A stretch of 64,000 nucleotides of DNA. It comes from Arcobacter sp. CECT 8983. GTDB lineage: Bacteria > Campylobacterota > Campylobacteria > Campylobacterales > Arcobacteraceae. A program made the position numbers and the translations under genes. Each line of letters opens with the position of its first letter. Position 1 is the stretch's first letter. Where the stretch lies: contig NZ_PDKF01000007.1 of NCBI RefSeq assembly GCF_004118855.1, forward strand, positions 1 to 64,000, read 5' to 3'. Below are positions 1 to 64,000 of the stretch, in pieces. The notes beneath the pieces are model-generated. The model was not told where the DNA came from, searched no databases, and was given only the letters and a program-made list of their open reading frames with translations.

Positions 1-785
1 TCATCTTCTACTGTTCCATTGTTAAATGTAAAGTCATACTCTTTTGCAGCTTCTGCTTCTCCACTTAATGTTACAGTGTGAACTAAAGAAGTTCCTTCTG
101 TTTGTGTATCACTTGTTACACTTGATACTTCTATATCTTCTTCATTTGCTTGAGGATCATCTGTAGTAGTTGCAGTTTCATCATCATTATTAGTAGTTCC
201 TTCAACATCAACTAAATTTCCATCTGGATCATTAAACTCTAGCCCAGTTCCTCTTCCTTCTGCTCCATAAGTGTTTCCACTAATAGCCTCTGATGCAAAA
301 AATGTAGATGCACCGTTTGAAGTTGATTCACCTGCTGCAGCTGCTTCTAACTGTTCTGCTAATGAACCGAAATCATCTATTATAATTCCATTTTGATTTG
401 TGCTACCATCTGTTTGAGCAAGCAAATCTTTTAATTCTCTAATAATATTATCACTTTTAAATTCAGGGTTTAATACTGTTTGATTAAGTTCATCCATACC
501 TTCTTGGTCATTTATAATTCCAAGTACAGATTTATTTTCAGTTAGTAAGCTAGATTCTTTAATTAATTTTGCCATATCTTCAAATTTAAACTTATATTTT
601 TGTCCATCTTTATTGAACAAAATTTCAATAGAGTCTTCCCCATCACTTAAGTTAAACTTGTATTTTTTGGCATCTAAATTCTCAAAGTAAAACTGTTGTC
701 CTGGTTCTGGTTTAATAACCATTCCATCCGTTAATTCTCTAACTTCTTTTGAACCATCTACATTTTTAATTATCACTTTAATCAT
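1..785 (-). CDS. Large type I-secreted adhesin, N-terminal part (cut by window edge)
   Basis: The frame is open from an ATG at 783-785 to the window edge, giving the first 261 residues. There is no Sec signal peptide. Residues 1-140 form a compact, lysine-rich region resembling the N-terminal retention modules of LapA-type adhesins. An alanine stretch follows (residues 148-152, AAAAG) that contains the AAG core cut by LapG-type proteases, then a Gly/Ser-rich stretch and an acidic Thr/Asp/Glu linker (about 195-220). From residue 220 a beta-rich segment begins that looks like the first of the repeated Ig/cadherin-like domains of such adhesins. The neighbouring type I exporter genes at 2986-8174 support export as its route. 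The C-terminal secretion signal and calcium-binding repeats lie outside the window, so the adhesin call is inferred. Confidence 0.75.
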   Translation of the reverse strand, partial: MIKVIIKNVDGSKEVRELTDGMVIKPEPGQQFYFENLDAKKYKFNLSDGEDSIEILFNKDGQKYKFKFEDMAKLIKESSLLTENKSVLGIINDQEGMDELNQTVLNPEFKSDNIIRELKDLLAQTDGSTNQNGIIIDDFGSLAEQLEAAAAGESTSNGASTFFASEAISGNTYGAEGRGTGLEFNDPDGNLVDVEGTTNNDDETATTTDDPQANEEDIEVSSVTSDTQTEGTSLVHTVTLSGEAEAAKEYDFTFNNGTVED

Positions 786-792
786 AGTACTA

Positions 793-826
793 CCCTCATT
801 ATTAGAATTTCATACTATCCATTATA
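793..826 (-). promoter_or_regulatory. Candidate promoter and RBS of the adhesin gene
   Basis: On the minus strand a perfect TATAAT lies at 821-826 and a GAGGG ribosome-binding site at 793-797, 7 bases before the ATG at 785. The 108-base gap to the upstream kinase gene suggests the adhesin has its own promoter rather than relying only on the exporter operon. No convincing -35 element is visible. Confidence 0.5.
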
Positions 827-893
827 TATGAAAAAAGTTTCTTTTGAGACACTTTTGCAGGTTTTATAAATATTTTTATTGCTAGTTTTATTA

Positions 894-1694
894 TTATTTT
901 AAAGGTGAGATTATTTTAAAATTTGCTCCATAATTTTTATTAGAAACAAGAAGCTTTCCATTCATATTCTTTTCGATAATTAATTTTGACATAAAAAGCC
1001 CTATTCCAGTACCTTCCTTTTTACCATAAGTAAAAAAAGGTTTAAAAATATTATCAACAGGTGTTACTTCAATTCCACCTGCATTATCTTCAACACTAAG
1101 AATAGAATTTTTATTATCAGAATCTAAAGTTATAATAATTTTAGGTTCTTTTATTTTTCTATCAACTAAAGCATCTTTTGCATTATTTAATAGATTTATT
1201 AAAACTTGAGTATATTCATTTTTATAGCCATAAATAGTAGGATTATTTTTAATAACGATATCAACAAAAATCCCATTTTTACGTAGCCCTGTGATGATTA
1301 TTCCTAAAGAAGAGTTTATTTGATCAGAGAGTTTAAACTCGGTTTTTTCTTTATTGGTTGCAAAGAAGTTTTTGAAGTCATCTATTGTATTTGACATATA
1401 TTTGGTTATATGATTTAGTTTAGAAATAGAGTCTAATAACTCATCATTATTTATACTTTTATTAAAATTGAGTTTAGCTTCAATAGGAATAAATAAAGAA
1501 GACAACTCCATTAAGGGTTGTCTCCATTGGTGGGCAATATTCTCTAGCATTTCACCCATTGCAGCAAGTTTATTTTGTTGAAAAATTATTTCATCTTTTT
1601 GTCTATTTTTTTCAACTTCTATAGCAACTAATTTTTCTAACTCTTTATTTTGTTCTTCTAACTCCATAAAATCTTCTAAACTAGTTTGCTTCAT
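894..1694 (-). CDS. Cytoplasmic sensor-less histidine kinase, HQWRQP type
   Basis: The 266-residue protein starts with a coiled-coil (about 10-45), then the dimerisation/phosphorylation box AHQWRQPL with His55. The ATPase domain follows: N box around 160-175, DNAGGI as G1 and GTGIG as G2. There is no transmembrane segment or recognisable sensor domain, so it probably takes its signal from a partner protein or through the coiled coil. It lies 17 bases after the ankyrin-OmpA lipoprotein gene and is the last gene of the secretion operon, which suggests a link to adhesin export or surface sensing. No response regulator is directly adjacent; the one at 8264 is the nearest candidate. The start has an AGAGG ribosome-binding site. 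Confidence 0.85.
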   Translation of the reverse strand: MKQTSLEDFMELEEQNKELEKLVAIEVEKNRQKDEIIFQQNKLAAMGEMLENIAHQWRQPLMELSSLFIPIEAKLNFNKSINNDELLDSISKLNHITKYMSNTIDDFKNFFATNKEKTEFKLSDQINSSLGIIITGLRKNGIFVDIVIKNNPTIYGYKNEYTQVLINLLNNAKDALVDRKIKEPKIIITLDSDNKNSILSVEDNAGGIEVTPVDNIFKPFFTYGKKEGTGIGLFMSKLIIEKNMNGKLLVSNKNYGANFKIISPLK

Positions 1695-1711
1695 TTTTGC
1701 CTCTTTTAGTT

Positions 1712-2977
1712 TTATTTAATCTCTATTTTAAACTCTACTCTTCTTGATAACTCAGGATTTTCAGAACCATCACTATTTAATATTAACTCTTTTGAAGATT
1801 TACCTACTGCTTTAAAAGTATTATCTATAAAACTTTCATTTTCAATAACTATAGAATCTAAGCTTGTTTTTAAATACTCTAAAACTGCATCTGCTCTTTC
1901 TTGTGATAGAGCCATATTTTTACTAAATTTTTCTTCTTCTGATTTAGCACTACTATAAGCTGATGATGTATGACCTTCTACATAAACATTTTTTATAGAA
2001 TTTTTATATTCAACTAAAGCAGCTATATATCTAGGGAAGAAATCCGATAAAATATTTTTGTACTCTTGCTTAAGATTATTACTTCCTCTTTCAAACATTA
2101 AAGAAGGGTTATTAAATCTAAATATTAATCTATTTTCATCAAAAGAAGCATTCCATTTTGCGAAATCATTTTCAAACTCTTTTTTTAATAATGCAGGTAA
2201 ACTATTGATTGCTTTTATCTCTAGTTCTTCAGAGGTAAGACCCTTTTCATTAATTGAATTTACAGAAATTGCATCAACTCTATAATAACCATTTAAAAGT
2301 TTTTCTTCTACTTGTGCACACCATCTTTTCCCTAAAATATTAGCTTCTATTACACTTTCTCCTGAATCAAATGAAATTTGAATTCTTCTTACATCCTCAT
2401 CATAGATATCTCCACAAATATTTGGCGTATTATCAGTTAATATTCCGTATTCATCTATTGAGATTTGATTATAAAATTGTGTATTTGTAGTTTTTTTAGG
2501 AGTTATTACTTTGCCAATACATTCTTGTTGAATATTCTTTGAACTAAGTAATTTTGCTGTTCTATTATCATTTAATTCTCTCGCATACTCATAAACAGAA
2601 ACACCCTTTTCATCTTTTGCATTTATTTTTGCACCATTACATATTAGAAGTTCTGACATAAAAGTATAACCTTTTTTTACAGAATCAATTAAAGGTGTAT
2701 CAAAATAATTGTCTTTTGTATTTATTTGGGCACCCTTTGATATAAGAACTTTTGCTATATCAAAATGATTAAATCTTGCAGCAATATGTAAAGGGGTATA
2801 ACCATATTCATCTTTTGTATCTATATTCTCTTTATTAAGTAATTCATTTAATAACATCATATCATTTACTCTAACAGCGTAGTGTAAATCTTTTTCAACA
2901 GGTGAGCCTGTATTTTTAGTTGCACAACCTGCAAAAACACTTAGTATAAAAACTAAACTAAAAAAATATTTATTCAT
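1712..2977 (-). CDS. Lipoprotein with ankyrin repeats and C-terminal OmpA-like domain
   Basis: The N-terminus has a lipoprotein signal with lipobox FAGC (Cys18). Residues 30-150 hold three to four ankyrin repeats (for example GYTPLHIAARFNH), followed by an unassigned middle region. The C-terminal 110 residues form an OmpA-like peptidoglycan-binding domain (motif GHTSS, then SQERADAVLEYLK). OmpA-type lipoproteins often accompany type I adhesin exporters and could anchor the outer-membrane part to the wall. The gene sits 8 bases after the adaptor gene in the same operon. Ankyrin repeats in an exported OmpA protein are unusual and may mediate protein contacts in the periplasm. The ribosome-binding site AAGGAA supports the start. 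Confidence 0.85.
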   Translation of the reverse strand: MNKYFFSLVFILSVFAGCATKNTGSPVEKDLHYAVRVNDMMLLNELLNKENIDTKDEYGYTPLHIAARFNHFDIAKVLISKGAQINTKDNYFDTPLIDSVKKGYTFMSELLICNGAKINAKDEKGVSVYEYARELNDNRTAKLLSSKNIQQECIGKVITPKKTTNTQFYNQISIDEYGILTDNTPNICGDIYDEDVRRIQISFDSGESVIEANILGKRWCAQVEEKLLNGYYRVDAISVNSINEKGLTSEELEIKAINSLPALLKKEFENDFAKWNASFDENRLIFRFNNPSLMFERGSNNLKQEYKNILSDFFPRYIAALVEYKNSIKNVYVEGHTSSAYSSAKSEEEKFSKNMALSQERADAVLEYLKTSLDSIVIENESFIDNTFKAVGKSSKELILNSDGSENPELSRRVEFKIEIK

Positions 2978-2985
2978 TTTTTTCC

Positions 2986-4368
2986 TTATCTTTCATGTAA
3001 AGCATTTTGCTTTACTTTTAATATTGGTTTTAATATAAAGTCAAGTATTGTCTTTTTACCAGTAATAATATCAACAGAAGCCACCATACCTGGAATAATT
3101 GGTAGTTTCTCACCATTACGTTCTAAATAATTCTTCTCTGTTCTTACAATAACTCTATAATAACTTTTACCCTCTTTTGATTCCTTATCTACAATACTAT
3201 CAGCAGAGATTTCTGTGATTTTTGCATCTAATCCACCATAAATTGAAAAATCATAGGCAGTTATTTTTACAATTGCTTTTTGACTAGGATTAATAAAAGC
3301 AATATCTTTAGGATCAATCTTTGCTTCAACTAATAAAATATCACTTTGAGGAACTATTTCAACTAAATCTACCCCTGGTTGGATTACTCCACCTATTGTA
3401 TTAAAATATAACTGCTTCACTATTCCATCTACTGGCGAAACAATAGTTGTTTTAGCAACTTTATCTTTATCTCCCACTAATCTTGCTTCAAATTTACTAA
3501 TTAATCCAACAGTTTCTTGTAAAGTATTTGAAGCTTCCGCTCTAAAATTATTTAATTTTTCAGATACTCTACTTTTTGCTTCTTGTATCGCTAGTTCAGA
3601 CCTTTTTACAGATAATAAAGCTGTTTCTAATTCAGAACTTACATCTGTATACTCTTTTTCTATATTTAAAAGTTCATATTTAGACTTAACCCCTCTTCTT
3701 ACAAGCTTATGAATTGTTTCCCTTTGTTCTTTTATAAGGGCAAAACTTTTTTTAAGATTCTTAATAGTATTTTTTATTTCAGTTAATTCTTGTCTTTTTT
3801 GTGCAAGTTGAGTTTCCAAAACATCTACTGATGATTTTAACTCTTCATATCTATTAGCTAAAAGAGTCTGTTCCAATCTATCATAACCTGATTTATCTTC
3901 TAATACTTCTTTAGGAAACTCCAAAATAGGAACTGGTTTTGTTAAGTCTAAAGTAGCTTCAGCTTCAAGTCTTTGTTTAACTGCTAATAAACTAATATAC
4001 TCTTGCTTACTCTCTTCTAATGTTGCTTGAAATCTTGTTGTATCAATTTTCATTAAAGGAGTGCCTTTTTTCACTGACTCACCATCTTTTACTAGAATTT
4101 CTGAAATAATACCTCCATCAAGAGACTGAACTCTTTGAATTTTATCTGAAGGAATAACTTTACCATTTCCTCTTGCTAACTCATCAATCTCTGCAAATGC
4201 TGACCAAAGAATGACTAAAGTAAAAAAAGAAATTATAAATATAAAAGTTAGATTTGCCACTTTACTAGGTGTCTCATTTGCATTTGCATAACTTGAATAG
4301 ACAAACTCTAAATCTTCATCAGGACTTTTATCAAGACCATAAAGCTTATTAAACCATTTTTTTATCAT
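2986..4368 (-). CDS. Type I secretion periplasmic adaptor, HlyD/LapC family
   Basis: The 460-residue protein has one N-terminal membrane helix (about 40-60) after a short cytoplasmic segment. A lipoyl/beta-barrel half (about 75-115, motif VKDGESVKKGTPLM) leads to a long alpha-helical hairpin (about 135-300), and the second lipoyl half and beta-barrel run to the C-terminus (motif IVSPVDGIVKQL). This is the standard architecture and length of HlyD-type adaptors that link the ABC exporter to TolC. Its ATG overlaps the stop codon of the exporter gene (ATGA), so the two are translationally coupled. The likely cargo is the adhesin starting at 785. Confidence 0.92.
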   Translation of the reverse strand: MIKKWFNKLYGLDKSPDEDLEFVYSSYANANETPSKVANLTFIFIISFFTLVILWSAFAEIDELARGNGKVIPSDKIQRVQSLDGGIISEILVKDGESVKKGTPLMKIDTTRFQATLEESKQEYISLLAVKQRLEAEATLDLTKPVPILEFPKEVLEDKSGYDRLEQTLLANRYEELKSSVDVLETQLAQKRQELTEIKNTIKNLKKSFALIKEQRETIHKLVRRGVKSKYELLNIEKEYTDVSSELETALLSVKRSELAIQEAKSRVSEKLNNFRAEASNTLQETVGLISKFEARLVGDKDKVAKTTIVSPVDGIVKQLYFNTIGGVIQPGVDLVEIVPQSDILLVEAKIDPKDIAFINPSQKAIVKITAYDFSIYGGLDAKITEISADSIVDKESKEGKSYYRVIVRTEKNYLERNGEKLPIIPGMVASVDIITGKKTILDFILKPILKVKQNALHER

Positions 4369-6521
4369 TGTTTTGCACCTTTTGGTTTATTAAAAACTTC
4401 TTCTTTAGGACCATCAAAAGCAATCTGCCCATTTTCCACAATAATAACTCTATTTACTAAATGAAGCAATGAAGTTTTATGAGTAACTATAATTAATGTT
4501 TTGTCATGGATAATTTTTTCTATTTTTCTAATAAATGCTTGTTCTGTTTGTTTATCCATTGAGTTCGTTGGCTCATCAAGCATTAGAATATTTGGATTGG
4601 AAATTAATGCTCTTGCTAAAGTAACTGACTGTCTCTCACCTCCACTTAAACCTTCACCTCGTTCTCCTACCATCAAATCAAAACCAGCTTCATGTTTTCC
4701 TAAAAAGTCATCGAGTCCTGCAACTTTTGATACCTTTAAAAGCTCTTCATCGGATACATATTGTTCTCCAATTGTTATATTATCTTTTATTGTTCCCATA
4801 AATAAAAAAGGCTCTTGGGGTACACAACCTATTGCTCTTCTTAAATCAACTGGATCAATTTGTCTTGTATCTAAATCATCAACTAAAACAGAACCAGTAG
4901 TTGGTTCATAAAGATTCATAATAAGTTTAAGAAGTGTTGACTTTCCAGAACCAATTTTCCCTAATATAGCAACCTTCTCTCCAGGTTTTATACTTAGGTT
5001 TATATTTTTAAGAGTTTGATGATTTTGTTCTTTGTATGCAAAGTTTACATCTTTTAATTCAATTTTACCTTTTAATATAGGTCTACTGATATATGTTTTA
5101 TTCTCTTTTTCTACTGGCATTTTCATAACTTCATCTAAGTTACTTAATGAAAGCATTGTTTTATCAAACTTTATAATAAGTCCTACCAATTGAGAAACAG
5201 GAGCAATTACTCTTCCATTTAAAATCATAGCTGCAATAATAGCACCCATTGTAATATCACCTTCACTTGCAAGATAAACTCCCCCTGCAACAATTGCAAT
5301 ATTTGAAAACTGTGAAATAAAAGCAGTAAAATAAGTAATACTTTGAGATAGAAAATGCCCTTTATCTGCATAATGAACTGTTTTATTTACTGAATTATCC
5401 CAGTTAGTTCTCATTCTATTTTGAGCTCTTACACTTTTAATAATTTCTAAACCAGTAACTGTTTCAATCATTGTTGTTTGTTTTATTTGCTCTTCTTTTA
5501 CAGATTTTTCAATTATCTCTTTTAATGGTCTTTGCATATACCAAGAAACAAGAATTGAAATAATTACTGTAAAGATAGTAATATAAGCCAATGGTCCTGC
5601 GATATAAAAAACAACTATTATAAAGATAATAACAAAAGGGAAATCAACAAAAGCAGCTACTGTAGCACTTGTAAAAAACTCTCTCACGCTTTCAAAAGAT
5701 TGTAGCCTACTTACAAATTGTCCAGTAGAGGCTGGTTTTGAGTTTATTTTTATATTTAATACATGATTAAAAATTTTATTTGAAATAATAGTATCTGTTC
5801 TTTTACTTGCAACCCCTAAAAAATAGGATCTTAAAACTTTTAAAACAAAATCAAAAAGCATTACAATACTAATACCAATAAACAATGCCCACATAGTTTC
5901 AATTGCATTATTAGGTAAAACTCTATCATAAACATTCATTGTAAACAATGGTGTAGCTAAGATGAATAAATTAATAAATAAAGAAACCAAAATAACTTGT
6001 TTGTAAATATTTTTATTTCTAAATAAAGTTCCCCAGAACCATTTTTGAGGGCTATCTACTTGTATTTCTTTTTCTATTCTATTATTAAAATTAAATTCTG
6101 GTTTTAAAATAATCAATTCACCTAAATATTCAGAATTTAATTTTTCTAAAGTCATTTCTGTTTCACCAGAACTAAGACCAGGAAGAATTACTTTTGCTAT
6201 TCCTTCTTTCTCATCATAATCAAGTAAAACACATGATCTATCTTTTTCAAGCAAAAGCACAGCAGGAAGAGCAAGCTTTGTAAGTTTTGTTATTTCTCTT
6301 TTAACAACTTTACTTGTAAGTCCAATTCTTTTTGCAGCATCAATAAACATATCTAAATCTAACGATTTATTATGAACTGGAAGATTAAATTTCAAAGATT
6401 CTGCTGAGGCTTCTCTTTTATGATATTTTGATAAAAATATCAAGCACTCTAAAAGTGTATCAACAGTTCTTCTGTCCTTGAGGGTATTTAGACTTTCATC
6501 TAATTTTTCTTTTTCTTGCAA
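4365..6521 (-). CDS. Type I secretion ABC transporter, permease/ATPase (LapB/LssB family)
   Basis: The 718-residue protein has an N-terminal C39-peptidase-like domain (about 20-145) without an evident catalytic Cys-His pair, as in the non-cleaving LapB/LssB exporters. The ABC membrane domain follows with about six helices (170-450), then the ATPase: Walker A GKIGSGKST, signature LSGGERQS, Walker B NILMLDEP and the switch His in IVTHK. A proteolytically inactive N-terminal domain is thought to hold unfolded RTX-type cargo. The start is TTG at 6519-6521, preceded by an AAGG ribosome-binding site. It lies 30 bases after the TolC-like gene and overlaps the adaptor gene, so all three are one operon. 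Confidence 0.93.
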   Translation of the reverse strand: MQEKEKLDESLNTLKDRRTVDTLLECLIFLSKYHKREASAESLKFNLPVHNKSLDLDMFIDAAKRIGLTSKVVKREITKLTKLALPAVLLLEKDRSCVLLDYDEKEGIAKVILPGLSSGETEMTLEKLNSEYLGELIILKPEFNFNNRIEKEIQVDSPQKWFWGTLFRNKNIYKQVILVSLFINLFILATPLFTMNVYDRVLPNNAIETMWALFIGISIVMLFDFVLKVLRSYFLGVASKRTDTIISNKIFNHVLNIKINSKPASTGQFVSRLQSFESVREFFTSATVAAFVDFPFVIIFIIVVFYIAGPLAYITIFTVIISILVSWYMQRPLKEIIEKSVKEEQIKQTTMIETVTGLEIIKSVRAQNRMRTNWDNSVNKTVHYADKGHFLSQSITYFTAFISQFSNIAIVAGGVYLASEGDITMGAIIAAMILNGRVIAPVSQLVGLIIKFDKTMLSLSNLDEVMKMPVEKENKTYISRPILKGKIELKDVNFAYKEQNHQTLKNINLSIKPGEKVAILGKIGSGKSTLLKLIMNLYEPTTGSVLVDDLDTRQIDPVDLRRAIGCVPQEPFLFMGTIKDNITIGEQYVSDEELLKVSKVAGLDDFLGKHEAGFDLMVGERGEGLSGGERQSVTLARALISNPNILMLDEPTNSMDKQTEQAFIRKIEKIIHDKTLIIVTHKTSLLHLVNRVIIVENGQIAFDGPKEEVFNKPKGAKQ

Positions 6522-6551
6522 TTTGCAACCTTGATAATATTAGTTAAAATT

Positions 6552-8174
6552 TTAGATTTTATTTATATTATCAATATATGCCTTATTAGACAATACAAGA
6601 GTAGAGTTTAAACTAATTATTTTATCTTTAGGTATATTTAAAAAGCTATCTAATTTATCTTCTAAATTATCATTTTTATTTAAAATATCATTTGTTTTTC
6701 CATCTAATTCTAACTCTCTTTTTAAATCAAGATTTAATTCTTTTCTAATTAATTCACTGTCTGTATCACTAATTAAACCTTCAAGTTCTTTTTCAATATT
6801 ATTATTTTGTTTTTTAGGTTTATAATTAATTATTCTTGGAGCAATATTTGCACAATCTTGATTTTTTGAATTCACTACTGAGTTTGTTAGGTTTGATAAG
6901 TTAAACATCAAGTCATAATAATTGTTTATTAAAGCGTATTCAACTTCTATTAACGTTTTTGTTGATTCATAAAGTTCTCTTTCTGCATCTAAAATATCAA
7001 CAAAAGTTCTTGTACCTGCTTGAAATTCACTTCTATATACATCTACAATATTTACATTTGCTTTTACATATTTTTTTAGCTCTTCAATTCTTCTTTTATA
7101 TGTATCATGTTTCCCATATAAAGATTTTATTTCTGCAACAATTTCTTGAGTAATATCATCTAAAGTTTTCTTTTGTTCTTCTAAGAAAGTTTTTTCTTGA
7201 GTCGAAGTTACATTATTTTTATTACCATTAAATAAATTCCAATTAAAATTCAACCTAATATATTTTTCATCTGTTCTACCATTTTCAGTTAATTCTAAAT
7301 CTTCATCAATTGAAGCTTTTAACTCTAAATCTATTTTTGGTAAAAATGATGCGTTCGCTTGTGCAATTTTTTCTCTTTGCATTTTTATTTTTTCTATTTG
7401 TTCTAATATTCTATAATTACTAGCAACCGCTTTTTTTATAGCTTCTTCTAAATTTTTTGGGATTTTAGTTTCATCAATAGCTGGTCTACATGTTTTACTA
7501 GTAGGATTTTCACCCACTAATTTAAAATACTTAGCTAATGTTGTATCTTTTTTATCTTCTTCATCAATATATCTATCTCTTATAAAATGCAGTTTTGAAG
7601 ATACTTGATATGTTTCTAAAACTTCTCCACTAATACTTTCTTGTTCTTTTGCTATAGCTAAATTATCTTCATTTATTTTTATCATAGACTCAGTTAACGT
7701 TAATACTTCATCTGATTGAACTAAGCCTGTGTAAGCTTTAATTGTTTCTAAAACTGTGTTTTCAATTGCATAAAAACTTCTGTGTTTATTTGCTAAATCT
7801 TGATATTTCGTTTGTGCAACTTCAGAAGGAGTCAATCCTCCATCATATATATATTGTCTTAAAACAATTGCTGCACTATAACCATCTTGATCAGTCCATT
7901 CACCATCAGTAGCTGTTTTATTTATATCTCTTTTTTCTCTTTCACTTCCCTTTTGAAAATATGATTCTATATCTAATGTAGGTAAATAATTGCCTCTTCT
8001 TTCATCAACATACATTTTATATGCTTCTTGATTCTTTCTTTCAGCTATAACATTTGGATTTGTACTTAAAACTTTTTCAACACTATCTTTTAAACTAGTT
8101 GCACAAAGAGATGTCACTGATAGATACAAAAACAAACTCAAAAAAATCATTTTTATGCTATTGTTAGATTTCAT
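6552..8174 (-). CDS. TolC-family outer membrane channel of the type I exporter
   Basis: The 540-residue protein has a signal peptide (about 1-25, ending SLCA). Two outer-membrane-efflux-protein repeats span about residues 28-420, rich in long helices typical of TolC (for example the YxDLMFNLSNL region near the second repeat). After residue 430 comes a charged C-terminal extension of roughly 110 residues with many Lys, Asp and Asn, which is not part of the usual TolC core. It is the first gene of the exporter operon. The ribosome-binding site AAGGAAAG and the TATAAT at 8218-8223 support the start. The partner adaptor and exporter follow downstream. Confidence 0.9.
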   Translation of the reverse strand: MKSNNSIKMIFLSLFLYLSVTSLCATSLKDSVEKVLSTNPNVIAERKNQEAYKMYVDERRGNYLPTLDIESYFQKGSEREKRDINKTATDGEWTDQDGYSAAIVLRQYIYDGGLTPSEVAQTKYQDLANKHRSFYAIENTVLETIKAYTGLVQSDEVLTLTESMIKINEDNLAIAKEQESISGEVLETYQVSSKLHFIRDRYIDEEDKKDTTLAKYFKLVGENPTSKTCRPAIDETKIPKNLEEAIKKAVASNYRILEQIEKIKMQREKIAQANASFLPKIDLELKASIDEDLELTENGRTDEKYIRLNFNWNLFNGNKNNVTSTQEKTFLEEQKKTLDDITQEIVAEIKSLYGKHDTYKRRIEELKKYVKANVNIVDVYRSEFQAGTRTFVDILDAERELYESTKTLIEVEYALINNYYDLMFNLSNLTNSVVNSKNQDCANIAPRIINYKPKKQNNNIEKELEGLISDTDSELIRKELNLDLKRELELDGKTNDILNKNDNLEDKLDSFLNIPKDKIISLNSTLVLSNKAYIDNINKI

Positions 8175-8217
8175 TATCTTTCCTTAAGTAATCATTTCTT
8201 GCAAAACTGATTATTTT

Positions 8218-8227
8218 ATTATATAAT
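8218..8227. promoter_or_regulatory. Palindromic divergent -10 box between exporter operon and regulator gene
   Basis: The ten bases ATTATATAAT form a palindrome that reads TATAAT on both strands (8222-8227 plus, 8218-8223 minus). It lies 44 bases before the TolC-like start and 37 bases before the response-regulator start. The two promoters would therefore overlap and could compete. No clear -35 elements are visible, which is common in Campylobacterota promoters. Confidence 0.45.
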
Positions 8228-8263
8228 TATTTTTACATTTTAGCATAAAAAGAATAAAAAGCA

Positions 8264-8983
8264 ATGGAAAATTACATAAATAATAAAAAAAGTGTTAAAA
8301 TTATTAAAGAACACTTAAATATTCTTTATATTGAAGATGAAAGAAATATAAGAGAAAAGTTAAAAGAGGCTATAAAGCTTATTGTATCGAATGTTTATGA
8401 TTGTGAAGACATTTCTCAAGCAAAAGAGATTTTAGATAAACATAGAATTGACATAATAATTTCTGACATTAATTTAAAGAATGAAAATGCCTTAGAATTT
8501 ATAAAAAATATAAGAAAATATTATTTAAATTTACCTATTATTTTATTATCAGCATACACTGAAAAAAATTATTTATTAGAAGCAGCAAAACTAAAACTTG
8601 TTGATTATTTAGTAAAACCCATTGATTTTAAAATATTAAATAATACTATAGATAAAGCTGCACAGGAGCTTATTCAATACGGAAATTACATTGTTGATTT
8701 TGAAAATAAAACATCTTATAATATTCTTAATAAGAAATTATTATCTAAAGAAACCAAGAAAGACATTATATTAACAGCAAAAGAGATAGAATTGCTTGAA
8801 TATTTTATTTCTAACAGTAATAGAGTCCTTTCCCATGATGAAATAAAAAATAAACTTTGGATAGATTCTTATGAAATTACAGACTCTGCACTTAAAAACT
8901 TAATTAATAAACTAAGAAAAAAAATAGGGAAAGAGTCAATAAAGAATATTTCAGGAGTTGGATTTAAAATAGAATTGATTTAA
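8264..8983 (+). CDS. OmpR-type response regulator beside the exporter operon
   Basis: The 239-residue protein has a receiver domain (about 17-130) with the acidic pair Glu24/Asp25, phospho-acceptor Asp68 (IIISDIN), Thr/Ser region LLSAYT and Lys118 (VKP). A winged-helix DNA-binding domain follows (about 150-239, ALKNLINKLRKK recognition helix region). It is transcribed away from the exporter operon with overlapping -10 boxes, so it may autoregulate and control the adhesin exporter. Its 3' end overlaps that of the convergent PilZ-type regulator gene by 4 bases. No kinase is co-transcribed. The ribosome-binding site is weak. Confidence 0.9.
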   Translation: MENYINNKKSVKIIKEHLNILYIEDERNIREKLKEAIKLIVSNVYDCEDISQAKEILDKHRIDIIISDINLKNENALEFIKNIRKYYLNLPIILLSAYTEKNYLLEAAKLKLVDYLVKPIDFKILNNTIDKAAQELIQYGNYIVDFENKTSYNILNKKLLSKETKKDIILTAKEIELLEYFISNSNRVLSHDEIKNKLWIDSYEITDSALKNLINKLRKKIGKESIKNISGVGFKIELI

Positions 8984-10089
8984 AATTTCAATTTTTTAAA
9001 CTCTTTAATTAAAAATAACTGCCGTTGATAAATATATTTTTCTAAAATCTTTCTATCCCCAAAAGACAATTCATATATAAAAACTATTTTACTATAATCA
9101 TTATTGATTTCTTTAATTTTATGAACTAAAGCTTTGAAGGCTAATCTTTCTTTATGAACAATTATATTTTCAAAGGAAGCTTCATGTTCTGTTTTAAAAC
9201 CTATTACAATATCTACCTTATCTCCTAACCTTAACTTATTAGTTATATTTTTAGCAATAAAAGAAATAGAGGAAGAAGAAATAGACTCTACTTTATAACT
9301 ATATCTTTCACTATTAGCAAAAATTGATCCATTAAATGTCTCATCAGGATCGACTCGTACAGTTTTTCTATTCTTTGAACTAGTTTCAACTTGAACTAAA
9401 TCCTTTAAACAAACAATATTGCTAAGTTCATCATAGCTTTCAAGTTTAGCATTTAGAATTTTATTTTCAATATGTATTGTTGTCTTTTTTTCATATCTTA
9501 TAGCTTTTATCTGTACATTTTCTGTTTTTATTCTTATTCTATCTTTTTCAATATTTATAATAGAAGCATCGTGAATAAAAGGAATTCCTTTATAATGGTT
9601 AATTAGTTCAATTTTATTATTGTTTAGTTTAGAGTCATAAAGCTCTTTAAATAAATCATCTTCAATTGATTCTTCATCACTATTTTCTATCTTTTCAATT
9701 GAACACAATAAAGAAGAAATTAAAGTATCGTAGTTTACTGGTTTTTGTATAAACTCATTTATTCCAAGTTTTTTAAACTTCATTATATTCTCTTCATAAG
9801 CATGAGCAGATATTATCACTACTTGTGCATGAGGGCTAAATTCTAATAATTTTGCAATAAATTCATGTCCATCCATTTGAGGCATTGTTAAATCAGTTAA
9901 AACTAAATCTGGTAAACTTTTCTTAAAAATTTCTAAACCAACTAAACCATTGTCAGCTACATAAACTTCTTTAAAAAGTTTACCCACAAAATTTTTCATC
10001 TGCTTTTGAATATGCTTACTATCTTCTACTATTAAAACACTATATTCACTTGCTTTATTTTTTAGTTTCATTAATTCAGACAATTTCAC
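8980..10089 (-). CDS. Response regulator with PilZ-like C-terminal domain
   Basis: The 369-residue protein has a receiver domain (about 15-130: Glu22/Asp23, phospho-acceptor Asp66, Lys116). A stretch of about 80 residues (165-238) follows that resembles the YcgR-type N-terminal beta domain. Then comes a PilZ-like domain (about 239-350) with the arginine motif RKTVR (241-245) and, 24 residues on, ESISSSSISF in place of the usual DxSxxG. The Arg motif is the c-di-GMP-contacting part of PilZ; the second motif is degenerate. It overlaps the upstream kinase gene, so the pair is probably a cognate system. The start is ambiguous: GTG at 10089 touches the AAGGGG ribosome-binding site, while TTG at 10083 is better spaced. 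Confidence 0.8.
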   Translation of the reverse strand: MKLSELMKLKNKASEYSVLIVEDSKHIQKQMKNFVGKLFKEVYVADNGLVGLEIFKKSLPDLVLTDLTMPQMDGHEFIAKLLEFSPHAQVVIISAHAYEENIMKFKKLGINEFIQKPVNYDTLISSLLCSIEKIENSDEESIEDDLFKELYDSKLNNNKIELINHYKGIPFIHDASIINIEKDRIRIKTENVQIKAIRYEKKTTIHIENKILNAKLESYDELSNIVCLKDLVQVETSSKNRKTVRVDPDETFNGSIFANSERYSYKVESISSSSISFIAKNITNKLRLGDKVDIVIGFKTEHEASFENIIVHKERLAFKALVHKIKEINNDYSKIVFIYELSFGDRKILEKYIYQRQLFLIKEFKKLKF

Positions 10090-12619
10090 CCCTTAATACT
10101 ATTTCAAAGCAAGCACCAAAATTTTGATTATATGCTTTAATTTTACCTTCTAGATGTTTTTCTACAATAATCTTCGACATATAAAGCCCTAAACCTGTAC
10201 CCTCAAGCTCATCTTTTGTAGTAAAATATGGTTCGAAAATATTATTTATAATCTCTTCAGGTATTCCTCCTGCATTATCACATATTTTTATTATGATATT
10301 TTCACCATCTAAATACTCATAAACATCTATTCTTTTGTGCTCTATGTCTCTTTGAACTAAAACTTCTTTTGCATTTTTTAAAATATTTATAATTACTTGT
10401 AAAAACTCTTTTTCAAAACTATTAACTTTTTTACCTGATGTAAACTCTTTCTTTACTTCAATATTGTTATTTTCTAAAGTTTTACCCATAACAGAAATTG
10501 CATCTTTAAATACATCTTCTACAAAAAAGCTCTCTTTTTGTTTATTTGGTTTAAAAAAGTTCCTAAAATCTTCAATTGTTTGAGATAAGTATTGTGTTTG
10601 AGATATTATGTCTTGTGCATTTTCTTCTAATGCTTCTTTATCTATCATATCAAGATCTATATCCATTAAAATATTGTTTGCACTCATTGCTACAACAGAG
10701 ATTGGTTGTCTCCATTGATGAGCAATCATACTTATCATTTCACCCATTGCAGCATGTCTTGATTGTGCAATCATTAGTTCTTCTTTATCTTTTAATTCTT
10801 CTTGTAGTTTTAGCTCTTTTGTTATCTCTTGTTTGATTGCCATATAGTTAATGATTTTTTTATCTTTTTTAGAAAAAATTGGGAAAATTATAGCTCTTTC
10901 CCAAAACTCTTTTTTATTTTTACTGATATTTCTAAAAACTCCACTCCACGTTTTTCCAGAAGAGATTGTTTGCCATAAATTATCATATTCCTCTTCATCC
11001 ATAGTATCTGATTGTAAAACATCAATATTTTTACCTGTAATTTCAGAAAAACTATATCCACTTACTTTAGTAAAGTGAGAATTTACATACTCAACCTCAC
11101 CTTTTTTATTTGTAATAACAAAAGAGATAGGAGCTTGCTCTACTGCTTGTCGTAAAATAGAAAGTTCATTTTGGATCAATGCAAACTCAGTAATATCTTG
11201 AATAGTACCTATTACAAGATGAACTTCTTTACTTTTATCTTTTTTAAACTCTATATTACAATTAACATGTCTTACTTCTTTATCTGATTGTCTTATGATT
11301 CTATACTCTGTTCGATATCCTCTTTTTTTGTATTTACCTAAAAAGAATCTTTTTACCACATTTTCTCTATCTTCTTCATGGGTAAAGTTTTTAACTAAAT
11401 CTTCAAGGGTGATTTTTGTTTCATTGGCTAAACCAAAAACAGATTTAATATTTTTTGATAGAGTTAAAGTATTAGTTTTAAAGTCATATCTAAAGTGCCC
11501 TAAATTTGACATTTTCTCAGCTTTTAGAAGATTTTTCTCACTTGTCTTTAAATTAACTTCTAACTCTTTTTGCTTTGTAATATCAGTATGAAAACCAACC
11601 ATTCTAATTGCATTTCCATTTTTATCAAAGATAGTCTTACCTCTATCTAAAATCCAAACCCAATGCCCATCTTTATGTTTTAATCTATGTACATTTTCAT
11701 AATATGTAGTTCTTCCTCTATGATTTGCTTTTATATCACTTATAGCTGATTCTATGTCGTCAGGATGAACTAGCTTTTTCCATGTTTCTAATGAATTTGC
11801 TAATTCATTTTCTTTATAACCAAGCATCCCTTTCCATATTTTTGAAAAATAGACTTTATTTGAACTTAAATCCCAATCCCACAAACCATCATTTGAACCA
11901 TTTATTGCATGCTCATATCTTTGTGATAATACTCTATTCTTATCTGAGATTCTCATTATTATTCTATGTTTTTTATAAATATTATTTACAAAATAAATCA
12001 ATACTAAAAATACTATTAAAGAAATAAAGAAACTAAATAACATATAGTAATCTCTTTTTTTATTTGCATTTATATAGAACTCTTGATAATCGCTTGTATT
12101 TAAAGTAACTCTAATTCCACCTCTTATATCTCCAATTTTATATCCTTGAGAAGAGTGGCAATCTAAACATGCTCTTGTTACAGTCAATGAAGCCATATAT
12201 TTTAATTTATTTCTATTTTTGTTAAATTCAAAAAACTCTGTTTTATCTTTCTTTTCAAACTCTTTTAAAACTTTCTTCTCAAAATAATTAGGTTTATTTC
12301 CTTCATTACTTGGGTTTAAACTAGTTATCTTATAACTTTGAATATTGCTTCTACTTGAAAGGTCAAAAATCTGTTTTGTCATACTTATAGGACTAATTAT
12401 TGAATAATCTTCATCTTCTTTAATGTAAACCCCATTATTTGTTGTATTCCACATTTTAATTGTAAGAAAACTAGTAAAACTATTTCTTGCTTCTTTTAAT
12501 ATATTATTTTCATAAATTTTGATTTGATTTGATATTGAAAAGTTTATATAATAAACTTGTAAAAGAAAAGCAAATATAACAACAGTAATAGTAAGTAAAA
12601 CAGCTTTAGTTTGATTCAT
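10076..12619 (-). CDS. Membrane histidine kinase with periplasmic CxxCH (haem) sensor and PAS domains
   Basis: The 847-residue protein has a first membrane helix (about 7-26) and a periplasmic domain (30-190) with CLDCH at 151-155, the c-type haem attachment motif of the DUF3365/Tll0287-like sensor family. A second helix (about 192-214) leads to three PAS/PAC repeats (roughly 225-350, 360-480, 485-610). The HQWRQPI kinase box and the ATPase domain (DNAGGI, GTGLG) complete it. A covalently bound haem would suit sensing of redox state, oxygen or NO; this is inferred from the family. The gene overlaps the receiver-PilZ gene by 14 bases, so that regulator is the likely partner. Confidence 0.88.
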   Translation of the reverse strand: MNQTKAVLLTITVVIFAFLLQVYYINFSISNQIKIYENNILKEARNSFTSFLTIKMWNTTNNGVYIKEDEDYSIISPISMTKQIFDLSSRSNIQSYKITSLNPSNEGNKPNYFEKKVLKEFEKKDKTEFFEFNKNRNKLKYMASLTVTRACLDCHSSQGYKIGDIRGGIRVTLNTSDYQEFYINANKKRDYYMLFSFFISLIVFLVLIYFVNNIYKKHRIIMRISDKNRVLSQRYEHAINGSNDGLWDWDLSSNKVYFSKIWKGMLGYKENELANSLETWKKLVHPDDIESAISDIKANHRGRTTYYENVHRLKHKDGHWVWILDRGKTIFDKNGNAIRMVGFHTDITKQKELEVNLKTSEKNLLKAEKMSNLGHFRYDFKTNTLTLSKNIKSVFGLANETKITLEDLVKNFTHEEDRENVVKRFFLGKYKKRGYRTEYRIIRQSDKEVRHVNCNIEFKKDKSKEVHLVIGTIQDITEFALIQNELSILRQAVEQAPISFVITNKKGEVEYVNSHFTKVSGYSFSEITGKNIDVLQSDTMDEEEYDNLWQTISSGKTWSGVFRNISKNKKEFWERAIIFPIFSKKDKKIINYMAIKQEITKELKLQEELKDKEELMIAQSRHAAMGEMISMIAHQWRQPISVVAMSANNILMDIDLDMIDKEALEENAQDIISQTQYLSQTIEDFRNFFKPNKQKESFFVEDVFKDAISVMGKTLENNNIEVKKEFTSGKKVNSFEKEFLQVIINILKNAKEVLVQRDIEHKRIDVYEYLDGENIIIKICDNAGGIPEEIINNIFEPYFTTKDELEGTGLGLYMSKIIVEKHLEGKIKAYNQNFGACFEIVLRGEIV

Positions 12620-12792
12620 TATTCTCTTCTTGCTAATAAAATATCATCATTATATATAACTTTATTAATATTCTATCTTATTAATATTTAATTTTTTTTT
12701 TACAATCAGCTTACATACTAAATTAAACAATTATAATATTTATCCTTTATTAGTTAAAATAAATCTAATATTTATAAAGGAGGAGTTTGGAT

Positions 12793-14784
12793 TTGAAAAA
12801 AATAGCCTATCTTATAATTCCTCTAATAATATCTTTACTTCAAGCAAAAAATATATTAACTAATGAAGAAATATCATTTTTAAAAGAACATAAAGAACTA
12901 AAAGTTTGTATTGATCCAAATTGGATGCCTTTAGAAAAAAATGAAAAAGGTAAACATGTAGGTATGACTGCTGATTATTTAAGACTGTTAGAAAAAAGTC
13001 TTAATATAAAAATGACAATGGTTCCAACAAAAACTTGGATTGAATCATTAGAACTAGGGAAAAATAAAAAATGTGATATTTTTTCCCTTGTAATGCCTAC
13101 AAAAGAAAGAAAATTGTATTTAAATTTCACTAAACCTTATTTAGAAATTCCTTTAGTACTTGCAACAAAAGAGAGTGAAGTTTTTATTGATGACATAACA
13201 AAAGTAAAAAAAACAATGGGTATTGTTAAAGGCTATGCATATGCAGAAATTTTAAAAGAGAAATATCCAAGCTTAGATTTAGTTTATGTTAAAAATATTG
13301 AAGATGGCTTAAAAAAAGTTGACCAAAACAAGCTTTTTGGTTTTATAGGTACTTTCCCAACAGTGGGATATAATATACAAAAAAAATATGTAGGAAACTT
13401 AAAAATAGTAGGGAAATTCCAGCAAAAATGGGACCTAGGCATTGGTGTAAGAAAAGATTATCCCATTTTAGTTGAAATATTCAACAAAGCTATTAACAAT
13501 ATTAAATATGAAGAACACCAAGAAATTTTAAATAAATGGCTGTCAATTAAATATGAAAAAATAACCTATAAATATCTATTTGAAATAATTTTAGTTTTCT
13601 TTTTTGTTTTAGGAATAATTATCTTTGTAAATAGAAAATTATCAAATGAAATCAAAAAAAGAAAAAGAGTAGAAAGTCACTTGAAACGTGTTATTCAAGG
13701 AGCTAAGCTTGGTACTTGGACTTGGAATATAAAAGAAGATAGAAATATTATAAATAATAGATTAACTGAGATTATTGGATATTCAAAAGAGGAGTTAAGC
13801 AATAAAAATCACCTTTCTTTTATTCTAGAAGAAGACAGACCTTTAGTAGATAAAGCTCTTGAAGAGCACATAAAGGGAAATCAACCTTATGAAGTGTGCT
13901 TTAGAATGAAAGCAAAAGATGGTTCTATAAAATGGATTTTATCCAATGGAAGTATTGTAAAAAAAGATAAAGATGGTAATCCAATAATTATGGCAGGTAT
14001 TTATCAAGATGTCACAGAAAGTAAAAAACTTGAACTTGAATTAAAAAGACAAAATGAATTTATTGTTCAACAATCAAGACAAGCAGCAATGGGTGAAATG
14101 TTAGAAAATATTGCCCACCAATGGAGGCAACCTCTTTCTATAATTACTACTTCTGCAAGTGGAGTTAAAATAAAAAGTGAACTTTCAGATTTAAATCAAG
14201 AACAACTATTTGAATTTATGGATCAAATAATTAAAGGTGGAATGTATTTATCTCAAACAATAGAGGATTTTAGAAACTTCTTTAAAAAAGACAAAAAAGC
14301 TACAAATATTCAATCAACTATTCTAATAGAGAAGTCTCTTCAATTTTTAAAATCAAAAATTAACAATAGAGAAATTGAAGTAATAACAGATATTCAAGTA
14401 GAAGAGTTAAGAGTATATGAAAATGAATTTATACAAGCATTAATTAATATCTTTAGTAATGCAATAGATGCCTTGGAAAAAGTAGAAAACAAAAAATATA
14501 TTTTTATAACTATTAAAGAGAGTAAAAATAATTATATTATTGAAATAAAAGATAGTGCAAAAGGTATTGAAGATAAAATATTACCAAGAATTTTTGATCC
14601 ATACTTTACAACTAAACACCAAAGCCAAGGTACTGGAATTGGACTTTATATGACTAAAGAAATTATCGAAAAGCATTTTTTAGGTAAAATAGAAGTTAAA
14701 AATGAAGATTTTAATTATCAAGAAATAGCATTAAAAGGAGCTTGTTTTAAAATCAAAATTCCAAAAATGGTTAAAGATTTATGA
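12793..14784 (+). CDS. Histidine kinase with periplasmic solute-binding (SBP_bac_3) sensor and PAS domain
   Basis: The protein has a signal/anchor helix and a family-3 solute-binding domain (about 25-250, beginning LKVCIDPNWMPLE), as in BvgS-type sensors. A membrane helix (about 260-282), one PAS/PAC domain (about 295-415), the HQWRQPL box and an ATPase domain (GTGIG) follow. The bound ligand is probably a small polar molecule, perhaps an amino acid. A TTG at 12787 is possible, but the strong AAAGGAGGAG at 12776-12785 is spaced correctly only for the TTG at 12793, which gives MKKIAYLI. It ends in an ATGA overlap with a small membrane-protein gene. Confidence 0.88.
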   Translation: MKKIAYLIIPLIISLLQAKNILTNEEISFLKEHKELKVCIDPNWMPLEKNEKGKHVGMTADYLRLLEKSLNIKMTMVPTKTWIESLELGKNKKCDIFSLVMPTKERKLYLNFTKPYLEIPLVLATKESEVFIDDITKVKKTMGIVKGYAYAEILKEKYPSLDLVYVKNIEDGLKKVDQNKLFGFIGTFPTVGYNIQKKYVGNLKIVGKFQQKWDLGIGVRKDYPILVEIFNKAINNIKYEEHQEILNKWLSIKYEKITYKYLFEIILVFFFVLGIIIFVNRKLSNEIKKRKRVESHLKRVIQGAKLGTWTWNIKEDRNIINNRLTEIIGYSKEELSNKNHLSFILEEDRPLVDKALEEHIKGNQPYEVCFRMKAKDGSIKWILSNGSIVKKDKDGNPIIMAGIYQDVTESKKLELELKRQNEFIVQQSRQAAMGEMLENIAHQWRQPLSIITTSASGVKIKSELSDLNQEQLFEFMDQIIKGGMYLSQTIEDFRNFFKKDKKATNIQSTILIEKSLQFLKSKINNREIEVITDIQVEELRVYENEFIQALINIFSNAIDALEKVENKKYIFITIKESKNNYIIEIKDSAKGIEDKILPRIFDPYFTTKHQSQGTGIGLYMTKEIIEKHFLGKIEVKNEDFNYQEIALKGACFKIKIPKMVKDL

Positions 14785-15089
14785 AAAAACTATTAAAAAT
14801 CACTCTTGTAGCTGCTATACTAGGTGCATTATTTAGTTATGGCACACTGAAATTCCTATATTATAAAATGGAACAAGAACTTATTACATATTTAGTTCTA
14901 AATGAAGAAGCAAAAAAACTTCAAGATATATATGCATTATGCAATGGATTATTAACTACAAATCCAAGTAATGAAAATTTATTAAGTTGCAATAGTATTG
15001 TATCAAAAGTAGATAAGCTATCTATACAAATAGAAGAAAAATGTCCATATATAAGTTTTTATACAACATATATAAATAAATTAGAATAA
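14781..15089 (+). CDS. Small single-pass membrane protein coupled to the solute-binding kinase
   Basis: This 102-residue protein is not recognised. It has one N-terminal hydrophobic helix (about 5-27) and a short helical domain beyond it with three cysteines (CNG, CNS and CPY). The positive N-terminus suggests the C-terminal part is periplasmic, where Cys pairs could form a disulfide. Its ATG overlaps the kinase stop codon, so the two are translated together; a role as an accessory to that sensor is inferred only from this. A strong terminator follows directly. Confidence 0.7.
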   Translation: MKKLLKITLVAAILGALFSYGTLKFLYYKMEQELITYLVLNEEAKKLQDIYALCNGLLTTNPSNENLLSCNSIVSKVDKLSIQIEEKCPYISFYTTYINKLE

Positions 15090-15138
15090 AAAAAGGAAAC
15101 CCTATAAGGTATTATTATAATACCAAGATTTCCTTTTT
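15087..15138 (+). terminator. Nested-stem rho-independent terminator
   Basis: The arm AAAAGGAAA (15091-15099) pairs with TTTCCTTTT (15129-15137), and inside it GGTATTA (15108-15114) pairs with TAATACC (15118-15124). A short T run closes it. It ends the kinase-small-protein operon. Confidence 0.75.
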
Positions 15139-15280
15139 AGATATGCATGAAATTAATCTTTGTAAGATTACTCCCTTTTTTCTGAAAAAATACTTAATTT
15201 AACATAAGATTTACTTATAACTAAAACAGTCTTAATAATTTTTATTATTCTTATAGTAATAATAATTTTAAATTATAAAG

Positions 15281-15318
15281 TAATTTTGATTTATTTTGAA
15301 ATGTAATTTTGATATAAT
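15281..15318 (+). promoter_or_regulatory. Promoter with direct repeats for an apparently leaderless Hpt-like gene
   Basis: TATAAT lies at 15313-15318, only 6 bases before the ATG at 15325, and no ribosome-binding site is visible. Transcription would therefore begin at or near the start codon. The 10-base sequence TAATTTTGAT occurs at 15281-15290 and again at 15304-15313, 23 bases apart, and could be a regulator site. The rest of the interval 15139-15280 is AT-rich with no gene seen. Confidence 0.45.
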
Positions 15319-15324
15319 AACTTT

Positions 15325-15855
15325 ATGAATAAAAAATACATCAATAAAGAATTAGCACTAAAATATTTAGACTATGATATAAAATTGTATAAAAATATTC
15401 TAGAAGGTTTTAAAGAACAATATTATAATCTAGATTTTTTAAAGCTTGAAGATTCTACTTTTTTTAAAGAAGTTCATCAATTGAAATCAATAAGTAAAAA
15501 TATTGGAGCAAATGAACTTTTCAAACTTGCTGATCATATGAACAAAAATAAAACTAGAAAAGATGAAATTTTGCTTCAAGAAACTTTGTTAAAAGTATTA
15601 AAAGAAATAGATGAACTATCCTTTATAGATATAAATAATACAACAAACACTACAGGTGAAACCTATTCAAAAAAAGCTCTTATAGAAGAAATTTTAAATG
15701 GAGCAATAAAAAATCGTCCTAAAAAAGTCGAAGAACCACTTGAAAAATTAAAACAAATGCAAAACCTTACAAAAGAAGAGAAACTTTTAGTCTCAAAGCT
15801 AGATAAAGAAATTAAAGTATATAATTTTAGGAACATTGTAAATATTCTTTCATAA
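15325..15855 (+). CDS. Hpt-like phosphotransfer protein
   Basis: The 176-residue protein has an all-helical N-terminal domain (about 1-100) with the segment HQLKSISKNIGANEL. This matches the Hpt consensus HxLKGxxxxxGA around the phosphorylated histidine (about His50), with Ser in place of the usual Gly. The C-terminal half is a charged helical region without recognised family. It lies 10 bases before the receiver-kinase gene, so it probably relays phosphate with that protein or with other receivers in this block. The assignment rests on this one motif and the context. Confidence 0.65.
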   Translation: MNKKYINKELALKYLDYDIKLYKNILEGFKEQYYNLDFLKLEDSTFFKEVHQLKSISKNIGANELFKLADHMNKNKTRKDEILLQETLLKVLKEIDELSFIDINNTTNTTGETYSKKALIEEILNGAIKNRPKKVEEPLEKLKQMQNLTKEEKLLVSKLDKEIKVYNFRNIVNILS

Positions 15856-15865
15856 TAGGGGAAGT

Positions 15866-16981
15866 ATGACTAAACCTTTAATTCTTATCGTAGATGATAA
15901 CCAAGCAAACATAAAAATACTTGTTGAATTCCTTTCAAAGGACTATGAAGTCATTGTATCAATGACAGGAACAGAAGCACTAGAAATAATAGATAAAGAA
16001 GAAATAGATCTTGTATTATTAGATATTTTCATGCCTGATATGAACGGTTTTGAAGTATGTGAAAAAGTTTATGAAAAGCATGAGATGTATGATATTCCTA
16101 TCATTTTTGTAACTGCAAGTAGCAATGATGATGATGTTGAAAGAGGTTTTAATCTAGGAGCCGTAGATTATGTTACAAAACCTTTTAGAAAAGTAGAGAT
16201 TTTATCTAGAGTAAGAACTCATATTCTTTTAAAAGATTATAAAAATAATTTAGAAGAAAAAGTAAAAGAAGAGATTGAAAAAAATAGATTAAAAGAAAAA
16301 ATTATGTTTCACCAATCAAAACTTGTAAGTATTGGAGAAATGACAAATAGTATTGCCCACCAATGGAGACAACCTCTAAACTCTATTAATTCTGCAGTTA
16401 TGGGAATTGATACTTGTATGATGAGAAATAATATAAAAAATATAGAGATAAATGAAAAACTTGAAGAGATAGAAGTTCAAACTCATTATATGTCTAGAAC
16501 AATTGAAGATTTTAGTAACTTTTTAAATCCTAACAAACAAAAAGGAGAAAATGATTTAAAAGAGATTGTTAGGAAAACTCTTACAATTATTCATACAAAG
16601 TTTTCTAAAAATAGTATTCATTGTGAAATAATAGAAAAAAATAAATCAATAGTCTCTTGTACAGAAGGAGAGATCATTCAAGTATTGATTGTTATATTAA
16701 ATAATGCAGTAGATGCATTAAAAGAAAATAAAATAGCAAATCCAAAAGTAACTATAGAAATTGATACAAATAAAATAAGTATTATAGATAATGCAGGTGG
16801 AATAAAAAAGGATAATCTCAACAATATATTCTTACCGTATTTTACTACTAAAAAAACAGATGAAGGTCTTGGAATTGGACTTCATTTAGCAAAGTCTATT
16901 ATAGAAGAATCTAATAATGGTAAACTTTCAGTAGAAAATGTTGATTGTGGTGCTAAGTTTGAGATAAGTTTTAATAGATAG
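15866..16981 (+). CDS. Receiver-histidine kinase hybrid, HQWRQP type
   Basis: The 371-residue soluble protein begins with a receiver domain (about 3-125: VDDN acidic pair, phospho-acceptor Asp in VLLDIFMP, VTKP lysine). A coiled coil (about 128-150) leads to the HQWRQPL box and an ATPase domain (DNAGGI, GLGIG). A receiver placed before the kinase core suggests the kinase is controlled by phosphorylation from another kinase or by the Hpt-like protein encoded 10 bases upstream. The ribosome-binding site GGGGAAG supports the start. The stop codon lies directly before the convergent tRNA-Leu gene. Confidence 0.9.
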   Translation: MTKPLILIVDDNQANIKILVEFLSKDYEVIVSMTGTEALEIIDKEEIDLVLLDIFMPDMNGFEVCEKVYEKHEMYDIPIIFVTASSNDDDVERGFNLGAVDYVTKPFRKVEILSRVRTHILLKDYKNNLEEKVKEEIEKNRLKEKIMFHQSKLVSIGEMTNSIAHQWRQPLNSINSAVMGIDTCMMRNNIKNIEINEKLEEIEVQTHYMSRTIEDFSNFLNPNKQKGENDLKEIVRKTLTIIHTKFSKNSIHCEIIEKNKSIVSCTEGEIIQVLIVILNNAVDALKENKIANPKVTIEIDTNKISIIDNAGGIKKDNLNNIFLPYFTTKKTDEGLGIGLHLAKSIIEESNNGKLSVENVDCGAKFEISFNR

Positions 16982-17068
16982 TGGTGCGAATGGTGAGAAT
17001 CGAACTCACACTCCGAAACCGGAATGGGATTTTAAGTCCCACGCGTCTACCTATTCCGCCACACTCGC
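16982..17068 (-). tRNA. tRNA-Leu (anticodon TAA), copy 1
   Basis: On the minus strand the acceptor arm GCGAGTG pairs with CATTCGC (one G-T), followed by A-CCA encoded in the gene. The anticodon loop CTTAAAA gives TAA, for UUA codons. A class II long variable arm is present. The gene is identical to the copy at 18304-18390. Confidence 0.96.
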
Positions 17069-17080
17069 ACTTCTATATAA

Positions 17081-17156
17081 TGGAGGAGGTAGCCGGACTC
17101 GAACCGACGCATACAGGATTTGCAATCCCGGGCATTACCAACTTTGCTATACCTCC
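17081..17156 (-). tRNA. tRNA-Cys (anticodon GCA)
   Basis: The acceptor GGAGGTA pairs with TACCTCC, followed by T-CCA encoded in the gene. The anticodon loop TTGCAAA gives GCA, and the T-loop GTTCGAGTC is standard. It lies 12 bases upstream of tRNA-Leu copy 1 in the direction of transcription and is probably co-transcribed with it. Confidence 0.96.
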
Positions 17157-17199
17157 ACAAAATGGAACGAAATTATATCAAAAATAACTTAATTTTTTT

Positions 17200-18087
17200 T
17201 TAATCTTTTTTCTTTCTTTCTACTTTAATTAAATATACCCCAGAAAGAATTACAATTATTGCCCCAAGTATTGTTAAATTATCAGGTATATCATTAAAAA
17301 TAATCCATCCTAATAATGTTGCACTAATAATTTCTAAATATTGAAAAGAAGCTAATAAACTTGCATTAGCATAATATAAAGCATTTGATACAAGAAGTTG
17401 GCTAGCTATTGTGACTACTGCTAATAAAAAAACTAACCACCATAAAGAATGGTCTATTTTATTAAAAGCAATAATCGCAAAATCAGAACCTTGAGTAGAT
17501 AAAAGAACTATAGAAATAAAAATAGAAGCTACAATACCTATCCAAAAATGCATGGTAAAACTATCTTTAATATCTTTTGAAACTCTAATTGTCATAAGAT
17601 AAAGAGCATAAAATAAAGCAGCTAAAATTGGTAAAATAGCTGCTGTTCCATATGCTGACCAGTTAGGTCTTATAATAATCATTGTTCCAATAAGCCCAAT
17701 AATTAAAACAATAATTAAGCTTTTAGTAATTTTTTCTTTTAAAAATATAATAGATAAAAAAGTCAAAATCAAAGGTTCTATAAAAAATAAGGCAATATTA
17801 TTTGCCAAAGGTAAATATACTAAACCCCAGAAAATCAGAAACATACAAGAAGAAATAAAAAAAGCTAAATAAAGATAAATCATTTTAAATGCTGCAATTT
17901 TTTTTCTTAAAATTTTTGCTAAAAAATATATTAAAATAGCTTGTAATAAAAATCTGAAAAAAGTAATTTGCATAGGAGAATATGTACTAGAAAGCCATTT
18001 CCCAATTGCATCTGAAAAAGGAATAACAAATACTGCAATAAGCATAAAAATCATTCCTTTTTGATTATTCGTTATTGAACTATTCAA
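17200..18087 (-). CDS. EamA/DMT-family inner membrane transporter
   Basis: The 295-residue protein has about ten membrane helices in two EamA repeats (about 10-140 and 150-290). Typical features are the loop LPLANNIALFFIEPLI in the first repeat and the conserved YLE/Gly pattern in the second. Members export or import small metabolites such as amino acids or carboxylates; the substrate cannot be told from sequence. The start is TTG at 18085-18087 with AAGGAG about 9 bases before it. It lies between two tRNA pairs on the same strand and may be read through from the tRNA promoter at 18438-18466. Confidence 0.85.
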   Translation of the reverse strand: MNSSITNNQKGMIFMLIAVFVIPFSDAIGKWLSSTYSPMQITFFRFLLQAILIYFLAKILRKKIAAFKMIYLYLAFFISSCMFLIFWGLVYLPLANNIALFFIEPLILTFLSIIFLKEKITKSLIIVLIIGLIGTMIIIRPNWSAYGTAAILPILAALFYALYLMTIRVSKDIKDSFTMHFWIGIVASIFISIVLLSTQGSDFAIIAFNKIDHSLWWLVFLLAVVTIASQLLVSNALYYANASLLASFQYLEIISATLLGWIIFNDIPDNLTILGAIIVILSGVYLIKVERKKKD

Positions 18088-18194
18088 AATGATATTCTCC
18101 TTAAAAGTGTTAAACTTTTGTATTCTTTAATAAAAAATTGTTTTAAGCTTTTAGAATATTAAATAAAAAGTGATTTGATTGATTTTGTGAAAAG

Positions 18195-18283
18195 TGGCAG
18201 TGAGTGAGGGATTCGAACCCTCGGAGGCGTGAACCTCGCCGGTTTTCAAAACCGGTACTTTCGACCAACTCAGTCAACTCACT
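18195..18283 (-). tRNA. tRNA-Ser (anticodon TGA)
   Basis: The acceptor AGTGAGT pairs perfectly with ACTCACT, followed by G-CCA encoded in the gene. The anticodon stem-loop CCGGT-TTTGAAA-ACCGG gives TGA for UCA codons. A long variable arm typical of serine tRNAs and a GGTTCGAATCC T-arm are present. Confidence 0.96.
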
Positions 18284-18303
18284 ACAACGTTAATATTTAT
18301 AAG

Positions 18304-18390
18304 TGGTGCGAATGGTGAGAATCGAACTCACACTCCGAAACCGGAATGGGATTTTAAGTCCCACGCGTCTACCTATTCCGCCACACTCGC
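18304..18390 (-). tRNA. tRNA-Leu (anticodon TAA), copy 2
   Basis: This is an identical copy of the tRNA-Leu at 16982-17068; the identity extends only a few bases beyond the mature ends on each side. It lies 20 bases upstream of tRNA-Ser and behind the strong promoter at 18438-18466. Confidence 0.96.
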
Positions 18391-18437
18391 ACTTATTGGT
18401 AGAATTTAAAAACAGATTGTTTTCAAATTGGACTGGA

Positions 18438-18466
18438 ATTATAATAGCTTTTTTTTTATTTGTCAA
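18438..18466 (-). promoter_or_regulatory. Consensus sigma-70 promoter of the tRNA-Leu/Ser unit
   Basis: On the minus strand TTGACA (18461-18466) and TATAAT (18438-18443) are separated by exactly 17 bases. The predicted start lies about 40 bases before tRNA-Leu copy 2. Such a perfect promoter fits a stable-RNA operon and could also serve the EamA gene. Confidence 0.75.
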
Positions 18467-18536
18467 GAGTTTTTTAAAAAAAGTTGAAAAATTTTTCAAA
18501 TTTAATTATTTAATCATTTTTGAACAGCAAAAAAAG

Positions 18537-18559
18537 TATAATGTCCACCATATTATAAT
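18537..18559 (+). promoter_or_regulatory. Candidate ilvD promoter with two -10 boxes
   Basis: TATAAT occurs at 18537-18542 and again at 18554-18559, the second 21 bases before the ilvD start. A TTGAAC at 18520-18525 is the only -35-like sequence, but its spacing fits neither box well. A small palindrome TTGAAAAATTTTTCAA lies upstream (about 18484-18499). Confidence 0.4.
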
Positions 18560-18580
18560 AGCACTAGTAAAGGATATTAA

Positions 18581-20269
18581 TTGAGAAGTAATGAGATTAA
18601 AAAAGGCTATGACAGAACGCCTCATAGGTCACTATTAAGAGCTACGGGACTAAAAGATGAAGATTTTGATAAACCCTTTATTGGTGTAGCAAACTCTTTT
18701 ATTGAACTAATTCCAGGACATTTCTTTTTAGATAAAGTTTCACAAATCATAAAAGAAGAAATTAAAGCAAATGGATGTGTTCCTTTTGAGTTTAATACTA
18801 TTGGTGTTGATGATGGTATTGCAATGGGACATGATGGAATGTTATTCTCTCTTCCTTCAAGAGAGTTAATTGCGAACTCTATTGAAACAGTAATGAATGC
18901 ACACAAACTTGATGCAATGATTGCTATTCCAAACTGTGATAAAATCGTTCCAGGTATGATTATGGGTGCATTAAGAGTTGATGTTCCAACTGTATTTGTA
19001 TCAGGTGGACCAATGCAAAAAGGTCATACTAAAGATGGTGCCCCAATTGATTTAGCTACAGCTTTTGAAGCAGTTGGTAAATATGAAAAAGGTGACATGA
19101 ACGAAGAAGAACTAAAAGATATCGAGTGTAATGCCTGTCCAAGTGGTGGTTCATGTTCTGGGATGTTTACAGCTAACTCTATGAATACTTTAATGGAAGC
19201 TATGGGAATTGCCCTTCCTGGAAATGGAACAATCTTAGCCCTTACACCTGAAAGAGAAGAGTTATATAGAAAAGCAGCTAGAAGAATTTGTGAAATTGCA
19301 AAAGATGAAAAGGCAAGTGAAGAGTTTAAACTAAGAAATATTTTAAACGAAAATGCAGTAAGAAATGCATTTGCAGTTGATATGGCAATGGGTGGTTCTT
19401 CAAATACAGTTTTACATATGTTAGCAATTGCAAAAGAAGCTGGAGTTAACTTTAACTTAGAAGATATTAACTCTATTTCTAAAAAAGTTTCTCATATTGC
19501 TAAGATTTCTCCATCTTTATCAACTGTTCATATGGAAGATATCAATAAAGCTGGTGGAGTAAATGCCGTTATGAAAGAGATGTCAAAAAGAGGTGATGAT
19601 ATTTTAATTGATAATCCAACTATTGGTGGGATTTCAACTTTAGAAAAAATCAAAGATGCCCAAATTAAAGATACAAATATTATTCACACTATTGATAATC
19701 CATATAGTGAAGTTGGTGGATTAGCGATTCTTTATGGTAATTTAGCAGAACAAGGTGCTGTTATAAAAACTGCTGGTATCACAGGAGATAGAGTTTTCAC
19801 AGGTAAAGCTGTATGTTTTGATGGACAACCAGAAGCAATCAAAGGTATTGTAGAAGGTAAAGTTCAAGCTGGTAATGTAGTTGTTATTAGATATGAAGGT
19901 CCTAAAGGTGGTCCAGGTATGCAAGAAATGCTAGCACCTACTTCACTTATCATGGGAATGGGACTTGGAGATAAAGTTGCTTTAATCACTGATGGTAGAT
20001 TCTCAGGAGCTACTAGAGGAGCAAGTATCGGTCACGTAAGTCCAGAAGCAGCAGAAGGTGGAATGATTGGATTATTAAAAGATGGTGATGAAATTCACAT
20101 TGATGTTGACCAATATATTTTATCTGTAAATTTAAGTGACGAAGAAATTGCAAAAAGAAAAGCAGAATTTACTCCACTTAAAAAACCTCTTAACTCAAAA
20201 TGGTTAGGACAATATAGAGCACTTGTAACTAATGCAAGCTCTGGGGCAGTACTTAAAACTGACCTTTAA
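18581..20269 (+). CDS. ilvD: Dihydroxy-acid dehydratase
   Basis: IlvD removes water from 2,3-dihydroxy-isovalerate and -methylvalerate, the third step of valine and isoleucine synthesis, and also supplies the leucine and pantothenate precursors. The 562 residues match the family throughout: [19 protein letters not shown] at the N-terminus, the NCDKIVPGM and [12 protein letters not shown] cysteine motifs that hold the iron-sulfur cluster, and the Mg-binding DGRFSGAT region near the C-terminus. The start is TTG with AAAGGA 6 bases before it. A strong terminator follows, so the gene is monocistronic; no other branched-chain gene is nearby. Confidence 0.97.
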
Positions 20270-20275
20270 AATACT

Positions 20276-20310
20276 AAACAAAGTATGAGAAAATTCATAC
20301 TTTGTTTTAA
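20276..20310 (+). terminator. Rho-independent terminator after ilvD
   Basis: A perfect 13-base stem, AAACAAAGTATGA (20276-20288) with TCATACTTTGTTT (20295-20307), encloses a 6-base loop. The arms provide A and T tracts on both sides, so it could act in both directions. Confidence 0.85.
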
Positions 20311-20408
20311 CTCTTCTTTCTTTTACATTAATCTTTTATTTACGATTTATTCAAAAATAGTTTACATTTAGCTATTATAATTCTTTTTAAATATATTAGA
20401 AAGGATAA

Positions 20409-21833
20409 ATGAAAATGTTAAAAAAACTATTTTTCGCCGTAATATTTATAGCTACATGTTCATTTGCTGAGTCAATAGACTTCCAAATGGCTGACAAAAA
20501 TCCACAAAGAGTAGCTCCAAGTAACCCAAATCAAATTTTGTCATTTAATGATAGTATCAAAGAACCAATGAAATCAGTTGTAAATATTGCAGCTAAAAGA
20601 AGAGTATCTTCAAATGCTGGCAATATTCCATTTCAGATGTTTAATGATCCATTCCTAAGAAGATTTTTTGGAGATCAATTCAATGAACAATTTGGACAAA
20701 ATAGAATTCAAAGATCACTTGGTTCTGGTGTTATTATCTCAAAAGATGGATATATCGTAACAAACAATCACGTTATTGAAAATGCAGAAGAAATTATTAT
20801 TACTATTGCAGACAATCCAAGAGAGTATAATGCAAGAGTTATAGGAAAAGATTCAGATAGTGACTTAGCTGTTATCAAAATTGAAGGAAAAGATTTTGAT
20901 GCTATTAAATTTGGCTACTCTGAAAACCTTCACGTTGGGGATTTAATTTTTGCTATTGGTAATCCATTTGGTATTGGTACAACAGTAACACAAGGTATCA
21001 TCTCAGCACTTAATAAAGACCATGTAGGTATCAATAGATATGAAAACTTTATCCAAACAGATGCGTCAATCAACCCAGGAAATTCTGGTGGGGCTTTAGT
21101 TGATAGTAGAGGTGCATTGATTGGTATAAACAGTGCAATTATCTCTAAGTCTGGTGGAAACAACGGTATTGGATTTGCAATTCCTGTTTCTATGGTAAAA
21201 GATGTTGTTAAAAAACTTATTGAAGATGGAAAAGTTACAAGAGGATACTTAGGTGTTGTTATTGGAGAACTAGACCAAAGAGTTTCAAAACTATATAAAA
21301 GATCAGACGGTGCACTTATTTTAGATGTTGCAAGTGATACACCAGCTTCAAAAGCAGGATTAAAAAGAGGTGATTTAATCTACTCAATCAACAATCTTCC
21401 AATCAAAGATAGAAAAGATTTACAAAATGTTATTGCATCATTTAAACCAAATCAAACAATAGTTGTAAAACTTGAAAGAGATAAAAAAGATGTAAAAATA
21501 AACGTAACTTTAGGAAATAGAGCGGGACTTGTAACTTCTGATTCAAATAATGGTAAGTTCTTAGGTGGACTTTTATTATCGGAACTTAATGCAAATGTTA
21601 TAAAAAGATTTAGACTAAGCTCAAATACAAAAGGTGTTTTAGTAGTAAATGTTGAACCAAATTCAGATGCTGAGAAAGTTGGATTTGAACCAGGAGATGT
21701 TATTATACAAATAGAAGATATTGAAGTAAAAAGCTTCCCTGATATGCAACAAGCAATAAGAAAGTATAATAAAAAGCTAAAAAGAATTTATGTAAATAGA
21801 TATGGTCAGACAATTGTTCTAGCTATAAAATAA
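20409..21833 (+). CDS. htrA: Periplasmic serine protease/chaperone HtrA (Do family)
   Basis: HtrA degrades or refolds damaged envelope proteins. The 474 residues show a signal peptide (about 1-20, CSFAES), a trypsin-like domain with the triad His in NNHV, Asp in DSDLAVIK and Ser in GNSGGAL, and two PDZ domains (about 275-365 and 375-470). It precedes cprR and cprS, the same order as in Campylobacter jejuni, where the two-component system is linked to envelope stress. The AAAGGA ribosome-binding site is only 3 bases from the ATG at 20409; the ATG at 20415 (MLKKLFF) is better spaced and may be the true start. Confidence 0.95.
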   Translation: MKMLKKLFFAVIFIATCSFAESIDFQMADKNPQRVAPSNPNQILSFNDSIKEPMKSVVNIAAKRRVSSNAGNIPFQMFNDPFLRRFFGDQFNEQFGQNRIQRSLGSGVIISKDGYIVTNNHVIENAEEIIITIADNPREYNARVIGKDSDSDLAVIKIEGKDFDAIKFGYSENLHVGDLIFAIGNPFGIGTTVTQGIISALNKDHVGINRYENFIQTDASINPGNSGGALVDSRGALIGINSAIISKSGGNNGIGFAIPVSMVKDVVKKLIEDGKVTRGYLGVVIGELDQRVSKLYKRSDGALILDVASDTPASKAGLKRGDLIYSINNLPIKDRKDLQNVIASFKPNQTIVVKLERDKKDVKINVTLGNRAGLVTSDSNNGKFLGGLLLSELNANVIKRFRLSSNTKGVLVVNVEPNSDAEKVGFEPGDVIIQIEDIEVKSFPDMQQAIRKYNKKLKRIYVNRYGQTIVLAIK

Positions 21834-21858
21834 AGGATTTCCTATAATACAAGTACTA

Positions 21859-22518
21859 ATGATAGAAGATGATTTAGAACTAGCTCAAATCATCACAGAG
21901 TATTTAGCCTCACAAGACATTGAAGTAACAAATACAGATAGCCCATATAATGGGCTATCTATGTTAAATCTAAAAAAATATGAATTAGTTATATTAGACC
22001 TTACTTTGCCGGAAATAGACGGATTGGAAGTTATTCCTAAAATTAGAGAAAAATCTGATATTCCTATTATTATTTCAAGTGCAAGGGATGATATCCTTGA
22101 TAAAGTAATGGGACTAGAAAGAGGAGCAGATGATTATCTTCCTAAACCATATAATCCAAGGGAACTTCAAGCTAGAATCAAAGCTATTTTAAAAAGAATT
22201 GGTGGAACTGAAAAGAAAAAAGAAGAAGAGAAAAAAAGTGACTTCATACTAAAAGAAGATGATATGCAAATCATTTTTAAAGATGAATCACTTAATCTTA
22301 CTCTTGCAGAATATGATATTTTAAGACTTCTTATTCAAAGAAATGGTGCAGTTATTGCAAGAGAAGATTTTATCTATACTAGTGACCATATTGAAGATGA
22401 CAGCAGTTTAAAAAATATTGATGTTATGATTTCAAGAATAAGAACAAAAATAGCTAAAATAGATGACTCTAAAACATATATAAAATCAGTACGTGGAATT
22501 GGTTATCAACTAGTATGA
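21859..22518 (+). CDS. cprR: OmpR-family response regulator CprR-like
   Basis: Receiver domain with phospho-acceptor in LVILDLTLP and Lys in LPKPYNP, then a winged-helix DNA-binding domain with the motif VMISRIRTKI and the end SVRGIGYQLV. It lies between htrA and its kinase, matching the Campylobacter cprRS locus. The first ATG, used for these coordinates, encodes MIEDD and would remove the first beta strand. In the same frame the codons before it read ATA CAA GTA CTA, giving the usual strand xQVLMIEDD. An AAAGGA lies 9 bases before that ATA (21847), or 6 before the ATA at 21844. The functional start is therefore probably an ATA codon. It overlaps the kinase gene by ATGA. Confidence 0.92.
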   Translation: MIEDDLELAQIITEYLASQDIEVTNTDSPYNGLSMLNLKKYELVILDLTLPEIDGLEVIPKIREKSDIPIIISSARDDILDKVMGLERGADDYLPKPYNPRELQARIKAILKRIGGTEKKKEEEKKSDFILKEDDMQIIFKDESLNLTLAEYDILRLLIQRNGAVIAREDFIYTSDHIEDDSSLKNIDVMISRIRTKIAKIDDSKTYIKSVRGIGYQLV

Positions 22519-23735
22519 TTCGAAATATTTCTATCTCTGCTTTTATCAATACTATTTTTATTTTGGCTTTAATTGCTGTTTCTATTACCTTTGCGATTTT
22601 TATAAAGCTTGATAAGCAAAGATACAATATCACTATGCAAAAAAAATATGAACTTGTAGCAGAAAATATACTTAAATCACTTGAAAGTAAGCCTAACAAT
22701 GCTGGTGTGAAGTTTATTATTGAACAGTTTAAAATGGTTCAAGTTGATAAAAAAGAACTAAAACTAAAAATCATAAACAATGGAAAACCCTTGATTTTAA
22801 GAGATACTCTTGATGGAGTGTATAGAATTATTAGCTTAGATGACATTTTATATATTTATGTTCAAAGAGATGGTTATAACTTGATGATAAAAGATACTCA
22901 AAGTTATACCTATAATCTCATGATTATTTCCCTTGCTATTGCTATTTCTCTTGGTGTACTTTTTTTACTATATTATATTTTAAAAAGAAAACTAAAGCCT
23001 CTTAGAAGACTAAATAAAGAGATTAAGAAATTCTCAGAAGGCAATTTTAATGTAAAAATCAAATCAAATAGTAGTGATGAAATAGGAACTATTGCAAAAA
23101 CTTTTGATGAAGCATTAACTCATATAAACAATCAAAGAAAATCAAAAGATTTATTTATGCGTAATATGATGCATGAACTAAAAACACCAATTACAAAAGC
23201 CATGTTTATAGCAGAGACTTTAGAAGATGAGAGAAAAAGAGATATGCTTCAAAAAGCCTTTCATCGTATGGACGATATCATCAAAGAACTTGCAATGGTT
23301 GAGAAACTAACTTCAAGTAACACTTTTGTGTATAAAGAACTAACTTCATTTTTCAAAATCTATACAAAGACTTTAGACATAGCTCTTTTAAGTCCTGATA
23401 AAATAAGTTCTAAAATAAAAGACTTTAATCTAAATGCAGATACAGGAATGCTTTCTGTAGCTCTTAAAAACCTCATTGACAATGCAATAAAGTTTTCACC
23501 AAATTCACATGCAATATTAAATGCGAACAAACATAGAGTAGATATTATTTCAGAAGGTGAACCTTTAAAAGAGAGTCTTGAATACTACACAGAACCTTTT
23601 TCTCAAGAAGAGAAAAGAAGTGATGGTTTTGGTTTAGGTTTATATATTGTAAAAACTATTGCAAATTTACATGAATTTAAATTAGTTTACAATCACAATA
23701 AAGGCAAAAACATCTTTTCTATTTTGATAGATTAA
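22515..23735 (+). CDS. cprS: Sensor histidine kinase CprS-like
   Basis: The 406-residue protein has two membrane helices (about 8-28 and 135-155) around a small periplasmic sensor of about 100 residues. A HAMP domain (about 155-210, LKPLRRLNKEIKKFSEGNF), the kinase box MMHELKTPITKAM and an ATPase domain (NLIDNAIKFS, GFGLGLYIV) follow. The kinase core is of the CpxA/ArsS type, unlike the HQWRQP kinases elsewhere in the window. It is co-transcribed with the regulator (ATGA overlap) and htrA, which suggests an envelope-stress role. Its 3' end overlaps the convergent cysteine-rich gene by 17 bases. Confidence 0.92.
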   Translation: MIRNISISAFINTIFILALIAVSITFAIFIKLDKQRYNITMQKKYELVAENILKSLESKPNNAGVKFIIEQFKMVQVDKKELKLKIINNGKPLILRDTLDGVYRIISLDDILYIYVQRDGYNLMIKDTQSYTYNLMIISLAIAISLGVLFLLYYILKRKLKPLRRLNKEIKKFSEGNFNVKIKSNSSDEIGTIAKTFDEALTHINNQRKSKDLFMRNMMHELKTPITKAMFIAETLEDERKRDMLQKAFHRMDDIIKELAMVEKLTSSNTFVYKELTSFFKIYTKTLDIALLSPDKISSKIKDFNLNADTGMLSVALKNLIDNAIKFSPNSHAILNANKHRVDIISEGEPLKESLEYYTEPFSQEEKRSDGFGLGLYIVKTIANLHEFKLVYNHNKGKNIFSILID

Positions 23736-24144
23736 CATTTTTCATTGCCTCAAACCAGTTTCTATTAAAATTCTTTTTAATATACCTTTCTTTGTGTGGG
23801 ACTAAACATCCTGCGCAGTTTTGATGGATATAATCTTCCCCTTCAAACTGGGCACCATCTTTTGAATCAATGCTACAATAGGAATACAAGGTTTTTCCTT
23901 CTTGTTTTTTTACCCCATCATCATCAAACCTAAAGTTAGGACAGGCACAGAAGTAACAGTTTAACTCATCATAATCATGACACTTTTTATTGTCTTTGTA
24001 CAAAGGACAAAAGTCAGGTTCATTTTTTACCATATTTTCAAATTTGAAATATGCTATAACCTCATCTTTAGTTTTGTCTTTTAGCTTTTCCATTATCTTT
24101 GCATGTTTGTTTCCATGCTCTAAATACCACTGTTTATATGTCAT
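23719..24144 (-). CDS. Cysteine-rich small-domain protein
   Basis: The 141-residue protein has nine cysteines. The cluster CPLYKDNKKCHDYDELNCYF followed by CACPNF matches the pattern of the small cysteine-rich (zinc-finger-like) family found in many anaerobes and archaea. Later cysteines lie in YSYCS, HQNCAGC. They probably bind zinc or an iron-sulfur cluster. No enzyme function can be assigned. It lies at the head-on end of cprS and is followed upstream by an SDR gene 9 bases away, so it may be the last gene of the operon that begins with the KAP NTPase. Confidence 0.75.
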   Translation of the reverse strand: MTYKQWYLEHGNKHAKIMEKLKDKTKDEVIAYFKFENMVKNEPDFCPLYKDNKKCHDYDELNCYFCACPNFRFDDDGVKKQEGKTLYSYCSIDSKDGAQFEGEDYIHQNCAGCLVPHKERYIKKNFNRNWFEAMKNVNLSK

Positions 24145-24153
24145 TTTCTCTTC

Positions 24154-24840
24154 TTAAATATATATCATTTTTTTTGTCATTCCACCATCAATAGTAAAAT
24201 TACTACCTGTTATAAAACCTCTATTTTCTAATAAAAACTTTACTACATCAACTATATCTTTTACACTTCCAACTCTTCCTGATAAGTGTTGTTCCTTATC
24301 TTCTTTTGTTGGAATATACTCTTTACTTGTATTTATCCACCCAGGACTAATAGAGTTTACTTTTATCTCTTTTGATAAAGAGTTTGCTAAAGCATGAGTC
24401 AAAGAACTTATGCCTCCTTTTGAAGCACTATAAGCCTCTGTTCCCTTTTCAGACATAATAGCTCTTGTAGAAGAAATATTTATAATATGCCCTTTTGATT
24501 TTTTTAATCTTTTTGCAAACTTTTTTGATAGTATATACGGTGCTCTTAAATTTGTATTTAAAATTTTATTCCACTCTTTAATAGTTTGCTCTTTTAAAGG
24601 TTTGTGTGTAAATATTCCAGCATTATTTATAAGCGCATAAATATTATCATGGTTATTTTTTATATTTTTAATAGTTTCTAAAAGCTCTTTTTTTGAACTC
24701 AAATCACATGAATAAAACTCTACACCTTTTATATCATTTTTCTGAATATCTATATTTATAATCTTGTATTTTTTTCTTAAAGCTTTGGCTAATGCTCTTC
24801 CAATACCATTTGAAGCGCCAGTTATAATTATAGTTTTCAA
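24154..24840 (-). CDS. Short-chain dehydrogenase/reductase
   Basis: The 228-residue Rossmann protein has the cofactor motif TGASNGIG at residues 6-13, NNAG near 88, and catalytic Ser, Tyr and Lys in INISST and YSASKGG. The end FITGSNFTIDGG is typical of classical SDRs. The substrate is unknown. The start is TTG at 24838-24840, overlapping the dtd stop codon, so it is translated together with dtd. Confidence 0.88.
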   Translation of the reverse strand: MKTIIITGASNGIGRALAKALRKKYKIINIDIQKNDIKGVEFYSCDLSSKKELLETIKNIKNNHDNIYALINNAGIFTHKPLKEQTIKEWNKILNTNLRAPYILSKKFAKRLKKSKGHIINISSTRAIMSEKGTEAYSASKGGISSLTHALANSLSKEIKVNSISPGWINTSKEYIPTKEDKEQHLSGRVGSVKDIVDVVKFLLENRGFITGSNFTIDGGMTKKMIYI

Positions 24841-25286
24841 TTTAACTCTTTACTATCTATTATAAATGTAACTGGACCATCATTTTGAATACTTACATCC
24901 ATATATGCTCCAAATACTCCGCTTTGTACTTTTATACCTTGATTTGCAACTGTAACTTTAAACTCTTCATAATATTCATTTGCTATTTGGGGATTTTCAC
25001 TTGCATCAAAACTAGGTCGTCTTCCTTTTTTGATATTTCCTGCAAGGGTAAACTGAGAGATAATCAAAGCTTCTCCCTGTACATCTAAAAGTGATAAGTT
25101 CATCTTGTCATTTTCATCTTGGAAGATTCTAAGATTTACTATTTTGTTTACTAGCTTTTGAATGTCCTCTTTTGTATCACCTTTTTTAACTCCAAGTAAG
25201 ATATTTAATCCTTGTTTTATTTGCCCTACTATTTTATCCTCTACTTTTACAGATGAAGATTTTACTCTTTGAATAACTGCTATCAT
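24837..25286 (-). CDS. dtd: D-aminoacyl-tRNA deacylase
   Basis: Dtd hydrolyses D-amino acids wrongly attached to tRNA. The 149 residues match the family in length and motifs: start MIAVIQRVKSSSV, the SQFTL motif with the catalytic-site Thr region, and NDGPVTF near the C-terminus, which holds the Gly-cisPro-type specificity loop. The ATG overlaps the stop of the KAP-type NTPase gene (ATGA), and the next gene overlaps its own stop, so a tightly coupled operon is likely. Confidence 0.95.
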   Translation of the reverse strand: MIAVIQRVKSSSVKVEDKIVGQIKQGLNILLGVKKGDTKEDIQKLVNKIVNLRIFQDENDKMNLSLLDVQGEALIISQFTLAGNIKKGRRPSFDASENPQIANEYYEEFKVTVANQGIKVQSGVFGAYMDVSIQNDGPVTFIIDSKELN

Positions 25287-26557
25287 TTATTTTCATCCTT
25301 GATTAAAATACCTGTTTCTATGAAGTTGCTTATTTTATTAAAAATATCTCTTTCTGCTTCATTTTTACTTTCTATTAAACTATCAAAATCTAATTTTTTA
25401 AAATAAATAAAACTCTTCACTAAATTTTTATAGTCTTCTATAAAATCTTGAATTTCTGCACTATTATCAGCATAATCTGATTTTTTATTTCTTTCTCTTT
25501 CTTCTATGGCAACAATATTCTTTAAATGAACTATATTATCAGCCTCATTTATATATGAAGATAATCTATCTATTAATGAAATATTAGAATTTATAGAAAA
25601 ATTTAGTTCATCTGGATTATTACCTACTATTTTTGAATAATCAAGTTCAAGATTAGCTTGAATTCCTTTTATATCTTTATCTTTGATATATGCATAGAAT
25701 ATATGGTGATTCAATATGAAATTTATATTTACTAATATAAAATATTTAATAAAGCTTTCACTTTTTCCAATATCACTTTTTTCTATCCACTCTAAAAGAT
25801 TATCTAATACTTGAATATATATTCTTGCATTTAGTTCTTCTGTTTCTTCTATTGTTTTAAGTATTAGCTCTCTATGCTTTTCTAAGTCTTTATACTTTTC
25901 TTTACTATCAAATATTAAATTAAACAACTCTTCTATACTTGGATTATAGTACAAGTATTTTGATACAGTTTTCTCTTTTACATTTGAGAAAATATCTTTC
26001 TCTTTTCCTTCAAATACATCATCGTTTAGGATAATCACTATCTTACACCCAAAGTTTAAAGATAGTTGTGTAATAAAACCAAAAAGGTCATTTAGGTCTA
26101 TCTCTTTTGATTTTCTTTCAAAATCATCAAAACAAATTATTCCACCATTGTTTAATCTTGATAAAGCAACTCTTTCTATATTATCTTCTTGTTCTTCTCT
26201 TAAACCATTTGCAATTTTCTTTGAACCAAATCTTTTCATTCTTTTTGTAAAAGTTGAAAAACCGTTAGTTACAAAGTTCTTCCCACCAATTGCATCATAG
26301 TAAACTTGTGAAAAAATATCATTTTCTATCTCTTCAATTGAGCTTTTACCATAAAGGCTAATATATGAATAAACTTCTCGTTTCTTTTTTAACTCTTTTT
26401 TTAATTCTTCAGTAGCAATCTTTTCTTGCCAAAAATGAGTCTTACCACTTCCCCATTTTCCTGATAGCATGATTACCTTGCCATTGTTATCATCACTTCT
26501 TAAATAACTATTTTCGCTACCTACTAAATACTCTTCTAAAACTTTTTGATTTGCCAT
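25283..26557 (-). CDS. KAP-like P-loop NTPase
   Basis: The 424-residue protein has a Walker A GKWGSGKT at residues 33-40 and a Walker B region GGIICFDDFE near 140, followed by an AAA-like fold and a long helical C-terminal half. This fits the KAP family of STAND-related NTPases. No membrane segment typical of many KAP proteins is obvious. Some KAP proteins exclude phages, others act in membrane complexes; neither is shown here. It overlaps dtd by ATGA, which suggests a housekeeping operon rather than a mobile defence island. The ribosome-binding site is AAGAAG. Confidence 0.7.
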   Translation of the reverse strand: MANQKVLEEYLVGSENSYLRSDDNNGKVIMLSGKWGSGKTHFWQEKIATEELKKELKKKREVYSYISLYGKSSIEEIENDIFSQVYYDAIGGKNFVTNGFSTFTKRMKRFGSKKIANGLREEQEDNIERVALSRLNNGGIICFDDFERKSKEIDLNDLFGFITQLSLNFGCKIVIILNDDVFEGKEKDIFSNVKEKTVSKYLYYNPSIEELFNLIFDSKEKYKDLEKHRELILKTIEETEELNARIYIQVLDNLLEWIEKSDIGKSESFIKYFILVNINFILNHHIFYAYIKDKDIKGIQANLELDYSKIVGNNPDELNFSINSNISLIDRLSSYINEADNIVHLKNIVAIEERERNKKSDYADNSAEIQDFIEDYKNLVKSFIYFKKLDFDSLIESKNEAERDIFNKISNFIETGILIKDENK

Positions 26558-26631
26558 ATTTCTTCTTTTTTATTTCGTATATAATATTTTACAATATAAA
26601 AATAAAAGAACTAGTTGTGTGTAGATTCAAG

Positions 26632-26698
26632 GCGCTGATTGTTTTTCTTGATTGAACTTACTTAAAGTAAGTGATTGAAAGAAAAATAATTAGCAACG
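26632..26698. repeat. Long imperfect hairpin, related to one at 38870-38916
   Basis: An inverted repeat is centred on CTTAC-TTAAA-GTAAG (26657-26671). Outer arms with runs TTTTTCTT (26642-26649) and AAAGAAAAA (26678-26686) extend it to about 65 bases with internal mismatches. It may act as the terminator of the minus-strand gene ending at 26724. Its core TTACTTARAGTAARTGAYT recurs in the hairpin after grpE. Confidence 0.5.
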
Positions 26699-26723
26699 AA
26701 GAAGATGCTTACAAATTGTTCTT

Positions 26724-27329
26724 TTATTTGTACTCCAAACTTTCTATTACCAACTTCTTATTCTTAAAGGGATCAATTATCGCTTCTATCTCTTCTAATT
26801 TATACTTCAAAGGAAATCCTATTTTAGAGTTTGTTGCTGTTGTTTCTAGTTTATAATAAGCTTGCGCATTTACATAAAGAGCTTTTTTATTTGCTAACTT
26901 TTCATTTAATTTTACTATTACAAAAACATGCTTTGGTACAAATACAAAATATGATTCATAGCCTTTTGTTTTAAGTAGTGAGATAAGCAAGTTTGACTTA
27001 TCATCACAGTCTCCAAAGTTTTGATCTACTACATGTTTGGGACTTCTAGCTACACTTTTATTCACTTTATAAGGAATTCTTGTCACAAAATCAAGCATTG
27101 ATTGTACTTCACAAAGCTCATTTCCTAAACAATTTTTTGTAAGAAAATTTGAGAGTCTTTTAGTGTAATAATCTTGTCTAACTTGATTTACATAAGTTGC
27201 TCCATCTATACTTATGAATTGATTTTTAACTATAAAAAATGATTTAAATAAAAAGGTTATCAAAATAGCAAAAAATAGTACTGAAACTATAACTGCAATT
27301 TTATTTGCTAACTTACTATCAAAAAGCAT
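26724..27329 (-). CDS. Membrane-anchored transglutaminase-like protein
   Basis: The 201-residue protein has an N-terminal membrane helix (about 10-32). The rest has transglutaminase/papain-like core motifs: Cys in FGDCDDKSNLL (about 108), His in VPKHVFV (about 134) and a later polar residue for the triad. It also has two further cysteines near CLGNELC. Such domains act as proteases, amidases or transglutaminases on peptides or cell-wall material, probably in the periplasm here. The target is unknown. It overlaps the aminotransferase gene by 11 bases. Confidence 0.7.
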   Translation of the reverse strand: MLFDSKLANKIAVIVSVLFFAILITFLFKSFFIVKNQFISIDGATYVNQVRQDYYTKRLSNFLTKNCLGNELCEVQSMLDFVTRIPYKVNKSVARSPKHVVDQNFGDCDDKSNLLISLLKTKGYESYFVFVPKHVFVIVKLNEKLANKKALYVNAQAYYKLETTATNSKIGFPLKYKLEEIEAIIDPFKNKKLVIESLEYK

Positions 27330-28257
27330 TTAATGCCTTTTTTAAGCCTTTTATATTATTTAAAGATCCCACATAGAAGCTTACAAAATACTCATCTATA
27401 AAATCATACTCTAAACAAGAATTTATCATAACTCCATATTTTTGGATTTGCTTTTTAAACTCATTTGAGTCAATATCTTTAAGTCTTATTAAAAGTGAGT
27501 TAGAATTACTTTGAAACATAGACTCTACAAATTTATGTTCTTGAAGTATTTTTTCTAACTCTATTCTATTTTTGATATATATTGAGTTTGTTATAGTTGC
27601 AAATTTTTTATCTTTTAAAGCCTCTTCTAAATACTTTATTTCAAAGCTTGATATCTTATTTTCAGGTTCATATTTCCGTAAGTTTTCAATACTCTTTTCA
27701 TTTGCAAAAACTGTTGCAATATTTAGATTCTTTCTTGCGTAGAATTTACTTAAATCTTTTACTATAAATAGATTTTCAAAATCTGCTAGATATTTTATAC
27801 ATGAGCTTTTTCCACAAAAATCAATTAATGTTTCATCTATAATAATTTTCGCATTTTTACTTGCCCAATACTCAAAAAGTTTATCAAGCTCATAAAAAGT
27901 TCCATCTAGAAAAGAAGGATTCATAAAAACTACTACACTATCATCTTTGATTGGCAAAAATATATTTTCAAATCTATTAATTAACCTTGTTTCATAACCT
28001 AAGTTATTTGAAGCTTGTTTATACTCCAAGTTACAAGGAGAATAGATATAACAAAATTTTGAGTTTAAATATTTTAGAAGTGAATAAATAGAAGAAGAGA
28101 AGCCATTAAAAAGCTCGATATTTGTTTTCTTGATTTTATATCGTTGTTCAAGCTGTGATAAAAGAGATTGATAACAAGTACTTTCATCACATACTTCATT
28201 AAAATCAATTTGTATATCTGGCTTTAAAAAGTTAACTTCACTTCTAAAATCAAACAT
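27319..28257 (-). CDS. PLP-dependent aminotransferase, class I/II (CobD/HisC-like)
   Basis: The 312-residue protein is a fold-type I PLP enzyme. Visible are the DE pair in KIIIDETLID, the Schiff-base lysine in VKDLSKFYARKNLNIA and a C-terminal small domain with LLIRLKD. It most resembles threonine-phosphate decarboxylase (CobD) and histidinol-phosphate aminotransferase, but is shorter than either (usually 350-360 residues). No cobalamin or histidine genes are nearby to decide between them. It begins 1 base after the MarC stop codon. Confidence 0.75.
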   Translation of the reverse strand: MFDFRSEVNFLKPDIQIDFNEVCDESTCYQSLLSQLEQRYKIKKTNIELFNGFSSSIYSLLKYLNSKFCYIYSPCNLEYKQASNNLGYETRLINRFENIFLPIKDDSVVVFMNPSFLDGTFYELDKLFEYWASKNAKIIIDETLIDFCGKSSCIKYLADFENLFIVKDLSKFYARKNLNIATVFANEKSIENLRKYEPENKISSFEIKYLEEALKDKKFATITNSIYIKNRIELEKILQEHKFVESMFQSNSNSLLIRLKDIDSNEFKKQIQKYGVMINSCLEYDFIDEYFVSFYVGSLNNIKGLKKALNAF

Positions 28258-28857
28258 CTACAAACCTAAAAAGTTCTTTATTCCCGTAAATACAATTTGA
28301 GCAGATAAGGCTGCTAAAAAAAGTCCAGTGATTTTTGAGATTACAAGAAGTCCTTGTTTTCCAACTAATCTTTCAATAATAGAAGATGAATAAAGCATTA
28401 TTCCTATAACTACAATTGCACATATAAGAGCAAGACTTCCTAAAACCATAGAGCCATTTGTATTAAAACCAGCACCCATTACAAGTAAAACCCCAATAGT
28501 TCCAGGACCAATTGTAATTGGAATAGAAAGAGGTACAACAGCTAATTCTTCGATATCTTTTTGTTCTACTTTTTGAGTATCTTTATTTCCTTTGATTAAC
28601 TCTACTGCTGAAAGAAATAATAAAGCCCCTGCTCCAATTCTAAAGGCATCTAAAGTGATACCAAATACTGCAAAAATATATTTACCAAAATAAAGCAGTA
28701 TTAAACTAATTATAATAACTGATAGTGTTACTTTAATAGCTAATGCTCTTTTCTGAGAAGAGCTTGCATCACTTGTAACTGTTAAAAAAACTGATAACAC
28801 AAAAAATGGTGTCATAATAAAGAACATCTTTAAAAATGTCGAAAAGAATAATTCCAT
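28258..28857 (-). CDS. MarC-family integral membrane protein
   Basis: The 199-residue protein has six predicted membrane helices and the family signature PLSIPITIGPGTIGVLLVMG in the central loop. MarC proteins were once linked to multiple antibiotic resistance, but their true role is not known. AGGAAG precedes the ATG. The aminotransferase gene follows with no gap. Confidence 0.9.
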   Translation of the reverse strand: MELFFSTFLKMFFIMTPFFVLSVFLTVTSDASSSQKRALAIKVTLSVIIISLILLYFGKYIFAVFGITLDAFRIGAGALLFLSAVELIKGNKDTQKVEQKDIEELAVVPLSIPITIGPGTIGVLLVMGAGFNTNGSMVLGSLALICAIVVIGIMLYSSSIIERLVGKQGLLVISKITGLFLAALSAQIVFTGIKNFLGL

Positions 28858-28916
28858 TATACTTCCTAAAAATTATTAAGGAAGTATAACAAAATATAGT
28901 TTTATTTATTTTAGAA

Positions 28917-30677
28917 TTATTTAAAGTTTTTGTTTATAACTTCTAAAAACTCTTGTGGATTTTTATATCCGATTATTTTAGCTGCTTTCATTTCTTGATT
29001 ATTTTCATCAAAGAAGATTAAAGCTGGTGGTCCAAATACTTGGAATTTTTTCATTAAAGCTTTATCATCATCTGTATTTTTTGTAACATCAGCTTTTAAA
29101 ATAGTAAACCCTTCAAGTACTTTTAAAACCTTTTCATCTTGAAAAGTAATATTATCTAACTCTTTACAAGATACACACCACTCAGCCCAAAAATCAAGCA
29201 TAACTGGCTTAGTTGAAGCTTTTATTTCTTGATCTAATTCTTCAAGATTCTTAATTTTTATATAATTCAAATCAGTAGAATATGTTGATACAACTTTTGA
29301 AGAAGTGAACTTTTCAAGAGGTTTTAAAACATTTGTTGCACCACTTATTGCTCCAATGAATGTCGCTGCTCCATAAATAAGTAATACTACTGCTAAAAGT
29401 TTCACTAAAATATGTTCAAAAGTTTTGATAAACAGTCCCGCTCCTAGGAATAATAATGCCCATAAATACATTATTAACGTAGGATTTAGAACTCTATCTA
29501 GCATCCAAACTGCAATTGCAAGCATTACAATACCAAATACTTTTGTAACTTGTTCCATCCAACCACCTGGTTTTGGCATAAACTTACCAGCTCCAAGTCC
29601 TATTAAAAGTAGAGGAACTCCCATACCTAAACTCATTACAAATAAAGCAGCTCCACCTAATATAGCATCACCTGTTTGACCAATGTAAACTAAAGCTGCA
29701 GCAAGTGGTGGTGCTACACAAGGACCAACTACAAGTGCTGAAAGGAATCCCATCACAGCAACACCAAAGACACCTTGTTTTTCTTTTCCTTCTGTTGTTT
29801 TATTTACTTTTGTTTGTAAACTTTGTGGCAACTCTAATTTAAAGTATCCAAACATAGAGAAAGCCAATACTACAAAAATAAATGCAAATGAAACCAATAC
29901 ATATGGATTTTGTAAAGCAACTTGTAAATTTGCACCAAATAGCCCTGCTATAACTCCTGCAATTGTGTATGCTAAAGCCATTGCTAAAACATAAACTAAA
30001 GATAAAAAGAAACCTTTTGAAGCTGTTAATTTTTCACTATCACTTGCTTTTACTATAATAGATGAAAGAATAGGAATCATTGGGAAAACACAAGGAGTTA
30101 ATGATAATAAAAGTCCAAAGCCAAAGAAAGTAGCTAATACTAAGATTGCACTTTTATCTTTAAGTGCATTTACAATTGAATCGCTCTCAGAAATATTTTC
30201 ACTTTCTACTGTTTTATTAGTAGCTACTTCTTTTTTAACTTCTTCATTTTTTGTAGTCTCTAATTTTGAAGCTAAATTTACAGAAATAGTTTCACTCATT
30301 GGTGCATAACAAAGTCCTGCTTTTGAACAACCTTGGAAATTTAATTGAATTTCATAATTATCTGATTTTATTTCTTGTTTTAATACTGAAAAAGGAATAT
30401 CTATAGAGATTTCATTAAAGTGAACAATAAACTCATCATACTGTTCTGGTTTTGGCATATTAAGTTTGGAAGTTATCTCTTTTTTTTCTGGTTTTGTAAT
30501 TAGAACTTTTAATTGCTCATCATAAAGATATATATCTTTACCAAGTTTTATATTTGCAACAATTTTATCTTGTTGCTCTTCTAGTTTTACTTTAAATGCA
30601 TCTTGTGGCTCTAAAAATGACCTTTGAATAGAAAAAGCATACACAACCATAAGCATTAATAATAGTATTTTTTTCAT
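28917..30677 (-). CDS. dsbD: Thiol:disulfide interchange protein DsbD
   Basis: DsbD carries electrons from cytoplasmic thioredoxin to the periplasm, supporting disulfide repair and cytochrome c maturation. The 586 residues show a signal peptide, an N-terminal domain with the CSKAGLC cysteine pair (about 106-112), eight membrane helices (about 175-440) with Cys in TPCVFPM and GPCVAPP, and a C-terminal thioredoxin domain with WCVSC. All six redox cysteines are present. The gene is transcribed away from the rhodanese gene; the 168-base gap is AT-rich and holds several TATAAT-like boxes for both directions. Confidence 0.96.
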   Translation of the reverse strand: MKKILLLMLMVVYAFSIQRSFLEPQDAFKVKLEEQQDKIVANIKLGKDIYLYDEQLKVLITKPEKKEITSKLNMPKPEQYDEFIVHFNEISIDIPFSVLKQEIKSDNYEIQLNFQGCSKAGLCYAPMSETISVNLASKLETTKNEEVKKEVATNKTVESENISESDSIVNALKDKSAILVLATFFGFGLLLSLTPCVFPMIPILSSIIVKASDSEKLTASKGFFLSLVYVLAMALAYTIAGVIAGLFGANLQVALQNPYVLVSFAFIFVVLAFSMFGYFKLELPQSLQTKVNKTTEGKEKQGVFGVAVMGFLSALVVGPCVAPPLAAALVYIGQTGDAILGGAALFVMSLGMGVPLLLIGLGAGKFMPKPGGWMEQVTKVFGIVMLAIAVWMLDRVLNPTLIMYLWALLFLGAGLFIKTFEHILVKLLAVVLLIYGAATFIGAISGATNVLKPLEKFTSSKVVSTYSTDLNYIKIKNLEELDQEIKASTKPVMLDFWAEWCVSCKELDNITFQDEKVLKVLEGFTILKADVTKNTDDDKALMKKFQVFGPPALIFFDENNQEMKAAKIIGYKNPQEFLEVINKNFK

Positions 30678-30845
30678 CTATAGTATTACCTTATTTAAAT
30701 ATTATTGACATTATAATCAATTTATGTGAAGTATTTGTTTATATATGGATTATAACTTTCTTATATTTTCGAATTATAATTAAATATTATAAAATATTTG
30801 ATATTTATTAGTTATTATTTTAATTATTAATTATAAGGAATACTA

Positions 30846-31202
30846 ATGAGTGAAATTATTGATTTACCTGTAGATGAAGTTGAAAAACTGATAAATGAAG
30901 ATGTAATAATGATTGATATTAGAAGAGAAGATGAATTTAAGCATACGGGAATTATCAAGAATTCACACAAAATGACTTTCTTTGATATGTTTGGAAACTG
31001 TGATGTACCAACATGGCTATCTCAATTTGAAAAATTAGTTAAATCAAAAGATCAATTAGTTGTTTTAATCTGTGCTCATGCAAATAGAACAAGAGTTGTG
31101 GGAGATTTTTTAATACAAAATCATGGATATACAAATATTGCACATTTAGAAGGTGGTATGGCTAATTGGTTAGACCATAATAAACAAACAGTTTTTAATT
31201 AA
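30846..31202 (+). CDS. Rhodanese-like sulfurtransferase domain protein
   Basis: The 118-residue single-domain protein has the rhodanese fold with the motif IDIRREDEFKHTGI and the active-site loop CAHANRT (Cys about 76), followed by the closing LEGGMANW. The catalytic Cys is present, so it should accept sulfur. AAGGAA precedes the ATG. It may work with the divergent dsbD in redox or sulfur handling, which is inference from position only. Confidence 0.9.
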   Translation: MSEIIDLPVDEVEKLINEDVIMIDIRREDEFKHTGIIKNSHKMTFFDMFGNCDVPTWLSQFEKLVKSKDQLVVLICAHANRTRVVGDFLIQNHGYTNIAHLEGGMANWLDHNKQTVFN

Positions 31203-31205
31203 TAT

Positions 31206-31248
31206 GTGCAAAGAAGAGATTACTCCTCTTCTTCTTTTTTCTTTGCAC
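31206..31248. terminator. Bidirectional terminator between convergent genes
   Basis: An inner stem AGAAGAG (31212-31218) with CTCTTCT (31226-31232) and an outer stem GTGCAAAG (31206-31213) with CTTTGCAC (31241-31248) can form alternatively. The T run at 31235-31240 serves the rhodanese gene. It overlaps the last codons of the convergent small gene. Confidence 0.6.
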
Positions 31249-31453
31249 TTGCTTCTTGTAAAATCTCAATTACATCATCTAAATTTGCATAGGGAATATG
31301 TGACTTCCACTCAATATCTTTTCCGTTTAATGAGATACCAATACTTACAACATCTGGCGTTCCCTTACCATATGGTTCAGAAACATTTGAAATAGAGATA
31401 ATACCTTTTTTTGTTCCATTTAAAGGAAGAGTTCCTAATTCTGTAGTTGCCAT
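31220..31453 (-). CDS. Small conserved-looking protein of unknown function
   Basis: The 77-residue protein has no signal peptide, membrane helix or recognised motif. It reads as a compact beta-rich domain (about 1-60) with a lysine/glutamate-rich helical tail. AAGGA precedes the ATG at a good distance, and codon use resembles the neighbours, so it is probably real. It is transcribed in the same direction as the phosphodiesterase gene upstream, 53 bases away. Confidence 0.7.
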   Translation of the reverse strand: MATTELGTLPLNGTKKGIISISNVSEPYGKGTPDVVSIGISLNGKDIEWKSHIPYANLDDVIEILQEASAKKKEEEE

Positions 31454-31506
31454 GTGTAATCCTTTTTTTAATTTTATAAATTTTACTAAAAATAACTTTT
31501 ATTTAG

Positions 31507-34011
31507 TTAAAAAAGAGGTGCTGGTTCACCTAAATAAAAACCTTGATACTCATCAGCACCTAGTTCTTGAAGTATTTTATAAACTATTTCATTATGAATA
31601 AACTCAACAACTACAATTATGTTTAAAGATTTGCAAAAATCAATTATTGATTTTACCATTTCATAAGAGGTTTGATCTTTATCTATATTTTTAATTAAAG
31701 AACCATCAATTTTTATATATTCTGGTTTTATATTTAAAACATGAGTAAAGTTAGAATATCCTGTTCCAAAATCATCTATTGCAAATTTTATACCCTTTTC
31801 TCTAAAAGTTAATATAAAATCATCTAACACTTTATGGTCTGAAATAAAGTCACTTTCAAGTATCTCAAAAACAACTCTTTGCCTTTGTTCTTTGCTTAAA
31901 AGCTTTACTTCTTTTTCAATGAAATCCATAAAATCTAAGTTTAATATATCGGAAAAACTGATATTTACAGATACAATTTCTGCTATTTTATCTAAATTAT
32001 CAAAGGCTTTTTTAATAACTATTTGATTTAATTTAAAATACTGTTTTGTTTTAATTGCTACATCGAAAAAGTTCCCAGGAGCTAAAAAATGTTCTTTTCC
32101 ATCTACAGTATCTTTTATCCTCATAAGAGTTTCATACTTAATTAATTTTTCATCTTTATTAAATATTGGTTGAAAAAATGGAATTACATTATCATTTTCT
32201 ATTGCATTTTTAATCTTATCTTTCCAGTGCATCATTTTTTTGATATTTTCTTTTACATCAATATTTTTATTATAAACAACAGTTCGTTGTGAAGTTTGTT
32301 TTGCTTTGTTTAAAGCAGTATTTGCGCATTTTACAGGTTGGGTTTGAGAAATTGAAGTACCAACTGTAACTGATAGGTATAAATCTACACCTAACCCTTC
32401 TATTTTAAACTCTTTAATAAATAATTCATGTATTTTATCTATCATTTTTTCATAGGCTAAAAATCTAACAATATTTGTATCTTTTAAAGCAAAAATATCC
32501 CCATTTACTCGATATAAACTTAATCCATGTTCTTTTGCAAAATCCTGTAGTCTTTTAGTTATTTTAATTAATAGTTCATTTCCTATTTGAAAACCATAAA
32601 GTTCGTTTATATCATCAAAATTATTTATATCTATAAAGTTTATTGCAACAAACTCTTCATCTTTGATACTTTCAATTAAACACTCTCTATTTTCTAAACC
32701 TGTTAAATCATCATAATAAAGTCTTTTTCTAAGTTCTTCTGTTCTTTCTTCAATTTTTTCTTCTAGATTTTTTGTATTTTCTTGAATTGAATCTAGCATT
32801 CTATTAAAGTGATTTGCTAAAACACCTAATTCATCATTACTTTGAACTATTGTTCTTACTTCTAAATTTCCTTCTTCTACTAACCTTGCATTTTCTGATA
32901 AGTCTTTAATAGGTTTTAAAAGTTTTTGTAAAAATACTATTGCTATAAAAAGTACGATTAGAAGTAGAATTACTGATAAAGTAATTAACATTGAATCAAT
33001 TTCTTCGACTTTTTTCTCTAAATCTTTTTTATAAACAGAAGAAACTATATACCAACCAAAAAAATCATTATGTTCTACCCAAGCAAGTTTTTCATAAATA
33101 AAGTTTTCTGGGTCTTCTTTTGTATTCCAAGTATATTTCCAGACTTCTTTGCTTAAAGAAGCTTCTTTAAGCTCTTTTGCTAGCTTAGAAACATTAAGAT
33201 ATTTACCATATTTGCCTAATGCTAAAGAGTCTCCAATAAATGATTTATTTGGATGAGCGATAACTCTAAGCTCTTCATCCATGATAAATATATCTCCATG
33301 TCCTTCCATAAAAAGAGTTTCAATTAAAGGCGTAAGCTTTTGGATTGCTTTTTCTTTTTGAGCATTTATTTCCATTTGAATATTTGATTTAGCAGTAGTT
33401 GAAGATATTATAATATCAAAAGGCTCAAAATAAATACTGTGCACAATCTTTTCTGAAACTATATCTGAGTTTAGTTTTTTCCAAGAATAACTACTATAAG
33501 TCTCTTTTTCTTCTATTGCATTTTTTATTATTGTAGGAGCAAACACTTTACCCTTGGCATCTTTCAAGTCATAAATATTTCTTCCAATATTGCTTTTTGT
33601 TGGATGAAATAAAACATTACCTTTAAGATCAATAATATATAAATAAGCTTCATCAGAATAATTGATTTTAGAAATAATAGAAAAGGCTTTTTTTAATACT
33701 TCTTCTTTTGAGTAGCTATTTTCTTCATATTCTTTATAATAGTCTTCAAAGATATTATAAGCAAAATAAGAAAGATCTCTTATTTTTTGTCTGTACTCTT
33801 TTTCTTTGAAGGTTTCAAACTCATTTATTTGTTCTTTTTTTGAATTTACAATATAAGATATTTTTTCAAGTTGTGATTTAACTTGATTTTTTTCAAAATT
33901 AAATAGATATTCTGTTATTTTGGGTGAAATAATAAATGTTATAAAAAATAGATATACTGAGATAATAAGAATAAAAATTGCGCCTACTTTTAAGAAAATC
34001 TTATTTTTCAT
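31507..34011 (-). CDS. Membrane dCache-HAMP-GGDEF-EAL protein, likely c-di-GMP phosphodiesterase
   Basis: The 834-residue protein has a first membrane helix (about 8-28), a double Cache sensor (about 40-330), a second helix (about 340-362), HAMP (about 362-415), GGDEF (about 430-585) and EAL (about 600-834). The GGDEF motif is changed to VNGDIF, so cyclase activity is unlikely. The EAL domain reads YETLMR, and the other catalytic positions look intact: VNIS, FEILES, IDDFGTGYS, KIDG, the Glu in VVVEF and YQGF. It should therefore degrade c-di-GMP, perhaps with the GGDEF domain binding GTP as an allosteric site. The Cache ligand is unknown. Confidence 0.9.
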   Translation of the reverse strand: MKNKIFLKVGAIFILIISVYLFFITFIISPKITEYLFNFEKNQVKSQLEKISYIVNSKKEQINEFETFKEKEYRQKIRDLSYFAYNIFEDYYKEYEENSYSKEEVLKKAFSIISKINYSDEAYLYIIDLKGNVLFHPTKSNIGRNIYDLKDAKGKVFAPTIIKNAIEEKETYSSYSWKKLNSDIVSEKIVHSIYFEPFDIIISSTTAKSNIQMEINAQKEKAIQKLTPLIETLFMEGHGDIFIMDEELRVIAHPNKSFIGDSLALGKYGKYLNVSKLAKELKEASLSKEVWKYTWNTKEDPENFIYEKLAWVEHNDFFGWYIVSSVYKKDLEKKVEEIDSMLITLSVILLLIVLFIAIVFLQKLLKPIKDLSENARLVEEGNLEVRTIVQSNDELGVLANHFNRMLDSIQENTKNLEEKIEERTEELRKRLYYDDLTGLENRECLIESIKDEEFVAINFIDINNFDDINELYGFQIGNELLIKITKRLQDFAKEHGLSLYRVNGDIFALKDTNIVRFLAYEKMIDKIHELFIKEFKIEGLGVDLYLSVTVGTSISQTQPVKCANTALNKAKQTSQRTVVYNKNIDVKENIKKMMHWKDKIKNAIENDNVIPFFQPIFNKDEKLIKYETLMRIKDTVDGKEHFLAPGNFFDVAIKTKQYFKLNQIVIKKAFDNLDKIAEIVSVNISFSDILNLDFMDFIEKEVKLLSKEQRQRVVFEILESDFISDHKVLDDFILTFREKGIKFAIDDFGTGYSNFTHVLNIKPEYIKIDGSLIKNIDKDQTSYEMVKSIIDFCKSLNIIVVVEFIHNEIVYKILQELGADEYQGFYLGEPAPLF

Positions 34012-34048
34012 ATTCAGTAACCTTTTTTATAATAAAGTATTTATTGTA

Positions 34049-34855
34049 TTAGTTTTTTTGGCAAATTTTTTGCCCATATTTTATAGATTGACCTATTAAA
34101 CTTTCTAATTCAACAAATCCTTTTTCCCAAAACATTACTACAGTAGAACCCATTTTAAAATAACCAAGGCAGTCACCTTTTTTAATTATTTTATCTTCAT
34201 ATTCATAAATTTGTATATCTCTGATTTTTGTATTAGTCTCAACTTTTGGTTCAAATTCAAATACCATTTGACCAACATTTAGTGCTCCTACAAAAACCAT
34301 ATAAAATAGTTTGTCTTCATGAATACACTCTAAAATAACTCTTTCATTCTCTGCGAATAAATCTATTTGTTTATTTAAATATTTTAAGTTTACTGGATAA
34401 AGTTTTCCTGGAACATGAATCAATCTTTTAACTTCAAAATCACAAGGTGAATGATATCTATGGTAATCCCTTGGTGATAAATAAAAATTCATATATTTAC
34501 CATCTACAAGTTTTTCAAAATTATTTGCGCAATTATAAGTTAAAAGCTCTTCAAAAGAGTATTCCATTCCTTTGATTTGTAAAGCTAAATCTCCTTTTAC
34601 ATCTCCTGCTTGAGTAATTAAACTATCTGTTGGAGAAATAAATACATTTTCATCTTCATTTATTTGTCTTGCAATTGATAATTCTCTTGTAAAAAGATCA
34701 TTTAGCGATTTATAAAATTTTTCATTTCTAAATTCACTCATATCTAACTTCATACTTTTCACATATACTTTATTAATAAATTTTTGAATAAATGATGGAA
34801 ACTCTGTTTTTGCAAACTTTCCAAAGTATTGAGAGATAATATTTGTAATATGCAT
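34049..34855 (-). CDS. psd: Phosphatidylserine decarboxylase proenzyme
   Basis: Psd makes phosphatidylethanolamine at the inner membrane. The 268-residue protein has the family motifs: FYLSPRDYHRYHSPCD with the catalytic His, YPVN, and the self-cleavage site GST in FKMGSTVVMFW near the C-terminus (usually LGST), where the Ser becomes the pyruvoyl group. Length is normal. AAGGGC precedes the ATG. It is followed 37 bases on by the phosphodiesterase gene on the same strand. Confidence 0.95.
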   Translation of the reverse strand: MHITNIISQYFGKFAKTEFPSFIQKFINKVYVKSMKLDMSEFRNEKFYKSLNDLFTRELSIARQINEDENVFISPTDSLITQAGDVKGDLALQIKGMEYSFEELLTYNCANNFEKLVDGKYMNFYLSPRDYHRYHSPCDFEVKRLIHVPGKLYPVNLKYLNKQIDLFAENERVILECIHEDKLFYMVFVGALNVGQMVFEFEPKVETNTKIRDIQIYEYEDKIIKKGDCLGYFKMGSTVVMFWEKGFVELESLIGQSIKYGQKICQKN

Positions 34856-34996
34856 TTTTGCCCTTGTCTAGTGTAATATATATATTTTATCTAAATTATA
34901 CTTGATTTTTTAAAGCAATTTTATAAATGATTATTATAAGTCTATTTAAATTTTTTTTTGATAATCTTCAAAAAAATATTATAGGGAGAACTTTTA

Positions 34997-35236
34997 ATGC
35001 ATAAAGTTATTGTAGAAAAAGAGTGTGGTTGCTTTAAAAGAAGTGATTTACAAAACAACTTAGAATTTAACTCAAAAGACGATGCTTTAAGTAAAGCAAT
35101 TCAAATGAAAAACCAAATGAATTTAGAATTTTGCAAAAAACATGAATTTGATTTAGTAGAACATGGAAACAATTTTGTTATTGATTTTAGACAAGAAGCT
35201 CCATCTTCATGTTGTGGTTCAGGATGCTGTAGTTAG
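34997..35236 (+). CDS. Small protein with cysteine-rich C-terminal tail
   Basis: The 79-residue protein has CGCF near residues 10-13 and ends with CCGSGCCS; a single Cys lies in between (FCKKH). The seven or more cysteines could bind a metal such as zinc or copper, or an iron-sulfur cluster. No function is known to me. AGGGAG precedes the ATG at a good distance. It is transcribed alone, divergent from psd and convergent with mltA. Confidence 0.75.
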   Translation: MHKVIVEKECGCFKRSDLQNNLEFNSKDDALSKAIQMKNQMNLEFCKKHEFDLVEHGNNFVIDFRQEAPSSCCGSGCCS

Positions 35237-35269
35237 CCAAGTAAATAATTAATTTTTATTATTACTTGG
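35237..35269. terminator. Bidirectional hairpin between convergent genes
   Basis: CCAAGTAA (35237-35244) pairs with TTACTTGG (35262-35269) around an AT-rich loop, directly after the cysteine-tail gene. It overlaps the last codons of mltA. Confidence 0.5.
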
Positions 35270-36373
35270 TACAAACTCTTTAGGAACAAGGATTGTAAGC
35301 CTTCCTTGTTCTTTCATGCCACCTGCATAAAGCTCTGCATGATTTCCACTTCCATAAAAGAAATCAGCTCTAATTTCACCTTTAATTGCTCCACCAACAT
35401 CTGCTGCAACCATAAGTCTATTTATTTTCTCTTGTGTTACTGAATTTTTTGTATTGATAAATACAGGCATTCCTAAAGGAATATATTTTCTATCAACAGC
35501 TAGATTTCTTCCCGGTGTTAATTCAGTTCCTAATGCTCCAGTTGCCCCTTGGCTTCTTTTTGAGAAGAAAATATAACTTTCATTTGCATATAAAACCTCA
35601 TCAACTCTTTGGGGATTATCTTGCAAATAAGCTTTAATACCTTGCATTGAAGCTCCATAACCTTGTAAAACACCTTCTTGTAAAAGCATTCCACCTATTC
35701 CTTTGTATTTATGCCCATTTTGGTTTGCATAACCTACATTTAAAATTTCCCCTGTTTCTAGTTGAACTTTTCCAGAACCTTGAATATGTAAGAAAAACAA
35801 ATCAAATCTATCATCTACATAACAAATAGCTTCTAAATCATCCCTTTCATTAATAGCTTCTCTATCATCATAAGGAATTATTTTATTACCTTTTAGTTTT
35901 CCTCTTAATCTATATTTTTTAAGCTCTGGGTAAACTGAAGATAAATCAACAATATACATGTCTTTTGGTGTTTTATAAATTGGGTATTTGTATTTTTCAC
36001 TTTTTATTAAACTACCTTTTAATAAAGGTTCATAATAACCTGTGATTACACCAGTGTTTGTTTCATTATTATTATAAAGTTCATAAGCAACAAAGTTTTC
36101 AGTGAAAAATTTTGAACCATTTGTGTAGTCATTGGCTTTTGAGCAAGCTTCTTTAAAGAGTTCATATCTTTTTGCTCTTTTACAATCTTTTTTAAATACT
36201 TCTAAGGCATAGTTTAAATCATCTTCATAAAAACCTTCAATAGTATTTAAATCTACTTTTAAAACTTTTGCTTTTGATATTTTATTTAATTTTTCAAGTT
36301 TTAAAGGCTCTTTTTGAGAACATCCTGTAAAGAATAGAATTAAAAGAGAAATAGAAAGAATTATTGTTTTCAT
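35249..36373 (-). CDS. mltA: Membrane-bound lytic murein transglycosylase A
   Basis: MltA cleaves peptidoglycan glycan strands. The 374-residue protein has a lipoprotein signal with lipobox FTGC (Cys18). The MltA domain begins at GVITGYYEPLLKGS and includes FFLHIQGSGKV. The C-terminal 3D domain has the three catalytic-type aspartates in VAADVGGAIKG and RADFF. Length matches the family. It lies 55 bases after the small zinc-ribbon gene but is probably expressed on its own. Confidence 0.94.
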   Translation of the reverse strand: MKTIILSISLLILFFTGCSQKEPLKLEKLNKISKAKVLKVDLNTIEGFYEDDLNYALEVFKKDCKRAKRYELFKEACSKANDYTNGSKFFTENFVAYELYNNNETNTGVITGYYEPLLKGSLIKSEKYKYPIYKTPKDMYIVDLSSVYPELKKYRLRGKLKGNKIIPYDDREAINERDDLEAICYVDDRFDLFFLHIQGSGKVQLETGEILNVGYANQNGHKYKGIGGMLLQEGVLQGYGASMQGIKAYLQDNPQRVDEVLYANESYIFFSKRSQGATGALGTELTPGRNLAVDRKYIPLGMPVFINTKNSVTQEKINRLMVAADVGGAIKGEIRADFFYGSGNHAELYAGGMKEQGRLTILVPKEFVPSNNKN

Positions 36374-36428
36374 GCTTTGAAGTCCTACTAAGTTTTTGGA
36401 ATTCTAACATCTAAAAGTTAATAAAAGA

Positions 36429-36731
36429 TTACATAGAACAATTAGATGATGCGCTTAGGGAATAGACCTCTTTTAGTCCACATGTTTTGCAAGTATATTC
36501 AATATCATTAACCCCAGAACAACCATGATTTTTTAGTATTCTAGCAGAAATAACATCTACTTTAAAAGTGCTTCGTGTTCTTTCATCATAAAAGGTTTTA
36601 GCTTTGTCTCCACAAGAAGGACAAATACCTTTATTTAGTTTATCTACCCTTGAGTGTTTGTTTTTAAAATAGAGTAAAACAGAGAAGATTACTATTAAAA
36701 AAGTTAATAGTAAAAATATTAGAGTTTGCAT
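36429..36731 (-). CDS. Small membrane-anchored zinc-ribbon protein
   Basis: The 100-residue protein has an N-terminal membrane helix (about 2-22) and then two cysteine pairs, CPSC and CKTC, about 50 residues apart. A further Cys-His-rich segment (KNHGCSGV) lies between them, together resembling a zinc ribbon. It begins 10 bases after the dnaK stop codon and lacks a ribosome-binding site. A perfect hairpin GTAGAG-ATTA-CTCTAC (36735-36750) spans the dnaK stop. Translation may depend on coupling to dnaK. Function is unknown. Confidence 0.7.
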   Translation of the reverse strand: MQTLIFLLLTFLIVIFSVLLYFKNKHSRVDKLNKGICPSCGDKAKTFYDERTRSTFKVDVISARILKNHGCSGVNDIEYTCKTCGLKEVYSLSASSNCSM

Positions 36732-36741
36732 GAAGTAGAGA

Positions 36742-38634
36742 TTACTCTACTTCTGCATCGATAACATCGTCATCGTCTTTCTTAGCTTTTTTATTTGGTT
36801 GTGCACCAGCACCTGCTTGATCACCACCTTCTTTTTTATACATAGCTTCTGCTAACTTATGAGAAACTTCTGTTAAAGCTTTTACTTTTTCTTCAATTTG
36901 CTCTTTTGTTGCATTTTCATCTTTTAGAGTTTCCTCTAAAGCTGCTGCTGCATCAATAATAGCTTTTTTCTCTTCTTCAGAAACTGCACTTTCATTTTCT
37001 TCTAAAGTTTTCTTAGTTGAGTGTAATAATGCATCTGCTTGATTTCTTACTTCAATTACTTCTTTTCTTTTTGCATCTGCTTCTTTATTTGCTTCTGCTT
37101 CATTTACCATTTTTTCAATTTCTTCATCAGATAATCCAGACGAACCAGAAATAGTAATTTTATTCTCTTTTCCAGTACCTTTATCTTTAGCAGATACATT
37201 TAAAACCCCATTTGCATCAATATCAAATGTTACTTCAATTTGAGGAACACCTCTTGGAGCTGCTGGGATATCAGATAATTCAAACATACCTAAAGATTTG
37301 TTATCTTTAGCAAATTCTCTTTCACCTTGACCTACGTGAATTGATACAGCTGGTTGATTGTCTTCTGCTGTAGAGAATACTTGTGATTTTTTAACAGGAA
37401 TTGTAGTACCTTTTTCAATCAGTTTAGTCATAACTCCACCAAGAGTTTCAATACCTAATGATAAAGGAGTAACATCTAGTAATAATACATCTTTTACATC
37501 TCCTCTTAATACACCAGCTTGAACAGCAGCACCAGCAGCAACAACTTCATCAGGGTTTACACCTTTATTTAAATCTTTTCCAAAGTACTCTTTAACTACT
37601 TGGTTAGCTTTTGGTAATCTTGTAGAACCACCAACCATGATTACTTCTTCGATTTCATTTTTATCTAATCCAGCATCTTTCATTGCAGTTTTAATGTGCT
37701 CTAAAGTCTCAGCAATTAAGTGCTCAGTCATAGATTCAAATTTTGCTCTAGTTAATGATTTAACTAAGTGAACTGGTCCAGCATTACCCATAGAGATAAA
37801 TGGTAAGTTAATTTCTGTTGATTCAGCAGAAGATAACTCTTTTTTAGCATTTTCAGCAGCATCTTTTAATCTTTGTAATGCCATTTTATCTGTTTTGATA
37901 TCAAATCCATTTTCGTCTTTGAACTCTTTTGCTAACCAATCAATAATAGCGTTATCGAAGTCATCACCACCTAAGAATGCATTACCATCAGTTGAAAGTA
38001 CTTCAAATGTTCCATCACCAATTTCAAGAACAGTAACGTCAAATGTACCACCACCTAAATCGTATACTAATACTTTCTCTTCACCTTTTTTATCAAGTCC
38101 ATATGCTAATGAAGCAGCAGTTGGCTCATTGATAATTCTTAATACGTTAAGACCAGCAATAGTACCCGCTTCTTGAGTTGCTTTTCTTTGTGCATCATTG
38201 AAGTATGCTGGAACAGTAATAACTGCGTCAGTTACAGGAGCACCTAAATACTCTTCTGCATCAGCTTTTAATTTTCCTAAGATTTTTGCAGAAATTTCTT
38301 GTGGAGTATAAACTTTATCAGCAATTTCAACTGCTGCTGCACCGTTTCTATTAACGATTTTGTAACCTACTTTTTCTTGTGCTTCTTTAGCATTCTCTTC
38401 GTCCATCATAAGACCCATAATTCTTTTTACAGAATAAATAGTTTTTTCTGGGTTTGTAATAGCTTGTCTTTTTGCTGGGTCACCAACTAATACTTCACCT
38501 TTATCAGTGAAAGCAACAATTGATGGAGTTGTATTTTTTCCTTCTTTATTAGGAATAACTTTAGCTTCACCACCTTCATAAACTGCCATACAAGAGTTTG
38601 TTGTACCTAAATCAATACCAATTACTTTACTCAT
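36742..38634 (-). CDS. dnaK: Molecular chaperone DnaK (Hsp70)
   Basis: DnaK is the ATP-driven Hsp70 chaperone working with GrpE and DnaJ. The 630 residues show the start [20 protein letters not shown], the [17 protein letters not shown] phosphate loop, the conserved linker [15 protein letters not shown], the substrate-binding domain and the acidic end [15 protein letters not shown] precedes the ATG. It follows hrcA and grpE but with a 323-base gap that holds structured elements and a CIRCE-like operator, so it may have its own promoter. Confidence 0.98.
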
Positions 38635-38689
38635 ATTAAATCCTTAATTTTATTTTATAAAATGAAGGAACCTAATCTTTTGATGTTCT

Positions 38690-38716
38690 TTAGCGCTTGA
38701 AATAAATTCAAGCTAA
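38690..38716 (-). promoter_or_regulatory. CIRCE-like operator before dnaK
   Basis: The 27 bases read TTAGCGCTT-N9-TCAAGCTAA on the plus strand, with the same 9-9-9 layout and TTAGC/GCTAA ends as the HrcA operator (TTAGCACTC-N9-GAGTGCTAA). One half matches 7 of 9 bases and the other 5 of 9. It lies 56 bases before the dnaK ATG. It is weaker than the hrcA sites and also forms an RNA hairpin, so it may be a degenerate operator or a chance hairpin. Confidence 0.4.
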
Positions 38717-38869
38717 GAACCAATCTAAAGAGCAAACAGAAGTTTGCTTTGGTTGCCTTCAAAGTTTTTTATCTTTTATCTAATTTATCTTTTAGTTTAG
38801 AGACGTTACGGTCAATCACCTACATATCACTCAAAAGTTTTATTTTGAGGATAGTTAAAGGAGGACAAT

Positions 38870-38916
38870 TAATTTAACGAAAGAGTTTACTTAGAGTAAA
38901 TGACTTTGTTAAATTA
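38870..38916. repeat. Imperfect hairpin related to the one at 26632-26698
   Basis: TAATTTAAC (38870-38878) pairs with GTTAAATTA (38908-38916), and the centre reads TTTACT-TAG-AGTAAA. Its core TTACTTARAGTAARTGAYT matches the hairpin before the KAP gene with only transitions. It lies after grpE and could be a dispersed small repeat. Confidence 0.45.
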
Positions 38917-38930
38917 TGAAGTCCAACGCA

Positions 38931-38957
38931 AAAATATTCCAAAAGAAAACTTTTGGA
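38931..38957 (-). terminator. Rho-independent terminator after grpE
   Basis: On the minus strand a perfect stem TCCAAAAG-TTTT-CTTTTGGA (38938-38957) is followed by ATATTTTT. It begins directly after the grpE stop codon and should reduce read-through into dnaK. Confidence 0.7.
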
Positions 38958-39551
38958 CTAATTTGCGATACTAACCATTGATGCTCTTAGAAGTCTATCT
39001 TTAAACTTATAACCTTTTTGCATCACTTGAACGATTTCACCTGTTTTATGGTCTTCACTATCTACTTGCATTACTGCATCATGGAAGTTTGGATCAAACT
39101 CACCATCTGTTTCAATTATTGAGATATCATGCTTCTCAAATGCTGTGTAGAAGTTTTTAATTGTTAATTCAACACCTTCTTTTAACTTAGCAAGTAGCTC
39201 TTCTGCTGGAAGCTCTTTTGCTGCTTCTTCTGCTGCAAGTGCCATTTCTAAAGTATCAATTGGCATTAATAAATCTTTTGCAAATTTTTCAGAAGCATAA
39301 TCAATTGCTTGATATTTCTCTTTTTCTAATCTCTTTTTAATATTTTCAAAATCTGCATGAACTCTAAAGTATTTGTCTTCAGACTCTTTTAATTTTGCTT
39401 CAAGCTCTGCAATCTTTTCTTCAGCAGTTAACTCTTTTGCCTCACAAGATTCATCTTGATTTTCACAAGTTTGCTCTTGTTCTTCAACAGTTTGCTCAAC
39501 TTCCTCTTGATTTACTTGCTCTTCGTTTAATTCTTCTTTATTTTCACTCAA
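38958..39551 (-). CDS. grpE: DnaK nucleotide exchange factor GrpE
   Basis: GrpE releases ADP from DnaK. The 197-residue protein has a very acidic, Gln/Glu-rich N-terminus (about 1-45), a long helix, and the GrpE core with [14 protein letters not shown] and the beta domain ending [15 protein letters not shown]. The start is TTG at 39549-39551 with AGGAG about 7 bases before it. It follows hrcA by 10 bases, in the usual Campylobacterota order hrcA-grpE-dnaK. Confidence 0.97.
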
Positions 39552-39561
39552 AATATATCTC

Positions 39562-40353
39562 CTAACTCATATTTATTTTGTTATAAAAATACTCATAGTC
39601 CTTTGATAACTCACCAACTACTAACATTTTTATATTTTTATTTTCAATTTTACAACTATGACAAACAGCTATATAGCCTTGTGGAATAATATTATCAAAA
39701 TAAATTCCTTCTTCTAAAGAATCAAGAATTCTTCCTTTTAAAAATCCATTAATACTTTTTTCATCATAATTATATTTCAATGATAAAGAGAAAAACTCTT
39801 TAGTATTATAAATATGAAAATTTTTGTTTTGTAAATGTTGACTTACTTTTTCATAGATTTCATATGCCCCAACTTGTTTTGAGATATTCACAATGTGAAC
39901 CAACTCTAAACCTTGCATATCATTTAAAAATCTATACAGTGCATCAGAATATTTAACTGTAATTGCAAAAGAACTAAACTCTAAAATCATATACCTATTT
40001 TCAACATTTAAAATGTCATTTAAAGTATCTGACTTTTGTTCTTGAACAAAAACTGTGATTCCAAGCTCTTTTGAGAAATACTCAATTGCTTTTTCATCTA
40101 CAAAATCAAGTTTAAAATCTAATTTATTACTCCAATATTGTTTTAAAGCCTCAGTGGTTGGAGTTCTACCTGAACTCACATGCTCTTGGGCTAAAAAACC
40201 TTCTTCTCCTAACTTCTTAAAATATCCTCTAATCGTTGCAGGAGAGTAAGCAATATCATACATTGATTTTAATTGTGTAGAACCAATTGGTTCTAAATGT
40301 TCAATGTATGCTTTTATTATTGAATGTAATAAATACTCTTTTTTATCAATCAT
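39562..40353 (-). CDS. hrcA: Heat-inducible transcription repressor HrcA
   Basis: HrcA represses heat-shock operons by binding CIRCE operators, and its activity depends on GroEL. The 263-residue protein has an N-terminal winged helix (about 1-75, with [19 protein letters not shown]) and a C-terminal regulatory domain. It is shorter than the roughly 340 residues in Firmicutes but normal for Campylobacterota. Two CIRCE-type operators and a consensus promoter lie directly upstream, so it represses its own operon. Confidence 0.95.
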
Positions 40354-40366
40354 AATTTACTCACTT

Positions 40367-40393
40367 TTAGCACTTGAATTCTCAAACTGCTAA
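40367..40393 (-). promoter_or_regulatory. CIRCE operator of hrcA (proximal)
   Basis: TTAGCACTT-GAATTCTCA-AACTGCTAA matches the CIRCE consensus at 15 of 18 arm bases with the exact 9-9-9 spacing. It lies between the -10 box and the hrcA start, overlapping the expected transcription start. Confidence 0.9.
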
Positions 40394-40397
40394 AAAT

Positions 40398-40426
40398 ATT
40401 ATACTATATGAGTGAGTAAATGTCAA
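40398..40426 (-). promoter_or_regulatory. Consensus sigma-70 promoter of hrcA-grpE-dnaK
   Basis: On the minus strand TTGACA (40421-40426) and TATAAT (40398-40403) are separated by exactly 17 bases. A 10-base inverted repeat ATTTACTCAC (40355-40364) and GTGAGTAAAT (40412-40421) flanks the proximal CIRCE and part of the promoter. It could be a site for a second regulator. Confidence 0.85.
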
Positions 40427-40433
40427 GTTCTTT

Positions 40434-40460
40434 TTAGCAAAAGATTCATAAAAGTGCTAA
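40434..40460 (-). promoter_or_regulatory. Second CIRCE-like operator upstream of the hrcA promoter
   Basis: TTAGCAAAA-GATTCATAA-AAGTGCTAA has the exact 9-9-9 layout, with 14 of 18 arm bases matching the CIRCE consensus. It lies just upstream of the -35 box, 67 bases centre to centre from the first site. HrcA could bind both and loop the promoter. Confidence 0.65.
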
Positions 40461-40547
40461 TTTTTCTGGATACCCCTTTTTTTGCCACTTTAGTTTGGTA
40501 TAAAGTTAAAGTAACTATAATTAAATAAATAATTTTAAAGAGTTTAA

Positions 40548-41498
40548 ATGAAAAAGATAATTGCTATTTTTGCCCTATTATCAGTTAAAATATCACTATT
40601 TGCTGCTGCTGAGTTTGTTACAATTGGTACTGGAAGTATTACAGGAACATATTATCCAACAGGTGGAGCAATTTGTAGATTAGTAAATAAATATAAAAAA
40701 GAAACAAGAATTAGATGTTCTGTTGAAGCAACTGGTGGCTCTGTTTATAATATAAATGCAATTAGCATGGGTGACTTAGATTTTGGTATTGCCCAATCAG
40801 ATGCAGTTTATCATGCAATAGAAGGGAAAAAAAGTTTTAAAAAAAATCCCATGAAGAAATTAAGATCAGTAATGGCTATTTATCCTGAACTTCTTTCTCT
40901 TATAGTAAAAAAAGATTCAAATATAAACTCAATATATGATATAAAAAATAAAAGAATCAACATAGGAAATCTTGGAAGCGGAAATGAAACTACAGTTTCA
41001 TATTTATTAAACCATTTAAATATCAAAAAATCTGAACTTGCATATGTTGGAAAATTGAAAGTTGGTGAAGCTCCTGATGCATTAAGAGAAGATAGAATTG
41101 ATGGTTATTTTTATATGGTAGGACATCCTACAGCAAATATAAAAGATGCTGCAAGTTCTTCTAATATAAAGCTAGTTCCAATAGAGGGAAAAGAGATTGA
41201 TAAATTTATTGAAAAAAACCCTTTTTATGTAAAAGGAAGTATTCCAGCTTCTTTATATAATGGAGTTTCTACTGCAACTGCTACCTTTGGTTCAAAAGCT
41301 GTTTTAATTACAAGTTCAGATGTAAGTAGTAAAGCAGTTTATACTTTAGTAAAAGCTATATTAGAAAATTTTGAAAAATTTAAAAAGTTACATCCAGTAT
41401 ATAGATATATAACAAAAGAGTCTTTACTTGAAGGATTAAGTGCTCCTTTACATGATGGAGCAATTAAGTATTATAAAGAGAACAACTTTATTAAATAA
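40548..41498 (+). CDS. TAXI-family periplasmic solute-binding protein
   Basis: The 316-residue protein has a signal peptide (about 1-19) and the TAXI-family start FVTIGTGSITGTYYPTGGAICRLVN, with the later motif LDFGIAQSDAVYHA. TAXI proteins deliver ligands such as glutamate or other organic acids to TRAP transporters. No TRAP membrane gene is nearby. Instead the convergent genes are a response regulator and a Cache/PAS kinase, so it could feed a sensor. A TATAAT lies at 40516-40521 and AAAGAG precedes the ATG. Confidence 0.9.
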   Translation: MKKIIAIFALLSVKISLFAAAEFVTIGTGSITGTYYPTGGAICRLVNKYKKETRIRCSVEATGGSVYNINAISMGDLDFGIAQSDAVYHAIEGKKSFKKNPMKKLRSVMAIYPELLSLIVKKDSNINSIYDIKNKRINIGNLGSGNETTVSYLLNHLNIKKSELAYVGKLKVGEAPDALREDRIDGYFYMVGHPTANIKDAASSSNIKLVPIEGKEIDKFIEKNPFYVKGSIPASLYNGVSTATATFGSKAVLITSSDVSSKAVYTLVKAILENFEKFKKLHPVYRYITKESLLEGLSAPLHDGAIKYYKENNFIK

Positions 41499-41520
41499 AG
41501 TTGCTTCTTTTTATTTTTTT
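41483..41520 (+). terminator. Rho-independent terminator after the TAXI gene
   Basis: A perfect 9-base stem CAACTTTAT-TAA-ATAAAGTTG (41483-41503) overlaps the stop codon and is followed by a T-rich run to 41520. The convergent response-regulator gene ends inside the T run. Confidence 0.8.
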
Positions 41521-42230
41521 AGTTGTTTTTCGATTATGTATCCATAACCTTTATGAGAAATAATAAAGTCATCATCTTTAACTTTATCTTTTAATCTTTT
41601 CATTACTGTTCTAAAAGCAGAATCATTTGTATTTATATCATTCCATACATCTTGCTTAAATTTTTCTACAGGAACAACTTCCCCTAAATTATCAATTAGA
41701 ACTTTTAAGATATCTAACTCTTTTTTAGAAAGTTTTACTATTGATTCTTGATTATATAATTTATTTGTTTTTATATCATAAGTATATCTTTTATTTAAAG
41801 GAATTAATGTTTCTTGTGTATTTAATACTGCATTATCAGCTAAAACTTCTTCTTTAGCTTTTTTTAGCATTTCCATCATATTATCAATATTTAAAGGTTT
41901 TACAAAATATCCTAGAACTCTTAAGTTGATTAATTTTAATAAGTCGTCTTCATTTTTATGAGCACTTACTATAATAAATCTTTGATTTGGAACTAACTCT
42001 CTAATATCATCAATCATAGACATTCCATCTTTATTAGGCATTTTTAAATCAGTTAAAACTAAATCAAAAGTTCTATCTTCATCAAAATCCTTTTTAAAGA
42101 TTTTACTTGCCTCTTGTCCGTCACAAGCAACAACTACTTCATCAAAAATAGTATTAAGATAAAAAGATAAGGTCTTTCTTGCTACATCTTCATCTTCAAC
42201 TAATAACACTCTAGTTTTATAATTTTTCAT
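41511..42230 (-). CDS. OmpR-type response regulator
   Basis: It has a receiver domain (acidic pair in LLVEDED, phospho-acceptor Asp in LVLTDLKMP, Lys in VKPLN) and a winged-helix DNA-binding domain with the end GYGYIIEKQ. A GTG at 42242 would add four residues, but GGGAAG lies just before the ATG at 42228-42230, which is the better start (239 residues). It lies 24 to 37 bases after the Cache/PAS kinase gene on the same strand, so the two are a probable cognate pair. Confidence 0.9.
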   Translation of the reverse strand: MKNYKTRVLLVEDEDVARKTLSFYLNTIFDEVVVACDGQEASKIFKKDFDEDRTFDLVLTDLKMPNKDGMSMIDDIRELVPNQRFIIVSAHKNEDDLLKLINLRVLGYFVKPLNIDNMMEMLKKAKEEVLADNAVLNTQETLIPLNKRYTYDIKTNKLYNQESIVKLSKKELDILKVLIDNLGEVVPVEKFKQDVWNDINTNDSAFRTVMKRLKDKVKDDDFIISHKGYGYIIEKQLKK

Positions 42231-42266
42231 TATTCTTCCCACGCAATTAATTATTTTATTATAGCC

Positions 42267-44846
42267 TTAAAGTGGTAAAATAATAGTAAAAACTACACCA
42301 TCGTCAATATTTTTAACATTTATGTTACCATTCATATTCTTTTCAATAATTGTCTTTGCCATATATAGCCCTATTCCGGTACCTTGGTCTTCGAATTTTG
42401 TAGTAAAATATGGTTCAAACATTCTATCCATAACTTCAGTTTCTACTTCGCCACAGTTGTTTTGTAATAGAATCTTTACATTATTTTTTTCTTTTATTAT
42501 CTCTATTTTTGTTTTTGCTTGGAAGTTTTCTTTGCTATTTTTTATCTCAGCAGCATCATTTGCATTATTTAAAATATTTAAAATAACTTGCTGAAACTCA
42601 TTTTTATAACTTACAATTTCTATACTTTCCCCAAGAACTTCAACATCCATATTAGTTTTTTCTAATTGTGTTTCAACTATTTTTACACAAGAGTTTATTG
42701 AATCTTTTATATTAAAGCTAGCCTTATCTTTTGTTGGCTGATAGAAGTTTCTAAAGTCATCAATTGTTTGAGACATATAATCAATTTGAAGTTTGGTATC
42801 TGAAGTAATATCTTCTATATCTTCTTTTTTTAAGTTCTCAAAATTATCTCTAATAAAGTGAGTTAAAAGATTAATATTATTAAGTGGTTGTCTCCATTGA
42901 TGGGCAATATTCCCAAGCATTTCACCCATAGCTGCTAGTTTACTTTGATGAACTAAAAGTCTATCTTTTTCTATATTTTTGGCTAACTCTTCTTCTACTT
43001 TTGATTTTAACTCTTCTTCTGTTAATTTCATTTTTGTAATATCTGTTATATATCCATAAAGATGAGTCACATTTCCAAAATCATCTTTTAAGAAAATTGT
43101 TCTATTAAACACCCATCTAATAGTTCCATCTTTTTCAATAACTCTAAAGACTTTAGTAAAAGATTTTGCATCTTTTTTTATAAACTCTTTTAGCTCTTTT
43201 TGTAACTCTTTAGCATCATCTTTATGAACAAAATTTAAAAAACTATCTTTTTTATTTTCAAAATTATTTGTAGCATAACCAAAAGAACTAATTGATTTAG
43301 ATACATATTCAGGAGTCAAGAAATCATCATTTTTCCATTTGAAAATAACAATTCTTCCATATTCAACTAGTAAATCAACATATTGAAGTTCTTTAGAAAG
43401 TCTTTTTCGTCTTTCAATATCCATAGACATCATAAGCATTCGTTTTGGTTTTTTCTTTTTATCTCTAAAAGCTTTACCTCTAACTAATACCCATTTATAT
43501 TCATTCCATTTATTTTTAATTCTATATTCACTAATGAAATGTTCAGTCTTACCTTCAAGGTGAGTTTTTAATCTATTTTCAACAATTGGTCTATCTTGTT
43601 GATGAATTATATTTAACCAAGCATGTAAATTTTTTATTTCACCCTTTTTATAGCCAAACATCTCTAACCATTTTTTTGAGAAAAAGATGTTGTCAGTTTC
43701 TAAATCGATATCCCAAAGACCATCATTTGATGCAATAATAGCAAGTTCATATCTATCTTTCCATTTCTTATACATTTTATTTCTAGTCTCTAGTCTTTTA
43801 TTGTATCTATGGAAGATAGAGTTTATAAATTTTGTAAAAACAGTAGAAGCTAAAATTAAAAATAGTGCTACTAATATAACAATAGCAATAGATACAGATA
43901 GTTTAGAATTATATTTATAATTTAAATTGGCTAGTTTACTTGGTAGTGTATAACTTTTTATTGAGACTAAAAAATTGTATTTAGTAAAATTGTATGTTTT
44001 ATGACTTTTATTCACTTCATTTTCAGTTATATATTTTCGTAAGACTTCGCTTGAACTGTCAAATCTATCTTGTTCTAAAATATATTTAGCATTTAGTTTT
44101 TGTCCTTTATTATAATAATTATATACATACCCTTTATTATAATCATAGAACCAAAAGTAGCTATCTGAATAGTATTTACTTTTTTGTACAATTGAGTTAA
44201 GAATAACTTTCCTAATAGAGTCTTCCATATCATCAATTTTTGAAAAGGCTCCAAGATACCAGTTTTTGTTTTTTATATCTTTAAAATAACTAAGCCTAAT
44301 TTTATGATTAGTTTTATCAATCCAATATATTAAATTATCATCTCCAATATAAAGAATATTTTCTAACATATGTTTTTGAAATCTTGTTATTTCAATTTTT
44401 GAATCAGTAATAACTCTTAGATAATTTATCACCTCTTTTCCATAGATAATATTTAACTTCTCTTTATCAAAAATCACAAACTCAAAATTACTACCTCTTT
44501 CAAGGTCTTGAATAAAACTTTTAATATCATTTAATCCAGCTTTTGTTTTTGAGTACTTTAAAAACCCACTTAAAGAAGTAACTGCATCATTTAGAGCAAC
44601 TTCTTCTCCATCAAAAGATGAATTTGCTTTGAATTTTATGTCATTTATATATTGATTTAAAATATTTCTTTTTTCAAATTGTTCTTTTTGTGTTAATAAT
44701 TTTTCTTCATTTTTTTGTTTTACTTCTAATACTGAAACAATAACTATCATCGAAATAATTGCAGAAATAAATACAAAGATTAAAGGAGTGTATATAAGAT
44801 GTTTTTTTATGTCACCAAGAGTATAAAATTTTCTTTTTATAAACAT
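42267..44846 (-). CDS. Membrane histidine kinase with Cache-like sensor and two PAS domains
   Basis: The 859-residue protein has a first membrane helix (about 14-36) and a periplasmic region (about 45-320) with the Cache-type segment IKNKNWYLGAFSKID. A second helix (about 322-342) leads to two PAS/PAC domains (about 365-485 and 490-615), a coiled coil, the HQWRQPL box and an ATPase domain (GTGIG). In G1 the usual DNAGG reads NNCGE, so the key Asp is changed and ATP binding may be weaker. The ATG overlaps the truA stop codon (TAATG), which ties it to that operon. Its likely partner is the regulator downstream. Confidence 0.88.
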   Translation of the reverse strand: MFIKRKFYTLGDIKKHLIYTPLIFVFISAIISMIVIVSVLEVKQKNEEKLLTQKEQFEKRNILNQYINDIKFKANSSFDGEEVALNDAVTSLSGFLKYSKTKAGLNDIKSFIQDLERGSNFEFVIFDKEKLNIIYGKEVINYLRVITDSKIEITRFQKHMLENILYIGDDNLIYWIDKTNHKIRLSYFKDIKNKNWYLGAFSKIDDMEDSIRKVILNSIVQKSKYYSDSYFWFYDYNKGYVYNYYNKGQKLNAKYILEQDRFDSSSEVLRKYITENEVNKSHKTYNFTKYNFLVSIKSYTLPSKLANLNYKYNSKLSVSIAIVILVALFLILASTVFTKFINSIFHRYNKRLETRNKMYKKWKDRYELAIIASNDGLWDIDLETDNIFFSKKWLEMFGYKKGEIKNLHAWLNIIHQQDRPIVENRLKTHLEGKTEHFISEYRIKNKWNEYKWVLVRGKAFRDKKKKPKRMLMMSMDIERRKRLSKELQYVDLLVEYGRIVIFKWKNDDFLTPEYVSKSISSFGYATNNFENKKDSFLNFVHKDDAKELQKELKEFIKKDAKSFTKVFRVIEKDGTIRWVFNRTIFLKDDFGNVTHLYGYITDITKMKLTEEELKSKVEEELAKNIEKDRLLVHQSKLAAMGEMLGNIAHQWRQPLNNINLLTHFIRDNFENLKKEDIEDITSDTKLQIDYMSQTIDDFRNFYQPTKDKASFNIKDSINSCVKIVETQLEKTNMDVEVLGESIEIVSYKNEFQQVILNILNNANDAAEIKNSKENFQAKTKIEIIKEKNNVKILLQNNCGEVETEVMDRMFEPYFTTKFEDQGTGIGLYMAKTIIEKNMNGNINVKNIDDGVVFTIILPL

Positions 44847-45568
44847 TAGTAATAGACCTTAGCTAAATATAATCCATAAGGACTGGCTGGTGTTTTAAAT
44901 ATATGTTGTTCTTTTTTAAGTTGTTTTTCTAAGTCTTCACAGCTTAATTTACCATCAGATATTTTAAGAAGTATTCCAACCATAAGTCTAATTTGAGACC
45001 TTAAATAAGAGTTTGCACAAAAATTAAAAACATAAATATCTTTATATTTATAGAATTTTGTAGAAAAAACTTCTCTTACTGTATTATGCTTATCACTTCC
45101 TTTTTTATGGAAGTATTCAAAATCATGAACACCTTCAAAAAACTTTATTGCCTTTTTTATTTTTTCTTCATCTATATTTTTATGATAAGAGATATAATCA
45201 GCACTAAAAACTGTAGGTTTTTTTGTAGTTACTAAATATCTATAAACTCTTTTTTTAGCATGAAATCTTGAATGAAAATCTTCATTAACTTCTTGAATAG
45301 ATTTTATGCAAATAGAAGAAGGTAGATGCTTATTAAGTACTTTTTTTAATTTTTTTAAATCAAGCCAAAAAGAAGGAATAATACAATTAAAAACTTGTCC
45401 TGTAGCATGAACATCTTTATCAGTTCTACCACTAAGAACAATTTTCGTATTAATATTTATTTCCTTGAAAGCTTTTAAAAGTGCATCTTCTACACTTAAA
45501 CCATTGGGTTGGGTTTGGCTTCCTTGAAATTTTGTTCCATCATAGGATATTACAAATTTTGCATTCAT
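44846..45568 (-). CDS. truA: tRNA pseudouridine(38-40) synthase TruA
   Basis: TruA makes pseudouridine at positions 38-40 of many tRNAs. The 240-residue protein has the catalytic Asp in SGRTDKDVHA, the KRVYRYLV motif, FHSRF and RSQIRLMVG. Length fits the family. It begins 1 base after the permease gene and overlaps the kinase gene at its end. Confidence 0.96.
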   Translation of the reverse strand: MNAKFVISYDGTKFQGSQTQPNGLSVEDALLKAFKEININTKIVLSGRTDKDVHATGQVFNCIIPSFWLDLKKLKKVLNKHLPSSICIKSIQEVNEDFHSRFHAKKRVYRYLVTTKKPTVFSADYISYHKNIDEEKIKKAIKFFEGVHDFEYFHKKGSDKHNTVREVFSTKFYKYKDIYVFNFCANSYLRSQIRLMVGILLKISDGKLSCEDLEKQLKKEQHIFKTPASPYGLYLAKVYY

Positions 45569-45569
45569 T

Positions 45570-46586
45570 TTAATATTGTTGTTTTATTGTTTTTGTATAT
45601 ATAAAATATGTACTTATAATCCAAATTGTAGGTAAAATATATAATGAATTTAACAAAAATTTATCTGTTAAAACTTCTAAAAGAATATAAAAGATTACAA
45701 CTGAAACCATTGCATAAGATACACTTTTATTCTTATCATATCGAGGATTATAATATCCAAAAGCAACAACTAAGAATAGAGACATTAAAGGGAAAAAAGA
45801 AGTCAAAATATAAAAAGAGAATTTATCTTTTTTCCCATTTGTAGTAAGCTCTTTTAACCAAAAGTTATAACTATTTAAAAAAAAGCCTTGAGTGTTTTTA
45901 GAAATAGAATCATTTATATCAAGTCTTTTATAATCAATTTGATTTAACTCTTCATTGTCAATTAAAAAAGATTTACCCTCATATAGTTTAAAGCTAAGTT
46001 CTCCTTGCTGATTTACAAGTTCTGCACTTTTTGAAATAACAAATTGATCTTTATTGTTTTCAGTTTTAAATAACTTCACTTCCTCATAAGTCTTATCATC
46101 TTTTGAATCAATGTATATTAGCCATTTTCCGAATTTTTGACCGAACTCTGAAGCTTTGATATTAAAATTTGCTTCTTTTTGTTTTTGGTCTAAAAATCTT
46201 TCATTTAAAAACTTTGCTTTTGGAATAAGTCCAACAGAAATAAACAATAAAGATATTGATAAGGCTATGGTTACGGGAAGAAATATCTTTAAAATTCTTA
46301 ATGGATTTAAGCCAAAAGAAGTAATAACAATAAGTTCATATTCACTTGATAATTTTCCTAAAGTAATAACCAAAGAAACAAAAAAAGAAATAGGTAAAGT
46401 ATAAAAAACAATTGTTGGAATAATATACATGTATAGTCTTAAAAGTTCTAAAACATTCATAGTAATAACTGATGTTAACGCAGCAATCTTAACTAAAAAA
46501 ATAATTGATGTTATAAAATAAAGACCCAAAAATATAGGGAAAAATGTATGTGCAAATTGATTAAGTAAATAGTGTTTTAATTTCAA
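45570..46586 (-). CDS. LptF/LptG-family LPS export permease
   Basis: The 338-residue protein has six predicted membrane helices (three near each end) around a periplasmic beta domain (about 125-250), the architecture of LptF/LptG, which extract lipopolysaccharide from the inner membrane with LptB. Which of the two it is cannot be told here. The start is TTG at 46584-46586, overlapping the prepilin peptidase stop; AAAGG lies upstream. Confidence 0.85.
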   Translation of the reverse strand: MKLKHYLLNQFAHTFFPIFLGLYFITSIIFLVKIAALTSVITMNVLELLRLYMYIIPTIVFYTLPISFFVSLVITLGKLSSEYELIVITSFGLNPLRILKIFLPVTIALSISLLFISVGLIPKAKFLNERFLDQKQKEANFNIKASEFGQKFGKWLIYIDSKDDKTYEEVKLFKTENNKDQFVISKSAELVNQQGELSFKLYEGKSFLIDNEELNQIDYKRLDINDSISKNTQGFFLNSYNFWLKELTTNGKKDKFSFYILTSFFPLMSLFLVVAFGYYNPRYDKNKSVSYAMVSVVIFYILLEVLTDKFLLNSLYILPTIWIISTYFIYTKTIKQQY

Positions 46587-47341
46587 AAAATAACCTTTGT
46601 AATCTCAAAAAAATATTCAAATAAAAAGCCTAATGATAAAAATGGTATGAAAGGAATCTCTATCTCTTTATTTTTATACTTATAATATAAACTTGCTATT
46701 ATAGCAAAAATTGAAGCAAAAAATATAGCAACAAAAGAACCCAAAGTTCCAATTACTATTGCAAAACTTGCTATTACTGGAATATCACCTTCTCCTAAAG
46801 CTTCTTGTGTTTTTAATGATTCATCTTTAAAAATCCTTGCTTTAATATTTTGAATATAAAAAGTCACTAAGAAATTTAATAAAACAAATCCTCCAGATAA
46901 TAGACAAGCTGCTTTTAAAGCTTCAATAAAATTTTGTCTTGCTATAAAAAAAGCTACAAAAAAGATTAGTATTAATAAATAATCTGGAACAGCTTTATAC
47001 TTTAAATCAATAAAAGATAAAACAATTAATATATAAAAAAATATAGAGGTTAAAAATAACTCCAAAGAAAAGCCAAACTTTATAAAAAGAGCCAAAGTTA
47101 TAAATGCTGATAAAATTTCTACAATAAAATATTGAAAAGAGATTTTTTCATTGCAGCAAGAGCTTTTAGCTTTTAAAATTAAAAAAGAAAAAATAGGAAT
47201 ATTATTATACCAAGAAATCTTTTCATTGCAGTTTGGGCATTTACTTCTTGTGAGTATTGACTCACTTTTAGGAAGTCTTAGAATAAGTACATTTAAAAAA
47301 GAGCCAAAAATAGCTCCAATTATAAAACTAAATAGCTCCAA
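46583..47341 (-). CDS. pilD: Prepilin peptidase (A24 family)
   Basis: The enzyme cleaves and N-methylates type IV prepilins or pseudopilins at the inner membrane. The 252-residue protein starts with GAIFGSFLNVLILRLP. It has a zinc-binding Cys set (CPNC and CC), and the two catalytic aspartates in FIDLKYKAVPD and GEGDIP. Several membrane helices follow. No pilin is in the window. The start is TTG at 47341 inside the uppS end, a 14-base overlap. Confidence 0.92.
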   Translation of the reverse strand: MELFSFIIGAIFGSFLNVLILRLPKSESILTRSKCPNCNEKISWYNNIPIFSFLILKAKSSCCNEKISFQYFIVEILSAFITLALFIKFGFSLELFLTSIFFYILIVLSFIDLKYKAVPDYLLILIFFVAFFIARQNFIEALKAACLLSGGFVLLNFLVTFYIQNIKARIFKDESLKTQEALGEGDIPVIASFAIVIGTLGSFVAIFFASIFAIIASLYYKYKNKEIEIPFIPFLSLGFLFEYFFEITKVIF

Positions 47342-48026
47342 ATCTTCGTTCTCTATTTACAAAATCACTTATCATATCATCTAGTTCAGATGTTGTAAAC
47401 TCTGGCCAATAAGTATTAGTAAAAAAAAGTTCAGCATATGCATTTTGCCAAAGTAAATAATTAGATAATCTTATTTCACCACTTGTTCGAATTAACATAT
47501 CCACAGCAGGAATACCTGCTGTATCAAGACAAGATTCAAAGTTCTCTTTTGTAACTTCTAAATTTTGTTCATTTAATTTATGGATTGCCCTTAAAATTTC
47601 ATCTTGTGAGCCATAATTTAATGCTAATATTTGTGTAAGATTTTTTCCATTTGCTGTTTTTTCTTCCGTTTCCTTAATTATTTTTTGTAAAGAATTAGAA
47701 AACTTTGATAAATCTCCGATTGCTTTAAAACGAATAGAATTAGCTAAATAAACTTCAAGCTCACTTTTTAAATACTTCTCTAAAAGCTTCATTAAAAATT
47801 CAACTTCTAGTTTTGGTCTAGCCCAGTTTTCAGTAGAAAAAGCATAAAGAGTTAGATACTTTAATCCAAGCTTTGAACAATGTTTTGTTATTCTTCTAAC
47901 TGTTTTAGCGCCTTCCTCATGACCAGCTGTTCTTTTTAAGCCTTTTTCTTTTGCCCATCTTCCATTACCATCCATTATCATTGCGATATGAACAGGGTTT
48001 TGTTTTTTCTTTTCATTCATAGGCAA
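47328..48026 (-). CDS. uppS: Undecaprenyl diphosphate synthase
   Basis: UppS makes the C55 lipid carrier for cell-wall and O-glycan synthesis. The 232 residues have the catalytic Asp in MIMDGNGRWAKEKGL, the SNYLLWQNAYAEL region and the substrate Arg/Glu set near RTSGEIRLS. The first codon is TTG at 48026; the ATG at 48020 (MNEKKKQ) is an equally likely start. It overlaps coaBC by about 14 bases. Confidence 0.96.
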   Translation of the reverse strand: MPMNEKKKQNPVHIAMIMDGNGRWAKEKGLKRTAGHEEGAKTVRRITKHCSKLGLKYLTLYAFSTENWARPKLEVEFLMKLLEKYLKSELEVYLANSIRFKAIGDLSKFSNSLQKIIKETEEKTANGKNLTQILALNYGSQDEILRAIHKLNEQNLEVTKENFESCLDTAGIPAVDMLIRTSGEIRLSNYLLWQNAYAELFFTNTYWPEFTTSELDDMISDFVNRERRFGAI

Positions 48027-49233
48027 ACTTTTGGGCTAATTTTTCTATTATTTCAAAAGAGATTTCATCTTTTTGACCTTCAAAAGAAAAGCTTTCATCA
48101 TTAAAAATAAGTTCTATTGCATTATCATTTGTTCCAAAAGAGTTTTTATCTTTTAAAATATTTAAACAAACTGCATCAAGATTTTTCTTTTGAAGCATTT
48201 TTGTTGCATTATCATTTGCAACAACCTCATCCATTTCTGCTTTAAAACCTATTGAAATTAAGCCTTCTTTATCTAATGAATTTAAAATATCAATATTTTG
48301 TTTTAGCTTTAGATTCCAAGTTTGCCCTTTCATCTCTTTTTTTATTTTTCCTGAAAAGTTTTCCTCTGGAACATAATCACTAACTGCTGCAACCATAAAA
48401 AGATAAGGTTTTTTCTCTTCTTTTTTAGCCTTTTTTGTTAAGATATTTAAATCCTCATACATTGCAAATGTGCTTTGAACACTTATTGTATTAATCTCTT
48501 CTATAAGATTTTCATGCCCTCGTGTACTAACTAAAGAAACATTAGCACCTTTAATATATAAAGCAAGGGCTAAAGAAGAAGCCATTTTACCTGATGAATA
48601 GTTTGAGATAAATCTTACATCATCAATCTTTTCAACTGTTCCTCCACCACTTAAAATAGCACTTCTTTTTTCCCAATATTTTTCTTTTAAAAGTTCTCTT
48701 GCTGTTTTATAAAAAATAGTTTCAGGTTCTGCTAAAGCTCCATTTCCTACATCTTTGCAGGCTAATTCTTTAACTTGTGAATTAATTACTTCAAAGCCTG
48801 ATTTTTTTAACTTTTTTATGCTTTTTACTGTGATTTTATTTTCAATCATATTTGTATTAGCTGCTGGTGCTATTACTTTTGTACCCTTATAAGCTAAAAC
48901 TGTTTGTGTTAATAAATTATCAGCAATTCCATTTGCTAATTTATTTATTGTATTTGCACTACAAGGTGCAATAACTAAAATATCAGCCCATTTTCCAATA
49001 TCAATATGATTATAATCTTGATTTTTTTCCCATGACTCAGAAGACTCATCTAGAACCTTATTTTGAGAAATTGCTTCAAAAGATAGTTTTGTTACAAATC
49101 TTTGTGAAGCCTCAGTCATAAGAACTTTTACATTCGCTCCTGCTTTTACATAAAGTCTTGTTAACTCTAATGCTTTATAAGCTGCGATTGAACCAGTAAT
49201 ACAAAGTAGAATATTTTTGTTTTTTAAAAGCAT
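48013..49233 (-). CDS. coaBC: Bifunctional phosphopantothenoylcysteine decarboxylase/synthetase
   Basis: CoaBC carries out two steps of coenzyme A synthesis. The N-terminal CoaC flavin domain (about 1-180) has ITGSIAAYKALEL, PANTNM and the active-site Cys in CKDVGNGALAEPE. The CoaB synthetase domain (about 185-406) has LSGGGTVEKIDDVRFISNYS and ends before a short helix. Length fits the family. It lies 4 bases after glmU. Confidence 0.95.
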   Translation of the reverse strand: MLLKNKNILLCITGSIAAYKALELTRLYVKAGANVKVLMTEASQRFVTKLSFEAISQNKVLDESSESWEKNQDYNHIDIGKWADILVIAPCSANTINKLANGIADNLLTQTVLAYKGTKVIAPAANTNMIENKITVKSIKKLKKSGFEVINSQVKELACKDVGNGALAEPETIFYKTARELLKEKYWEKRSAILSGGGTVEKIDDVRFISNYSSGKMASSLALALYIKGANVSLVSTRGHENLIEEINTISVQSTFAMYEDLNILTKKAKKEEKKPYLFMVAAVSDYVPEENFSGKIKKEMKGQTWNLKLKQNIDILNSLDKEGLISIGFKAEMDEVVANDNATKMLQKKNLDAVCLNILKDKNSFGTNDNAIELIFNDESFSFEGQKDEISFEIIEKLAQKFAYE

Positions 49234-49237
49234 AATC

Positions 49238-50533
49238 TTACTTCTTATCCTGAAAATGTTTATAAAAGTATCCTTCTACAACTCTTTTTTTAGCTCTTGT
49301 TGTATAAAGTTGTCCTTTTTTTAAATCACTCGTTACAGTACTTCCTGCACCAATAAGAACATCGTCTTCTACTGTAATTGGAGCAACAAATTGTGTATCA
49401 CTTCCTACAAATACATTTTTACCAATAATAGTTTTGTACTTATTGATTCCATCATAATTACAAGTAATTGTTCCACAACCAATATTTGTACCTTCATCAA
49501 TTTCACAATCACCAAGGTATGTTAAGTGTCCAGCTTTTACACCAGTTAATTTTGCTTTTTTTGTTTCTACAAAGTTTCCAATGTGAGTTGAATCAAGTTC
49601 AGATCCTGGCCTGATTCTTGCCATTGGTCCAGCATCTGAATCTACTAAAATAGAATCTTCTATTACTGTGTTTGTTTTAATATGAGAGTTTATGATTTTA
49701 GTATTTCCTAAAAGTGTAACACCATTTTCTAAAATAGATTCACCTTCAATTTGAACACCCTCTTCTATATAAATTGTGTCAGGTAGTCTCATAATTACAC
49801 CTTCAGTCATAAAAGCTTTTTTGATTCTATTTTGATGAATTACTTCTGCTTGGGCTAATTCTACTTTTGAATTAACGCCTTTAAAGTTCTCTTCACTAAC
49901 TATAATTGGCTTTAATACCTTTTTTTGCAAGATTGCCATTTCTATTAAATCAGTTATATAATACTCTTTTTGAGCATTATCATTTGAAAGTTTTGGTAGA
50001 TTTTCTAATAAAAACTTTGTGTCAAATTGATAAATTCCTGCATTTGCTGTTGTAATTTTAAGTTCATCTTCGCTTGCATCTTTTTGTTCAACTATTTTTT
50101 GAACATTCCCATTTTCAATTACAACCCTACCATATCCAGAAGCATCTTCTAATTTAAGTACAGACATAACAATAGTTGCATTTATATCAAATTTTTTTAA
50201 TTCAACTGCTTGAATTAAAGGCATGTCTGCATTTAAAACTAAAGTTTTTTCATACTTAGGAGTTATATTCATAACTGCCCCACCTGTACCTGGATAATTT
50301 TCATGGTCTTGTATTACAAAATTAATATTTGTAAAATATTTTTCCATTTCTTCTTGTACAAGTTTTGCTTGATGATAAAGAACAACAGTTACATCATTAC
50401 TGACTTTTAAAGCCTCTTTTATAGAATAATATAACATTGGCTTTCCAGAGATTTTATGTAAAACCTTTGGTGTTGTTGACTTCATTCTAGTACCAGCACC
50501 TGCTGCTAAGATTATAATTGACTTACTTGACAT
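49238..50533 (-). CDS. glmU: Bifunctional UDP-GlcNAc pyrophosphorylase/GlcN-1-P acetyltransferase
   Basis: GlmU makes UDP-GlcNAc for peptidoglycan and LPS. The N-terminal half has LAAGAGTRMKS and NADMPLIQ of the uridyltransferase. The C-terminal half is a left-handed beta helix of hexapeptide repeats with RPGSELDSTHIGNFVETKKA and NYDGINKYKT of the acetyltransferase. At 431 residues it is slightly shorter than the usual 450-460, mostly at the C-terminus. It is followed 4 bases on by coaBC. Confidence 0.96.
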   Translation of the reverse strand: MSSKSIIILAAGAGTRMKSTTPKVLHKISGKPMLYYSIKEALKVSNDVTVVLYHQAKLVQEEMEKYFTNINFVIQDHENYPGTGGAVMNITPKYEKTLVLNADMPLIQAVELKKFDINATIVMSVLKLEDASGYGRVVIENGNVQKIVEQKDASEDELKITTANAGIYQFDTKFLLENLPKLSNDNAQKEYYITDLIEMAILQKKVLKPIIVSEENFKGVNSKVELAQAEVIHQNRIKKAFMTEGVIMRLPDTIYIEEGVQIEGESILENGVTLLGNTKIINSHIKTNTVIEDSILVDSDAGPMARIRPGSELDSTHIGNFVETKKAKLTGVKAGHLTYLGDCEIDEGTNIGCGTITCNYDGINKYKTIIGKNVFVGSDTQFVAPITVEDDVLIGAGSTVTSDLKKGQLYTTRAKKRVVEGYFYKHFQDKK

Positions 50534-50539
50534 TTAATA

Positions 50540-52480
50540 TTATCCCTCTAATGCTTCATTTATTTCTTTTTTTAGATTATCCACCACTTCTTGTAAAGCT
50601 TTTTTCATTTTTTCATCTGACAAATTAGCATTTGTTAGCTTATCTAAATTGCCTTCTCTTTCTTTAAAAAACTTTGCTACAGATTTACTCTTTTTTCTGT
50701 GGTTGTACATTAAAATTCCTGAGGCAATTAAAACCACAACTAATCTGGTATGTCCTAAAATTGCTGCATAATTAAGAATTGTAAATCCTGCATAATCTGC
50801 TGCATTTATATCTGCTCCTGCTGCTATTAAAAGTCTTGCAATTTTATAATTACCTTTCCATTGGGTATGATGAAGTGCTGTTCTACCTTGCTTATCTTTA
50901 ATATCAAGATTAGTTTTTTTACTCAATAGTTTTTCTACTACTTCAATATCATCAGCCATTACTGCTTTATGAAAAATAGTTCTTCCATCTTTATCTACTG
51001 TGTCGATATCTACTCTAAATTTAAGTAAAAAAACCAATCTCTCTAAGAACTGTTCTTTTTCTCTTTGTCTTGTTATTTTAAGACCATTATCAATCAGATA
51101 AGATAATGGTGTCGAACCATTATTGTCTTCAACATTTAAATCAGCACCTGCATTAACTATAAGTTTTATAATATCTAAATTATTTTCATTTACTAAATCA
51201 AAGATTAATGTTGTTCCATCTACTCTTGGTTGATTTATCTTTGGTTTAAATAGAAGCATTTTCTTTAATAATATAAAATAATCTTCCGTTTCTTTTAACT
51301 CTAAAAATCTTTTTAAAGTAGGTTTTTTATTATTTCTTGTGATTAAAATTGCTTCACATAAATCATCAATCACTGTTCTTTGAAAATGGTCTCTATGATC
51401 AATATCTACACCATTTTCTATTAAATGGTCAATCATTTTCATATTTGAAGGACCTTTTAAAACTGCATCAAAAAGAACAGTTTTCCCTTCATTGTCTTGG
51501 GTATTTATATCAGCACCTGAAGCTAGAAGAAAATCTATTGTGTCATAATTTTCTCTTTCAACCTCTTTGTATAAAACAGTCTTTCCATGTGCGTCTGTTC
51601 TATTTATAGCAAGTCCATTATCAATTAAAAAGCCTGTTAGCTTTAAGTAATTTCTTGTAGGGTCAACAAACCTATATTTTCCTTCTACCTTGATGTCATC
51701 AAGTTTTGAGATTGCAAGAATTTTTAAAATCTCATCTAAAAGAGTTTTATCAGCTTGGTCTTTTATATTAAGTTTTACTCCTGCTTCAAGTAAAACTTCA
51801 ATTGTAGGAATAGCTTGTGAACCTAAAACTATTGCGTTAAATAAAACATTTTGTCTTTTTTTATCTAATATATTTACATCTATTCCATTTGAAATTAAAT
51901 ATTTTGTAATTTTATCATCATCTTTTAATACAGAGTGAAAAAGTACTGTTTGTCCATTGTTGTCTTTGATATTTATATCATCAACATTATTTACAACTTC
52001 TTTTATTATCTCTAAGTTTCCACCTTCAACTGCATCAAAAAGAACAGTTCTTCCATAATGATCTGTTATTGAAAGATCAGGGTCGTGAGCCATAAGAATT
52101 TTAAATACTTTTTCATTTTCTTCTAAGGCAGCATCTTGAAGAACAGTTCTTCCTGAAGAATTGATATGATTAACAGAAGATCCATTATCAAGAAGGAATC
52201 TTATCATCATTCCATCCATCTTATCAGAAGCTTCACTTAATACTGTTTTTCCATAATTATCTTCAGCATTAATATCAATTCCATTTTTTATCAAAATTTT
52301 TATTGATTCAATTCTTCTTTTTGCAGCAAGTTCGAACAATAATGTTCTACCTTTACCGTCTTTTTTATTGATATCTACTCCACTATTTATTAAGGATTGT
52401 ATTTTCTTTTCATCAATATAATTTTTAAGAAGCTCCTTATGGAGTGCTTCTGTATTGTCACCTTTGAACATACCTAACAT
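50540..52480 (-). CDS. Large ankyrin-repeat protein with C-terminal membrane helix
   Basis: The 646-residue protein is almost entirely ankyrin repeats, about fourteen, in a style such as DNYGKTVLSEA and DKQGRTALHHT with units of about 33 residues. Near residue 585 is a hydrophobic segment (RLVVVLIASGILMY) followed by a basic, then acidic helical tail, so it is probably anchored in a membrane. No signal peptide is seen, so the repeats may be cytoplasmic. A GAGGAAAC ribosome-binding site supports the start. It precedes glmU by 6 bases. The binding partner is unknown. Confidence 0.85.
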   Translation of the reverse strand: MLGMFKGDNTEALHKELLKNYIDEKKIQSLINSGVDINKKDGKGRTLLFELAAKRRIESIKILIKNGIDINAEDNYGKTVLSEASDKMDGMMIRFLLDNGSSVNHINSSGRTVLQDAALEENEKVFKILMAHDPDLSITDHYGRTVLFDAVEGGNLEIIKEVVNNVDDINIKDNNGQTVLFHSVLKDDDKITKYLISNGIDVNILDKKRQNVLFNAIVLGSQAIPTIEVLLEAGVKLNIKDQADKTLLDEILKILAISKLDDIKVEGKYRFVDPTRNYLKLTGFLIDNGLAINRTDAHGKTVLYKEVERENYDTIDFLLASGADINTQDNEGKTVLFDAVLKGPSNMKMIDHLIENGVDIDHRDHFQRTVIDDLCEAILITRNNKKPTLKRFLELKETEDYFILLKKMLLFKPKINQPRVDGTTLIFDLVNENNLDIIKLIVNAGADLNVEDNNGSTPLSYLIDNGLKITRQREKEQFLERLVFLLKFRVDIDTVDKDGRTIFHKAVMADDIEVVEKLLSKKTNLDIKDKQGRTALHHTQWKGNYKIARLLIAAGADINAADYAGFTILNYAAILGHTRLVVVLIASGILMYNHRKKSKSVAKFFKEREGNLDKLTNANLSDEKMKKALQEVVDNLKKEINEALEG

Positions 52481-52541
52481 ATAAGTTTCCTCAAGTTTTG
52501 CCTTTTACCTAAAGGATTTATTTTACCAAAAAAATGTTTAA

Positions 52542-54101
52542 TTATCTTCTTCTATCTCTTCTTGAGTTTCTTCGTGGATTTTTATGATTACTATTACGTG
52601 AATTAAAGAACTTTTTCTTATCATCTCGTCTTTCTACTTTTAAGTTACTTTTTAATGATTTTTCAATAAAAGAGTTAAAAGAGTTTCTTAAAATTAAAGC
52701 TTTCTCGTGATCAACAAAAATATCTGGGAATTTATAAGAAAGCCAAAGATATAAAGATATTTTTTTTACCTCATCTTCTACAAGTAATAAGTCTTTTTGA
52801 GTAATAGCCTTTTTAGGCAAAGTAATAGAAGGCTTATATCTACAAACTCTATTTTTAATAACTGCTGCAATATAAGCTTCATAAGCTTGCAAAATAATAT
52901 TTGATTTAGTTGTAATTGGAGCTTGTGCTAATAAATATTTTGCTTCTAAATCTAGTTTTTCTCTTTTATCAACTATTGTTGAAGCCTCAATTAAAGATGA
53001 AATATTTGAAGCAATAAAAGGACCATCAAATTTCATATTTGTTTTAAAAAATCTTAGAATCTTAACTAATGATTTTGTTTTTATATGATTACTTAATTCT
53101 AATAATTGTTCCGTTGAAATTTTTACTTTATAAGGAGGTTTTATTGTTGCTATTGGCTGTTCAAACTCTTCTTTGATATAAGATAAAACATCTCTTCTTG
53201 TTGCCCCTAAAAAACCTGCATCAAACAGTTTATATCTTCCTGCACGACCTGCTATTTGAACTATTTCATTTACAGATATTTTTCTTCTACTTACTCCATC
53301 AAATTTTGTATCAGTAGTAAAAAGTATATTTTTAATTGGAAGATTTAATCCCATTGCTATTGCATCTGTAGCAATTAAAATATCACTTTTTCTTTCTCTA
53401 AATCTTCTTGCTTCATCACGTCTAACTTCTGGAGATAGATTTCCATAAATAACTGAAACCCTATATTTCTTTTGTAACTTTTGTTTTAGTTTTAAAACAT
53501 CCATTCTTGAAAAAGCAATAAGTGCAGTTGCTGGTTCTAGGTTATCTAAAGAAGTATGTCGTTCCATAACTTGCAGTGGAGTTTTTCTTTTGTGCTTTAC
53601 TATTTCTAATTCTTCACCTAAATAAGAAGCTATTTTTTTAACAGCATCTAAAGCATTTACAGATCCTGTCATAATAACAGTTTTAGCTGGACATCCAATA
53701 ATTGCATTTACCCAAGCCCAACCTCTGTCAATGTCATCTAACATCTGTACTTCATCGATAATTGCTACATCAACATCAAGATTAAAATCAAGCATTTCTA
53801 TAGTTGAGCAAACATGAGCTGCATCTTCATTTATTTGTTGTTCTTCACCTGTAATAAGTGAGTTTTCTATTCCTGCTTCTTTTAGTTCTTCATGACCTTC
53901 TAAAGCAAGCAGTCTTAAAGGAGCTAAATAAAGACCTGAATTAGCCTCTTTTAACTCTTTCATGGCGTTATATGTTTTTCCTGAATTTGTAGGACCTACA
54001 AAAAACTTTAGTTTTCTATTCATAGATCTTGCAAGGGGAAAAAGTTGTTTTAAATCACACTTTAAAAGTGTTTGTAATTGTTGTTGGAAAGTTTCTTTCA
54101 T
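52542..54101 (-). CDS. Suv3-like superfamily 2 RNA helicase
   Basis: The 519-residue protein has Walker A GPTNSGKTYNA at about 36-46, DEVQM as the DExH box, TGS as motif III, and QIAGRAGRY as motif VI. These features and the spacing match the Suv3 family of mitochondrial and bacterial RNA helicases. A C-terminal tail rich in Arg, Lys and Asn (last 30 residues) probably binds RNA. TATAAT at 54108-54113 lies only 6 bases before the ATG and no ribosome-binding site is visible, so the mRNA is probably leaderless. Confidence 0.88.
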   Translation of the reverse strand: MKETFQQQLQTLLKCDLKQLFPLARSMNRKLKFFVGPTNSGKTYNAMKELKEANSGLYLAPLRLLALEGHEELKEAGIENSLITGEEQQINEDAAHVCSTIEMLDFNLDVDVAIIDEVQMLDDIDRGWAWVNAIIGCPAKTVIMTGSVNALDAVKKIASYLGEELEIVKHKRKTPLQVMERHTSLDNLEPATALIAFSRMDVLKLKQKLQKKYRVSVIYGNLSPEVRRDEARRFRERKSDILIATDAIAMGLNLPIKNILFTTDTKFDGVSRRKISVNEIVQIAGRAGRYKLFDAGFLGATRRDVLSYIKEEFEQPIATIKPPYKVKISTEQLLELSNHIKTKSLVKILRFFKTNMKFDGPFIASNISSLIEASTIVDKREKLDLEAKYLLAQAPITTKSNIILQAYEAYIAAVIKNRVCRYKPSITLPKKAITQKDLLLVEDEVKKISLYLWLSYKFPDIFVDHEKALILRNSFNSFIEKSLKSNLKVERRDDKKKFFNSRNSNHKNPRRNSRRDRRR

Positions 54102-54186
54102 GGGCGTATTATAGTAAATAGAATATAATATCAGATTAAAAAAATAAAATAGTATAAATTAAATTTAAAAATAGGTAGAACAACAA

Positions 54187-55308
54187 ATGAATTGTGAATA
54201 TTTTGGAAAATGTGGAAGCTGTACTTTATATGAAAAAACTTACGAAGAACAGTTGGAGTATAAAGTTCAAAGAGAAAAGAAAAGATTCTCACAATTTGAT
54301 ATTCCAAATATTGATATTATAAGAAGTGAAGAACAAAATTTTCGTACAAGAGCAGAATTTAGAATTTGGAAAAACTTTGATAATGAAAACAATCCTACTA
54401 TTTCTTATGCTATGAATGATTTTGATAAAAATGCTTTGGAGATTGAGTCTTGTCAAATCGTTTCAGAAGATATTGCCTGTTTAATGCAAAAGCTTTTAGA
54501 AAAAATACAAAATGATGAAGAACTAAGACTTAAACTTTTTGCCTGTGAATTTTTAAATTCAACTACAAAAGATATGCTTGTAACACTGATTTACCATAGA
54601 AAGTTAGAAGAGAACTGGATAGAAAAAGCAAAAGAATTAGAAAAAGAGTTTGACATAAAAATAATTGGAAGAAGCAGAAAACAAAAAGAGATTTTAAGCA
54701 AAGACTTTATCGAAGAGACTTTAAAAATTGAAAATAAAAAGTTTCACTTCCAATACAAAGAAGGTGGCTTTACTCAACCAAATACAAAAGTAAATATCAA
54801 AATGATTGAATGGGTTTTAGAGCAACTAGAGACTTCTTCTAAAGACCTTTGTGAGTTATATTGTGGAGGTGGAAACTTTACAATACCTATGAGTCAAAAG
54901 TTTAATAAAGTACTTGCAACAGAGATCTCAAAAACATCTATTAAATCTGCCCTTACAAACTGTTCTTTAAACAATATCTCAAATATAGACTTCATAAGAA
55001 TGAGTGCCGAAGAGTTTGTTGAAGCCTTAGAAAGTAAAAGAGAGTTTAATAGACTTAAAAATATTGACTTAAAATCATACAACTTTGAAACAATATTTGT
55101 TGACCCACCAAGAGCAGGACTTGATGATACAACAAGAGCTTTAAGTAAAGAGTTTGACACTATAATTTATATTTCATGTAACCCTGAAACTTTACATCGT
55201 GATTTAGAAGAATTAACAAAAACACACAAAATAATTAATTTTGCACTTTTTGACCAATTTTCATATACAGAGCATATCGAGAGTGGCGCTATTTTAAAGA
55301 GGCTTTAA
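54187..55308 (+). CDS. trmA: tRNA (uracil-5-)-methyltransferase TrmA
   Basis: TrmA makes m5U54 in the T-loop of tRNA. The 373-residue protein has FRTRAEFRIW, LYCGGGNFTIPMS (SAM site), NIDLKSYNFETIFVDPPRAG and the catalytic Cys in SCNPETLHRDL. Unlike E. coli TrmA it begins with C-x5-C-x2-C (Cys3, Cys9, Cys12) and has a further Cys89, the ligand pattern of the iron-sulfur cluster in RlmD. A cluster is therefore likely. It is divergent from the helicase gene. Confidence 0.93.
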   Translation: MNCEYFGKCGSCTLYEKTYEEQLEYKVQREKKRFSQFDIPNIDIIRSEEQNFRTRAEFRIWKNFDNENNPTISYAMNDFDKNALEIESCQIVSEDIACLMQKLLEKIQNDEELRLKLFACEFLNSTTKDMLVTLIYHRKLEENWIEKAKELEKEFDIKIIGRSRKQKEILSKDFIEETLKIENKKFHFQYKEGGFTQPNTKVNIKMIEWVLEQLETSSKDLCELYCGGGNFTIPMSQKFNKVLATEISKTSIKSALTNCSLNNISNIDFIRMSAEEFVEALESKREFNRLKNIDLKSYNFETIFVDPPRAGLDDTTRALSKEFDTIIYISCNPETLHRDLEELTKTHKIINFALFDQFSYTEHIESGAILKRL

Positions 55309-55331
55309 AATATCAAAGGATAAAATATTAT

Positions 55332-55535
55332 ATGGAAAATAACTCAATACCAAAAGATATTATTAAAATTCAAAAAAAGCTTTGTAGTTTTGAAAAAGGT
55401 TCAAGAAACTATATCAAATATACAAAGATACTTAACAAGCATCTAAAAAAGCATGCAATGAAAAAAAGGGTTTTAAGTAATATTAAAACTATAGAAGCCA
55501 TAAAAAAAATAGAAAAAAAGTCAAAAAGTAGTTAA
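55332..55535 (+). CDS. Small basic protein of unknown function
   Basis: The 67-residue protein is mostly helical and very rich in lysine, with no motif I can recognise. It starts 24 bases after trmA, preceded by AAAGGA about 10 bases before the ATG, so it is probably co-transcribed with trmA. Its charge would suit nucleic-acid or ribosome contact, but this is speculative. Confidence 0.6.
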   Translation: MENNSIPKDIIKIQKKLCSFEKGSRNYIKYTKILNKHLKKHAMKKRVLSNIKTIEAIKKIEKKSKSS

Positions 55536-55544
55536 AATTTAATC

Positions 55545-55699
55545 TAAATTTAAGAATTGGTATGTGATAATTCTATATAAGTTATATAGGGATCAATGGA
55601 TTCCAAAGGACTAAATCCTATGCTTGGGCATTGCACAAGAATGTATATAAGGCTGTAAAATACTTATTTTACAATGTGTCATAATTAAAAGGATTTATT
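55545..55699 (+). promoter_or_regulatory. Flagellin promoter candidate and structured leader
   Basis: TAAA (55545-55548), 15 bases, then GTGATAA (55564-55570) resembles a sigma-28 flagellar promoter. After it come a palindrome CTATATAA-G-TTATATAG (55573-55589), a hairpin TGTAAAAT-ACTT-ATTTTACA (55654-55673) and four GGA triplets (55590, 55598, 55608 and, in the ribosome-binding site, 55691). GGA motifs in such a leader could bind CsrA, which controls flagellin mRNA in Campylobacter. The promoter class is uncertain. Confidence 0.45.
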
Positions 55700-57892
55700 A
55701 TGAGAATTAATACTAACGTATCATCTATTACTGCACAAGAATCTGCAGTTAATACAAACAAAAACATCAAAAGTTCATTAGAAAAATTATCTTCAGGTTT
55801 AAGAATCAACAAAGCGTCAGATGATGCATCTGGTCTTGCAATTGCTGATAAATTAAGAACTCAAGCTACTTCTATTAACCAAGGTGTTTCAAATGGTAAT
55901 TCAGCGGTTACATTACTTCAAATTGCTGATAAATCAATGGCTGAGCAATCAAACATTCTTGATACTGTAAAATCTAAACTAATTCAAGCTAATACTGATA
56001 CTACATCACCAGATGGTAGAGAATCTATTAGAAAAGATATCGTTAAATTACTTGAGCAGTTAGATAATATTGCTGAACAAACTAACTATAATGGTAACGT
56101 TCTTTTACAAAAAAGTGCAGAAGATACTGGACTTTCTGAAGAATTATCTTTCCAAATCGGTGAGTCAAAAAGAGACCTTATCTCTAATACAGCAGTACAA
56201 TCAAATACTGATGGTTTAGGTTCTAAAGTTGATTATGCTTCTGGTTCTGAAATTGCACAAGGTGAAAAAGTAACTCTTGCAGCTTCTGGAACTATTACAT
56301 TAAAAGGTTCAGATTCTTCTGATGCTAATACAGTTGAAAATGTAACTTTAGCTGGAGATGTTGATTCTTTAGATTTAACTGCTGGTATGACTATTTCTGG
56401 AGTAAATGCTGATACTAAAGCTATCTTAGATGCAGCTGTAACAGCTGGTGATTTAACTGAATCTGGTGGTACATATACTGTAACTGATGCTGGACAAGGT
56501 AAATCTTTAGATTTATCTAGTGTAGATGACGTTGCTGCAACTGTACAAATTTCTACAACTGGTGACACTGGAACTACTGCTAGTTATTCAAAAGGTGACG
56601 TTATTGATAGTGCTACAGTAACAACTGGAAGCGCATTAGATACAGCACTTAAAGATACAAATAAGTTTACAGAAGTTTCAACAGGTAGTGGAATATACTT
56701 AGCTAAAACATCAGGTTCTCTTGATATTGAAGTAGGTGAAAGTATAGACTTAACTACTCCAACAGTTGTAGATGGAACAACAGGTGGAGACTTTAGTGCA
56801 GGTGATGTTATTAAAGTAAATAGTGTTGCTACTGGTGGATTATTAGATAATGCATTAAAAAATTCTTCATTATTCTCAACAGGTTCTACAACAGGAACAT
56901 ATGTTGTAAAAGAAGACTTTACTGCGGGTTCTATATTCTTAGGTGATGGAGATTCTATTACAATTACTGCAGGTTCACCTGTTACTGTTGCTAATCAAGC
57001 TACTACTGGTTCTGGTCTTACTGAGTCTAACTTACAATACAATGGTAGTACAGCATATAGAGAAAATACAACTGGTTCTACAGATCAAATTAACTCAGAT
57101 CAAGCAACTGGTGGTTCACAAATCAATGCATCGGGTGAAGATGAAATTTCATTTACATTAACTGCTGCAGGTGCAGGGTCAACTGGTGGTACAAATGTTA
57201 ATGTTCTTGAAGGTGATATTATTACATTTACAGATGACTCTTCTGCTACTGGTGGAGATCAAATGTCAATGGATATTTTAGAATCTGGTAACTACTACCA
57301 CTTAGGTGGAAATAAATATCAAGCAATATCAGATAATACTATTGAAATGGACACTAATGACGTTCTTAATGTAACTAGAAAAGTTGGTGGTTCTGGTGCA
57401 GAAACTGACTTTAAAGGTGCGACTGCAACTACTACAGCAGGTGCAGGAAGTGCAGATGCAGTTGTAAAACTTACAACTAGTTCTACAGTTGATGTAACAA
57501 ACAATGATACTACAGCTGGAAATAAACTTACTATTGGTGGAACAGGTATTTCAAATGGTGAGCTTCAATTAAGTGCACTTGCTTCTTTAAAAGAAGGTGA
57601 GTTAACTAAAGAGTTAGCTGATTCATTCCAAAGTGTAGTTGATGATGCAATTACTGATCTGAATGGATACAGAGGTGACATCGGTTCGACTCAAAATCAA
57701 GTTGAATCTGCCGTTAGAAACTTAATGACACAAGCTACAAATGTAAAAGCAGCTGAGTCTATTATTAGAGATGTTGATTATGCACAAGAATCTGCAAACT
57801 TCAACAAACAAAATATTATCGCACAAGCTGGTTCATATGCTATGAGTCAAGCTAATGCTACTCAACAAAACGTTTTAAGATTATTACAATAA
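55700..57892 (+). CDS. flaA: Flagellin with enlarged variable domain
   Basis: The filament subunit has the conserved D0/D1 ends: residues 1-170 (MRINTNVSSITAQ, SSGLRINKASDDASGLAIA) and 620-730 (ending NVLRLLQ). Between them lies a 450-residue Gly/Thr/Ser-rich variable part, much larger than in simple flagellins of about 300 residues. It contains at least two, probably four, copies of a roughly 57-residue unit (298-352, 367-423; weaker at 187-265 and 503-559). No cysteine is present. Many Ser and Thr residues could be glycosylated by the convergent Maf gene product. AAAAGGA precedes the ATG. Confidence 0.96.
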   Translation: MRINTNVSSITAQESAVNTNKNIKSSLEKLSSGLRINKASDDASGLAIADKLRTQATSINQGVSNGNSAVTLLQIADKSMAEQSNILDTVKSKLIQANTDTTSPDGRESIRKDIVKLLEQLDNIAEQTNYNGNVLLQKSAEDTGLSEELSFQIGESKRDLISNTAVQSNTDGLGSKVDYASGSEIAQGEKVTLAASGTITLKGSDSSDANTVENVTLAGDVDSLDLTAGMTISGVNADTKAILDAAVTAGDLTESGGTYTVTDAGQGKSLDLSSVDDVAATVQISTTGDTGTTASYSKGDVIDSATVTTGSALDTALKDTNKFTEVSTGSGIYLAKTSGSLDIEVGESIDLTTPTVVDGTTGGDFSAGDVIKVNSVATGGLLDNALKNSSLFSTGSTTGTYVVKEDFTAGSIFLGDGDSITITAGSPVTVANQATTGSGLTESNLQYNGSTAYRENTTGSTDQINSDQATGGSQINASGEDEISFTLTAAGAGSTGGTNVNVLEGDIITFTDDSSATGGDQMSMDILESGNYYHLGGNKYQAISDNTIEMDTNDVLNVTRKVGGSGAETDFKGATATTTAGAGSADAVVKLTTSSTVDVTNNDTTAGNKLTIGGTGISNGELQLSALASLKEGELTKELADSFQSVVDDAITDLNGYRGDIGSTQNQVESAVRNLMTQATNVKAAESIIRDVDYAQESANFNKQNIIAQAGSYAMSQANATQQNVLRLLQ

Positions 57893-57903
57893 TAATCTAC
57901 TAT

Positions 57904-57937
57904 AAAATAGCAGTTATTACTGCTATTTTATTATTTA
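57904..57937 (+). terminator. Rho-independent terminator after flagellin
   Basis: A perfect 11-base stem AAAATAGCAGT (57904-57914) with ACTGCTATTTT (57919-57929) and TATT loop is followed by a T-rich run. The symmetric A/T flanks may also stop the convergent Maf transcript. Confidence 0.85.
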
Positions 57938-57959
57938 TGTATTAAAGAAGTAAAAAATA

Positions 57960-59960
57960 TTACTTCTTTAATACTCCTTCTACTACATTTATGTAAAAAT
58001 CTATAATCTTACTTAATTGATTAAATAATCTTTTCTTTAATACTTTCATATGTTTTTTAGGATTATCTAAACTCCTAATATTTAATAAATAAACAATATA
58101 TGGTAAATTATATTTATAATAATTTTGAATGATTTTATTTAAATCAATAGACTTTGGATTATTTGATAATATTTTATTAATTTCTTCAATATCAGAAAGT
58201 AGTTCACTTACTTGTGAATGTTTTCTTTTTTTTAATTTTAACTCAAAAAATTCTTTTAGCTTTTTTGCACCTTCTAATTTAAGTTCATTATACTTTTTAT
58301 CTTTTTCTAAAAACTTATCCTCAGATATTGAACTTAAATCTTTTTTAATCTTTTTTGATAATAATTCTTTATCTATATCTTCAAAACCACTTAATTTTAT
58401 ATCTTCAAGTTTGGTAGGAATTGTTCCTTCAAAATAAGCTCCATCAGATAAATTGAAAGTTTTTGTGCCAGTACTAAACATATTTGTAAATCTATTCATA
58501 ATTTTTATTGAAATCATAAATACAGGTAGAGTTTTAACTTCATTAAGAAAATTACCTTTTATTGTCAATACATTTTTTCTAAAAGAAAAATTTTCTATAT
58601 TTTGTTTTTCACTAGATTCACTTAATTCTAACTTGTTTCCGATATATCCATCAAAGTGACTGCTTCCTGTCTCATTATCCAATGCCATATCTAGTCCAAG
58701 TAGATATAATTCTTTAACTCCTAAAATCAATAAAACTGCGTAAGTGATTTCTCCAATAGAAGGTCCTGTTAGGCTACCCATATTATCTTTTGCACTATAA
58801 AGGGCATTAAATAAAAATAAATTCTCTTTTTTTATTTTATTAGTAACTAATTCAGTAATATGAGAAGAGAAAATAAATACTGTATTTTTATAAATCTCTT
58901 CATCCCAAAACTCTATAAATATACTACTAATTAAACTTACATTTTCATCATATTGAAAGATGATATCAGGGATAATATCTTGTTCTTTTAAATAAGGAAC
59001 AACAGAAAAGATAGATACAATCATAAACTTATTTTTATTTTCTTTTATTAATTGTATATTTTTCTTCAATGATGGACCTGCAGCTAATAATAGTACTGGT
59101 TTGTCATTGAAAATACTTAATGGTTCATTTGAATTTAAACGTAAGAAGTTACTTTCTTTTTTAACGTATTCATATGTTTTAGCTAAACTTGCAAGTTCTC
59201 TGTTATATGAGTATAAAATATGGTGTTGTGAAATTAATATATTTTGAATAACATCAAAATATATTTCACAACTTTTCGAAAATAAGAAGAATTTAATATA
59301 GTGATTATATATATACACTTTTGGAATAAAAGAACTAAATCTCTCGTAGAACTGATCTTTATTTAAATTTACATATAAATACAATTTTGTTCTTTTACTT
59401 ATTTCTTCATAATCAGTAGTAAATAAAGATAATCTAAATATTTCTAATGATGGTTCAATTATAATATTTAATCTTGGTTTCATTTTATTTATTAACAAAG
59501 GAATATGATGACCTAGTCCTATTCCAAAAGTTAAAAAAACATATATTGTTTTTAGTTCTTTTTCTTTTGGTTCATTTTTATTTACATAGTCAATAATAGG
59601 AGCATTATTATAGTCAGGATTATCAAGAATTGATATCTTATCAATATTATCAACAAAACCAGAGGCATATTCTTTTGCATAAAAACTTTGGAAACTATTT
59701 TTTGATGCATTGAAACTTAATTTATTTACTGCTTTTTTTGAATATTCTATTGAGTTTTCATTATAAAACCAACTATTATTTACTTTATCATAAATGTCAA
59801 AATACTCATTATACTCAAGGACATATCTTTCTTCAATTAAATTACTATTTAAAGATTCTTCAAATAATAAAACTTGATTATAAAGCTTATTATCAAACTT
59901 TTCTAAGAATTTCATATTCTTAGAATACAATGCAATTGCTTTTTCTTCTACTTCGCTCAT
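57960..59960 (-). CDS. Maf-type motility-associated glycosyltransferase (DUF115)
   Basis: Maf proteins transfer nonulosonic acids such as pseudaminic or legionaminic acid onto flagellin in Campylobacterota. The protein has an N-terminal helical region, a GIGLGHHIPLL motif, then the MAF/DUF115 core with LLAAGPSLKKNIQ and DIIFQYD, and a helical C-terminus. The first in-frame codon would be at 60026. The ATG at 59960 (MSEVEEK) follows GGAGGAAG and overlaps the SDR stop codon (ATGA), so it is the likely start (666 residues). It converges on flagellin. Confidence 0.88.
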   Translation of the reverse strand: MSEVEEKAIALYSKNMKFLEKFDNKLYNQVLLFEESLNSNLIEERYVLEYNEYFDIYDKVNNSWFYNENSIEYSKKAVNKLSFNASKNSFQSFYAKEYASGFVDNIDKISILDNPDYNNAPIIDYVNKNEPKEKELKTIYVFLTFGIGLGHHIPLLINKMKPRLNIIIEPSLEIFRLSLFTTDYEEISKRTKLYLYVNLNKDQFYERFSSFIPKVYIYNHYIKFFLFSKSCEIYFDVIQNILISQHHILYSYNRELASLAKTYEYVKKESNFLRLNSNEPLSIFNDKPVLLLAAGPSLKKNIQLIKENKNKFMIVSIFSVVPYLKEQDIIPDIIFQYDENVSLISSIFIEFWDEEIYKNTVFIFSSHITELVTNKIKKENLFLFNALYSAKDNMGSLTGPSIGEITYAVLLILGVKELYLLGLDMALDNETGSSHFDGYIGNKLELSESSEKQNIENFSFRKNVLTIKGNFLNEVKTLPVFMISIKIMNRFTNMFSTGTKTFNLSDGAYFEGTIPTKLEDIKLSGFEDIDKELLSKKIKKDLSSISEDKFLEKDKKYNELKLEGAKKLKEFFELKLKKRKHSQVSELLSDIEEINKILSNNPKSIDLNKIIQNYYKYNLPYIVYLLNIRSLDNPKKHMKVLKKRLFNQLSKIIDFYINVVEGVLKK

Positions 59961-60784
59961 ATTATAGTTCTTCCTCCATCCATATTTAAAATAGCTCCAT
60001 TCATATATGAACTTGCTTCTGAACATAAATATATAATCGTTGCATTGTATTCATCTATATTTGCCATTCTTTTCATAGGAATAAGCTCCTCTATTTTGTC
60101 TAAAAAATCTTTAGAATGATTATTAAATACTCCTCCTGGAGCAAAAGCATTACATCTAACTCCCTTATCAGCCCAATAAGAAGCTATGTATTTAGTTAAT
60201 CCAATGATTCCATGTTTTATTACTGAATAAGTTACTGGTTTAACATCTTGTTCAAAATCAGATAAATTCTCTTTTTTATATAATCTTTGATCTGGAGCAA
60301 TTACTCCTAAATCTGAAGAAACATTGATAATGACACCTTTATTATTTTTTGCCATTTCAATTCCAAATATTTTTGAGCATAACATAGCCCCTGTTAGCCC
60401 TACTGATATTTCTAAATTCCATTGATCAATACTAAAATTTTCTAATCTACTTTTATTGATATTTGAACTATTATCAAATTTAGGATCAATTGCAGCGTTA
60501 TTGATAAGAACATTAGGATATTTGTTTATCTTATTAAATATTTCATCTTTTGCATTTAAAATATCACTCTCTTTTGTTATATCTACTTTGTATGTGAATA
60601 TTTTATTTTTATACATATTTGAAAATCTATTTTCTAATGTGTTTAAAGATTCTGCATTAATATCAAATACTACTACTGTTGCTCCTGATTCTAATAAAAC
60701 CTCTGTATACTGAGATCCTAGCAAGCCAGCACCACCTGTTAATAAAATTACATCAGAGTCCAAACAAAAAATATTTTTTTTCAA
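59957..60784 (-). CDS. SDR-family oxidoreductase, PtmA-like
   Basis: The 275-residue Rossmann protein has TGGAGLLGSQYTE as the cofactor loop, NNAAID, the catalytic region VSSDLGV and Tyr-x3-Lys in YSVIKHG, and ends with AILNMDGGRTII. It resembles PtmA of Campylobacter flagellin modification, though general SDR proteins are similar. The start is TTG with AAGGA 7 bases before it. It sits in the operon between the sugar isomerase-like gene and Maf, so it probably makes or modifies the flagellin sugar. Confidence 0.82.
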   Translation of the reverse strand: MKKNIFCLDSDVILLTGGAGLLGSQYTEVLLESGATVVVFDINAESLNTLENRFSNMYKNKIFTYKVDITKESDILNAKDEIFNKINKYPNVLINNAAIDPKFDNSSNINKSRLENFSIDQWNLEISVGLTGAMLCSKIFGIEMAKNNKGVIINVSSDLGVIAPDQRLYKKENLSDFEQDVKPVTYSVIKHGIIGLTKYIASYWADKGVRCNAFAPGGVFNNHSKDFLDKIEELIPMKRMANIDEYNATIIYLCSEASSYMNGAILNMDGGRTII

Positions 60785-60797
60785 AATTAGTCCTTTT

Positions 60798-61616
60798 TTA
60801 CTTATCTTCAGCTTCTTTTTTTATAAACTTAATATAGCTTAATTGATTATATGCTGTATTTACAGGGTCAATTCCCCTTTGACTTTCAAAAACAAAGTTT
60901 TTCTTATACTTTATTTCATCTAAAGCTGAAAAAACTTCATAAAAATCAACTGATCCAGTTCCTATAAGCACATTGCCTTTATCATTTTTATCTTTTAGAT
61001 GTACATGAAAGATCTTATCTTTTAGAACTCTTATTTCTTCTTGTAAACTTACTTTAAAAGTAACTCTATTTCCTGTATCATAAACTACCCCTAAATTTTT
61101 ACTATTAAAAGAGTTTATATATTCATTTAGTTGAACTGCTTCTATGTTAGTTTCTAAAGCTACTAAAATGTCTTTTCTTTTTGCTAATTCAAGAATTTCA
61201 GTTATCACTTGTCTATATGATTCAAGATTATCTACATTAATTTCACTTAATTCATAAAAAGGAAGAACAATAATTTTGTAATTAAGAAGTTTGTGATTTT
61301 CTATTAATGAAAATAAAGATTCTTTTACTTTTGGTTCTTCATTTAACGAATGTTTTATCATGTAATTAAAACAAATAGAATATACTTCAGAGTTATGAAG
61401 ATCTAAATTTTTTTTTAATCTTTCTATACCCATATTGCTATTTAGTGGATTTTCGTTATTAAACTCTTCATCAATAAAAAACTCGATAAAATCTAAATGA
61501 GCTTTTGATAAAAAAGAAATTTCATTTTCCCATTTTCCAAAGGGAAAACACTGAAGTTCCCCATTAATTGAAGGACTAAGTCTTCCTTGCATAATACCAA
61601 ATTTACTCGTTTGCAT
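60798..61616 (-). CDS. Sugar phosphate isomerase/epimerase-like TIM-barrel protein
   Basis: The 272-residue protein fits the xylose-isomerase-like TIM-barrel family: FIEFFIDEE, LVALETNIEA, GVVYDTGN and the metal-binding-type HVHLKDK, with a final FVFESQRG. The Glu, Asp, His and Glu residues would hold a divalent metal. Substrate is unknown. It overlaps the Gfo/Idh gene by 14 bases and lies in the glycan operon. Confidence 0.82.
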   Translation of the reverse strand: MQTSKFGIMQGRLSPSINGELQCFPFGKWENEISFLSKAHLDFIEFFIDEEFNNENPLNSNMGIERLKKNLDLHNSEVYSICFNYMIKHSLNEEPKVKESLFSLIENHKLLNYKIIVLPFYELSEINVDNLESYRQVITEILELAKRKDILVALETNIEAVQLNEYINSFNSKNLGVVYDTGNRVTFKVSLQEEIRVLKDKIFHVHLKDKNDKGNVLIGTGSVDFYEVFSALDEIKYKKNFVFESQRGIDPVNTAYNQLSYIKFIKKEAEDK

Positions 61617-62622
61617 TTATTGCCTCTTTTATTGATATTGCCATTTCTAAACTATCAATTCCATCGTCAATAGTAAGAAAAGAATTGTTTTTTGTATTCA
61701 CTGAATTTATAAAATGTTTCATTTCACTTAAAAATAAATCATTTCTTTTAAAAGATTCATTAACTAAATAATTATCAATCAAACCTTTTTCATTGAATAC
61801 TTTTAATTCATTTTCTACTAAATCTAATATAATAACTGCATTTGACAATGATATTTTTATGCTTCTTGTTTCATATACTTGTGCAAAAGATAAATTAAGA
61901 GATACAACAAATTGTTTATCATTTTCTTGATATTTAAACAAACTAAAAACTGTATCTTCTGCATTAATATCAATTATTGAATTACTTGACTCAACAGATA
62001 GAACTTTTGACGGCTTACCGAAAAAATAGTTTAATAAGTCAAGTTCATGACTTAATGAATGAATTACTCCTCCTCCTAAATCTTCCCTTGCTGCATATCC
62101 TTTTTTATAATCTTCATATTTATGATGACTTGGTAAAAATGTTCCCCATTCAATATTTGCACTAGTTATAGAACCATAAATCTTTTCTTCCAAGATATAT
62201 TTTAGTTTTTTTATAAGAGGATGAAATCTTGTTTGATAACCAATCATACATATTAAATTTTTATCTTTTATAATTTGCTTTAAGTATTCTACTTTGTCAT
62301 AATTATTTGATAAAGGTTTTTCTATAAATAAATTAGCCCCTATTTCTGCAAAAGTAATTGCAGTATCCAAATGACAAGAGCTAGGATTTGTTATAAATAC
62401 AATATCTGGTTCTATTTGTAATGCACTATTTAGGTCTGTTAGTTCTTTAATTTCATAAAATTTTGCTAAGTTTTCAACTTCTCTTGCCTCACCATCTTTT
62501 ATATATAAATTATTATTAGAATGTTTTAATTGATATATTTCAAAATCATTCGGGTAAAGAGCTTTTAAGTTCTGAAGATGTCTTTGTCCAATTGAACCTA
62601 GTCCTACAAATAAGGCTTTCAT
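61603..62622 (-). CDS. Gfo/Idh/MocA-family oxidoreductase
   Basis: The 339-residue protein has an NAD-binding Rossmann start (LFVGLGSIGQRHLQNL), the family signature FIEKPLS with its catalytic Lys, and a C-terminal alpha/beta domain with GGGVIHSLSHELDLLNYFFG, where the His is typical. In flagellin sugar pathways such enzymes (PtmF in Campylobacter) act with an SDR partner. A comparable role is inferred from the operon. Confidence 0.88.
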   Translation of the reverse strand: MKALFVGLGSIGQRHLQNLKALYPNDFEIYQLKHSNNNLYIKDGEAREVENLAKFYEIKELTDLNSALQIEPDIVFITNPSSCHLDTAITFAEIGANLFIEKPLSNNYDKVEYLKQIIKDKNLICMIGYQTRFHPLIKKLKYILEEKIYGSITSANIEWGTFLPSHHKYEDYKKGYAAREDLGGGVIHSLSHELDLLNYFFGKPSKVLSVESSNSIIDINAEDTVFSLFKYQENDKQFVVSLNLSFAQVYETRSIKISLSNAVIILDLVENELKVFNEKGLIDNYLVNESFKRNDLFLSEMKHFINSVNTKNNSFLTIDDGIDSLEMAISIKEAINANE

Positions 62623-62624
62623 TT

Positions 62625-63278
62625 TTAATCTTTAATTATATAAGAAGGTCTATCATGAGAAATAGATAATTTTTTAATTTGAATATTTTTATCTTTAAAA
62701 AAATCATCAACTGCTTGAGTTTCACCAGGCCAAACACCATAATCATCTAAAATTACAATACCACCTTTTACAACTCGATCCCACATCTTTTCCAGTGTCA
62801 CTTCAACAGGTTCATAAGTATCAGTATCTATATGAAGTAATGCTATTTTTAAATGAGGATTCTCTTCTACATATTTAGGTATAGTCTCTAAAATATCACC
62901 TTTTACTAATTCAAAATTTTTTAATCCTTTATTTCCTAATACATTAGCTAAACTATCTTTTGCAAGAGATTTACCAGCTGATGAAACAAACTCTTCTTTA
63001 TATTTTTTATCTTTTTCAAAAGTTATAGAAGGAAATTCATCAAATATATCAAAACCTATTACCTTTCTTGAGTTTTCATTTTCTAACAAATTTCTAAAAG
63101 ATAGCCATCTAATAAAAGATACTCCTTTAAATACACCTGTCTCTACTATATCTCCAGGTAAATCACTTATCTTTTTATACAATTCATAATGTGCTAATAT
63201 TTTACCTATTCTTGTTAAATCACTTGTAAGATAAAATCCATTCTCATAATCCCAAGATTTATTGATATCAAAATCCAT
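62625..63278 (-). CDS. TylF/MycF-family O-methyltransferase
   Basis: The 217-residue protein shows DIVETGVFKGVSFIRWL as the SAM-binding start, VIGFDIFDEF, and the metal-type Asp pair in LLHIDTDTYEP and LDDYGVW, which fit the TylF/macrocin O-methyltransferase family. These methylate sugar hydroxyls in antibiotics and surface glycans. It lies 2 bases before the Gfo/Idh gene, so it probably methylates the flagellin sugar or its precursor. Confidence 0.85.
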   Translation of the reverse strand: MDFDINKSWDYENGFYLTSDLTRIGKILAHYELYKKISDLPGDIVETGVFKGVSFIRWLSFRNLLENENSRKVIGFDIFDEFPSITFEKDKKYKEEFVSSAGKSLAKDSLANVLGNKGLKNFELVKGDILETIPKYVEENPHLKIALLHIDTDTYEPVEVTLEKMWDRVVKGGIVILDDYGVWPGETQAVDDFFKDKNIQIKKLSISHDRPSYIIKD

Positions 63279-63296
63279 TTTTATTTCTCCTAATCC

Positions 63297-63983
63297 TTAT
63301 TTTTTTATTGCACTACTAACTAACATCAATTCTTTTGACCATCTGAAAAATTTAATTTTTGATCTAATTGGAACAAAGTTTGAAATAAATGAACATATGT
63401 AATTTACAAAAGGATATTTCCAAACTATTGGTAATTGTCTAAATTTAATTACATTTACATCTTTAAATCCATTCATTTTTAATATATTTTCTAAACTTAT
63501 TTTATTAAAAGGTGTTTTATGGGTATAATCATCGTAATATACTTTATAACAACTTTCCCAGTCAGGAACTAACGTAATTAAAAGTCCATTAGGTTTTAGA
63601 ACTCTAAAAACCTCTTGCATATATATGTCAGGATCACTAAGATGTTCTAACAATGACTTAGAAAAAATAACATCAAAACTTTCATCTTTGTAAGGAAGCT
63701 TTTCTTTTTCAACATTACAAGTTTTAATTAAAATGTCTGGGTTAAATTTTTGAGCCTCTTTAGATAAATCTGTTCCTTCTACATAAATACCTTGTTCTTT
63801 AAATGATTTTAATATCTCTCCTCTTCCACAACCTATCTCTAGAAGAGAAGAATACTTATTCAAATTAAACTTTGAAAATAAATGTTTTGCAAGTTTTTGA
63901 GGATATGTAGTATATGGTCTATTCCCCTCGCTATAACAAACATCTAGATAATCTACTTTTTTTTCTTTATCTTTTTCCTGCAC
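63297..63983 (-). CDS. Class I SAM-dependent methyltransferase (start may lie outside window)
   Basis: The 228-residue protein has the SAM motif LLEIGCGRGEILKSF, GTDLS, and FDVIFSKSLLEHLSDP, typical of Methyltransf_11-type enzymes. The given start is GTG at 63981-63983 with only a weak GAAAG before it. The frame stays open to the window edge, so the true start could be beyond base 64000. It lies 18 bases before the TylF-like gene and is the first visible gene of the glycan operon. Confidence 0.82.
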   Translation of the reverse strand: MQEKDKEKKVDYLDVCYSEGNRPYTTYPQKLAKHLFSKFNLNKYSSLLEIGCGRGEILKSFKEQGIYVEGTDLSKEAQKFNPDILIKTCNVEKEKLPYKDESFDVIFSKSLLEHLSDPDIYMQEVFRVLKPNGLLITLVPDWESCYKVYYDDYTHKTPFNKISLENILKMNGFKDVNVIKFRQLPIVWKYPFVNYICSFISNFVPIRSKIKFFRWSKELMLVSSAIKK

Positions 63984-64000
63984 TTTTATACTTTCAATAT

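Follow-up and report, generated by a model that had tools for sequence, protein, structure and literature searches.

The window, that is, the whole stretch of DNA analysed here (64,000 nucleotides of Arcobacter sp. CECT 8983; assembly GCF_004118855.1, contig NZ_PDKF01000007.1, positions 1 to 64,000), carries a response regulator gene together with genes for a sensor kinase and a type I exporter. The features were located as follows (evidence in parentheses; residues are numbered on the encoded protein).

3..785, (-): putative large adhesin, N-terminal part, cut by the contig edge (reading frame, conservation in congeners)
2986..4368, (-): HlyD-type adaptor (TIGR01843 above cut-off)
4365..6521, (-): LssB-type exporter permease/ATPase (TIGR03375 above cut-off)
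6552..8174, (-): TolC-family outer-membrane protein of a type I exporter (Pfam; TIGR01844 below cut-off)
8264..8983, (+): OmpR-type response regulator, between the two units, convergent with the PilZ-like regulator and divergent from the TolC gene (Pfam)
8980..10089, (-): response regulator of 369 aa with a receiver, a conserved middle domain and a PilZ-like domain (ORF, GTG start)
8983..9381, (-): PilZ-like domain with C-terminal helix, residues 237-369 (profile matches of relatives, family profile, model)
8992..9054, (-): C-terminal helix with family-conserved R356 and E363 (low-confidence models, alignment)
9268..9285, (-): SISSSS, residues 269-274, at the place of (D/N)xSxxG (alignment)
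9355..9369, (-): RKTVR, residues 241-245, the PilZ RxxxR motif, kept (sequence, alignment)
9382..9621, (-): conserved domain of an unnamed family, residues 157-236 (alignment; beta-rich in a low-confidence model)
9712..10038, (-): receiver domain, residues 18-126 (Pfam Response_reg, PF00072, E 4.3e-24)
10076..12619, (-): sensor histidine kinase with Tll0287-like domain, PAS repeats, HisKA and HATPase (Pfam)
12155..12169, (-): CLDCH (CxxCH), c-type haem attachment motif at kinase residue 151 (sequence)

The kinase gene lies upstream of the regulator gene, which it overlaps by 14 bp at its 3′ end. The initial annotation had read the regulator as a receiver followed by an output region with the PilZ arginine motif, and both were recovered: the receiver was complete, and RKTVR was found at residues 241-245, the very numbering that had been given. 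The receiver-site residues E22, D23, D66 (phospho-acceptor), S94 and K116 were all present in the window protein. Among 19 full-length receiver rows, which take in the window's own row and in which L002 and L031 are identical sequences, E22 was kept in 18, D23 in 17, D66 in 18 (E in the remaining one), and S94 and K116 in all 19. With this conserved site, the receiver is phosphorylation-competent. A recognisable DNA-binding domain was absent from the response regulator in scans with Pfam and NCBIfam, and nothing credible was obtained for its output half from Pfam (E up to 10), NCBIfam or PHROGs.

The Pfam PilZ model (PF07238) gave no match to the window protein at E ≤ 10, so that its gathering cut-off was missed, and none in a search of the whole genome of the strain. 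Several relatives of the regulator scored above this cut-off. A search of 150 genomes of the phylum with PF07238 matched 45, of which 42 were over the cut-off, and among the matches listed there were some inside stretches that were also matched by A1, a profile built from 19 output regions, all of receiver-fused rows and the window's own included (e.g., in G107, G109, G141, G153, and G157); the A1 match G141:C2:224121-224717, for instance, contains a PF07238 match at 224382-224678. In total, 89 distinct output regions were collected and 81 of them aligned (A3), with seven near-copies judged by eye (L075, L117, L121, L123, L124, L132, and L135) and one fragment (L089) left out. PF07238 matched 48 of the 81 A3 rows at E ≤ 0.01; as 13 rows had entered the alignment through PF07238 itself, these are not independent, and at least 35 of the other 68 match. 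When the A3 profile was compared with the PDB, the best match was YpfA/MotI (5vx6, E 2.1e-7), over the PilZ half; those to VCA0042 (0.02) and PlzA (0.5) were without significance.

A template-free AlphaFold model of residues 157-369, calculated from two sequences, was of low confidence (pLDDT 40.6), as was that of the full-length protein from two sequences (pLDDT 36.4). With the former model, Foldseek placed the PilZ entry 4xrn first (probability 0.99, E 0.04) and a phage coat protein second; further PilZ entries were interspersed with unrelated ones, and E ≤ 0.001 was reached by none. In VIA-align, ranks 1-19 were occupied by PilZ-family proteins or their complexes (Z 4.9-7.0), mostly covering model residues ~90-213; MrkH, BcsA, 5y4r, and PA0012 are counted here among the PilZ entries. 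From rank 20 on, unrelated proteins entered the list at Z 4.8, level with the lower-scoring PilZ entries, and a VIA-align Z under 8 may reflect no more than a common arrangement. PilZ entries thus head both rankings of the predicted structure, at the low confidence of the model. Sequence evidence and model taken together make a PilZ relation of the output half (residues ~237-369) very likely. PilZ domains ordinarily serve as receptors of the second messenger c-di-GMP. The PilZ-like output read from the window is upheld by family profiles and model, and the window protein itself is missed by Pfam and NCBIfam.

Between receiver and PilZ half, the initial annotation had placed a stretch resembling the N-domain of YcgR. 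A conserved region of about 80 residues does exist there, with N164, Y166, K167, and G168 (N-x-Y-K-G) and Q193 as conserved positions, and its position and size would suit a YcgR-like N-domain. YcgR or PilZ-N Pfam families were not among the matches of the 81 A3 rows at E ≤ 0.01, and a 45-row profile of the domain found no relevant chain in the PDB, the single row being a ribosomal protein (E 0.99); the YcgR label is therefore unproven.

The RxxxR pattern by itself proves nothing, because shuffling the C-terminal 213 amino acids yields it in 36% of cases. In the A3 rows (own included), R241 was R in 73/81 and R245 in 74/81, and both were kept in 69/81 (56/68 without the PF07238-fetched rows); few positions of the family are better conserved. 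The second motif, already described as degenerate, is S269-x-S271-x-x-S274 in place of (D/N)xSxxG, the D/N and the G being lost; S271 was S in 78 of the 81 rows and is hence family-conserved.

By profile, 48 of the 81 A3 rows carry a receiver and 33 do not, the latter including L053, which runs off its contig. The full (D/N)xSxxG was kept in 5 of the 48 receiver-bearing rows versus 22 of the 33 others, or 9 of 20 others once the 13 PF07238-fetched rows were set aside; the last figure is the fairer one, since retrieval was with PF07238 and the motif is present in every one of those 13. RxxxR was kept in 38/48 receiver-bearing rows versus 31/33 others (18/20 without the PF07238-fetched rows). 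These motif losses are not independent events, because the rows are akin to each other; on the tree, no fewer than six changes along well-supported branches are required for the state of bearing a receiver and having lost RxxxR. The deep division of receiver-bearing rows from the rest was weakly supported (72/70), so a single origin of the receiver-PilZ fusion is not claimed. Both ends of the range occur among receiver-fused relatives: in the congeners L005 and L006 both arginines are gone and kinase (loci L143 and L144) and receiver are retained, and L012, with a kinase of the same kind (L150), has both motifs intact.

When the protein was searched against 104 genomes of the family, its full-length relatives ranged in identity from 88% to ~25%. 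The A1 profile matched 26 of these 104 genomes at E ≤ 0.001 (one match was merely a broken fragment) and 147 of 397 genomes of the phylum at E ≤ 0.01, in 39 of 68 genera. Within the genus, A3 gave a strong match in 6 of 16 genomes, one copy each; the remaining 10 had two marginal matches (E 0.02 and 0.08) and, in eight, none. No other PilZ protein was found in the window's genome by PF07238 and A3 searches. On plasmids, nothing matched the output domain of the one relative used as query, and the three matches on viral contigs (L164-L166) were set aside as they look like chance: stops interrupt the matched frame, and the profile did not hit them.

Several other architectures were observed along with this distribution. 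In a set of Campylobacterota proteins of 350-390 aa (L095-L099, L101-L103, L105, L109, L114-L116, L118-L120, L122, L125-L128, and L133), the PilZ motif is intact and PilZ is preceded by a domain of ~150 residues, helical by eye, for which Pfam gave no name in the three tested (L095, L098, and L101); a hidden receiver in this N-terminal domain was unsupported (hhalign probability 0.5%). In receiver-PilZ proteins of ~500 aa, the middle segment was considered as a second receiver and rejected, because the hhalign match was limited to 29 residues at the very end of the receiver (44%). The same output module is preceded by ~420 residues in proteins of ~620-640 aa (L087, L088, and L090-L094; no Pfam match to these residues in L087, the one tested), and it stands C-terminally in a GGDEF protein of 668 aa (L104:1023-3026, (+)), a cyclase fused to a PilZ-like domain.

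The kinase next to the regulator had been called haem-type, and this was confirmed by a Tll0287-like sensor domain (PF11845, E 3.1e-15) and the CLDCH motif. For comparison, the surroundings of 20 relatives in 17 genomes were taken, up to ~19 kb and less at contig ends; the window's genus contributed five of these loci, and the neighbours were annotated in part. In 11 of the 20 loci (L140-L146, L149, L150, L151, and L154), a same-strand frame with both a kinase H-box pattern and CxxCH lies no more than 16 bp from the regulator. PF11845 was confirmed in the adjoining kinase of L145, L146, L150, L151, and L154, in addition to the window's own, and was not reported for that of L149 at E ≤ 1e-6. 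A CxxCH kinase was not detected beside the gene in the other nine loci, of which two give no verdict: in L147 the contig ends within the kinase gene, and in L152 the adjoining frame has CxxCH and kinase similarity, with unread bases hiding the H-box region. In L148 and L153 a kinase lacking CxxCH lies at a distance of ~400 bp, no kinase was found by the H-box pattern within 5 kb in L155-L158, and in L159 a kinase lies 3.5 kb away and a receiver-EAL protein adjoins the regulator gene instead. The regulator is paired more consistently with the haem-type kinase than with the adhesin exporter. On the other flank of the receiver-PilZ gene, an HDOD-domain gene was seen in three loci (L150:10618-11454, L151:10455-11300, and L154:10544-11338).

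Among known systems, YpfA/MotI (DgrA) of Bacillus subtilis is the best profile match in the PDB and was also second in the structure ranking (Z 6.6, rmsd 3.5, 99 residues); unlike the window protein, it has an intact second motif, NISAGG, and no receiver was matched in it. MotI is described as a c-di-GMP-dependent clutch of the flagellum. The PilZ half likewise resembles that of Escherichia coli YcgR (5y6g, Z 6.2, rmsd 4.0, 108 residues), in which a further domain also precedes the PilZ half, its relatedness to the window's middle domain being without support from Pfam or the PDB; there is no receiver in YcgR. YcgR acts when bound to c-di-GMP, according to PMC12943098. The same paper describes a tetrameric PilZ protein of C. 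jejuni (Chen et al. 2025) that lacks the motif and yet contacts the flagellar motor, which is a precedent for PilZ output without c-di-GMP. Compared by this description, it is like the window protein as a PilZ protein of the same phylum that lacks the canonical motif, and unlike it in having two extra helices and forming tetramers, with no receiver mentioned in that description (PMC12943098).

On this basis, the regulator is rather likely to be a PilZ-fold effector that is fed by the kinase, controlled by phosphorylation and acts by protein contact; such a phosphorylation-first effector is preferred because of the action of MotI and YcgR on the motor and because the motif-lacking C. jejuni PilZ protein contacts the motor. 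With its periplasmic c-type haem domain, the haem-type kinase would sense a gas or the redox state and would pass a phosphoryl group to D66 of the receiver. Phosphorylation, which is probably the main input, might then re-orient the two-domain output, consisting of the middle domain and the PilZ-like domain with its C-terminal helix, so that it could bind another protein, as YcgR and MotI do on the flagellar motor. By analogy with these two, the motor may be the target; a flagellar gene was not seen beside the regulator in the partly annotated neighbours of the 20 loci. Dependence on c-di-GMP appears to have been lost in the window protein. Since R241 and R245 rank with the best-conserved residues of the family, the retained RxxxR may yet bind a phosphate-rich ligand or, weakly, c-di-GMP.

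The initial annotation had instead taken the protein to join two-component and c-di-GMP signalling, the PilZ-like domain binding c-di-GMP through R241/R245 and combining this signal with phosphorylation. In favour of such an integrator, both arginines are kept in 69 of the 81 rows, the receiver-fused L012 keeps both motifs in full together with the same kind of kinase, and, with 41 GGDEF matches in the window's genome and no other PilZ protein found, a receptor would be useful. Against this stand the loss of D/N and G here, the missing full second motif in 43 of the 48 receiver-bearing rows, and L005 and L006, which do without both arginines yet have kinase and receiver; moreover, the family profile has no convincing match in 10 of the genus's 16 genomes, so c-di-GMP signalling there is independent of the family. 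A true integrator is accordingly regarded as possible and rather doubtful.

The regulator had also been set beside an adhesin system. In the window, the exporter genes are followed by genes for an ankyrin-OmpA protein and a small kinase and then by the reading frame cut at the contig edge. No family model matched this putative adhesin fragment (3-785); its frame is conserved in three congeners, whose contigs likewise end inside the gene, as is expected for a long, repetitive gene, and the longer piece in one congener carries DUF5801 repeats. Its layout and an AAAG stretch resemble the retention module of LapA-type adhesins. The ankyrin-OmpA protein (window 1712-2977, (-); ankyrin repeats and an OmpA domain) matched Zorya ZorB2 (1e-39, 136.8 of 400 bits, below the cut-off), a match that probably concerns the OmpA part only.

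The exporter was seen next to the regulator in 4 of the 20 relatives, all of the same genus (L140, L141, L143, which is cut by a contig end, and L144); in the remaining 16 loci, among them L147 and L152 with short flanks, it was not found there. In L142, which holds a 72%-identical orthologue, the exporter and the OmpR-type regulator were both not found and the kinase pair stays; there the ankyrin-OmpA gene is followed by a 1037-aa Mur-ligase-domain protein and a 736-aa protein (L142:2251-7585, (-)), the latter without a Pfam match at E ≤ 1e-6. The adhesin-system setting therefore stands for the window, where a type I exporter (TIGR03375) and an adhesin-like frame do lie nearby, and the link is local. 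The regulator/kinase and exporter units probably share no transcript because of the opposite-strand OmpR-type gene between them, and the likely target of this OmpR-type regulator is the exporter operon from which its gene diverges. That the PilZ-like regulator acts directly on the neighbouring exporter, as a cytoplasmic substitute for LapD, is suggested by the adjacency and by the presence of exporter genes with an adhesin-like frame; given the 16 loci without the exporter, among them the orthologue that keeps its kinase, the intervening OmpR-type gene that is missing together with the exporter in L142, and the location of the genome's three LapG-type proteases on other contigs, we consider it improbable. 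It is harder still to credit that the C-terminal region is a non-PilZ small beta-barrel with RxxxR by chance, for although the protein itself has no Pfam match, the pattern is common in shuffles and the model is of low confidence, the PF07238 matches of relatives, the profile match to 5vx6 and the Foldseek and VIA-align rankings all speak for PilZ.

PilZ has been listed among response-regulator output domains in earlier censuses. An Anaeromyxobacter response regulator, Anae109_3862, is described in PMC4603909 as having gained or lost an N-terminal PilZ domain, so the combination of receiver and PilZ is not new; by that description it differs from the window protein in the N-terminal place of PilZ. 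Within open-licence literature, in titles and the beginnings of abstracts, no published description of a receiver-PilZ family of this kind was found. New here are an output that Pfam does not see, a second motif that is often lost in receiver fusions, and a haem-type kinase that recurs as partner.

A PilZ-type output is missed here by the standard libraries, and 41 GGDEF matches in one genome stand against the printed statement, in PMC12943098 with citation of Chen et al. 2025, that Campylobacterota lack GGDEF domains and c-di-GMP. The conserved haem-type kinase can be named as the likely input of the PilZ-like regulator. Since the family spans proteins from intact to lost ligand motifs, it offers a natural series for phosphorylation replacing c-di-GMP as the switch. 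We tentatively suggest, as a possibility, that receivers of Campylobacterota took over the PilZ fold, with phosphorylation, by the haem kinase in this branch, in place of the c-di-GMP trigger. If so, redox or gas state would act directly on the motor or another machine of the cell surface, without a second messenger or transcription.
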